From the NCBI GenBank assembly GCA_017635515.1, contig JAGBLH010000163.1, positions 1 to 36,040 of the forward strand: DNA of 36,040 bases. Reading direction: 5' to 3'. Source of the DNA: Selenomonas sp. (GTDB lineage Bacteria; Bacillota; Negativicutes; Selenomonadales; Selenomonadaceae). Shown one piece after another: positions 1-36,040 of the stretch. The notes under the pieces are model-generated. The model saw only the letters and a list, made by a program, of their open reading frames with translations. It was not told where the DNA came from and did no database searches. Numbering within the stretch: the first letter of the stretch is position 1; each line of letters begins with the position of its first letter. A program made the translations under genes and the position numbers.

Positions 1-126
1 AGCAAACAAATTCAGGATGAGCTATTTTTGAGCAGGTTAGCTGATGAGGCATCAAATACCATAAATTCAGCCGATATTCTTAGCGTATTGCGTGATATGG
101 TCAAGCATTGGAATAATGCGGCTTAA
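1..126 (+). CDS. C-terminal end of an unknown protein (partial)
   Basis: Frame 1 is open from the window edge to a TAA at 124-126, giving 41 residues that end in VKHWNNAA. The tail is polar and probably helical, with no motif I recognise. It runs toward the nucleotidyltransferase gene on the opposite strand and stops 27 nt from that gene's stop codon, so the two are convergent. The start lies outside the window and no function can be assigned. It probably belongs to the same accessory segment as the next three genes. Confidence 0.5.
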   Translation, partial: SKQIQDELFLSRLADEASNTINSADILSVLRDMVKHWNNAA

Positions 127-153
127 AGTTGTAAACTGGTGTCAAGCAATGTA

Positions 154-474
154 TCATCGCTCATATACTACGACCCCCTTCTTTTTGATTTCTTTTAGCA
201 AGTCTTTTGAGACAGAAAAATTATCCCATTTGTCATATACAGCAGAATCACTCCCTACAACAGGGAAATCCCCTTCTTTTTTCTTCTCAAAATAAACATC
301 AATATCACTCCATGGATTACATGCTTTAGTTACACTGCTGCCAAAAACGATAATTCTTTTAATGTTTTTATCAGGGATTGATGCTTGTATTAAATTGTAT
401 ACATCCATTTGCTGAGTAGGAAATATATGGTTGACATTCTTGAACGGTTTTGGTGTGAACTGCAACCAAGTCAT
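154..474 (-). CDS. MNT-type nucleotidyltransferase domain protein
   Basis: This 106-residue protein carries the GS-x10-DxD signature of the DNA polymerase beta-like nucleotidyltransferase fold: GSS near residue 45 and DID about 12 residues later. Such minimal nucleotidyltransferases (MNT) transfer a nucleotide from NTP to a protein or small molecule and often pair with HEPN proteins in toxin-antitoxin modules. The ATG at 474 is chosen because AAGGAGG lies 7-8 nt upstream; an in-frame TTG at 498 would put that site inside the gene. No HEPN partner is visible. The repeat protein at 532-846 is upstream on the same strand with a 57-nt gap and could be co-transcribed. The third acidic catalytic residue is not obvious. 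The family call is fairly secure; substrate and role are unknown. Confidence 0.7.
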   Translation of the reverse strand: MTWLQFTPKPFKNVNHIFPTQQMDVYNLIQASIPDKNIKRIIVFGSSVTKACNPWSDIDVYFEKKKEGDFPVVGSDSAVYDKWDNFSVSKDLLKEIKKKGVVVYER

Positions 475-531
475 GATCTTTCCCTCCTTATTTATCAAAG
501 AAACACCTCTTACTTAATTGTAGCAAAATTT

Positions 532-846
532 TCAATCAGTGTATAGGTGGCAAATTTTCTCCCACTCAGCCTGGATCTCCCTGCCGAACCGCCAGTGATT
601 CTGGATAGTCATAACCTCATCCACAGGAAGCTCCAAATCATCAGCGATCCGCTGAACTGCCATGCCTTCCTTCAGCATATCCTCCACCATCACCCGGCGG
701 ACATCTTCATTTCTTATGTCCAGCATGTCGGCCACCTCCCTGGCTGACATGCCCTTTCCTATCAACTTCCGTACTATCTTATCTTGAGTTTCTACCTGCC
801 CCGTAAGATGCCCTGTCTTCCATGCCTCAAACACCTTCGCATTCAA
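532..846 (-). CDS. Small protein of two helix-turn-helix-like repeats
   Basis: This 104-residue protein has a TTG start at 846 with GGGAGGG 7 nt upstream. Two similar stretches follow each other: one beginning GKGMSAREVADML (about residues 30-54) and one beginning KEGMAVQRIADDL (about 59-83). Each has the hydrophobic spacing of a helix-turn-helix unit. Repeats like these are found at the C-terminus of Rpn/YhgA-type PD-(D/E)XK proteins, so the gene may be an orphan tail of such a protein or a small DNA-binding regulator; this is inference. No nuclease domain is visible upstream. It lies divergent to the recombinase and in line with the nucleotidyltransferase. The coding call is good, the function open. 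Confidence 0.6.
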   Translation of the reverse strand: MNAKVFEAWKTGHLTGQVETQDKIVRKLIGKGMSAREVADMLDIRNEDVRRVMVEDMLKEGMAVQRIADDLELPVDEVMTIQNHWRFGREIQAEWEKICHLYTD

Positions 847-967
847 TGAACATCCCTCCCTATGCCTAACTTGCCAGCAGCTTGCAGTGTCATTGCCACC
901 CCTTCCAATAGCCCAATTCCCTTATTACGTTGAATTATAAATGCAAAACATAGCGAAATCAAGAAAA

Positions 968-984
968 TGGTTCTATTAGAACCA
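968..984. promoter_or_regulatory. Perfect palindrome upstream of the recombinase gene
   Basis: TGGTTCT-ATT-AGAACCA is a 17-bp perfect inverted repeat (7-bp arms, 3-nt spacer) 22 nt before the recombinase start and just upstream of its ribosome site AAAGGA. It could be an operator controlling the recombinase or a short RNA hairpin in its leader. No T-tract follows, so it is not a terminator. Confidence 0.4.
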
Positions 985-1006
985 CTTTTGGAAAGGATGA
1001 CACTCC

Positions 1007-2527
1007 ATGATAAATGCCGTGATCTATGCACGTTACTCATCCGATAATCAGCGTGAAGAATCAATAGATGCCCAGCTCAGGATATGCCGCAAGCACTGTG
1101 AAGAGCGTGGCTATAACATTGTCCATGAATACATAGATGAAGCTTTTACCGCCACCAATGACCGCCGTCCCGACTACCAGCAGATGATAAAAGATGCCAA
1201 AAAAGGCGGTTTCCAGGTAGTAGTCTTCCACAAGGTAAACAGAAATGCAAGAAACGAATATGACTATTATTTCCACAAGATGCAATTGAATCGTGCCGGA
1301 GTTGCCATAGAATATGCAGGACAGGCTTTCGATGCGCAGACACCGGAAGGACAGCTGATGGAGAACCAGCTTGTAGGCATGGCTGCATACTTTTCCCGCA
1401 ATCTGTCAAAAGAAGTGAAGAAAGGATTAAAGGAAAATGCATTGAAGTGCATTCATAACGGCGGTATCCCGCCTTTAGGATATGATGTAGGTCCTGATAA
1501 AAAATATGTCATAAACGAAGCAGAAGCCCGTACAGTACGCCTTATATTTGATATGTATGTGAACGGAAAAAGTTATACTGAAATCAGCCAGGAGTGCAAT
1601 CGCCGGGGATATAGAACGAAAGCAGGTACGGAACTGAGAAAAACATCCCTATACGATATAATCGGCAACCGAAAATACGCAGGATTCTACGTCTATGGCA
1701 AAACCAAGAGCACACCAAACATGCCAAGGAACAGCCACCTTGAGGATAAGGATATGTATGTCATTGAAAACGGCCTCCCCCCTATTATCAGCATAGAGAC
1801 CTGGCAAAAAGCCTGTGAAAGAAGGTCAGAGAAAAAGAGAAAGAGAGGCAGTTACCGTGCTAAAGCTAATTATCTGCTTGCAGGACTCATAAAATGCGGA
1901 GAATGTGGGAATAAAATGCAAGGAAGCACTTACACAAATGTATTGAAGAACGGAGAAACTGTCAGGCGTTGCTATTATCGCTGTGTCCATTGCAAGGCAA
2001 AGTCTATAAATGGCATATATCTTGAGAAGCAGGTTATAGATATCATACGACAAAACATACTCAACCCGAAAAATGCCATAACTCTTACGGAATCAATCAA
2101 CAAGCAGCTGAAAGAAACATCTACTGATGTCAAGGCAGAGAGTGCATCATTGCAAGCCAAGATAACCTCCCTTGAGCAAGCCAATGACAAATTGATGCAC
2201 CTGTTGGAAACCACCGACATATCCGAATTGCTCATAGCGAGAATCAAAAAGAATTCTGAAAATATAACTTCTGCCAGAGAAAGACTGCAAGAACTGAATG
2301 CTCAATGCCAGGAAGAAATATCAGTAGAACGGATAAAATTCCTCATAAGCGCCTGGAACAATGTGAATGACGATGATGGATTCAGATCCATGATAAACAC
2401 CTTTGTGCGCTCCGTAATCGTTTATGGAGACCATATTGACATTGACATGTTCCTGCCCGTCAACTTAAATGAGTACACATCTGATGAGTTGAAGAAAACA
2501 ATAGAAAAAGAAGATCTGTACGATTAG
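1007..2527 (+). CDS. Large serine recombinase (site-specific integrase/resolvase)
   Basis: This 506-residue protein belongs to the large serine recombinases, which cut and rejoin DNA through a 5' phosphoserine link to integrate or excise phages and islands. The N-terminal resolvase domain (about 1-140) begins with the ARYSSDNQ motif, with Ser11 as the expected nucleophile. A recombinase domain follows (about 150-270), then a zinc-ribbon with two CxxC pairs (about 295-330) and a coiled coil (about 375-440). AAAGGA lies 9 nt before the ATG. The gene ends about 115 nt from the 3' end of ssrA, separated from it by a terminator and an inverted repeat. That position suggests it inserted the segment to its left; the far att site is not in the window. 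Confidence 0.93.
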   Translation: MINAVIYARYSSDNQREESIDAQLRICRKHCEERGYNIVHEYIDEAFTATNDRRPDYQQMIKDAKKGGFQVVVFHKVNRNARNEYDYYFHKMQLNRAGVAIEYAGQAFDAQTPEGQLMENQLVGMAAYFSRNLSKEVKKGLKENALKCIHNGGIPPLGYDVGPDKKYVINEAEARTVRLIFDMYVNGKSYTEISQECNRRGYRTKAGTELRKTSLYDIIGNRKYAGFYVYGKTKSTPNMPRNSHLEDKDMYVIENGLPPIISIETWQKACERRSEKKRKRGSYRAKANYLLAGLIKCGECGNKMQGSTYTNVLKNGETVRRCYYRCVHCKAKSINGIYLEKQVIDIIRQNILNPKNAITLTESINKQLKETSTDVKAESASLQAKITSLEQANDKLMHLLETTDISELLIARIKKNSENITSARERLQELNAQCQEEISVERIKFLISAWNNVNDDDGFRSMINTFVRSVIVYGDHIDIDMFLPVNLNEYTSDELKKTIEKEDLYD

Positions 2528-2542
2528 TTCCTTTTATAAAAA

Positions 2543-2583
2543 AAACCATAGGATACGACAAACGCTTGCCAATCCTATGGTTT
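2543..2583. terminator. Bidirectional terminator between recombinase and ssrA
   Basis: A 12-bp perfect stem (AAACCATAGGAT with ATCCTATGGTTT, 17-nt loop) is flanked by an A-run on the left and TTTATATT on the right. On the minus strand it is followed by eight T residues, ideal for ending ssrA. On the plus strand it can end the recombinase transcript. Confidence 0.85.
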
Positions 2584-2591
2584 ATATTACA

Positions 2592-2630
2592 TTTCGTTGT
2601 ACAATCAAACCATTGATGCTTACAACAAAA
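2592..2630. repeat. Imperfect 39-bp inverted repeat, possible recombinase att site
   Basis: The left arm (2592-2608, TTTCGTTGTACAATCAA) and right arm (2613-2630, read in reverse as TTTTGTTGTAAGCATCAA) match at most positions around a centre of ACCA. It lies between the terminator and the ssrA 3' end. Large serine recombinases act on roughly 40-50 bp imperfect inverted repeats, so this is a candidate attachment or half site. There is no U-tract to support a terminator. Confidence 0.4.
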
Positions 2631-2642
2631 TAGGAGTATTCA

Positions 2643-2991
2643 TGGTGGAGATGAGGAGAATCGAACTCCTGTCCGAAAATATTGCTACACCGACTTCTCC
2701 GAGCGCAGTTTGTGGTCGTTTTTAAGGAATCAGCTCTCCACAAACAAAGAACCTCATCCCGATTCCGATAAAGGATTCCCCTGCAAGCCCTCGGACGAAA
2801 CCTGCCAGGTATCCCACATTTGGCCTCTCTTCTGTCCTAGTGGGAGTCAGTCAGAGAGAGGTGGCTTTAAGCAGCCAGTGCGTAATCTTCGTTAGCTTTT
2901 ATATTTAAGCTAGTTGCCAATTTTAACGAGATCAGGCGTCTCGGCTCGCTATCGACATACCATCTATCCCCGTCGAGACCATTACATCCCC
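2643..2991 (-). ncRNA. ssrA: Transfer-messenger RNA (tmRNA)
   Basis: This one-piece tmRNA of about 349 nt rescues stalled ribosomes. The 5' end begins GGGGATG and pairs with CATCTCC next to the 3' CCA, forming the acceptor stem. The T-arm sequence GGACAGGAGTTCGATTCTCC is present near the 3' end. The tag frame (2867-2896) reads GCT AAC GAA GAT TAC GCA CTG GCT GCT TAA; with the alanine carried by tmRNA itself the tag is AANEDYALAA, ending in the usual protease-recognised LAA. It has its own promoter 35-70 nt upstream and a strong terminator downstream. Its 3' end, a classic integration target, faces the serine recombinase. Confidence 0.97.
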
Positions 2992-3032
2992 ACTAGATAA
3001 AGGCACACCAGATAAAACATCACGCTAGAGAT

Positions 3033-3061
3033 ATTATACCCTGCACCGGCTTTACTGTCAA
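3033..3061 (-). promoter_or_regulatory. Consensus sigma-70 promoter of ssrA
   Basis: On the minus strand TTGACA (3056-3061) and TATAAT (3033-3038) are both perfect and 17 nt apart. Transcription should start near 3026, leaving a short leader to be trimmed to the mature tmRNA 5' end at 2991, as RNase P does for tmRNA. Confidence 0.9.
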
Positions 3062-3124
3062 CCTCCCTGAAACTGTGCTCCCTGCAAAAGCTGACTTAGC
3101 GAAACCGTATAACTCAAGGGGCAC

Positions 3125-3478
3125 TCACATATCCTCATGTACCTCGGTGAAATAGATAACCGTCACCGTATCTTCAGGCAGTATGCGGCGCTTGTAGATG
3201 CGCTCGAAGTCAGCTATCAACTCTTCCCTGGAGTTGATCTCCGGATTCTGGTGCCCCAGGTCGTTGGAAGTCAGGGTGCCCATGGTCTTGACCCTCACCT
3301 TGTCAAGGTAAGCCGGGTAAAGCTTGTGCTTTGGCTCCCCCTTCTTGCCCACAGTAATCCAGACCACAGCTCCCTCCGGGTAGAGGTTGCTGACGTCCCC
3401 CAGGCGGACGGTGCAGGTCTTGGTGCGCTCCATGAGCATCTTCTTGTGCTTGGAGGCCTGGAAGTTAAGTGCCATCAT
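3125..3478 (-). CDS. ASCH-domain protein
   Basis: This 117-residue protein has the layout of the ASCH superfamily: RTKTCTVRLGD near the start, a hydrophobic strand (AVVWITVGKK), LYPAYLDKVRVKTMGTLTS in the middle, then a helix ELIADFERIYK and a closing strand TVTVIYFTEV. ASCH domains share the PUA-like beta-barrel and are thought to bind RNA. The start is ambiguous: ATGs at 3478 and 3475 follow GGAG by about 10 nt, while the frame stays open to 3649 with an in-frame ATG at 3544. The domain begins after 3475, so the short form is preferred. It stands alone between ssrA and a divergent acyltransferase gene. Family call moderate, function unknown. Confidence 0.7.
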   Translation of the reverse strand: MMALNFQASKHKKMLMERTKTCTVRLGDVSNLYPEGAVVWITVGKKGEPKHKLYPAYLDKVRVKTMGTLTSNDLGHQNPEINSREELIADFERIYKRRILPEDTVTVIYFTEVHEDM

Positions 3479-3672
3479 GATTATGCAGCTCCATTCTAAA
3501 TACAGTACTGTAAAGTTCTTCCTTGCAACTATAGTTAGTTTCATGATTATATACCTGCCCGCCGCCCCCTCCTTGGTAGGCTCACATGTATACTTGTTAC
3601 ATCCTATTCTACACCACAAATTCCTTCCCGTGAAGCTATTTGTCACCATTTATTCCTTCTGCAGGCAATTTA

Positions 3673-3681
3673 TGGTAGAAT
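3673..3681 (+). promoter_or_regulatory. Extended -10 promoter of the acyltransferase gene
   Basis: TGGTAGAAT fits the extended -10 form (TGnTATAAT with one mismatch), 36 nt before the ATG. No good -35 hexamer is visible. The same TG-type element occurs before the ppx-like gene, mnmA and the yerC-like gene in this window. Confidence 0.45.
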
Positions 3682-3717
3682 TAACAAGTATCACATATAG
3701 ATGGGAGACTTTATTTC

Positions 3718-4878
3718 ATGCAAGAAAATAACCCTGCCGCTGCCAAAAAGAAGCCGCGGCTGCCGGCCATCGAGTATATCCGGGGCATTTCCATGATGGG
3801 AGTCATCGGCATCCATGTGGGCTCTCAGTACATAGGCAATCCTGTGTCCAACATCCACCTGACTGCCCTCTTTGAGATTTTCACCCGCTTCAGCGTGCCA
3901 ATCTTTTTCTTTATCTCCGCCTTCGGGCTGTTCTACAACCTAGACATGGAAAACTGGAGTTACAGCCAGTTCCTCAAGAAACGGTGGAAAACTGTGCTCA
4001 TCCCCTATCTGGTCTGGTCTGTCTTCTACCTGCTGCACGACAACTGGCTTTACGGCTCCGGCCTGCCCAGCCCCCTGTACTTCTGCGGCATTCTCTTCTT
4101 CGGTGTGGCAAAATACCAGCTTTACTTCCTGGTGCTGCTGCTCTGGTTCTACCTCTTGATGCCCCTCTGGGTCAAGCTGGTTAAGAAGCTGGACATGCTC
4201 TGGCTGATTTTCCTGCTGGGACTGCAGGTGATGTTTGACTACTGGTCCAGTTTCTCCGAGCCTCTGAACCTCTTTGTCTACAGCCTGCCGGACGATTCCC
4301 TGCTGAAGCCCTTTTTCATGTACCGGCTGAACTACTGGGTCATGCACTACATCTTCATCTTCGTGCTGGGCGGCTGGCTGGCAGTACACATAAGCGAGTT
4401 CCAGTCCTTTATGAAAAAAAGGCGAATGCTGGTGACCTGCGGCTTCTTCCTGAGCATGGTGTCTCTCTTGGGCTACTATTACTACCTCATCGGCCCCAAA
4501 GGCTACACCCAGCTTGAGGCCATCAATACCGCCCATCAGCTGTGCCCTGTAGGTATTGCCTACACCATCTGTGCTTCCCTGTTCTTCTTCACTATCTTCA
4601 CCTACAACAATTACCCCGAATGGCTGAGGAATCTCCTGCACCTCCTTGGCAAGCATTCCTACTTTGCCTATCTGGTGCATCCTTTCTTCATCGGCTATCT
4701 GGCCCTGGCCATTCAGAAAAGCGGCCACCTTATGACGGCGGGCATTGCCCTGGGCTTCTACTGCATCGTCCTGCTGCTTTCCGTCACTTCTGCGGCCATC
4801 ATGCGCAAGGCAGGAGAGGCTCTGCCCCTTATCAATGCCCTGACCATTGGCGTTTATAAAAAAACTTCCCAAAAGTAA
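3718..4878 (+). CDS. Acyltransferase-3 family membrane protein
   Basis: This 386-residue multi-pass membrane protein belongs to the acyltransferase-3 family, which moves acetyl or other acyl groups from the cytoplasm onto extracytoplasmic sugars such as peptidoglycan, O-antigen or exopolysaccharide. The family's R-x10-H motif is present (Arg22 and His33 in EYIRGISMMGVIGIHV). About ten hydrophobic segments follow, for example FSVPIFFFISAFGLFY, YWVMHYIFIFVLGGWLA and IALGFYCIVLLLSVTSAA. The ATG at 3718 follows GGGAG by 10 nt. The gene is monocistronic: it has its own promoter and ends at a strong terminator. No polysaccharide genes adjoin it, so the acceptor is unknown. Confidence 0.88.
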   Translation: MQENNPAAAKKKPRLPAIEYIRGISMMGVIGIHVGSQYIGNPVSNIHLTALFEIFTRFSVPIFFFISAFGLFYNLDMENWSYSQFLKKRWKTVLIPYLVWSVFYLLHDNWLYGSGLPSPLYFCGILFFGVAKYQLYFLVLLLWFYLLMPLWVKLVKKLDMLWLIFLLGLQVMFDYWSSFSEPLNLFVYSLPDDSLLKPFFMYRLNYWVMHYIFIFVLGGWLAVHISEFQSFMKKRRMLVTCGFFLSMVSLLGYYYYLIGPKGYTQLEAINTAHQLCPVGIAYTICASLFFFTIFTYNNYPEWLRNLLHLLGKHSYFAYLVHPFFIGYLALAIQKSGHLMTAGIALGFYCIVLLLSVTSAAIMRKAGEALPLINALTIGVYKKTSQK

Positions 4879-4887
4879 TCTTGCAAT

Positions 4888-4923
4888 AAAAAAGGGTACT
4901 GCCGCGCTGACAGTACCTTTTTT
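4888..4923. terminator. Bidirectional terminator between acyltransferase and pepD genes
   Basis: The stem GGTACTG/CAGTACC is extended by a G-T pair and an A-run against a T-run on both sides, with a 9-nt loop. It serves the plus-strand acyltransferase gene and the convergent pepD gene, whose stop codon is 18 nt away. Confidence 0.88.
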
Positions 4924-4940
4924 CTATGCAATTTTGCCAC

Positions 4941-6392
4941 TTATTTCAGTGCCGCAATTTTCTTCAGGGTTTCCAGGATCAGCTTCACCTGGGGTTCCAC
5001 GGTAGCGAGCTCCAGCCTTTCCTTGGGGCTGTGAATGTCCGTGGTGGTGACACCGATGGAGACCATGTCCAACTGCGGATTCTTGCGGAAGTGCCAGCCG
5101 CACTCAAGGCCGGCATGGATGGTTTCCACTTTCATGGGCTGGCCATTCTGAGCCTTGAAAGTCTCAGCCATGATCTTGGCCAGACGGCTGTCCTTGTTCT
5201 CCTTCCAGCCAGGAGACTGGGTGCCAATATGGGCAGTGAAGCCCGTGAGCTCTGCTATCTGCTGGGCAAAATGGCGGAACTCATCAATCTTCTGGTCTAC
5301 AGCAGAACGAGGGAAATACTGCACAGCCACTTCATCAGCTTTCATTTCCACCACGCCCAGGTTGGCAGAGGTTTCCACCAGGCCAGGAATCACCGTGGAC
5401 ATGGCAAAGACACCCGTATGCAAGATGGTGAGCAAGCTCAGCAGACGCTTGGCATCCCCTGCCGTCAGCACCTCGGCAGGCAGTTCGGCCTTGACCGCCT
5501 GGAACTTCGCCTTTGGGTCAACGGAACCATAAATCTTGTTGAAACGCCCCAGCTCGACAAAGAGGATTTCATTTATCTCCTCTTCTGCCAAATCCGTGAC
5601 AATCACCGCAGCAGCACTGTCGGGAATGGCGTTGCGAGCCTTGCCGCCCCTGAAGTCCGCCACTTCCACCAGGCCCTTTTCCTGTAGAGCCTGAAGGGCC
5701 AGCGCCAAAGTGCGGATGGCATTGCCCCTACCATCGCCGATGCGCTCGCCGGAGTGGCCGCCCAACAGGCCATTGACAGAAATCTTCCAAGCTGCTTTCC
5801 CTTGGGGAGCCGTCCGTTTGAGCTTGCGGGAGAAATCCAGATTCACGCTGCCAGCACAGCCCACGGTGAGCTCATCCCAATTCTCCGAATCGCAGTTGAT
5901 GAGGAAGCTGGCATCCGCCAGATACTTGTCCTCCAGATTGACAGCACCGGTCATGCCCCGCTCCTCGTCCACGGTCACGATAAGGCGCAGGGGACCGTGA
6001 TCCTTGGCATTCTTCAGCACATAAATGCCCTCTGCCACCCCGATGCCGTCATCAGCTCCCAGGCTGGTGCCCTCAGCGGAAAGATACTTGTCATCGCGCA
6101 CCAGCTTGATGGGATCTTTATGGGGGTCATAGCTGTAGCCTTCCTCAGCCACACAGACCATGTCCATATGGCCCTGGATAATGGTCAGAGGTGCCTTTTC
6201 ATAGCCTGGAGAAGTGGGAGCATCAGCAATGATATTGTACACCTCGTCCTGCTGGACAGAGAAGCCCGCCTCCGTGAGATATTTTTTCAGAAAGTCGCTG
6301 ACTGCCTGCTCATGGCCGGACTGGCGGGGAATAGCCGCCAGATTTTTGAACTCATCGAGCACGCTTTCAAGAATTTCACTTTTTTTATCCAT
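4941..6392 (-). CDS. pepD: Aminoacyl-histidine dipeptidase (Xaa-His, beta-alanyl-histidine dipeptidase)
   Basis: This 483-residue cytosolic metallopeptidase of the M20 family cleaves dipeptides such as Xaa-His; E. coli PepD is about 485 residues. The two-zinc site is recognisable: QGHMDMV (His75, Asp77), LGADDGIGVA (the bridging Asp near 114), VDEERGMTGA (Glu143 general base and Glu144), CDSE, and a late HAGLECG with the last His ligand. GGHSGERIGDGRGNA is also typical. The start at 6392 is chosen because GGAGG lies 7 nt upstream; the frame is open to 6449 but without a better site. The gene appears monocistronic, ending at a shared terminator, with a palindrome over its likely -10. Confidence 0.95.
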   Translation of the reverse strand: MDKKSEILESVLDEFKNLAAIPRQSGHEQAVSDFLKKYLTEAGFSVQQDEVYNIIADAPTSPGYEKAPLTIIQGHMDMVCVAEEGYSYDPHKDPIKLVRDDKYLSAEGTSLGADDGIGVAEGIYVLKNAKDHGPLRLIVTVDEERGMTGAVNLEDKYLADASFLINCDSENWDELTVGCAGSVNLDFSRKLKRTAPQGKAAWKISVNGLLGGHSGERIGDGRGNAIRTLALALQALQEKGLVEVADFRGGKARNAIPDSAAAVIVTDLAEEEINEILFVELGRFNKIYGSVDPKAKFQAVKAELPAEVLTAGDAKRLLSLLTILHTGVFAMSTVIPGLVETSANLGVVEMKADEVAVQYFPRSAVDQKIDEFRHFAQQIAELTGFTAHIGTQSPGWKENKDSRLAKIMAETFKAQNGQPMKVETIHAGLECGWHFRKNPQLDMVSIGVTTTDIHSPKERLELATVEPQVKLILETLKKIAALK

Positions 6393-6421
6393 CTTGGAAC
6401 CTCCAATTCCTAAAAAATCAC

Positions 6422-6442
6422 CAAGTGTTATTTTATCACTTG
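6422..6442 (-). promoter_or_regulatory. Palindrome over the likely pepD promoter
   Basis: CAAGTG and CACTTG form the ends of a 21-bp near-perfect palindrome 30 nt before the pepD start. On the minus strand it contains TGATAAAAT, an extended -10 look-alike, with TTTTCA 17 nt further upstream. A repressor bound here would block the promoter. No known motif is matched. Confidence 0.4.
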
Positions 6443-6572
6443 AATCCACCTATGAAAAGAACGTTTCTGCTTCCAGCTTGAACTTTATCACTGCCTAAGA
6501 GTAATCGGCTTTTTGAGCAAGATCTTACCTCTCATCATATTTTCTGTAAAAAGAGGAATTATTTGCACAATA

Positions 6573-6581
6573 TGGTATAAT
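6573..6581 (+). promoter_or_regulatory. Extended -10 promoter of the ppx-like/ppk operon
   Basis: TGGTATAAT is a perfect extended -10 element located 32 nt upstream of the ATG of the ppx-like gene. No -35 hexamer of quality is seen at the usual distance, which extended -10 promoters tolerate. Confidence 0.65.
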
Positions 6582-6613
6582 AACCCTATCAACATTAGAA
6601 AGGCGGGAGATTC

Positions 6614-8134
6614 ATGGCAGGCAAAAAGCTCTTTGGCATAATATATATGTCCACCACCAGACTGGAGCTCATGATCGTGAACCTCAAGACACACGAACTC
6701 ATCGAGCGGGTGACCTCGGCCAATTTTGTGCAGACTGCGGACAAGTCGGGAATCTATCAAAATGAGATGGCAAAGATTGTCTTTTCCCTCACGGGCTTCC
6801 TGCAGCTCATGGCAGACTACGGGGTGAAATCCTACAAGTTCTGGGCCAGCCAGCAGCTTATCAACGATGTGAGTGCCAGGTACTTGTCTGAACAGATACT
6901 GCTGCGCTCCGGCATCAAGGTGAACTGGCTCAACACCAGCCAGATCAACTATTTCCGCGCCCTCTCCCTCATGGGGCATACCAAGGCCTTCAACAGCTTT
7001 GCAGGGCGCACTGTGTATCTCCTATACATGGGCTCTGCGGCGGTGACCCTCTTCAAGTTCAGCCAGGAAGAATTCGTCCAGGCCTGGAACATCAGCCTGG
7101 GCTATCTGGAACTCGACCAGCTCGCCCAGGCTCTCAGGAACTCTGCCAACGATCCCAATGAGGTGCTGGACGACTATATCTCCAGCAAACTTGACTACCT
7201 GAAGTCCGAGCTGGAGGGAGGTGAGCCCAATACTTGCCTGATCTTGCAGGACTTTGCCGCCCTCAACAGCCTTTACCTGCCCCTGAACCAGCGGCTGACA
7301 GAGCTACCCTACGCCATTTTCAGCCAGGAGCTCAAGCAGGCAGGCGAGGCTTCCAGCCAATACCTCTGCGAGCACTATCAGGTAGAGGAAAGCCTTTCGG
7401 GACGCATCCTGCCTGGCTTCTTGATTGCCAGAAGGCTCCTTAGCTACACCGGGGCTCAGCAGCTCTACCTCACCCGGCTCAACATCATGGACGGGCTGGC
7501 CATCCAGACGGGGGCTGACTTTGGCTTCACCCACAAGGACTACGGCCTCATCACCCAGACCTCGGCGGAAAATATCGCCCAGCTCTACATCAGAGAAGAG
7601 GCCCACCGCAAGCTGGTACGGAAATTTGCCCTGCATATCTTCGACCAGCTCAGGAAGCTGCACCGACTGGGCAGCCGTGAGCGGCTGCTGCTGAGCATCG
7701 CCGCCACCATCTGCGACATCGGCAATGCCATCAGCCAGCACAACCATTACCATCACAGCGCTTATATCATGGAGGCCAATCCTCTCATCGGCCTGTCGGA
7801 TCAGGAAAATACCGTAGTCTCGGAAATTGCCCGCTACCACAGCACAGCCTCCCCGGAAGCTGGCCAACTCCACTTCCACAGCCTGGCCCCGGAACTGCAG
7901 ATGACCGTTGCCAAGCTGGTGGCCATCCTGCGTCTGGCAGATGCGCTGGACGACTCACATCAGCAAAAAATCGAGAAGCTGACCGTCTCCCTGAAAAACG
8001 ACAAATTGACCATCACCGCCTATTCACCTCAGGACCTTTCTCTGGAGAAATGGGCCTTCAACCGCAAATCCAGGCTCTTCAATGAGCTTTACGGCATCAA
8101 GCCCAGCTTGAAGCAGAGGAGGACTGACGCATGA
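6614..8134 (+). CDS. Ppx/GppA-like protein with C-terminal HD domain, active-site motifs degenerate
   Basis: This 506-residue protein has the exopolyphosphatase/GppA architecture: two actin-like (ASKHA) halves (about 1-300), then an HD domain (about 310-500). Normal members begin with a phosphate loop like DxGSNS and carry a DxGGGS loop and a catalytic Glu. Here the first reads FGIIYMSTTRLEL, the second YLLYMGSAAVTLF near residue 137, and the usual E-E pair is replaced by NTSQINYF. The HD part is better kept (CDIGNAISQ, HYHHSAYIM, IARYHS), but the first His is Cys. It overlaps ppk by ATGA, so it is translationally coupled. I infer a non-hydrolysing sensor or regulator of Ppk or polyphosphate; an unusual active enzyme cannot be excluded. 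Confidence 0.85.
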   Translation: MAGKKLFGIIYMSTTRLELMIVNLKTHELIERVTSANFVQTADKSGIYQNEMAKIVFSLTGFLQLMADYGVKSYKFWASQQLINDVSARYLSEQILLRSGIKVNWLNTSQINYFRALSLMGHTKAFNSFAGRTVYLLYMGSAAVTLFKFSQEEFVQAWNISLGYLELDQLAQALRNSANDPNEVLDDYISSKLDYLKSELEGGEPNTCLILQDFAALNSLYLPLNQRLTELPYAIFSQELKQAGEASSQYLCEHYQVEESLSGRILPGFLIARRLLSYTGAQQLYLTRLNIMDGLAIQTGADFGFTHKDYGLITQTSAENIAQLYIREEAHRKLVRKFALHIFDQLRKLHRLGSRERLLLSIAATICDIGNAISQHNHYHHSAYIMEANPLIGLSDQENTVVSEIARYHSTASPEAGQLHFHSLAPELQMTVAKLVAILRLADALDDSHQQKIEKLTVSLKNDKLTITAYSPQDLSLEKWAFNRKSRLFNELYGIKPSLKQRRTDA

Positions 8135-10308
8135 CTAAAGTCAAAAGCAAGATAGATTTCAAGAATACCGCCTACTATACCAATCGCGAGCTCAGCTGGC
8201 TGGACTTCAATGACCGGGTGCTGGAAGAAGCCAGAGATACGGAAAATCCCCTGCTGGAGCGGCTGAACTTTTTGGGCATTTCCCAGAGCAATGTGGACGA
8301 ATTCTTCATGGTGAGGGTAGCCTCTCTCATCAAATTAGATGCGGTGAATATAGATTCACTTGACCTAGCTGGCCTCACCCCCATCGACCAAATCAAGGAA
8401 ATAAACATCCGTGAGCATCAGGCGGTGGAGAAACGCTACTCCACCTACAACCGCTCCCTTCTGCCCCAGCTGGCCAAGGAAAATATCCATATCCTCAAGA
8501 TCAGTGACCTGTCCGAGCATCAGTATGAATTTTTGCGCCGCTATTACAATGACGAGCTTTACCCTGTGCTGACTCCCATGGCAGACGATTCCTCCCGCCC
8601 CTTCCCCTTCCTGCAGAACAACTCCCTGAACATCGCCCTGCACCTGACGGACGAAGAAAGCGGCGCCTCTGCCTTTGCCACTCTCAGGGTGCCTGACCTC
8701 TTCCCCCGCTTCCTGCGGCTGCCGGATGCGCCCAACGATTTCATCCTGCTGGAAGATATCATCCGCGAATTCTTCACCAGCCTTTTCCACGGCTATCAGG
8801 TGGACAATGCCAGCGCCTATCGTGTTATCCGGGATATGGACCTGGACGTGGCCGAGCAGGACACCTCCGACCTCCTAAGAGCCGTGCAGACCCAATTGCG
8901 GGAGCGGGAACACGGCTCAGTCATGCGGCTGGAAGTTGAGAGCGCCATGGACGAGGAACTGGCCGACCACCTCATCAAGACCTTGCAGGTGCCGGAATCC
9001 ATGGTCTACCGCATCAATGGCCCCATTGACCTCACTTTCCTGAAGAAACTGCCGGGAGCCATCGAGGGCCACGAGGAACTGCGGTACAAGCCATTTTCCA
9101 GCTTCCACCGGCTGCAGCTGCAGATGCCAAAGGTCAAGGAAAGCGCAGAGCTTTCCGTCCACGGCAATATGTTTGATGCCATCCGCCAGCAGGACTTCCT
9201 GCTCCACCATCCCTACGATTCCTTTTCCTCCGTCATCAACTTCATCCATCAGGCCGCCAATGACGAAAAAGTGCTGGCCATCAAGATGACCCTCTACCGA
9301 GTCTCCGCCAGTTCCCCCATCATCCAGTACCTGGGCAAAGCCGCCCAGCACGGCAAGCAGGTGACGGTGCTGGTGGAAGTCAAGGCCCGCTTCGACGAGC
9401 AGAACAATGTGCGCTGGGCCAAGCAGCTGGAAAAGACAGGCTGCCACGTTATCTATGGACTGGTGGGCTTAAAGACCCACTCCAAGGTTGCCCTGGTCAT
9501 CCGCCGGGACGATGACGGCATCCGCCGCTACCTGCATCTGGGCACAGGCAATTACAATGACGTCACCGCCCACTTCTACACGGACATCGGCCTCCTGACC
9601 TGCGACAGGGCCATGGGGGTGGATGCCACCAATATCTTCAATATGCTCTCGGGCTATTCCCGTCCCCCCTATTTCCACAAGCTCCATATCTCCCCGGGCG
9701 GCATCCGCGCCTTTATCTACAAGAAGATAGAAAGGGAGATAGAAGCCGCCCAGAATGGCCGTCCGGCCAAGATACGCATGAAGATGAACTCCCTGTCCGA
9801 TCAGGATATCATTGCCCATCTCTACGAAGCTTCGGCAGCAGGCGTGAAAATCCAGCTTATTGTTCGCGGCATCTGCTGCCTGCGCACTGACATACCTGGG
9901 GTCAGCGACAATATCGAAGTGCATTCAATCGTGGGCAGATTCCTGGAGCACAGCCGCATCTATTACTTCTACAATGAGGGCATGGAAGACATCTACCTTT
10001 CCTCAGCAGACATGATGACCCGCAACCTGAACCGCCGGGTGGAACTCCTCTTCCCCATCCAGCAGGACGACCTCAGGGAACGTCTCTACAAAATCTTCGA
10101 CGATATGTGGGCAGACAATATCAAGGGCAGGGTGCTCAGGGACGATACCTTCGTGCGACAGGACCGCCGTGGCCAGCAGCCCTTCAACTCCCAAGCCCAG
10201 TTCATCGACCAGGCAGAGAGGCACAGTGCCAAGTTACGGAAACTGGAAGAAGAAGCCCGCCAGCAGCCGGAGGTATTCCAGCCACTGACGGGACACCATG
10301 ATGATTGA
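8131..10308 (+). CDS. ppk: Polyphosphate kinase 1
   Basis: This 725-residue enzyme reversibly makes polyphosphate from the gamma-phosphate of ATP. The domains follow PPK1 order: an N-terminal helical domain (NRELSWLDFNDRVLEEA), a head domain (SNVDEFFMVRV, FPFLQNNSLN), and two phospholipase-D-like C-terminal domains. The autophosphorylated His corresponds to His450 in GLKTHSKVAL. The nearby HLGTGNYND (His469) and FLEHSRIYYF (about His607) motifs are intact, as are VEVKARFDEQNN and RNLNRRVELLFP. The start overlaps the stop of the ppx-like gene (ATGA). A GC-rich hairpin follows. The active-site motifs look complete, in contrast to its partner. Confidence 0.98.
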   Translation: MTKVKSKIDFKNTAYYTNRELSWLDFNDRVLEEARDTENPLLERLNFLGISQSNVDEFFMVRVASLIKLDAVNIDSLDLAGLTPIDQIKEINIREHQAVEKRYSTYNRSLLPQLAKENIHILKISDLSEHQYEFLRRYYNDELYPVLTPMADDSSRPFPFLQNNSLNIALHLTDEESGASAFATLRVPDLFPRFLRLPDAPNDFILLEDIIREFFTSLFHGYQVDNASAYRVIRDMDLDVAEQDTSDLLRAVQTQLREREHGSVMRLEVESAMDEELADHLIKTLQVPESMVYRINGPIDLTFLKKLPGAIEGHEELRYKPFSSFHRLQLQMPKVKESAELSVHGNMFDAIRQQDFLLHHPYDSFSSVINFIHQAANDEKVLAIKMTLYRVSASSPIIQYLGKAAQHGKQVTVLVEVKARFDEQNNVRWAKQLEKTGCHVIYGLVGLKTHSKVALVIRRDDDGIRRYLHLGTGNYNDVTAHFYTDIGLLTCDRAMGVDATNIFNMLSGYSRPPYFHKLHISPGGIRAFIYKKIEREIEAAQNGRPAKIRMKMNSLSDQDIIAHLYEASAAGVKIQLIVRGICCLRTDIPGVSDNIEVHSIVGRFLEHSRIYYFYNEGMEDIYLSSADMMTRNLNRRVELLFPIQQDDLRERLYKIFDDMWADNIKGRVLRDDTFVRQDRRGQQPFNSQAQFIDQAERHSAKLRKLEEEARQQPEVFQPLTGHHDD

Positions 10309-10335
10309 AAAACTCAGCCCGTAAATGAGACAAAT

Positions 10336-10368
10336 AGCCCCCGAGGGATTTCAACCCCCCAGGGGGCT
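10336..10368 (+). terminator. Probable terminator after ppk
   Basis: AGCCCCC pairs with GGGGGCT across a 19-nt loop that can pair further (GGG with CCC). The tail is TAAATTATG, so the U-tract is weak and termination may be partial. Confidence 0.5.
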
Positions 10369-10439
10369 TAAATTATGCCCTGATATTAGGTATGCTGTTT
10401 TTATTAAATTTATTCTCACATAAAGGAGGCTGACTAGGC

Positions 10440-11381
10440 GTGGACTATGCCTTGAAGCGGTTCCTGCAACTGATTCCCATCCTCTTTGGCATCACCTTCC
10501 TGTCCTTCCTGCTCATGTATCTGGCGGGCAGCGATGCAGTGACAGAGATGTATACCAACCGGGGCGTGGAGGTAGCGCAGGAGCTTATAAATGAACGCAA
10601 AGCCGAGCTAGGCTTGGACCTGCCTTTCTTCCAGCAGTATCTGAATTGGCTTTGGAATATGCTCCACGGCAATATGGGCATAAGCTATGTGACGGGAGAG
10701 GAAGTACTCTCCTCTTTCCTGAGAAAACTTCCTGCCACTCTTATGCTGACAGCCTTGTCCGTCCTGCTGACTGCAGTTATTTCCCTGCCCTGCGGCATAC
10801 TGGCCGCCGTGCGCCATGACAAGCCCACAGATCTTTTTTTGCGCTTCCTGAGCTTTATGTGCAATGCCATGCCAAATTTCTTTGTAGCCATGCTGCTGAT
10901 GGAATTTTTAGGCATACAGCTGGGAATATTGCCCGTTATTTCCGGAGGCGTGGACTTTGAAAGCTCCCTCATGCCTACCCTGACCCTCTCCATTGCCATG
11001 TCTGCCAAGTATCTGCGCCAGGTGCGCTCTGCCGTGCTTGAGGAGCTGAACAAGGATTATGTGCAGGGAGCCAGAGCCAGAGGCATCAGCGAAAGGGTTA
11101 TTCTCTGGAAGAATGTCATGAAGGCTTCCATGCTCACCATCATGACCCTGCTGGCCCTCTCCATCGGCAGCCTGCTGGGCGGCACAGCCATCATCGAGAG
11201 CATCTTCATGTGGGACGGCGTAGGCAAGATGGCGGTGGATGCCATCAATATGCGAGATTATCCTGTCATACAGGCCTATGTCATGTGGATGGCCCTTATC
11301 TATGTGGGGGTGAATCTCGTGGCTGATCTGCTCTATCATCACCTGGATCCACGCATCCGCCTGGGGGTGAGTTCCAAATGA
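10440..11381 (+). CDS. ABC importer permease, DppB/NikB type
   Basis: This 313-residue inner-membrane permease belongs to the peptide/nickel/opine importer family. The N-terminus (DYALKRFLQLIPILFGITFLSF) is the classic first segment; six membrane segments are predicted. The EAA-type cytoplasmic loop DYVQGARARGISERVILWKN contacts the ATPases. The start is GTG with AAGGAGG about 10 nt upstream. It opens a five-gene operon and overlaps the next gene by ATGA. The substrate cannot be read from the permease; a nickel-type importer is possible given the NikB-like length and family. Confidence 0.93.
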   Translation: MDYALKRFLQLIPILFGITFLSFLLMYLAGSDAVTEMYTNRGVEVAQELINERKAELGLDLPFFQQYLNWLWNMLHGNMGISYVTGEEVLSSFLRKLPATLMLTALSVLLTAVISLPCGILAAVRHDKPTDLFLRFLSFMCNAMPNFFVAMLLMEFLGIQLGILPVISGGVDFESSLMPTLTLSIAMSAKYLRQVRSAVLEELNKDYVQGARARGISERVILWKNVMKASMLTIMTLLALSIGSLLGGTAIIESIFMWDGVGKMAVDAINMRDYPVIQAYVMWMALIYVGVNLVADLLYHHLDPRIRLGVSSK

Positions 11382-12235
11382 ACATAAAAAAAGAACCCAC
11401 CATAAGGTTGCAAAAAATACAACCCAACCGTCTGAACCAAAAGCTGTATCTCTTCGGTGTACTGGCCCTGCTGCTCATCATTTGCTCCTTTTTCAGCGAC
11501 CAGCTCACCCCCTATGATCCCTACCTGCAGGATTTGTCGCTGGCTAAGGCCCCTCCTTCTTCTGAGCATTTATTGGGAACAGACCGCTATGGACGGGATA
11601 TGCTTTCCCGGATTATCGCCGGCAGCAAGACCAGTATCTTTTCTACTTTGCTGCTGGTAGGCTTCATCGCCACTTTTGGCAGCCTGGTGGGCATTATCTG
11701 CGCCAGAGTAGGCAAAACTTTTGACACAGTGCTCATGCGCACAGCGGATATGTTTCTGGCCTTTCCCGGACTGGTCTTTGCCCTGGCTGTAGCGGCTGTG
11801 CTGGGGGGCGGTGTGCATAATGCCATTTTTGCCTTGGCCGCCATCAGCTGGCCCAAATATGCCCGTCTGGCCCGCAGCCAGACCCTGGCTATAGAATCCG
11901 CTCCTTTTATTCAGGCGGCAAAAATGGCAGGCAGCGGCCCCATAAAACTCATCAGGAAGCATATCCTGCCCAACATCACGGGGCCGATTCTCGTCACCGC
12001 CATGCTGGATATAGGGACCATGATGATGGAACTGGCGGGACTGTCTTTCTTGGGGCTTGGCGCCAAGCCGCCCATCCCGGAGTGGGGCAGCATGATGAGC
12101 GATACCAGAAATCTTCTCCCCACCCAGCCCTGGGTGACCCTTGCCCCCGGTTTTGCCATCTTCATTTCCGTGATGATTTTCAATCTCCTTGGGGACACGG
12201 TGAGGGATTATCTTGACCCTAAGAACAGGAGGTAG
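11378..12235 (+). CDS. ABC importer permease, DppC/NikC type
   Basis: This 285-residue second permease has the DppC/NikC features: an N-terminal segment (LYLFGVLALLLIICSFFSDQL), the extracytoplasmic HLLGTDRYGRDMLSRIIAGS motif, and the EAA loop (QAAKMAGSGPIKLIRKHILPN). It pairs with the preceding permease to form the channel. It starts inside the stop of the upstream gene (ATGA) and the next gene begins 2 nt after its stop, so translation is tightly coupled. It acts in the cytoplasmic membrane. Confidence 0.93.
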   Translation: MNIKKEPTIRLQKIQPNRLNQKLYLFGVLALLLIICSFFSDQLTPYDPYLQDLSLAKAPPSSEHLLGTDRYGRDMLSRIIAGSKTSIFSTLLLVGFIATFGSLVGIICARVGKTFDTVLMRTADMFLAFPGLVFALAVAAVLGGGVHNAIFALAAISWPKYARLARSQTLAIESAPFIQAAKMAGSGPIKLIRKHILPNITGPILVTAMLDIGTMMMELAGLSFLGLGAKPPIPEWGSMMSDTRNLLPTQPWVTLAPGFAIFISVMIFNLLGDTVRDYLDPKNRR

Positions 12236-12237
12236 AT

Positions 12238-13017
12238 ATGGCAGAACTTATTCGCTACGAACAAGTAGATATCAGCTACAAGGGCCAACGCATCGTTCAC
12301 AATATAAACTTTTCCCTAAATGAGGGTGAAATTATGGGCATCGTAGGCGAAAGCGGTAGCGGCAAGTCAAGCCTCCTGCGGGCCGCCCTCAACCTGCTGG
12401 GCAGGGATGGACTGGTGACCAGGGGAGATATCTATTACAAGGGGCAGGATCTGCCCGACCTTTCTAAGGAGGAAATGCGGAGAATTTCCGGCTCCGAAAT
12501 CGGCATGATTTTCCAGCATGCAGGAGGCAGCTTCTGCCCCATCCGCCGGGTTGGCGACCAGATACAAGAAATGATGGGAGCTCACGGCTCTCTTGACAAA
12601 CAGGAAAATGAGCAGCTTGCCTGCGAGCTTCTTGCCAAGTTTGGCTTTGACAGTCCCAAGAGGATTATAGACAGCTATCCCTTTGAGCTGTCCGGCGGCA
12701 TGCAGCAACGTGTAGCTGTAGCAGCAGCCATGCTCCTGCGTCCAAAACTTCTGCTGGCCGATGAACCCACCTCCGCCCTGGATGTGACGGTACAGAAACA
12801 AGTCATTGAGGAGATGCTGCTGGCCAGAGAAATCTTTGGCACCGCCATTATCCTGGTGACTCATAATATGGGGGTGGTGCAGGCCATGGCGGACAATATA
12901 CTGGTCATGCACCGGGGAGAAGCTGTAGAGCAGGGCATGGCTTCTTCCATCATGAAGTCCCCCTCCTCCCCTTACACCAAAAAACTTCTGGCAGCCATGC
13001 CCAGATTGAGGAGGTGA
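12238..13017 (+). CDS. ABC importer ATP-binding protein, DppD/NikD type
   Basis: This 259-residue ATPase powers the importer. Walker A is GESGSGKSS (about residues 39-47), the Q-loop lies in MIFQHAGGSF, the signature is LSGGMQQRV and Walker B is LLLADEPTSALD, followed by the switch His in VTHNMG. The length matches NikD (about 254); DppD and OppD types are nearer 330 residues with a longer C-terminal extension. That favours the NikD-like subgroup, but this is inference. It sits between the permeases and a second ATPase with spacings of 2 and 4 nt. Confidence 0.93.
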   Translation: MAELIRYEQVDISYKGQRIVHNINFSLNEGEIMGIVGESGSGKSSLLRAALNLLGRDGLVTRGDIYYKGQDLPDLSKEEMRRISGSEIGMIFQHAGGSFCPIRRVGDQIQEMMGAHGSLDKQENEQLACELLAKFGFDSPKRIIDSYPFELSGGMQQRVAVAAAMLLRPKLLLADEPTSALDVTVQKQVIEEMLLAREIFGTAIILVTHNMGVVQAMADNILVMHRGEAVEQGMASSIMKSPSSPYTKKLLAAMPRLRR

Positions 13018-13021
13018 GGTT

Positions 13022-13780
13022 TTGTCTAAAATACTGCGCGTAGAACACCTGAGCAAAGTTTTTCACGGTAAAGGCAACGGAGATTTTTTGGCAGCAGACG
13101 ATGTCAGCTTCACACTGGAAGCAGGTGAGAAACTTGCCCTTATAGGCGAAAGCGGTAGCGGCAAGACCACGGTAGCCAAACTTATCACCCGACTGCTTGA
13201 GACTAGCAGCGGAAGGATTTATCTGGATGGTGAAGACATTACCCATGCAAAAGGGACGAAACTCAAGGAAGCTTACAAAAAAATGCAGATGGTGTTCCAA
13301 AGCCCTATTGATAGCTTTGACCCTCGCCTGACCCTTGGGGACGGCATTATGGAAAGCCTGCTGAACCACGGTCTGAAAAAAAGAGCCGCCCTTGCAGAAT
13401 GCCAGAAACTTCTCTCCCTCTGCGAACTTAGCAGGGAATTTGCTCACCGCTATCCACATGAAGTCAGCGGTGGGCAATGCCAAAGAGCCGCCATCGCCAG
13501 AGCCCTGGCCATAGAACCCAGGCTCCTTATCCTGGACGAAGCCACCTCTGCCCTTGATGTGACGGTGCAGGCGGAGATTCTGGAACTTTTGCAGCACATT
13601 CAAGAAGAGCGCAATATGGCGTATCTCTTTATCTGCCATGATATAGCCCTCGTGCAGGATTTTTGCGACAGAGTGAATGTCATGCACAAAGGCAGGATTG
13701 TGGAGGAGGGAGTTCCAGACGAAGTCATACAGTCCCCTAAGGAAGAATATACCAAGAAGCTTATCGACAGCGTCTTGTGA
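13022..13780 (+). CDS. ABC importer ATP-binding protein, DppF/NikE type
   Basis: This 252-residue second ATPase would form a heterodimer with the preceding one. It has Walker A GESGSGKTT, Q-loop MVFQSPIDSFDPR, signature VSGGQCQRA, Walker B LLILDEATSALD and switch His in ICHDIA. The start is TTG at 13022 with GGAGG 7 nt upstream. Like its neighbour it is short, matching NikE-type ATPases. Its stop codon overlaps an extended -10 element that may drive the binding-protein gene separately. Confidence 0.93.
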   Translation: MSKILRVEHLSKVFHGKGNGDFLAADDVSFTLEAGEKLALIGESGSGKTTVAKLITRLLETSSGRIYLDGEDITHAKGTKLKEAYKKMQMVFQSPIDSFDPRLTLGDGIMESLLNHGLKKRAALAECQKLLSLCELSREFAHRYPHEVSGGQCQRAAIARALAIEPRLLILDEATSALDVTVQAEILELLQHIQEERNMAYLFICHDIALVQDFCDRVNVMHKGRIVEEGVPDEVIQSPKEEYTKKLIDSVL

Positions 13781-13786
13781 TATAAT
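13778..13786 (+). promoter_or_regulatory. Possible internal promoter for the binding-protein gene
   Basis: TGATATAAT is an extended -10 element overlapping the stop of the second ATPase gene, 40 nt before the TTG start of the lipoprotein. Binding proteins are usually needed in excess over the membrane parts, which an extra promoter would give. No -35 is clear. Confidence 0.4.
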
Positions 13787-13825
13787 CTTATGCACTTGTT
13801 ATCAGGAAGGAAGAAAGGGATTATT

Positions 13826-15382
13826 TTGAAAAAATGGCAAAAACTTGCAGCCCTTGCTCTGGGGGTCTGCCTGAGCCTTGGCGTCATGGCAGGCTGCGGC
13901 AACGACAAGGCCACTAGCACAGAAGGACAGAAGGTGCTCACCATCGGCGACACCACCTTCAACAGCTCCAATGAGGAGCCTGATGTCAATCCCCACAACG
14001 CCTATGCTGGCTGGGCCTGCATTCGCTACGGTGTTGGCGAAACGCTTATCAAGTATACGGATAACATGGAAATTCAGCCCTGGCTAGCTGTCAAGTGGGA
14101 AAATCCGGACGAACTCACCTGGAAATTCACCCTGCGGGATAATGTGACCTTTTCTTCCGGCCGCAAACTTGATGCCGCAGCTGTCAAGCAGTGCTTCGAG
14201 CATCTGGTTGCCAGCAACAAGCGGGCAGCACAGGATCTGAAGATTGCCTCCATGGAAGCAAATGGAATGGAACTTATCATCAAGACCACCGAGCCCAAGC
14301 CCGCCCTGCTGAATTATCTGGGCGACCCCTACGGCTGCATCATTGACGTAGACGCAGGCTTTGAAAACGGCCTGGTGGCAGGCACCGGTCCCTACATTGC
14401 CACGGACATGAAAACCGATGACCACCTGACTCTCAAGAAGAACGAGAACTACTGGGGCGGCACACCAAAGCTGGATAAAATCACCATCCGCACCATCACC
14501 GATGGCCATACCCTTTCCAATGCTCTCCAGTCCGGGGAAGTGCAGGCTGCCTACGGCATGGCTTACGAAAGCTATCCCCTGTTCCGCAATGACAAGTACA
14601 CTATCTCCCAGATTTCCACCTCACGCTGCTTCTTCGGCAAGATGAATTTCGATCCGGACTCCGTCTGCGCCGATCCTGCTGTGCGTCAAGCCATTTCCAT
14701 GGGCATCGACAAGGAAAACTTTGTCAATAAGCTTTTGGATGGCAATGGCTTCCCTGCCAACGGTGTCTTCCCTGCCGGGCCGGCCTTTGGCGGCGATAAG
14801 GTCAAGGCTGAGAAATTTGACCTCGATGGTGCCAAGAAAGTGCTGGAGGCCGCAGGCTGGGTTGACAGCGATGGTGACGGCATCCGCGAAAAGAACGGCA
14901 AGAAGCTCGTCGTAAAATGGCTCACCTACCCCAGCCGTCAGGAACTGCCCCTGCTGGCAGAATCTGCCCAAGCCACCCTCAAGGATATCGGCATGGAGGT
15001 AGATATCAACAATACCGCTGACAACAACCAGGTGGTAAAAGACCCCAAAGCCTGGGATATCTACGCCATGGCCAATGTCCAGGCTCCCACGGGGGACCCG
15101 GAATACTGGTTCACCGTCTTTGCCACCTCAAATGCCACCAAGAATCAGGGCAAATACAACAATGCCAAGCTGGATGAACTAGAAGCCCAGCTCAGCCGGG
15201 AGTTCAATCCAGAAAAGCGCGCCCAGCTGGCCCTGGAAATGCAGCAGATTATTCTCGATGAACACGCCTTCGTCTTCTGCTCCTTCCTCAAGATGAGCAT
15301 GATTGCCAAAGCCAAGGTCAAGAACTACACCTCCCACGCCTGTGATTACTACCAGGTGACCGCTGATCTGGACGTGGAATAA
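13826..15382 (+). CDS. Family 5 extracellular solute-binding lipoprotein (peptide/nickel type)
   Basis: This 518-residue lipoprotein captures the substrate for the importer. The TTG at 13826 gives an ideal signal peptide: MKKW, a hydrophobic stretch, then MAGC with lipidated Cys24. An upstream in-frame ATG at 13790 would bury it and lacks a ribosome site. The mature part has SBP_bac_5 marks: NPHNAY, GVGETLIKY, a WKFTLRDNVTFSSG motif, GTGPYIATD, NENYWGGTPKLDKITIR, and VRQAISMGIDKENFV. Overall form resembles NikA-like proteins of Firmicutes, but the ligand (nickel chelate, oligopeptide or other) cannot be decided here. The gene is last in its operon, after the ATPases, and ends at a good terminator. 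Confidence 0.92.
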   Translation: MKKWQKLAALALGVCLSLGVMAGCGNDKATSTEGQKVLTIGDTTFNSSNEEPDVNPHNAYAGWACIRYGVGETLIKYTDNMEIQPWLAVKWENPDELTWKFTLRDNVTFSSGRKLDAAAVKQCFEHLVASNKRAAQDLKIASMEANGMELIIKTTEPKPALLNYLGDPYGCIIDVDAGFENGLVAGTGPYIATDMKTDDHLTLKKNENYWGGTPKLDKITIRTITDGHTLSNALQSGEVQAAYGMAYESYPLFRNDKYTISQISTSRCFFGKMNFDPDSVCADPAVRQAISMGIDKENFVNKLLDGNGFPANGVFPAGPAFGGDKVKAEKFDLDGAKKVLEAAGWVDSDGDGIREKNGKKLVVKWLTYPSRQELPLLAESAQATLKDIGMEVDINNTADNNQVVKDPKAWDIYAMANVQAPTGDPEYWFTVFATSNATKNQGKYNNAKLDELEAQLSREFNPEKRAQLALEMQQIILDEHAFVFCSFLKMSMIAKAKVKNYTSHACDYYQVTADLDVE

Positions 15383-15397
15383 AAGCACATAACAAAA

Positions 15398-15430
15398 GCG
15401 GTGCCAACATCGTTCAGGGGCACCGCCTTT
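15398..15430 (+). terminator. Terminator of the ABC importer operon
   Basis: GCGGTGCC pairs perfectly with GGCACCGC across a 13-nt loop, followed by CTTT and flanked on the left by AAAA. It lies 16 nt after the binding-protein stop. Confidence 0.8.
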
Positions 15431-15496
15431 GCTGTATCAGAAAAGCCTGCCGTCTGCATATCTTGGAATTTACAAAATTGTCAGAGGAAAAGAAAC

Positions 15497-15551
15497 GGGC
15501 ACTAAAAATGCTGCTGACCAGCCACTAACGGTCAGCAGTATTTTTATGCCC
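15497..15551 (-). terminator. Long terminator hairpin at the end of the his operon
   Basis: A stem of about 22 bp, with one bulge and one G-T pair, runs from GGGCA through AAAAATGCTGCTGACC and back. The base-paired A/T tract inside the stem gives a U-run in either direction, so the inner part (CTGCTGACC with GGTCAGCAG) is a bidirectional terminator. It begins 18 nt past the hisA stop. Confidence 0.82.
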
Positions 15552-15568
15552 GCTTTCTCCTTATTGAG

Positions 15569-16294
15569 TTACGCTCCTGCCACAGCTAGGGCTTCCTTCA
15601 GGTCAAGGGTATGCATATAGAGTGACTTGCCTAAAATAGCACCTGCCACCCCTGACTTCTCATGTTCCTTCAAGGCCTTGATATCTTCCAGGTCTTTGAT
15701 GCCGCCGGAGGCTACCACCTCAAGGCCGCTCTTTTCTGCCATCTCCACGGTGGCTGCCACATTCACACCACCTAAAGTACCGTCACGGCTGATATCCGTG
15801 TAAATGATGGTTTTGACACCTGCTTCCGCCATCATTTTGCCCAGCACGGGAGCCTCAAGGTTGCTGGTCTGTCCCCAGCCCTCTACGGCTACCATGCCCT
15901 CCTTGGCATCGATGCCCACCACCACCCTGTCACCGTACTGCTCGCAGGCGGCCTTGACCAGAGCAGGGTCATGGACAGCTACAGAGCCAAGTATGACCCG
16001 GCGCACACCCAGACCAAGAACTTCTTTGATATCCTCAAGGGTGCGTATACCGCCCCCCAGCTCTACGGGAATCTTCACCTTGGCCAAAATGGCCTTCACT
16101 GTTTCCAGATTCTGAGGTTTCCCCGCCCTGGCACCGTCCAGATCCACCAGGTGCAGGAATTCTGCCCCCTGGCTCTCCCACTGGGCCGCCATATCTGCAG
16201 GACTGTCAGAAAACACCGTCTCCTGGTCAAAATCTCCCTTCAGAAGCCGCACACATTTGCCGCCCCGAATATCTATCGCCGGAAAAAGTTTCAT
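15569..16294 (-). CDS. hisA: ProFAR isomerase
   Basis: This 241-residue cytosolic (beta-alpha)8-barrel enzyme isomerises ProFAR to PRFAR in histidine synthesis. Asp8 in FPAIDIRGGKCVRL and the Asp in IIYTDISRDGTLGG are the expected catalytic pair, and phosphate-binding loops (ELGGGIRT, ASGGI) are present. It is the last gene of this his operon, 13 nt after hisH, and is followed by a terminator. hisF and hisI/E, which often follow, are absent here. Confidence 0.97.
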   Translation of the reverse strand: MKLFPAIDIRGGKCVRLLKGDFDQETVFSDSPADMAAQWESQGAEFLHLVDLDGARAGKPQNLETVKAILAKVKIPVELGGGIRTLEDIKEVLGLGVRRVILGSVAVHDPALVKAACEQYGDRVVVGIDAKEGMVAVEGWGQTSNLEAPVLGKMMAEAGVKTIIYTDISRDGTLGGVNVAATVEMAEKSGLEVVASGGIKDLEDIKALKEHEKSGVAGAILGKSLYMHTLDLKEALAVAGA

Positions 16295-16307
16295 GCCCTG
16301 TCCCCTT

Positions 16308-16916
16308 TCATGCCTTGCAACTTACGAAATTCCGCAATATCTGCAGACCAGTCCTGCCGGATTTCTCCGGGTGGAACTGGGTGGCTTCCACCTTGCCCTG
16401 CTTTACCGAAGCCGTAAGCTTGCTGCCGTAATTGGTAATTGCTGTCACAACCTCAGTGTTTTCCGGCACAGCATGATAGCTGTGGACGAAGTAAACATAG
16501 CTGCCAGCGGGCAATTCATCATACAAATCTGTGTTCTTTTCCTCGGCCAGGGCATTCCAGCCCATATGAGGCACCTTGAGCCCAGGGGCCTCAATCTTCC
16601 TCACATGGCCTTTGATGATACCCAGCCCCGGCACTCCGGGGCTTTCCTCGCTATCCTCAAAGAGTATCTGCAGTCCCACGCAGATGCCCAGCAGGGGTAC
16701 ACCGGCGCTGATTCTTTCCTTGATGACAGGAATGAGGCCAGACCGGTTCAGTTCCTTCATGCAGTCCCCAAAGGCCCCCACCCCGGGCAGCACAATTTTC
16801 TCCGCCTGGCGGATCACCGCTTCATCACTGGTGATTTCCGCCTCTGCGCCTGCAGCCAGCAGGGCTTTGTGGACGCTGAAGAGGTTGCCCACACCATAGT
16901 CTACTATTGCTATCAT
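16308..16916 (-). CDS. hisH: Imidazole glycerol phosphate synthase, glutaminase subunit
   Basis: This 202-residue class I glutamine amidotransferase supplies ammonia to HisF for imidazole ring closure. The triad is visible: Cys79 in LLGICVGLQ, His182 and Glu184 in FHPEKSG. The oxyanion strand motif LPGVGAFGD is also present. It overlaps hisB by one base (TAATG). It is oddly separated from hisF, its obligate partner, which is not in this window. Confidence 0.97.
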   Translation of the reverse strand: MIAIVDYGVGNLFSVHKALLAAGAEAEITSDEAVIRQAEKIVLPGVGAFGDCMKELNRSGLIPVIKERISAGVPLLGICVGLQILFEDSEESPGVPGLGIIKGHVRKIEAPGLKVPHMGWNALAEEKNTDLYDELPAGSYVYFVHSYHAVPENTEVVTAITNYGSKLTASVKQGKVEATQFHPEKSGRTGLQILRNFVSCKA

Positions 16917-17518
16917 TACAAGCTCCCTTTCGTCGAAGGCACTCCCTGCACACGAGAATCTATGGACACCGCCTCACGCAGGGCATGGCCCAGAGCCTTG
17001 AAGATGGCCTCTACCTTATGATGGGAATTGGTACCGTAGAGCACCTTCACATGCAGGGTCAGCCCCGCATTCACCGCCAAAGCCCGCAGGAATTCCTCCG
17101 TAAGCTCCGTATCATAGTCACCAATCGTGGGTGCCATCTCTCCCCCGTCGTAGACCAGGAAAGGCCTGCCGCTGATATCCAGGGAAACAAAGGCCAGAGC
17201 TTCGTCCATGGGCAGGTAGAAGGTGCCATAGCGCCTTATCCCCCGCTTGTCCCCCAGTGCTTCCTTCAGGGCAAGGCCCATGGTGATGCCAATATCCTCC
17301 ACACTGTGATGGCCGTCCACTTCCAAATCCCCATCGCAGCGCACCTCCAAATCGAAAAGCCCATGGCACTTAAAAAGATTCAGCATATGGTCAAAGAAGC
17401 CGATGCCAGTATCTATGCAGCCTTCGCCGCTGCCATCAAGATTCAGCGCCACCTTGACGGAAGTTTCCGCCGTATCGCGGCTTGCTTCAGCCCTGCGCAA
17501 TTTGTTATTCTCGCTCAT
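16916..17518 (-). CDS. hisB: Imidazoleglycerol-phosphate dehydratase (monofunctional)
   Basis: This 200-residue manganese enzyme dehydrates imidazoleglycerol phosphate to imidazole acetol phosphate. Metal-binding repeats are clear: TGIGFFDHML and DGHHSVEDIGI in the first half, and SHHKVEAIFKA near the end. There is no N-terminal histidinol phosphatase domain, as is usual outside enterobacteria. Its ATG overlaps the hisD stop (ATGA) and its stop overlaps the hisH start, so these genes are translationally coupled. Confidence 0.97.
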   Translation of the reverse strand: MSENNKLRRAEASRDTAETSVKVALNLDGSGEGCIDTGIGFFDHMLNLFKCHGLFDLEVRCDGDLEVDGHHSVEDIGITMGLALKEALGDKRGIRRYGTFYLPMDEALAFVSLDISGRPFLVYDGGEMAPTIGDYDTELTEEFLRALAVNAGLTLHVKVLYGTNSHHKVEAIFKALGHALREAVSIDSRVQGVPSTKGSL

Positions 17519-18861
17519 TGCTTCCCCTCCCGGCGCAGCCTGATGGCATTGGCATGGGCATCAAGCCCTTCCGTCTCAGCCAGCCGTATGATGTCTTCAC
17601 TGACTGCCTGCAGGGCAGGCTGGGTGTAGGAAATAAGGCTCATGCGCTTCATAAAGGTTTCCACATTCAGCACAGAATAATAGCGGGCTGTGCCCCCCGT
17701 GGGCAGCACATGATTCGGCCCGGCAAAGTAGTCCCCCAAGGGCTCCGGTGAATAGGCCCCCAGGAACACCGCCCCCGCGTGGCGCACATAGGGCAGCAGC
17801 TGGAAGGGCTGCTCCGTCAAAAGCTCCATGTGCTCAGGAGCGGAGACATTGGCAAAGCGAACAGCCTGCAGCATATCTTCGGCAATGACGATAAGGCCAT
17901 TGCGCTCTATAGAGGCCCGGGCAATCTCCTGCCGGGGAAGCTGCTGCAGCTGCTTCTCTGCCTCAGCTGCCACCTTCTCCGCCAGGGTTTCATCATCGGT
18001 AATGACAATGCTGGAGGCCAGGGGGTCATGCTCCGCCTGGCTCAGCATATCTGCCGCCGTATACACGGGATCAGCGCTCTTATCTGCCACAATGAGGATT
18101 TCACTGGGGCCGGCCAGCATATCTATATCCACATGACCATAGACTTCCTTCTTGGCCAGGGTCACAAAGATATTGCCAGGGCCGGTGATCTTGTCAACTC
18201 TTGGTATAGTTGCCGTACCGAAAGCCATGGCCGCAATGGCCTGGGCGCCGCCAATCTTGTAAATCTTGCTGACCCCTGCCAGTTTCGCCGCTATCAGCAC
18301 ATAGGGATTTATTTGCCCGTTCTTGGGCGGCACCATCATGATGATTTCCCCTACACCTGCCACCGAAGCAGGTACGGCGTTCATCAGCACTGAGGAGGGG
18401 TAGGCGGCAGTACCGCCGGGCACATAGATGCCCACCCTGTCCAAAGGTATCAGGGACTGCCCCAGGATAGAACCCTGCTCTCTGTAGGTCATCCAGGAGT
18501 TGGGCTTCTGCTCCTCATGGTAGCGGCGCACATTGGCAGCAGCCTTCTTCAGCGACTCCACCACCTGCGGGTCTGCTGCCTTTTCTGCCGCCTCAAACTC
18601 CGCTTCCGTCACCAGAAAATCTTCCGGCGTGAGTTCCACCCTGTCAATCAGCTTGGTATAGCGGATAACCGCTTCATCCCCCTCACGGCGCACATCGCTC
18701 ACAATGCGGCGCACCAGCTCAGCGGCAGAGAGGTCTTCCCCAAAGAGCTGCTTGTTGCCCTCCCGGATTTTGGGGCTCAGCTCCACCTCATCGAAGGCTT
18801 TCTTCTTCAGCAGGGCCTCTACAGCAGCCTCACCTATTTCCTTTGCCTTGACTATCTTCAT
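17515..18861 (-). CDS. hisD: Histidinol dehydrogenase
   Basis: This 448-residue zinc enzyme oxidises L-histidinol to L-histidine with two NAD+. The sequence shows the family's glycine-rich AGPSEILIVAD segment, DMLSQAEHDPLASS (the Gln and His zinc ligands) and GPNHVLPTGGTARYYS. About 20 extra N-terminal residues precede the core compared with E. coli HisD (434). It overlaps hisG by ATGA upstream and hisB by ATGA downstream. Confidence 0.97.
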   Translation of the reverse strand: MKIVKAKEIGEAAVEALLKKKAFDEVELSPKIREGNKQLFGEDLSAAELVRRIVSDVRREGDEAVIRYTKLIDRVELTPEDFLVTEAEFEAAEKAADPQVVESLKKAAANVRRYHEEQKPNSWMTYREQGSILGQSLIPLDRVGIYVPGGTAAYPSSVLMNAVPASVAGVGEIIMMVPPKNGQINPYVLIAAKLAGVSKIYKIGGAQAIAAMAFGTATIPRVDKITGPGNIFVTLAKKEVYGHVDIDMLAGPSEILIVADKSADPVYTAADMLSQAEHDPLASSIVITDDETLAEKVAAEAEKQLQQLPRQEIARASIERNGLIVIAEDMLQAVRFANVSAPEHMELLTEQPFQLLPYVRHAGAVFLGAYSPEPLGDYFAGPNHVLPTGGTARYYSVLNVETFMKRMSLISYTQPALQAVSEDIIRLAETEGLDAHANAIRLRREGKQ

Positions 18862-19526
18862 TTGCCCGCCTCCCCTGCTGCCATGATCTTTTTAAGTTCC
18901 TCCACCAGCGTGTGGATGCGCTCGAATTTCAGCTTGAAGCTCACCCGGTTGGCTATCAGCCTGGCGGTAGCATCCATGATATAGGCGATTTCCTCCAGGT
19001 CGTTTTCCTTCAGGGTTGTCCCGGTTTCCACGATATCCACAATGCTTTCGGACAGCCCCACAATAGGCCCCAGCTCAATAGAGCCGTTGAGCTTGATATA
19101 CTCCATCTGCATGCCGTGGCGGGTGAAGAACTGCTCAGCAATATGGGGGAACTTGGTAGCCACCCTGGTCTGGGCGTAGTCCGTAAGACGCTCCCTCTTT
19201 TCCTTGCGCGGCACCGCCATCATCACATGGCACTTGCCAAAGCCCAAATCCAGCAGTTCATAGACATCCTTGCCAGACTCCACCAGCACATCCTTGCCTA
19301 TGACCCCCAGATCTGCCGCCCCGTATTCCACATAAGTAGGCACATCAGCAGTCTTGGTGATGATGAAGCGGATCTTCTTCTCCTCATTGGTGATGACCAG
19401 CTTCCTGGATTTATCCGAAAGGCCCTCAGCCGTATAGCCCACCTTCTCTAAAAGCTCTGCCGACAGGGAAAACAGCTTTCCCTTGGGCAGGGCAATGGTC
19501 AAATATTCCTTATTGCTCGCCAGCAT
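18858..19526 (-). CDS. hisG: ATP phosphoribosyltransferase, short form catalytic subunit
   Basis: This 222-residue protein carries out the first step of histidine synthesis, joining PRPP and ATP. It is the short form, lacking the C-terminal regulatory domain of long HisG, and therefore needs HisZ, which is in the same operon. The TIALPKGKL start, the DLGVIGKDVLVE stretch and the PRPP-binding loop IVDIVETGTTLKEN are typical. The ATG at 19526 follows GAGGAGG by 7 nt; the frame extends to 19547 but that start would overlap the ribosome site. Histidine feedback is expected through HisZ. Confidence 0.96.
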   Translation of the reverse strand: MLASNKEYLTIALPKGKLFSLSAELLEKVGYTAEGLSDKSRKLVITNEEKKIRFIITKTADVPTYVEYGAADLGVIGKDVLVESGKDVYELLDLGFGKCHVMMAVPRKEKRERLTDYAQTRVATKFPHIAEQFFTRHGMQMEYIKLNGSIELGPIVGLSESIVDIVETGTTLKENDLEEIAYIMDATARLIANRVSFKLKFERIHTLVEELKKIMAAGEAGK

Positions 19527-19564
19527 GTAATTCCTCCTCGTTCCCATTTATGAACAGTTCCTTA

Positions 19565-20116
19565 TCAGTTCAAAGCGTCTGCACGCCTGAGAAGCTTCAA
19601 TTCCTCCGCCTCTGCTCCATCGGGGGGGCTGTGATGGAAGCGGATAATCTCCGCCTCCTGATCAAAGCCTAGCCCTCTGAGCTTTCCCGCCCCTATTTCC
19701 GGATGGCAGCGGTAGACATGAAGGGCCAGCCCCGGCTTCTGCCAGAAGTGAGCCGCTTCCGTACATTCCAGCTTCTGCCAAAGCGCAGCTGGCAAGAATT
19801 TTTCCGCCAGCACCGCCCAGACTTTGCCCCAAACATCCATGGTGCCCTTGACACGGCCAACATCGTGCAGGAGGCAGCAGCGCAGCAGCAGTTCCCTGTC
19901 CACCTCTGCCCCTGTCTCCTCTGCTATCGCCAAAGCAGTATGTGCCACATTCAGCACATGGCGCTGGTCGGCAGGGTGCATGGCCAGAAATAAGGGCCTG
20001 GCCTCCTTTGGCAGATGCGCTTCCATAAAGGCCAGATCCTCTGAGGAAATCCTTGCTCTGATGGCCCGCATGAACTGCCCCACCCGGCCCAGGCATTTCT
20101 CTTCCCCCATATCCAT
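19565..20116 (-). CDS. HD-domain hydrolase-like protein within the his operon
   Basis: This 183-residue protein has an HD metal-dependent phosphohydrolase domain: a first His in DQRHVLNVA (about residue 53), LLHDVGR (about 83-89) with the HD pair, further His near YRCHPEIG and RFHHSPP, and a late Asp in RRADAL. HD proteins hydrolyse nucleotides or phosphate esters. It lies between hisZ and hisG on the same strand, 38 nt before hisG, so it is probably co-transcribed. No HD step is known in the histidine pathway; a missing phosphatase role such as histinidol phosphate cleavage is conceivable but only a guess. The start has a weak AAAGG site 5 nt upstream; ATGs at 20110 and downstream are alternatives. 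Confidence 0.75.
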   Translation of the reverse strand: MDMGEEKCLGRVGQFMRAIRARISSEDLAFMEAHLPKEARPLFLAMHPADQRHVLNVAHTALAIAEETGAEVDRELLLRCCLLHDVGRVKGTMDVWGKVWAVLAEKFLPAALWQKLECTEAAHFWQKPGLALHVYRCHPEIGAGKLRGLGFDQEAEIIRFHHSPPDGAEAEELKLLRRADALN

Positions 20117-20125
20117 CAGACCTTT

Positions 20126-20262
20126 TGCTTATAACGCCGTTGTTCCAGTTTTGCCGCAGGCAAAACTTCCTCTTGGCGTTTCAACGAGGCGAGAGATATA
20201 TGCTCACCGCCTGTTAGTAAATTAGGAACTCGCCACCTATAGAGGTGGGAGACATCTTCTTC
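20126..20262. repeat. Structured repeat-like element between hisZ and the HD gene
   Basis: This 160-nt gap inside the operon holds three hairpins. The first is AGTTTTGCC/GGCAAAACT (20147-20155, 20159-20167) nested in AACGCC/GGCGTT (20133-20138, 20175-20180). The second is AGGCG/CGCCT (20187-20191, 20208-20212). The third is CCACCT/AGGTGG (20233-20238, 20243-20248), followed by GAGACATC. On the minus strand one frame stays open through most of it and ends at a TGA beside the HD start. The layout resembles the ends of IS200/IS605-type elements or their derived palindromic repeats, but that name is from memory. A leader or attenuator is the alternative. No transposase is present. Confidence 0.45.
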
Positions 20263-20275
20263 CGAGTTATATTGA

Positions 20276-21457
20276 TTAGGACAGAAACAGCAAATCCTTG
20301 TAGCCTCCGGCCTTCTGCATGGCCTCTGCCTCTGACTCAGTGCCGGGCGCAGCGGCCAGTTCCACCACCTTGCCAGCCTGGCGCAGCTCCAAGGCCTTGG
20401 CTACAGCTTGTTCAAGGCTGCCCTGACCATAGCCCACATAGACATCCTTGGGTGTCTCCGGCAGGCCGTCCCCACGCCGTTCCAGCGCCAGCAAGACCCG
20501 TTCAATACCCAGGGCAAAGCCCGTGGCAGGACAGGGATTGCCGAAATCTGCCAGCAGGTTGTCGTAGCGCCCCCCACCGCAGACGGGGAAGCCCAGCTCA
20601 GGGGCATAAGCCTCGAAGACCATGCCCGTGTAGTAGCTGAAATCCCGGATAATCCCCAGGTCAAACTGCACATAGTCAGCCACCTGATAGGTTTCCAGCA
20701 GATGGTAGATTTCCGTAAGGTTATCCAGGGCGCGGCGGCTTCTGGCATTCAAGGCCATTTCCCGTGCCTTAGCCAGCATTTCCTGACCTCCGTTCAAGAG
20801 CGGCAGGGACTTCAAGGCTTTCTTGGCACTATCATTGACGTTCAGGCCATCAACCAGCTGTTCCAGCAGGACCAGATTGTGCTTTTCCATGGCCTCCTTC
20901 AGAGCCTCGCAGTCACTTTCTGCCAGCTGGTACTGCTCCATGACCCCGCTGAGGAATTCCACCTGCCCCAAACAGAGCTTGAAATCCGTGAGCCCGGCAG
21001 ACAGCAGGCTACGCACCGCCAGGGCAATGACCTCCGCATCAGCCGCAGCGCTGCCGCTGCCCATCAGTTCCACGCCAGCCTGATAGAACTCGCACTGCCT
21101 GCCAGTCTGGGTCTGCTCATAGCGGAAGACACTGGAGATATAGGAGCAACGCAGGGGAAGCTTTCTTTCCTGCAAGCGGCTGCCCATCAGCCTGGCGATA
21201 GGCGTGGTCATCTCATGGCGCAGGGCCATCATGCGGTTGTCCTTGCTGATGAGCTTGTAGAGATGCGGTTCCAGATTGTGGCTGCTGCCCTTGTCCAGAG
21301 TTTCCAGGTACTCGATGGTGGGTGTCACCACCTCATCATAGCCCCAGCCTGCAAAGAGCCTGGCCAGCTTGGTCTCGATGACCCTCTTCTCCGCTGCCTC
21401 AGTAGGCAGGAAATCTCTGGTGCCGTATGGTATTTCCAGTATTTTCTTCTGTTCCAA
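20276..21457 (-). CDS. hisZ: ATP phosphoribosyltransferase regulatory subunit
   Basis: This 393-residue protein is a paralogue of histidyl-tRNA synthetase without aminoacylation function; it binds short-form HisG and confers histidine feedback. The N-terminus IPYGTRDFLPTEAAEKR, motif 2-like LRHEMTTPIARL and CSYISSVFRYEQ, the YYTGMVFEAY segment and GGGRYDNLLADFG are present. The anticodon-binding domain of true HisRS is mostly missing, supporting HisZ. The start is TTG at 21457, with AGGGGG about 7 nt upstream. It follows the yerC-like gene by 30 nt. Confidence 0.94.
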   Translation of the reverse strand: MEQKKILEIPYGTRDFLPTEAAEKRVIETKLARLFAGWGYDEVVTPTIEYLETLDKGSSHNLEPHLYKLISKDNRMMALRHEMTTPIARLMGSRLQERKLPLRCSYISSVFRYEQTQTGRQCEFYQAGVELMGSGSAAADAEVIALAVRSLLSAGLTDFKLCLGQVEFLSGVMEQYQLAESDCEALKEAMEKHNLVLLEQLVDGLNVNDSAKKALKSLPLLNGGQEMLAKAREMALNARSRRALDNLTEIYHLLETYQVADYVQFDLGIIRDFSYYTGMVFEAYAPELGFPVCGGGRYDNLLADFGNPCPATGFALGIERVLLALERRGDGLPETPKDVYVGYGQGSLEQAVAKALELRQAGKVVELAAAPGTESEAEAMQKAGGYKDLLFLS

Positions 21458-21487
21458 ATTTAATCCCCCTCTATCCCAGCTGACCTG

Positions 21488-21784
21488 TCACTTCGCAGGC
21501 TTCAGCCTTTCCAGCACAATATTGTAGCCGTCCGCCCCATAGTTCAGGCAGCGCTTCACCCGGCTGATGGTGGCGGTGCTGGCCCCTGTGCGCTCCACAA
21601 TATCCTCATATGTATGTCCCTCCCGCAGCATGCGGGCCACCTCCAGTCGCTGGGACATGGCCTTCAGCTCGCTGATGGTACAGATGTCCTCAAAGAACTG
21701 GTAGCATTCGTCCTGGCCCTGCAAGGAGAGAACCGCGTCGCACAGCTGATCAGTCAGGTCGTCCTTCAGCTTGCTGTTGATCAT
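21488..21784 (-). CDS. TrpR-like regulator of the YerC/YecD family
   Basis: This 98-residue protein has the TrpR-like helical fold and DNA-binding helix-turn-helix (DIVERTGASTATISRVKRCL, about residues 62-81). YerC-family proteins have been proposed as histidine-responsive repressors of his genes in Firmicutes (HisR). Its place as the first gene of this his operon, with an extended -10 promoter just upstream, fits autoregulation by histidine. The ATG at 21784 follows AAGGTGAG. The histidine link is from family knowledge and position, not seen directly. Confidence 0.88.
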   Translation of the reverse strand: MINSKLKDDLTDQLCDAVLSLQGQDECYQFFEDICTISELKAMSQRLEVARMLREGHTYEDIVERTGASTATISRVKRCLNYGADGYNIVLERLKPAK

Positions 21785-21838
21785 AGAAGCTCACCTTTTC
21801 TTTCCGTCTTTATTCCTTTAGTATGTGAAATTTTTTTT

Positions 21839-21847
21839 ATTATAGCA
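21839..21847 (-). promoter_or_regulatory. Promoter of the his operon (extended -10)
   Basis: On the minus strand TGCTATAAT is a perfect extended -10 element about 55 nt before the yerC-like start; TTTTAA lies 17 nt further upstream as a weak -35. CTAA and TTAG half-sites at about 21871-21890 flank an AT-rich centre and could be an operator for the TrpR-like protein. Confidence 0.6.
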
Positions 21848-21955
21848 CAGTTGTATATAGATTAAAAGCCTAATGTAAAAATTTAGCCGTTTTTCTTATG
21901 ACCTTGTAAACTTTTGTAAATATTGGCAGGACTTCTTCCCACTCACCTACCATTA

Positions 21956-21964
21956 TGCTATACT
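21956..21964 (+). promoter_or_regulatory. Promoter of mnmA (extended -10)
   Basis: TGCTATACT is an extended -10 element with one mismatch, 28 nt before the mnmA ATG; TTCCCA is a weak -35 at 17 nt. It is divergent from the his promoter about 110 nt away. Confidence 0.55.
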
Positions 21965-21991
21965 TTTCCTATAAGAAAGCGAGGAAACACC

Positions 21992-23092
21992 ATGGAACAT
22001 AAAAACAAGACAGCCCTTATCGCCATGAGCGGCGGAGTGGACAGCTCGGTCACGGCTTATCTCATGAAAGAAGCAGGCTTCACCTGCCTGGGAGCCAATA
22101 TGCGGCTCTACCACAATGAAGATATAGGCCTCTCCATCTTCAAGACCTGCTGCACTCAGGACGATATTGATGATGCCGCCAGCGTAGCAGAAAGGCTGGG
22201 CATGCCCTTCGAAGTGAAGGACTTCACTTCTGACTTCAAGCGGGAAGTCATCGACAAATTCATCCGCACCTACGAAGAAGGCGGCACCCCCAACCCCTGC
22301 ATTGATTGCAACAGGTGCCTGAAATTCCGCCGCCTTATGGACTTTGCCCAAGAGAAAGGCATGGATTATGTGGCTACGGGCCATTATGCCCGCATCGAGG
22401 AAAGGGCTGGCCGCTTCCTGCTGCGCAAGGCCAAGGACCTCAGCAAGGATCAGACCTATGTGCTCTATACCCTGACTCAGAAGGAGCTGGCCCATGTGAA
22501 ATTCCCCTTGGGCGAGATGGAGAGCAAGGAGGAAACCAGGCAACTGGCAGAAAAATTGGGACTTGTCAATGCCCATAAGCGGGAGAGCCAGGACATCTGC
22601 TTTGTGCCCGATGGGGACTATGTAGGCTTTATGGAAAAGTATCAGGGCAAGAAATATGCAGGCGGCGACTTCCTCGACCTGAAGGGCAATGTCATTGGCA
22701 AGCACCGCGGTGCCGTCCACTACACCTTTGGCCAGCGCAAAGGACTGGGACTGGCCCTGGGGGAGCCTGTCTACGTCTGTGGCAAGGACATGGCCGAAAA
22801 CACCGTCACTGTAGGCCCCGAAGCCGCCCTCTTCCATAGGGAACTTCTGGCAGGCGGCATGAACTGGATATATATGCCGGAACTGACTGCTCCCACCCAA
22901 GTGTTGGCAAAGACCCGCTACAGCCAAAAGGAGCAGCCTGCTACCGCTTACCCTGCCGAGGGCAGCAAGATGAAGCTCATCTTTGACGAACCCCAGCGAG
23001 CCATCACGCCCGGACAGGCTGTGGTGCTCTATACCGCCGATGGCGAGGGCTATGTAGTGGGCGGCGGCACCATCGAAAAAACTCTCTCCTAA
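21992..23092 (+). CDS. mnmA: tRNA-specific 2-thiouridylase
   Basis: This 366-residue cytosolic enzyme thiolates U34 in the wobble position of tRNA for Lys, Glu and Gln, using ATP to activate the base. The PP-loop is SGGVDSS (residues 13-19). The catalytic Cys pair is Cys103 in PNPCIDCN and about Cys202 in SQDICFVPDG. GHYARI, KDQTYVLY and HYTFGQRKGLGLA are further family motifs. The ATG at 21992 is chosen because GAGGA lies 6 nt upstream. The gene is divergent from the his operon and followed by an unknown gene on the same strand. Confidence 0.96.
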   Translation: MEHKNKTALIAMSGGVDSSVTAYLMKEAGFTCLGANMRLYHNEDIGLSIFKTCCTQDDIDDAASVAERLGMPFEVKDFTSDFKREVIDKFIRTYEEGGTPNPCIDCNRCLKFRRLMDFAQEKGMDYVATGHYARIEERAGRFLLRKAKDLSKDQTYVLYTLTQKELAHVKFPLGEMESKEETRQLAEKLGLVNAHKRESQDICFVPDGDYVGFMEKYQGKKYAGGDFLDLKGNVIGKHRGAVHYTFGQRKGLGLALGEPVYVCGKDMAENTVTVGPEAALFHRELLAGGMNWIYMPELTAPTQVLAKTRYSQKEQPATAYPAEGSKMKLIFDEPQRAITPGQAVVLYTADGEGYVVGGGTIEKTLS

Positions 23093-23163
23093 AGTCTTCA
23101 AAGCTGTTTTGCAGGCAGGAATTGCTTCTCCTCATGGCGAAATGCTTTCTAGAGGTGATAACC

Positions 23164-23715
23164 GTGGAAACAAATGCATTAGAACGCGCCCGTGGGTGCA
23201 TGACAGCAGCAGGAATGTTTTTCCAACCGGGGGCAGAAGATATTTCCCAGGCCATTGAGCTAGGTTTGCGTACAGAGGAGGAGCCGGAAGAAATCTACAA
23301 GATTTGCGTAGAGCGGGTGACAGCCGATAAAAGCGTGCTGGCCATGGCTTCCCTCATCATTTTCTTCCTGGTGCGCGACAATCTCCCCATGAAGAAAGCC
23401 TGCATGGCCGCCTGGAAAACTGCCGACAAATTCAAAGACTCCATCATCAAGTCCCTGGCAGATGCCCTCATAGCTGCCGACACCCCCAAACGCCGGGGCC
23501 AGTTGGTGGCTAACTTCCTCGAATCCAAGGATCTGCGGGACAAACTGGGGCTTTCCATCTATCTCAATGTCATGGAAATGGAAGACACCTTCCATGCCCA
23601 TCTGACCCAAATCGAAAAGCTGCCGGAAATCGAAACCCGTATCATGGCTTCTGCTTTTTCAGGCGCCATCTACGGGCTGAAGGAAGTTTCCGCCGAAATA
23701 AAAGAAAAGCACTGA
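23164..23715 (+). CDS. Conserved-looking protein of unknown function
   Basis: This 183-residue soluble, mostly helical protein starts at GTG 23164 with AGAGGTG 6 nt upstream; an earlier in-frame ATG at 23122 has no ribosome site. Its opening RARGCMTAAGMF and closing AFSGAIYGL faintly recall the ends of ADP-ribosylglycohydrolase-like proteins. The metal-binding Asp/Thr motifs of that family are not seen, so I do not assign it. It lies 71 nt after mnmA and may be co-transcribed. The last four codons form part of a long terminator stem. Confidence 0.7.
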   Translation: METNALERARGCMTAAGMFFQPGAEDISQAIELGLRTEEEPEEIYKICVERVTADKSVLAMASLIIFFLVRDNLPMKKACMAAWKTADKFKDSIIKSLADALIAADTPKRRGQLVANFLESKDLRDKLGLSIYLNVMEMEDTFHAHLTQIEKLPEIETRIMASAFSGAIYGLKEVSAEIKEKH

Positions 23716-23760
23716 CAAAACGCCATGAGCATACAAACTCATGGCGTTTTTCAGTGCTTT
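23706..23760. terminator. Very long terminator hairpin after the unknown gene
   Basis: AAAACGCCATGAG/CTCATGGCGTTTT (13 bp, 8-nt loop) is extended by AAAGCACTGA/TCAGTGCTTT (10 bp) with a single C bulge. The stop codon of the upstream gene lies in the stem. T-runs on both sides allow termination in both directions. Confidence 0.88.
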
Positions 23761-23770
23761 GTTCTATTTC

Positions 23771-23971
23771 CTAGCTGGCCCGAGCAGGAATCACCTGATA
23801 CCCGCGCCTCCCTGTTTCCTTCTGCCTGGAGGCAGACTGCTGGGAGGACAGAGCATGCCCTGCCCTCCCCCTGCGCTGCCTGAGGTAACGGCGTACATGG
23901 TACAGCCTTGTGCCAAACTTTATCATTATATGAACGGACAGGATGAATAAGCTGATAAGTATAGCGTCCAT
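23771..23971 (-). CDS. Possible small single-pass membrane protein
   Basis: This 66-residue frame begins MDAILISLFILSVHIMIKFG, one hydrophobic segment, followed by a strongly basic tail (YLRQRRGRAG, RQKETGRRG). The topology would place the tail in the cytoplasm. AAAGGAG lies about 12 nt before the ATG, a little far. It sits 3' of recG on the same strand, about 100 nt away. It could be a real small protein or a chance frame; nothing else overlaps it. Confidence 0.4.
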   Translation of the reverse strand: MDAILISLFILSVHIMIKFGTRLYHVRRYLRQRRGRAGHALSSQQSASRQKETGRRGYQVIPARAS

Positions 23972-24072
23972 AACAGTACATATCTCCTTTGGCAGTGTTT
24001 TCGCACTTATGTTCTGCTATTATGTTACCATACTTATGTTCGCTTGTCCAGGCTTTTAGAACATTTATTCTT

Positions 24073-26151
24073 TTACAATTCGGTAATGCGGGCAAACTGC
24101 TCCCTGTACTGAGCTGCCAGCACCGGCAGCACGAAATCCATGTCCTCCCGGTTCTCCAAGGTGGCTGCCGCCGCTTCCCTGGCTTTCAGCAGGATATCCA
24201 TATCCCCCAACACGTCAGCAATCTTGAGGTCAGGCAGGCCGTGCTGCCTGCGGCCGAAGAACTGCCCAGGGCCGCGCAGCCGCAGGTCTTCCTCCGCTAA
24301 TTGGAAGCCGTCTGTGGTGCTCTCCATGATTTTGAGCCTCTCTCTGGCATTCTCCGTCTTGCCCTCAGAGACAAGTATGCAGTAGGACTTGTAAGGCCCG
24401 CGTCCGATGCGGCCCCGCAGCTGATGGAGCTGGGCCAGGCCGAAGCGGTCGGCATGCTCAATGACCATCATGCTGGCATTGGGCACATTCACCCCCACTT
24501 CAATGACCGTAGTGGAGACCAGTAGCTTCACCTTATTGTCGTAGAAATCCTGCATGACCTGCTCCTTCTCCGCCGCCTTCATGCGCCCATGCACAAGACC
24601 ACAGGAAAGGCCGTAGAAAATGCCATAGCGCAGCTCGTCATAGACTTCCTCTGCCGAGGGCAGGTCACTGTCCTCGCTGCCTTCAATCATGGGGCACACC
24701 ACATAAGCTTGCCGCCCCTCCTCCAGCTGAGTGCGCACATATCGGTAAATCAGCTCACGCCTGTCCGGCTGGCGCACGAAAGTGCGGATGGGCTGGCGTC
24801 CGGGTGGCAGCTGCTTGATCAGAGAAACATCAAGATCGCCGTACACCGTCAGGGTCATGGTGCGGGGGATGGGCGTAGCAGTCATAACCAGTACGTCAGG
24901 CGTCAAAGCTCCCTTCTTTTCCAGCGCCGCCCGCTGGTCAATGCCGAAGCGGTGTTGCTCGTCCGTCACCACCAGTCCCAGCCGGGCAAAGGCAACTTCC
25001 TCCTGTATCAGGGCGTGTGTGCCCACCACAATATCATACTCCCCAGCGGCAATGGCCGCATGCATTTCCTCCCGCTTCTTTTTGGTGAGGCTGCCAGAGA
25101 GAAAGCCCACCTTGATGCCCAAAGGCGCAAGCTGTTTGACAAAGCCTTCATAGTGCTGTTCTGCCAGGATTTCCGTCGGAGCCATCATGGCTCCCTGGAA
25201 GCCGTTCTCCACGGTCTTCACCAGAGCCAGCATGGCTATCACCGTCTTGCCGGAGCCCACATCCCCCTGCACCAGCCGCCGCATGGGCAGGGGGCTTTCC
25301 ATATCCTTGCAGATATCCCGCCAGGCTTTCTGCTGGTCGGCTGTCAGCTGGAAGGGCAAGCTTTCCCCTAAGGACTTCACCTGCCTGCTGTTGGAAAGGT
25401 GCCTGATGCCCTTTCCCTCCTGCTTGCCTTTCTTCTTCAGCAGCATAAGGCCGCACTGGATAAGGTAAAGCTCCTCAAAGGCCAGCCTGTTCCTGGCATC
25501 CTTCAGTTCAGACAAGTTTTCCGGGAAATGAATGGCTGCCAAGGCCTCCCGCCTGGGCAGCAGCTGGCAGTGCCTGCTTATCCCGGCAGGTATCAGCTCA
25601 GGCAGTTCCATTTGGGGCAAATCTTCCTGCAGCAAGGTGCTCATAATCTTGCGGAAGAACTTCTGGTTCAGCTTTTCCGTAGCAGGATAGACAGGCAGAA
25701 TACCGCAGAGGCTCTCCACCTCTTCTTCCGGCTCCAGCACCTCGAAGGAATGGAGCCGGCTCATGGCAAACTGCCCCCGTCCTCCGTAGGCATAGGAGGC
25801 CTTGCCTGTCACAAAGAGCCTTTTGCCGGGCTTGAGCTTATTCTTGAGGAATTTCTGGTTGAACCAGGTGACGGAGAGAAAGCCAGTGCCGTCCCCTATC
25901 ATGGCAGTCAATATGGAAAGCCCACGGCGCCCCCCCTGCTTTTCCTGCAGGTTCATAATTGTGCCCAGCACCGCCACCTGCTCCCCTGGCCGCAGCTCCG
26001 CAATGGGAGTCACGACACTCTGGTCTTCATAGGTGCGGGGATAGTAGGTCAGAAGATCATAAACGGTATTTATGCCCAATTTTCCTAAAGCCTCCGCCTT
26101 CTTAGGGCCTACCCCCTTGATATATTTCACCGAATCGGATAAAAGCATCAT
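24073..26151 (-). CDS. recG: ATP-dependent DNA helicase RecG
   Basis: This 692-residue helicase rewinds stalled replication forks and branch-migrates recombination intermediates. The N-terminal wedge/OB domain (about 1-200) begins with the helix-hairpin-helix-like YIKGVGPKKAEALGKLGI. The helicase core follows: Walker A GDVGSGKT, APTEILAEQH, DEQHRFG, TATPIPRT, then in the second half TTVIEVGVNVPNA and QLRGRIGRG. Length is typical (E. coli 693). Two adjacent ATGs (26151, 26148) could start it. A palindrome overlaps its probable -10. Confidence 0.97.
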   Translation of the reverse strand: MMLLSDSVKYIKGVGPKKAEALGKLGINTVYDLLTYYPRTYEDQSVVTPIAELRPGEQVAVLGTIMNLQEKQGGRRGLSILTAMIGDGTGFLSVTWFNQKFLKNKLKPGKRLFVTGKASYAYGGRGQFAMSRLHSFEVLEPEEEVESLCGILPVYPATEKLNQKFFRKIMSTLLQEDLPQMELPELIPAGISRHCQLLPRREALAAIHFPENLSELKDARNRLAFEELYLIQCGLMLLKKKGKQEGKGIRHLSNSRQVKSLGESLPFQLTADQQKAWRDICKDMESPLPMRRLVQGDVGSGKTVIAMLALVKTVENGFQGAMMAPTEILAEQHYEGFVKQLAPLGIKVGFLSGSLTKKKREEMHAAIAAGEYDIVVGTHALIQEEVAFARLGLVVTDEQHRFGIDQRAALEKKGALTPDVLVMTATPIPRTMTLTVYGDLDVSLIKQLPPGRQPIRTFVRQPDRRELIYRYVRTQLEEGRQAYVVCPMIEGSEDSDLPSAEEVYDELRYGIFYGLSCGLVHGRMKAAEKEQVMQDFYDNKVKLLVSTTVIEVGVNVPNASMMVIEHADRFGLAQLHQLRGRIGRGPYKSYCILVSEGKTENARERLKIMESTTDGFQLAEEDLRLRGPGQFFGRRQHGLPDLKIADVLGDMDILLKAREAAAATLENREDMDFVLPVLAAQYREQFARITEL

Positions 26152-26168
26152 ATCTCACTTCCGTTGTT

Positions 26169-26195
26169 TTGTTCTATATCCATTATACAGAACAA
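26169..26195 (-). promoter_or_regulatory. Near-perfect 27-bp palindrome over the recG -10
   Basis: TTGTTCTATAT (26169-26179) and ATACAGAACAA (26185-26195) are inverted copies with one mismatch and a 5-nt centre. On the minus strand the site contains TATAAT, 30-40 nt before the recG start, so a bound protein would block transcription. It is not the Gram-positive LexA box (CGAAC-N4-GTTCG). Confidence 0.5.
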
Positions 26196-26202
26196 CAAGC
26201 GC

Positions 26203-26230
26203 AAAAAAAAGAGTCCCTTGCGGGACTCTT
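26203..26230 (-). terminator. Terminator of pckA
   Basis: On the minus strand AAGAGTCCC pairs perfectly with GGGACTCTT over a 4-nt loop, followed by eight T residues. It lies 20 nt after the pckA stop and separates it from recG. Confidence 0.92.
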
Positions 26231-26249
26231 CCTGAAAATCGTATTCAGC

Positions 26250-27872
26250 TTAGAGCTTCGGGCCAGCAGCGACCAGAGCCTTGCCTGCCTCGTTGCCCTC
26301 GTACTTGTGGAAGTTATTGATGAAGCGGCTAGCCAAATCCTTGGCCTTCTTCTCCCACTCAGCAGGATCTGCATAAGTGTCGCGAGGATCGAGGACCTTA
26401 GAATCCACGCCCTCCAGCTCCGTGGGAACTTCGAGATTGAAGTACGGAATCTTCTTGGTGGGGGCATTCTTGATAGCGCCGCTGTGGATAGCATCGATGA
26501 TGCCGCGGGTATCCTTGATGGAGATGCGTTTGCCGGTGCCGTTCCAGCCGGTGTTCACCAGATAAGCCTTAGTGCCATTGGCTTCCATCTTCTTCACCAG
26601 TTCCTTGCCGTACTTGGTAGGATGGAGTTCAAGGAAGGCCTGGCCGAAGCAAGCAGAGAAGGTCGGAGTCGGCTCAGTGATGCCGCGCTCGGTACCTGCC
26701 AGCTTGGCAGTAAAGCCAGAGAGGAAGTAGTACTGGGTCTGCTCCGGAGTCAGGATGGAAACCGGGGGCAACACGCCGAAAGCATCAGCGGAAAGGAAGA
26801 TGACGCTCTTAGCAGCAGGAGCTGCGCTGCGGTCATTGACCTTGCCCTTCACGATGCCGTTGATATGTTCGATAGGATAGGATACACGGGTATTCTCCGT
26901 GACCTTCTTGTCGGCAAAGTCAATCTTGCCGTTCTCGTCAACAGTGACGTTCTCCAACAGAGCATTGCGCTTGATAGCGTTGTAGATATCAGGCTCGGAC
27001 TCTTTATCCAGGTTGATGACCTTAGCGTAGCAACCGCCCTCGAAGTTAAAGACGCCCTCATCATCCCAACCATGCTCATCATCGCCGATAAGGAGACGCT
27101 TCGGGTCAGTGGAAAGGGTAGTCTTGCCAGTGCCGGAGAGACCGAAGAAGATAGCAGTGTCCTTGCCCTCTTTGTCAGTGTTAGCAGAGCAGTGCATAGC
27201 AGCGATACCCTTCAGCGGCAGGAAGTAGTTCATCATGGAGAACATACCCTTCTTCATCTCGCCGCCGTACCAGGTGTTGATGATGACCTGCTCCTTGCTG
27301 GTGATGTTGAACACCACAGCAGTCTCGGAGTTCAGGCCCAGTTCCTTGTAGTTCTCAACCTTGGCCTTGGAAGCGTTGTAAACCACAAAGTCAGGCTTGA
27401 AGTTCTCCAGTTCCTCAGCAGAGGGCTTGATGAACATGTTGGTGACGAAATGAGCCTGCCAAGCCACTTCCATGATGAAGCGGACAGCCATGCGGGTATC
27501 CTTGTTGGCACCGCAGAAAGCATCTACTACATAGAGCTTCTTGTCAGAGAGCTCTTTCTTGGCAATCTCCTTCACTGCAGCCCAAGCTTCCTGGGAAGCA
27601 GGATGGTTGTCGTTCTTATATTCATCGGAAGTCCACCAAACAGTGTCCTTGGAGTTTTCGTCCATGACGATGAACTTGTCCTTAGGAGAACGGCCAGTGT
27701 AGACACCAGTCATAACGTTTACTGCGCCGAGCTCGGTAAGCTGGCCCTTGTCAAAACCGGTGAGGCCATCTTTGGTCTCTTCCTCGAAAAGCACTTCATA
27801 AGAAGGGTTGTGGAGAATCTCTTTCACACCCGTGATTCCATACTGACTCAGATCGATGTTTGCCATTGACAT
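26250..27872 (-). CDS. pckA: Phosphoenolpyruvate carboxykinase (ATP)
   Basis: This 540-residue cytosolic enzyme interconverts oxaloacetate + ATP and PEP + CO2 + ADP. In succinate/propionate-forming anaerobes it commonly runs toward oxaloacetate. The ATP-type kinase motifs are clear: P-loop [11 protein letters not shown], metal site [10 protein letters not shown], and the ATP-PEPCK stretches [13 protein letters not shown] and [12 protein letters not shown]. The start is ATG at 27872 (AGAGG only 4 nt upstream) or the ATG two codons later (10 nt). It has its own promoter, an inverted repeat in the leader and a strong terminator, so it is monocistronic. Clean codon use suggests high expression. 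Confidence 0.97.
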
Positions 27873-27909
27873 TCAACCTCTTTCATTGGATACTAGGTAG
27901 TATTTAATT

Positions 27910-27927
27910 TGTGAGATAAATTTCACA
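27910..27927 (-). promoter_or_regulatory. TGTGA-N8-TCACA inverted repeat in the pckA leader
   Basis: The half-sites TGTGA (27910-27914) and TCACA (27923-27927) are perfect inverted copies, within a longer AT-rich symmetry, about 25-40 nt downstream of the expected transcription start. They match the half-sites of CRP and Rex operators, but those have a 6-nt centre and this has 8. Confidence 0.5.
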
Positions 27928-27955
27928 TTTTCATGCAATTCAACCCACCTGTATT

Positions 27956-27984
27956 ATATTAGCTTATTTCTCCATAAATGTCAA
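27956..27984 (-). promoter_or_regulatory. Promoter of pckA
   Basis: On the minus strand TTGACA (27979-27984) is followed 17 nt later by TAATAT (27956-27961), overlapping TATAAT at 27953-27958. This predicts a start near 27949 and a leader of about 77 nt. Confidence 0.75.
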
Positions 27985-28051
27985 TAATTATTTAGGTCAA
28001 GTCATGCAGTTGGCATTTATCTGAATAGGACGAATTTACTGCATGAATGAA

Positions 28052-28081
28052 GGCAGGATTCTCTCAACAGAAAATCCTGCC
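28052..28081 (-). terminator. Probable terminator of thrC
   Basis: GGCAGGATT pairs with AATCCTGCC over a 12-nt loop, 14 nt after the thrC stop. The tail on the minus strand (CTTCATTCATG) has few T residues, so termination may be partial. Confidence 0.55.
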
Positions 28082-28094
28082 CTCACAGACAATC

Positions 28095-29588
28095 TTATTT
28101 ACTAGAAGCAAACTCCAGTACGGTGTCTTTCATCTCACCTGCTTCGCAAGCCCCCTTATGCAGTACCTCAGCCCTGCGGAGCTTGGCCAATCCCTGGGGA
28201 ATATCCTGGCCGCTCATCTCGTGGAGCTTGTCAAGAAGCTGGAACTCATCCAAGCCCTCGGTCTCTGTTCCCAGGGCCTCCAGCACGCTGCCGTTGAACT
28301 TATAGGGGCTGGCGGTGGAGACTACTACCATGGGGCATTTATCCTCTGGATGGGCCTCGCCATACTTGCCTGCTACCTTGGCAGCCACCGCCGTATGGGT
28401 GTCCATGACATAATTGTGCTGGCGATAGACCTTGTCTATCTCTGCCTTGGTCTCCGTGTCACTGGCCCAATCTGCCCAAAAGAGCTGCTGGATGGTATTC
28501 AGAGTTTCCTTGTCCACCTCATAGCGACCATGCTCCCACAGTTCTTTCATCCAGCCTGCCACCTTCTCGTCACTCTCCGTCACATGGTAGAGCAGGCGCT
28601 CCAGGTTGCTGGAGATGAGGATGTCCATGGACGGCGTGATGGTCTTGAAGAAATCGCGTTTCCTGTCATAAACTCCCGTACGCAGGAACTCCGTCAGCAC
28701 ATTGTTGGCATTGGAGGCACAGACCAGTTTGTGCACCGGCAGGCCCATGCGCTTGGCGTAATAGGCCGCCAGAATATCGCCAAAGTTGCCCGTGGGCACA
28801 GTGAAGTCAATTTCCTCCCCTGCCTTGATGGTACCCTCTGCCAGCAGGTCAGCGTAAGCACTGAAGTAATAGACAATCTGGGGCACCAGCCGCCCCCAGT
28901 TGATGGAATTGGCAGAGGACAGGCGCACGCCCTCCCCGGCCAGTTCTTCAGCGAAATCCTTATCGCCAAAGATGGCCTTGACCCCGCTCTGGGCATCGTC
29001 AAAGTTCCCCTTCACCGCCATGACCCGCACATTGCCACCCTGCTGGGTGAGCATCTGGAGCTGCTGGATGCGGCTGACGCCGTCCTGGGGATAGAAGACC
29101 ATGATCTTGGTCTGAGGAGCATCGGCAAAGCCCTCCAGGGCTGCCTTGCCCGTATCGCCGGAAGTGGCCACCAGAATCAGCACCTGATCCTTCACCCCGC
29201 ACTTGGGCAGAGCAGTGCTCAAAAGCCGGGGCAGAAGCTGCAGGGCCATATCCTTGAAGGCACTGGTGGGTCCGTGCCAGAGTTCCAGCACATGTAAGTC
29301 TCCCATGGACCTCACCGGGGCGCGCTTTTCCGCATCAAACTTGCCTGCACCATAGGCGCGGCTCACACAACCCTCCAGCTCCTCCGTACTGTAATCCGTC
29401 AGGAACAGGGAAAGGACACGCACAGCCCGCTCCTCATAGCTCAAGGGCACCAAAGCTTCAATTTCCTGCAAGGAAACCTGCGGGAAAGCCTCAGGCACGA
29501 AAAGCCCCCCATCTGCCGCCAATCCCCTAATGATAGCCTGAGCCGAATCACAAATCTCTGCCTTGCCTCTGGTGCTGCTATACTTCAA
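28095..29588 (-). CDS. thrC: Threonine synthase
   Basis: This 497-residue PLP enzyme converts O-phosphohomoserine to threonine. The family opening YSSTRGKAEICDSAQAI and the PLP lysine in GPTSAFKDMALQ (about Lys112) are present, as is the phosphate loop (TSGDTGKAAL). It is the long bacterial/fungal type (E. coli 428, yeast 514). The start is set at TTG 29588: AGAGG lies 8 nt upstream and the product then begins MKYSSTRG as in relatives. An ATG at 29606 would add six residues and bury the ribosome site. No other threonine genes adjoin. Confidence 0.95.
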   Translation of the reverse strand: MKYSSTRGKAEICDSAQAIIRGLAADGGLFVPEAFPQVSLQEIEALVPLSYEERAVRVLSLFLTDYSTEELEGCVSRAYGAGKFDAEKRAPVRSMGDLHVLELWHGPTSAFKDMALQLLPRLLSTALPKCGVKDQVLILVATSGDTGKAALEGFADAPQTKIMVFYPQDGVSRIQQLQMLTQQGGNVRVMAVKGNFDDAQSGVKAIFGDKDFAEELAGEGVRLSSANSINWGRLVPQIVYYFSAYADLLAEGTIKAGEEIDFTVPTGNFGDILAAYYAKRMGLPVHKLVCASNANNVLTEFLRTGVYDRKRDFFKTITPSMDILISSNLERLLYHVTESDEKVAGWMKELWEHGRYEVDKETLNTIQQLFWADWASDTETKAEIDKVYRQHNYVMDTHTAVAAKVAGKYGEAHPEDKCPMVVVSTASPYKFNGSVLEALGTETEGLDEFQLLDKLHEMSGQDIPQGLAKLRRAEVLHKGACEAGEMKDTVLEFASSK

Positions 29589-29711
29589 GTCAATCGCCTC
29601 TTTCATCAGTATCAGATACAGTGCCGGAGCACTATTGTTCTACCACAATGTAACACCATGTAAAATTTTAACATCTGAAATGTCAAAGCGCAATATATTT
29701 CGCCCTTTAGT

Positions 29712-29743
29712 GAAAAGAAAATGCCCCACGCCCCAAGGGCGTG
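29712..29743 (-). terminator. Terminator of the lacZ-alpha-galactosidase operon
   Basis: On the minus strand CACGCCC pairs with GGGCGTG over a 3-nt loop, followed by GGGCATTTTCTTTTC. It lies 21 nt after the alpha-galactosidase stop. The adjacent GATGTCTC also flanks the hairpin in the his-operon repeat. Confidence 0.7.
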
Positions 29744-29764
29744 AGACATCACTTGACTTTTTCC

Positions 29765-32014
29765 TTATTTCTTATCGAAAACCCAGCAGTAAGCGGCAAA
29801 GTCCGTGTCAATCTTTTCCACCGTCAGGCCGCTGTACATCAGCTCGTCGCCGTAGAAGCGCTTGCCCTTGATATCCATGGCCGGCTCGCCGCCGAAGTCC
29901 ATGGAGGTGCGCTTGGCGGGCAGGTACTCTGTGATTTCATACTCAGCCTCAGGGTCAAGCTCCGTGAGCTTCAGCAGGCGGATGGGAGCGGCAGGCTCTG
30001 CCAGGGTCTTGAAGTACAGCAGCACCACCTGGCTGCCGTCCTGACTGACGAACTGCCAGGCTGTCTCGTTTTTCGTGCCCGCAAAGGGCGTCATCAGGCG
30101 GTAGAAACTGCCCAACTGCATGGTGGGACGGATTTTCTTGTAGAGCTCAATCTGCTCCTTCACCTCACGGCGTTCTTCCTCCGTGAACTTGGTGATATCC
30201 AGCTCGTAGCCGAAGTCCCCCATCATGGCGCAGAGACCGCGCATCTGCAGGCTGGTGACACGGCCCAGCTGATGGTTGGGCACCACGGAGACGTGGGCGC
30301 CCATGGTAATAGGCGGGAATACCAGGCTGGTGCCGCTCTGGATGGAGAGGCGTTGCACAGCATCCGTGTCATCGCTGGTCCAGGTCTGAGGCATGTAATA
30401 GAGGATGCCCGCGTCAAAGCGCCCGCCGCCGCCGGAGCAGCTTTCAAAGAGCACTTCGGGGAAGGACTGGGTAATGCGCTCCAGCACCTCATAGAGCCCA
30501 AGCACGAAGCGGGTGCGCACCTCTCCCTGACGCTCAGCAGGCAGTTCAGCAGAGAAAGCATCGGTGATATGGCGGTTGAAGTCCCACTTCACATAGTCGA
30601 TGGGATTCTCCCTGAGAATCTTGCTGACGGATTCCACCAGATAATCCCTGACTTCCTGCCTGGCGAGATCCAGCACCAGCTGATGGCGGCTGAAGGTATG
30701 GGGATAATCAGGTGCCTGCAACGCCCAATCCGGGTGTGCGCGGTAGAGGTCGGAGTCCACGCTGACCATTTCCGGCTCGAACCAGAGGCCGAACTTCAGC
30801 CCCCGCTTGTGGGCAGACTCTGCCACCCCCTTGAGACCATTTTTCAGCTTGGACATATTGACCTGCCAGTCACCCAAAGAGGAATTATCATCACTCCTCT
30901 TGCCGAACCAGCCGTCATCCAAGACCAGAAGCTCAATGCCCAGATCCTTGGCAGTCTCTGCCAGATGATCCATCTTCTCATCATCGAAGTCGAAATAGGT
31001 GGCCTCCCAGTTGTTCACCAGAATGGGCCGCAGGGCATCACGGTACTTGCCCCGCACAATGTGATGGCGCACCACTTCGTGGAAGGCCTGGCTCATGCCA
31101 TTGAGGCCCTCTCTGCTGTAGGCCAGCCACGCCTCCGGGGTCTGGAAGCTCTCTTTCGGCTCCAGATGCCAGCAGAAGCCCTGGGGATTGATGCCCCCCA
31201 CCACGCGGGTAGTGCCGAACTGCTCCACCTCGGTCTTGAAGGAGAACTCGCCGCTCCACACCAGGCTGAAACCGTAGACCTCACCGCTGGTCTCCCCCGT
31301 GTCCTTCCTCGCCAGTGCCAGGAAAGGAGACTGCTGGTGGGAGCTTGCTCCTCGGCGGCTGCTACTTTCCTGAATGCCCCGCATAAGGCGCACCCGCTCC
31401 AGGCTGCGCTCTGCCGCATGGCCTCCGTAAAGGGAAAGACGGTCAAAATCATGGTCAGAGAAATCCAGGGCAAAGCTGGCAGCCCCGATAAGATCAAGGG
31501 CTTCGCCACCGATATTGGTCAGTTTGGCATTGCGTGCTACGATAGGCAGTTCGGCAAAAATCGTATAGCTGAGCTCTGCCGCCAGCTTCCCTGCCAAATC
31601 TTTCAGCTTGATAACCAGCGTCTCTGCTTCATGGTCTTCAGCATAAGCGGCAGGAAGCCCCGCAAGAGACGGCTTGCCCTTCTTTATCTCATAGCCTTCA
31701 TAGCGCAGTTCCGTGGTGGTAGTGCCATCGGCGAGGCGCACCTCATAGGCAGGAGTGCGGTAGTCCAGATGGCCGTAAGAGGGATATTCCTGGGGCAGCA
31801 CGTCCAGAGAGAAAGTGCGCTCATTCTCATAGTCCCCAGGCTGGGGAGAGAAAGCCCGGTCAATGGGCTGGAAAGCCCTGCCATCCCTGAATTCACGGAT
31901 GGCCTTGCCCCAGTAACGGTGCAAGAGATACTTGCCCCTCACTACCTGCATGACATAGCTCATGGAGCTGTTCTTCAAATGGAAAAGGCCCGTTTTTTCG
32001 TCAAAAGTTATCAT
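29765..32014 (-). CDS. Alpha-galactosidase, glycoside hydrolase family 36
   Basis: This 749-residue retaining enzyme releases alpha-1,6-galactose from melibiose, raffinose and stachyose. The GH36 domains are the N-terminal beta-supersandwich (about 1-320), the catalytic barrel (about 330-640) and a C-terminal beta domain. The nucleophile is Asp in YVKWDFNRHITD (about 478) and the acid/base is the first Asp of WTSDDTDAV (about 547). LLVLDDGWFGKR and LWFEPEMVS line the site. There is no signal peptide, so it is cytoplasmic. ATG 32014 follows GGAG by 9 nt; GTG 32017 is equally possible. It lies 14 nt after lacZ. No sugar transporter is in the window. Confidence 0.95.
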   Translation of the reverse strand: MITFDEKTGLFHLKNSSMSYVMQVVRGKYLLHRYWGKAIREFRDGRAFQPIDRAFSPQPGDYENERTFSLDVLPQEYPSYGHLDYRTPAYEVRLADGTTTTELRYEGYEIKKGKPSLAGLPAAYAEDHEAETLVIKLKDLAGKLAAELSYTIFAELPIVARNAKLTNIGGEALDLIGAASFALDFSDHDFDRLSLYGGHAAERSLERVRLMRGIQESSSRRGASSHQQSPFLALARKDTGETSGEVYGFSLVWSGEFSFKTEVEQFGTTRVVGGINPQGFCWHLEPKESFQTPEAWLAYSREGLNGMSQAFHEVVRHHIVRGKYRDALRPILVNNWEATYFDFDDEKMDHLAETAKDLGIELLVLDDGWFGKRSDDNSSLGDWQVNMSKLKNGLKGVAESAHKRGLKFGLWFEPEMVSVDSDLYRAHPDWALQAPDYPHTFSRHQLVLDLARQEVRDYLVESVSKILRENPIDYVKWDFNRHITDAFSAELPAERQGEVRTRFVLGLYEVLERITQSFPEVLFESCSGGGGRFDAGILYYMPQTWTSDDTDAVQRLSIQSGTSLVFPPITMGAHVSVVPNHQLGRVTSLQMRGLCAMMGDFGYELDITKFTEEERREVKEQIELYKKIRPTMQLGSFYRLMTPFAGTKNETAWQFVSQDGSQVVLLYFKTLAEPAAPIRLLKLTELDPEAEYEITEYLPAKRTSMDFGGEPAMDIKGKRFYGDELMYSGLTVEKIDTDFAAYCWVFDKK

Positions 32015-32028
32015 CACGGCAACTCCTT

Positions 32029-35000
32029 TCAGATCCCCCGCACCCAGAACTCAAAGTGCTTGTCCTCATTCTTGGGGCGGTACTCCTCCAGCACAGGAGC
32101 ACCCCAGGTGTCATCGCCCCCTACGCCGCACTGGCCCAGGGAAGCCCTGAGATAAGTATGGTGTGCCTGGGGCAGCTCGTAGCTGTGGCGGGCATTTTCC
32201 AGCTCATGGGCCGTATAGGGCAGGGCCGAAGCCTCAAAGGGCTTATCTCCATAGATTTTCAGCCCCCTGCCCCTGTTGTCCAGCACCTCGAACCAGCGAA
32301 TGCCGCCGTGGTTGCCGCACTCCTGGGGCATGAGATAAGGCTCCACCTGCTCAGCCACCGTCTGCTCGTAAATGCCCAGGCGCGCGCCCTGCTGACGGTC
32401 GCAGTAGTTATCCAGCGGGCCGAAGCCGTAAAAACGCAGCTTGTCATAGTCAGCAGGCAAAGTGAGGATAAGGGCAAAGTCAGGCATTTCCGGCAGCCCC
32501 TCTGCGCACTGGTAGTCCATCGCCACCTTGACCGCGCCACCTGCCCTGACTGTGTAGGTGACGATGCAGGAAGATGCAGGCCGGGTGGCCAGCTCATAAG
32601 TGAAGCGCAGGCTCACTTCCTCCGCCTCATACTCCTTCTGTCCCAGCTGGCCGAACCAGTTGAATTCCTGCCAGCTGTCACCTATCATCATTTCCTTCTT
32701 CACACAGCGCTGGTAGAGACTGGCCAGCTTCCACTGAGCCACCTCGAAGTCACGGCGGCTGCCGTAGTCATTGTTGACGGGAGCGCGCCAGAAATTGGGC
32801 TGGGGCATACGGTCGAGAAGTTCCACGCCGTTCACCTTGTAGGAAGTCATATTGCCCTGACCGCTGGAGAAGAGAATCTCAAAGCCCTCTCCCTGCACCC
32901 CCAGCGTGATGTCTCCCCGCACCACTTTGACATTTTTCTCCCCGTCCAAAGGAAGGTGCGACACATAATGGGCAGGCAGGGTCGCAGGTGCCTTGCCTAC
33001 CTCTGCCTGCTGCTGCCACACACCCTGGCCAAAGGCAATCTCATGTCCTGCTTCTGCCCAGGGGCACTCCTCTTTCAGGCAGAGGGAAGCAGTGAGCACA
33101 TACTCGCCAGCACCAAAGTCCGGCAGGTCAAGGGCCACCTGGCCCTCTTCACCCGGCTTGACGGAAGGTGCGGGCATTATCTCTGACCATACCTCCTCGC
33201 CATCCAGCAGCAAGGCAAGCTTCAAATCAAAGGCTGCCGCATCCGTAAAGAGGGACTTGTTGGCAATCGCGACCTCCTGCCTGCCGGGCTGCAGGGTGAA
33301 ATTCTGGTAGTTGAACTTCACTTCCTGCAGCTTGGTGGTGGGACGGCGGTCAGCGAAGTAGATGCCATCGCCGCTGAAGTCGTAATCCGTGGGCCTGTCG
33401 CCAAAGTCACCGCCATAGCCCAGGGCTTCCTTGCCATACCTGTCCTTGTGCCAGAGGGCCTGATCCACGAAATCCCAGATAAAGCCTCCCTGATACAGCG
33501 GCTCCATCTCCGTAAGCTCCGTATACTTGTGCATGCCGCCGTTGCTGTTGCCCATGGAATGGGTGTACTCACAGCAGAGGAAGGGCTTGTCACGGTGCTC
33601 AGCGAGGAATTTCTTGATATCTGCCACCTTGGTGTACATCTGGCTTTCCATATCGCTGGTGCCATTGTAGCGGCGGTCCCAGAAGATGCTCTCATAGTGC
33701 ACCAGGCGGGATGGGTCACGATGACGGAAATACTCGCTCATCTCATAGACATCCCTGCCACCGCAGGATTCGTTGCCACAAGACCAGATGATGATGCTGG
33801 CGTGGTTCTTGTCACGCTCCAGCATGGACTTGGCCCTGTCCAGGATGATTTCCAGCCATTCCTCATGGTCATTGGGCAGGGTGTACTCATCTTGCGCCAG
33901 CTGCCCATTTTTCTGCCAGGTGCCATGGGTTTCCAGATTCGTCTCATCAATGACATAGAGGCCATAGCGGTCACAGAGCTTATAGATGTAGCTGGAATTG
34001 GGATAGTGGGAGCAGCGCAGGGCATTGATATTGTGCCGCTTCATGGCGATGATATCCTGCTCAAAGGAAGCCTGCTCCATGGCCCGGCCCCGATAGCAGT
34101 CAAACTCATGGCGGTTGGTGCCCTTGAAGACGATGCGCTTGCCGTTGAGCTTCATCAGCTTGTCCTGAGGGTCGAGCTTGAACTCCCTGATGCCGATTTC
34201 CTGGGGCACCACTTCCTGCAGGTTCCCTTCTCCGTCATAGACATAGAGGACAGCCTTGTAGAGATGCGGCGCCTCGGCGCTCCAAAGCCTGGCCCCTGCC
34301 ACAGAGAACTTCAGCTCAGTCTCCTCACTGCCGGACAGTTCCTGTTTCTCCTGAGCTACAAGCTCGCCATCGGGAGCAAAAAGCTTCACCTGCCAGGACT
34401 TGGCTGCTGCCGTATTCCACTTCACCTTAAGCCCGATTTCCCCGTCCTGATAATCATGGACAGGCACAGCCTTCACCTCAAGATCCTCGATATGGACTGC
34501 AGGCTTGGTATAGAGCAGCACTTCCCGGAAAATGCCGGAGAAGCGCCAGAAATCCTGGTCCTCAATCCAGCTACCGGAGGTGAAGCGATAGACCTGCAGA
34601 GCCAGCTTGTTCTCCCCCTGCACCAGATACGGGGTCAGGTCAAAGTCTGCGGGAGTGAAGCTGTCCTCGCTATAGCCCACATAGTGTCCGTTCAGCCATA
34701 CAGCCACCCCGGACTCAGTGCCCTGCAGGGAAATGTAAGCGTTTTCCCAATTGGCCGGCAAAGAGAAATACTTGACATAGGAACCTACGGGGTTTTCCCG
34801 CTCGGGAATCTCACCGGGCCTTACCACCTCATGGCCGTCCCAGGGATAGGTCTGGTTGGTGTACTGGGGGCGGCCATAGCCCTCCAGCTGCCAGTGAGCC
34901 GGCACCCTGATGGTGTCCCAGGCGCGGCAGTCATAGCTCTCTGCCTCGAAGCCCACAGGCCGCAGGGCAGGGTTCTTGGCATGGTGGAAGTACCAGAGAC

Positions 35001-35148
35001 CGTCCAGGCTGCGGCAAAAGCCGGAAACGCCCTTGGCCATTTCTCCTTCCGTGCAGAAATACTCATTGTCGCTGTGAGCTGCCAGGCGGTTTTCCTGAAA
35101 GAAGCCCGGGTCAGCCAGCTTTTCCAAAGTGAAGTTAGCAGTAGCCAT
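32029..35148 (-). CDS. lacZ: Beta-galactosidase, glycoside hydrolase family 2
   Basis: This 1039-residue enzyme hydrolyses lactose and is of the large LacZ type (E. coli 1024). The sequence shows a sugar-binding jelly-roll (RAWDTIRVPAHWQLEGYGRP), immunoglobulin-like domains, a TIM barrel and a C-terminal small-chain domain. The acid/base Glu is in WSCGNESCG (about 460) and the nucleophile in CCEYTHSMGNSNG (about 526). NRHEFDCYRGRAM and LRCSHYPNSS are typical. ATG 35148 is chosen because GGAGG lies 8 nt upstream; the frame remains open to 35238. It is cytoplasmic and heads an operon with the alpha-galactosidase. A cre-like operator lies in the leader. Confidence 0.97.
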   Translation of the reverse strand: MATANFTLEKLADPGFFQENRLAAHSDNEYFCTEGEMAKGVSGFCRSLDGLWYFHHAKNPALRPVGFEAESYDCRAWDTIRVPAHWQLEGYGRPQYTNQTYPWDGHEVVRPGEIPERENPVGSYVKYFSLPANWENAYISLQGTESGVAVWLNGHYVGYSEDSFTPADFDLTPYLVQGENKLALQVYRFTSGSWIEDQDFWRFSGIFREVLLYTKPAVHIEDLEVKAVPVHDYQDGEIGLKVKWNTAAAKSWQVKLFAPDGELVAQEKQELSGSEETELKFSVAGARLWSAEAPHLYKAVLYVYDGEGNLQEVVPQEIGIREFKLDPQDKLMKLNGKRIVFKGTNRHEFDCYRGRAMEQASFEQDIIAMKRHNINALRCSHYPNSSYIYKLCDRYGLYVIDETNLETHGTWQKNGQLAQDEYTLPNDHEEWLEIILDRAKSMLERDKNHASIIIWSCGNESCGGRDVYEMSEYFRHRDPSRLVHYESIFWDRRYNGTSDMESQMYTKVADIKKFLAEHRDKPFLCCEYTHSMGNSNGGMHKYTELTEMEPLYQGGFIWDFVDQALWHKDRYGKEALGYGGDFGDRPTDYDFSGDGIYFADRRPTTKLQEVKFNYQNFTLQPGRQEVAIANKSLFTDAAAFDLKLALLLDGEEVWSEIMPAPSVKPGEEGQVALDLPDFGAGEYVLTASLCLKEECPWAEAGHEIAFGQGVWQQQAEVGKAPATLPAHYVSHLPLDGEKNVKVVRGDITLGVQGEGFEILFSSGQGNMTSYKVNGVELLDRMPQPNFWRAPVNNDYGSRRDFEVAQWKLASLYQRCVKKEMMIGDSWQEFNWFGQLGQKEYEAEEVSLRFTYELATRPASSCIVTYTVRAGGAVKVAMDYQCAEGLPEMPDFALILTLPADYDKLRFYGFGPLDNYCDRQQGARLGIYEQTVAEQVEPYLMPQECGNHGGIRWFEVLDNRGRGLKIYGDKPFEASALPYTAHELENARHSYELPQAHHTYLRASLGQCGVGGDDTWGAPVLEEYRPKNEDKHFEFWVRGI

Positions 35149-35178
35149 GCTCCATACCTCCAGATAAAAGCGAGTAAC

Positions 35179-35192
35179 TGTAAACGTTTTCT
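35179..35192. promoter_or_regulatory. cre-like / LacI-family operator before lacZ
   Basis: TGTAAACGTTTTCT matches the catabolite-responsive element (TGWNANCGNTNWCA) at all but the last position and has the central AAACGTTT symmetry of LacI-family sites. It lies just after the expected transcription start, a position for repression by roadblock, as by CcpA or a local LacI-type protein. Confidence 0.7.
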
Positions 35193-35205
35193 TTATACAA
35201 ATCAC

Positions 35206-35234
35206 ATTGTACCGTAAGAAACAATAAAAAGCAA
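35206..35234 (-). promoter_or_regulatory. Promoter of the lacZ operon
   Basis: On the minus strand TTGCTT (35229-35234) and TACAAT (35206-35211) are 17 nt apart, predicting a start near 35199 and a leader of about 50 nt that holds the cre-like site. Confidence 0.65.
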
Positions 35235-35333
35235 GCATTTTTTACGGCTTCTTTAATCCAAATTTGCCCCAATCATAATGCCGCTCCCCATCCAGGCATT
35301 CCTTCATTCAGGGACACTTTCCTCAGCCTCTTT

Positions 35334-35669
35334 TCAGCGTTTGGCCAGCCAAAGCAAATGATCCTTGTTCTCTGGACTTCTTATGCCACGGAAAAAGTTA
35401 ACCAGAGCCAGCTCATCCTGAAGCAATTCGTTCTCAACTTTAGGACGCTCATCCCCCATCAGCCAGGAGAGACTGACATTCTCTGTGGTGACAATGCGGA
35501 CCAGGCCGTCTACATCAGGCTGCCCGGAGCCTCGCGGCCAGCCCATGAGAGCATTCCTGGTCACCCCTAGCCGTTTGGCATACTCAGTCTGCGTAATTTT
35601 GCGGTTTTGCTCTTTGGCATGTTTCCACAATTGATTTATGCGTTCATGGAACTTATTCTTCCAAACCAT
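35334..35669 (-). CDS. XRE-family helix-turn-helix regulator
   Basis: This 111-residue protein has an N-terminal helix-turn-helix of the Cro/C1 type: helices around ITQTEYAKRLGVTRNALMGW (about residues 25-44). A C-terminal helical part (ELLQDELALVNFFRGI) follows; the latter resembles the tail of phage-type repressors. AGGGA lies upstream of the ATG at 35669. It is upstream of lacZ on the same strand, 185 nt away with a separate lacZ promoter, so a direct link to galactoside use is not shown. The ligand and targets are unknown. Confidence 0.8.
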   Translation of the reverse strand: MVWKNKFHERINQLWKHAKEQNRKITQTEYAKRLGVTRNALMGWPRGSGQPDVDGLVRIVTTENVSLSWLMGDERPKVENELLQDELALVNFFRGIRSPENKDHLLWLAKR

Positions 35670-35807
35670 ACATTTGTCCCTACTCTTCTGTCTCTGTCCT
35701 GTCGGCGTGTTTCAAAACAGCCTAAATCAGGGTAACATCTCTTAATACCCAAATTGTCTCAACTGCTGTTCAAATAAAATAAAAGCATACGATCACCCCT
35801 AATGGCT

Positions 35808-35813
35808 TATAAT
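35808..35813 (+). promoter_or_regulatory. Possible -10 element of the right-edge gene
   Basis: TATAAT lies 46 nt upstream of the ATG at 35859. No convincing -35 is seen 16-18 nt upstream. The rest of 35670-35858 is AT-rich with no other feature that I can support. Confidence 0.35.
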
Positions 35814-35858
35814 GTGAGTAAGCAACAACCACAACGTCAGACATAGGAGGTGTACCGT

Positions 35859-36040
35859 ATGCTAACGTCATTGTACTCCATAATTGCCATTTTGAAAAGC
35901 CTATTATTTGGTGATTCTGGATCGCTTTCGGATTGGTACCGCCAACGCTCTCTGTTGCTGGGGATACTTGGTCGATTGGCTCAAGCAAAAAGGATTCCCT
36001 TGTCTGTGCCAGAAGTGGCTAAACTTTTCGGAGTCACACC
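35859..36040 (+). CDS. N-terminal part of an unknown protein (runs off the window)
   Basis: The ATG at 35859 follows AGGAGG by 8 nt, a strong start. The 60 visible residues begin with a hydrophobic stretch (SLYSIIAILKSLLFG) and contain a possible helix-turn-helix entry at the edge (LSVPEVAKLFGVT). That last piece suggests a DNA-binding protein, perhaps a transposase or regulator, but too little is visible to name it. Confidence 0.55.
   Translation, partial: MLTSLYSIIAILKSLLFGDSGSLSDWYRQRSLLLGILGRLAQAKRIPLSVPEVAKLFGVT

What the first reader, a model, noticed from the sequence alone, without database searches (positions are those of the whole stretch)
6614..8134. Ppx-like protein with eroded phosphatase motifs, coupled to Ppk
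The protein keeps the exopolyphosphatase fold order and HD domain, but the two phosphate-binding loops (normally DxGSNS and DxGGGS) and the catalytic Glu region are replaced. Ppk next door has its motifs intact and overlaps it by 4 nt. This suggests a pseudo-exopolyphosphatase that senses polyphosphate or regulates Ppk, rather than degrading the polymer.
Basis: partly seen in the sequence, partly recalled or inferred. Interest (0 to 1): 0.58.

Follow-up and report, generated by a model that had tools for sequence, protein, structure and literature searches.

The report
Polyphosphatase look-alike partnering polyphosphate kinase
A rumen Selenomonas carries a protein built like a polyphosphate-degrading enzyme but lacking its catalytic residues, encoded directly before the polyphosphate-making enzyme; a relative in lactic acid bacteria is already known to be needed for polyphosphate synthesis, so this is a further member of a known kind, apparently acquired from those bacteria.

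Summary
ORF 6614..8134 has the full four-domain Ppx fold (AlphaFold pLDDT 90.5; E. coli Ppx Z 25.4), but seven of eight active-site residues are replaced and no carboxylate lies near the lost catalytic Glu or loop-2 Asp. Ppk overlaps it by 4 nt and is intact. The gene is under purifying selection (dN/dS about 0.04). An eroded Ppx sits directly upstream of ppk in 24 of 24 such loci of the host's family; all 53 named relatives fetched have ppk next to them.

This is the ppk-linked "Ppx1" of Lactobacillaceae. A 2025 review reports that Lc. paracasei Ppx1 is essential for polyphosphate accumulation, describes it as a Ppk1 activator and already lists Negativicutes.

Added here: the operon nests inside Lactobacillaceae (transfer); this Selenomonas lineage lacks ppx2; conservation is inverted (intact long Ppx: 26/308 near-invariant columns in the catalytic half, 3/142 in domain III; Ppx1: 3/298 and 26/142). 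Best mechanism: a non-catalytic Ppk activator acting through its HD-like C-terminal half. Activation is inferred from the relative, not tested here.

The parts
6614..8134 (+). ppx1: four-domain Ppx-like protein without the exopolyphosphatase active site (506 aa)
6644..6661 (+). replaced phosphate-binding loop 1 (residues 11-16, YMSTTR in place of DLGSNS)
6860..6862 (+). codon of I83, position of catalytic Arg93 of E. coli Ppx
6929..6952 (+). replaced catalytic-Glu motif (residues 106-113, LNTSQINY)
7025..7048 (+). replaced phosphate-binding loop 2 (residues 138-145, YMGSAAVT in place of DIGGGSTE)
7544..7969 (+). HD-like domain III (residues 311-452), the most conserved part of ppk-linked Ppx1
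   Evidence: PF21447 at residues 314-473; conservation
7832..7855 (+). near-invariant signature RYHS...P (residues 407-414)
7910..7969 (+). near-invariant signature AKLxAxLRLADALDDSxQxK (residues 433-452; window letters VAILRLADALDDSHQQK after AKL)
8131..10308 (+). ppk, polyphosphate kinase 1 (725 aa); R390, R420, H450, D485, R579, H607, E638 present
   Evidence: TIGR03705 887 bits and NF003920 1089 bits; residue mapping; only TIGR03705 match in the own genome
8131..8134 (+). ATGA overlap of the ppx1 stop and the ppk start
6573..6581 (+). possible extended -10 promoter (TGGTATAAT), read by eye; no good -35, not reported by the scan
   Evidence: sequence; scan lists no + strand promoter upstream of the start
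6600..6609 (+). ribosome-binding site (AAGGCGGGAG), by eye
   Evidence: sequence
10338..10365 (.). G+C-rich inverted repeat after ppk, likely transcription end of the ppx1-ppk pair (the scan reports it on the - strand)
   Evidence: sequence

Best explanation
The protein is Ppx1, a non-catalytic partner of the polyphosphate kinase encoded with it. It keeps the exopolyphosphatase fold but cannot hydrolyse polyphosphate, because the metal ligands, the phosphate-binding residues and the catalytic Glu are gone (shown in sequence). It is translated together with Ppk and binds Ppk, or holds the growing polyphosphate chain for it, through its HD-like C-terminal half, so raising Ppk activity; without it the cell should make little or no polyphosphate (inferred: from the published requirement for Ppx1 in Lc. 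paracasei and from the shift of conservation into domain III). The ppx1-ppk-ppx2 operon entered Selenomonadaceae from Lactobacillaceae, and the lineage of this window then lost ppx2 (trees shown, direction and loss inferred).
For: Active site lost. Fold kept. Purifying selection. Linkage: ppk directly downstream on the same strand in 24 of 24 eroded loci of the family, the window included, at 53 of 53 named loci of the Ppx1 family, and in 9 of 9 complete eroded long Ppx of a 299-genome phylum sample. Pairing: Ppk-bearing family genomes without Ppx1 carry a different Ppk lineage, with a short Ppx having intact motifs upstream in 19 of 20 loci examined. Nesting in Lactobacillaceae; AU tests 67, 68. 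Function of the relative: review PMC12248826. Conservation inversion: Fisher p 9e-10 after thinning at 70% identity.
Against: No experiment on this protein. The Lc. paracasei sequence itself was not available, so orthology rests on other Lactobacillaceae. Of ten basic residues lining the E. coli Ppx canyon only K192 and H381 are kept, with two swaps that stay basic or nearly so (H380, R484), which speaks against polyphosphate binding in the E. coli manner. Linkage alone is not diagnostic: 2 of 23 intact long Ppx also lie directly before ppk, and so do short ones.
Confidence: 0.75

Rival explanations
1. Negative regulator or sensor: the dead phosphatase fold binds polyphosphate, pppGpp or another nucleotide and restrains Ppk, or gates it, instead of activating it.
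For: The Ppx/GppA fold binds ppGpp in GppA structures (titles); linkage and loss of catalysis fit any regulatory role.
Against: The tested relative in Lc. paracasei is required for polyphosphate accumulation. The nucleotide and phosphate loops themselves are replaced, whereas constraint has moved to domain III.
Confidence: 0.14
2. Still an exopolyphosphatase, with catalytic residues supplied from shifted positions.
For: Complete fold; one conserved acid near loop 1 (E18); some relatives keep part of the site, up to 4 of 7 residues.
Against: No acid within 8 residues of Y138 or I111; Arg93, Glu121, Asp143 and Glu150 equivalents all gone; four of the five residues whose mutation was studied in P. 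aeruginosa Ppx are replaced (PMC4631893, passages).
Confidence: 0.05
3. The HD-like domain is itself a metal-dependent phosphohydrolase and that is the real activity.
For: Domain III is the most conserved part, with invariant H378, H381, D443 and D446.
Against: The His of the H-D dyad is replaced in the window (C367) and in at least 46 of 47 Ppx1 proteins, while 21 of 23 intact long Ppx keep it.
Confidence: 0.04
4. A decaying pseudogene.
For: Motif loss.
Against: Intact reading frames in 14 of 14 Selenomonadaceae loci of this clade, dN/dS about 0.04, replacements themselves conserved.
Confidence: 0.02

Closest known systems
Ppx1 of Lacticaseibacillus paracasei BL23 and other Lactobacillaceae ('Cluster II' Ppx1; Corrales et al. 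2024, as told in review PMC12248826)
   Same: Four domains, substituted P-loops and catalytic residues, gene directly before ppk; both trees place the window genes inside Lactobacillaceae. The review already puts Negativicutes proteins in this cluster.
   Different: Selenomonas host; ppx2 absent after ppk in this lineage; function not tested here. The Lc. paracasei sequence itself was not compared.
E. coli Ppx (exopolyphosphatase, PDB 1u6z)
   Same: Whole fold, domain order, operon with ppk (there ppk comes first).
   Different: Seven of eight active-site residues replaced; most basic canyon residues not kept.
Second eroded Ppx lineage of Selenomonadaceae ('clade II' here, L017, L018, L020-L025)
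   Same: Directly before ppk; loop 1 Asp replaced by His.
   Different: 24-28% identical to the window protein; keeps Glu121, Arg93 and loop-2 Asp; at least five of these genomes also hold an intact long Ppx.
Ppx2 / short Ppx (two-domain, Aquifex-type)
   Same: Same catalytic-half fold.
   Different: Intact motifs, no domains III and IV; active in Lc. paracasei according to the review.

Membership tests
Active Ppx/GppA exopolyphosphatase | Ppx fold over four domains | tested here: met
Active Ppx/GppA exopolyphosphatase | P-loop 1 (DxGSNS) with Asp and Asn | tested here: not met
   Y11, T15
Active Ppx/GppA exopolyphosphatase | Catalytic Glu (E121) and Arg (R93) | tested here: not met
   I111, I83
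Active Ppx/GppA exopolyphosphatase | P-loop 2 (DxGGGS) with Asp143, Ser148 and Glu150 | tested here: not met
   Y138, A143, T145
Active Ppx/GppA exopolyphosphatase | Match to Pfam PF02541 (catalytic domains) | tested here: not met
   not listed at E up to 1
Active Ppx/GppA exopolyphosphatase | Hydrolysis of polyphosphate | not testable with these tools
   needs purified protein
Ppk-linked Ppx1 (Cluster II) | Four domains with substituted P-loops and catalytic residues | tested here: met
Ppk-linked Ppx1 (Cluster II) | Gene directly upstream of ppk | tested here: met
   4-nt overlap
Ppk-linked Ppx1 (Cluster II) | Groups with Lactobacillaceae Ppx1 in a tree | tested here: met
   19-row clade with Limosilactobacillus and Ligilactobacillus, 100/100
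Ppk-linked Ppx1 (Cluster II) | Direct orthology to the Lc. paracasei BL23 protein | not tested
   sequence not held by the tools used
Ppk-linked Ppx1 (Cluster II) | Needed for polyphosphate synthesis, stimulates Ppk | not testable with these tools
   reported for Lc. paracasei
ppx1-ppk-ppx2 operon of Lactobacillaceae | Short ppx2 after ppk | tested here: not met
   absent in the window and in L035, L036, L040; present in 8 of 12 named Selenomonadaceae/Veillonellaceae loci; L034 ends after ppk

The most novel reading that the evidence does not exclude
Exopolyphosphatases next to ppk in Bacillota have been turned, stepwise and in more than one lineage, into kinase activators whose working part is the HD-like domain III and not the old active site; ppx1-ppk then travels between distant families as an obligate kinase-activator cassette, as from Lactobacillaceae into rumen Selenomonadaceae.
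Probability: 0.35. Interest if true: 0.55.

Novelty: new member of a known kind. Interest (0 to 1): 0.36.

Why it matters
Bacterial polyphosphate synthesis is usually described as a matter for Ppk alone. If Ppx1 is an obligate activator, then in many Bacillota the product of a gene annotated 'exopolyphosphatase' does the opposite of its name, and annotation-based predictions of polyphosphate turnover are wrong there. The review read here says that the way Ppx1 acts on Ppk is unknown; the conservation inversion names a concrete part of the protein (domain III, residues 378-382, 407-414 and 433-452) to test.

Tried and rejected
Shifted catalytic residues: looked for Asp/Glu within 8 residues of each lost position and found none near loop 2 or the Glu motif; E18 lies 7 residues after Y11 and D85 two after I83. 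Polyphosphate binding in the E. coli manner: only 2 of 10 canyon residues kept, so I do not claim it. A second kinase: no PPK2 match in the own genome and a single PPK1. Hydrolytic HD domain: dyad His lost.

Weak points. dN/dS for ppk is invalid (the two reading frames were set off from one another) and is not used. Rows 'H-of-LHE', 'R267' and 'R295' carry guessed labels and are not used. In 12-13 of 47 rows loop 1 reads as a gap because my script cut the protein at a later Met; loop-1 counts leave these out. Dropped before trees: 6 of 53 named loci with broken or partial ppx1 (L047, L052, L076, L082, L085, L086) and 12 near-identical Sporolactobacillus rows. The clade II + III join in both trees was flagged by the tree tool as a possible long-branch artefact, so I do not claim one origin of erosion. 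The review says Cluster I (Bacillales and others) keeps the motifs; the Listeria, Bacillaceae, Geomicrobium and Sporolactobacillus proteins here keep only 3-4 of 7 residues; I do not know which taxa the authors used. For the 20 Ppk loci without Ppx1 I examined 20 of the 30 with a ppk over the cut-off. In one search I did not check that every intact locus had full downstream flank.

Literature. Review PMC12248826: passages and section 2.2 read. PMC4631893, PMC3411833 and PMC11604172: passages. Corrales et al. 2024 is not held; that purified Ppx1 stimulates Ppk in vitro is recalled from its abstract, beyond the review's wording. Searches listed nothing on Selenomonas Ppx1 or on the conservation inversion; that is no proof of absence.

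Full report
WHAT IS THERE. The ORF at 6614..8134 (+) encodes 506 aa and ends in the start codon of ppk (8131..10308), an ATGA overlap. A ribosome-binding site precedes it (by eye), and an inverted repeat follows ppk before an ABC-type peptide transporter operon, so ppx1-ppk looks like a two-gene unit. The nearest named genomes are Selenomonas ruminantium MAGs, 90-94% identical. The host assembly (95% complete) holds one PPK1, no PPK2 and two short Ppx with intact motifs elsewhere.

THE ACTIVE SITE IS GONE, THE FOLD IS NOT. Pfam sees only domain III. An AlphaFold model from 38 own sequences has mean pLDDT 90.5. It matches E. coli Ppx over 471 residues (Z 25.4, rmsd 6.9), a Cytophaga Ppx over domains I/II (Z 28.1, rmsd 2.8, 289 residues) and the C-terminal half of the Yersinia Ppx (Z 20.3, rmsd 3.6, 191 residues). 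Against E. coli Ppx, Asp17, Asn21, Arg93, Glu121, Asp143, Ser148 and Glu150 are replaced by Y, T, I, I, Y, A and T; only Gly145 remains. Residues equivalent to Glu121, Asp143, Gly145, Ser148 and Glu150 were studied by mutagenesis in P. aeruginosa Ppx (PMC4631893, passages; the matching of numbers is mine).

NOT DECAY. dN/dS is about 0.04 in comparisons with L034 and L005, and the replacements are themselves conserved across the 13 Selenomonadaceae proteins aligned.

LINKAGE. In 151 genomes of the family, 26 matched; 24 of these have an eroded long Ppx (three sequence clades of 14, 8 and 2), and all 24 have ppk directly downstream on the same strand (the window is one of them). All 53 named relatives found in genome contigs have ppk next to them. 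In a 299-genome phylum sample, the 9 complete eroded long Ppx all lie directly before ppk, against 2 of 23 distinct intact ones (two of the nine are in the host's family). Fifty-six of the 151 family genomes have Ppk; 32 lack Ppx1. In 20 of those examined, 19 have a short Ppx with intact motifs directly upstream and one has none found; their Ppk form a separate lineage.

ORIGIN. The window Ppx1 and Ppk fall inside Lactobacillaceae: with Limosilactobacillus and Ligilactobacillus at 100/100 in both trees. Holding Lactobacillaceae together without Selenomonads is rejected (Ppk p 5.5e-6; Ppx1 p 1.2e-4). Selenomonad ppx2 groups with that of Ligilactobacillus (97/92). Eight of 12 named Selenomonadaceae/Veillonellaceae loci show the full ppx1-ppk-ppx2 order of Lactobacillaceae; L035, L036, L040 and the window lack ppx2, and L034 ends after ppk. 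The simplest account is transfer of the operon from Lactobacillaceae, followed by loss of ppx2 in the S. ruminantium lineage. The direction is inferred.

GRADED EROSION. Of seven active-site residues (Gly145 left out), 13 Ppx1 proteins keep none, the window among them; Listeria, Bacillaceae, Sporolactobacillus and Geomicrobium keep 3-4 (loop 1 is unread in 12-13 rows). Other Bacillota show further mixtures.

CONSERVATION INVERSION. At similar divergence (mean pairwise identity 0.34 and 0.37 after thinning at 70%), 17 intact long Ppx have 26 of 308 near-invariant columns in domains I/II and 3 of 142 in domain III, whereas 19 Ppx1 have 3 of 298 and 26 of 142 (Fisher p 9e-10; the same trend at four thinning levels). 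Columns are not independent of descent, so the p value is indicative only. Domain III positions near-invariant in Ppx1 include H350, H378, H381, R407-S410, K434, R440, D443, D446, D447 and K452. The HD dyad His is replaced in at least 46 of 47 Ppx1, while 21 of 23 intact long Ppx keep it, which argues against a hydrolytic HD site.

MECHANISM. Shown: loss of the active site, retained fold, purifying selection, invariant linkage, co-inheritance, shift of constraint to domain III. Reported elsewhere: Lc. paracasei without ppx1 does not accumulate polyphosphate; Ppx2 is active in vitro; Cluster II Ppx1, Negativicutes included, may be Ppk1 activators, mechanism unknown (PMC12248826). Inferred: Ppx1 here activates Ppk through its C-terminal half, by binding Ppk or by holding the growing chain. 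Against chain holding in the E. coli manner: most canyon basic residues are missing.

VERDICT.

Noticed in passing
L017, L018, L020-L025 and L019, L026: Two further eroded Ppx clades lie before ppk in the same family (loop 1 HIGS or HIG(G/A)); several of these genomes also hold an intact long Ppx elsewhere or divergently next door (L022, L023, L025).
   Followed up: partly
L047, L076, L085, L086: At the four named loci where ppx1 is broken into pieces, ppk is broken too; L077 has a split ppk with ppx1 whole. No locus shows a broken ppx1 with an intact ppk. Could be co-loss or poor assembly.
   Followed up: no
L177-L180, L182, L184, L185: A group of otherwise intact long Ppx has Lys in place of the metal-binding Glu150 (DLGGGSLK or DVGGGSTK).
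   Followed up: no
L142, L143, L145-L161: A second, native ppx-ppk architecture in the family: short intact Ppx directly before a divergent Ppk; L144 has Ppk without any Ppx found nearby.
   Followed up: partly
window 1007-2527: Large serine recombinase (resolvase, recombinase and zinc ribbon domains) in the AT-richer left end (GC 0.42 against about 0.54), probably the edge of a mobile element.
   Followed up: no
window 29765-32017 and 32029-35238, minus strand: GH36 alpha-galactosidase and LacZ-type beta-galactosidase side by side.
   Followed up: no
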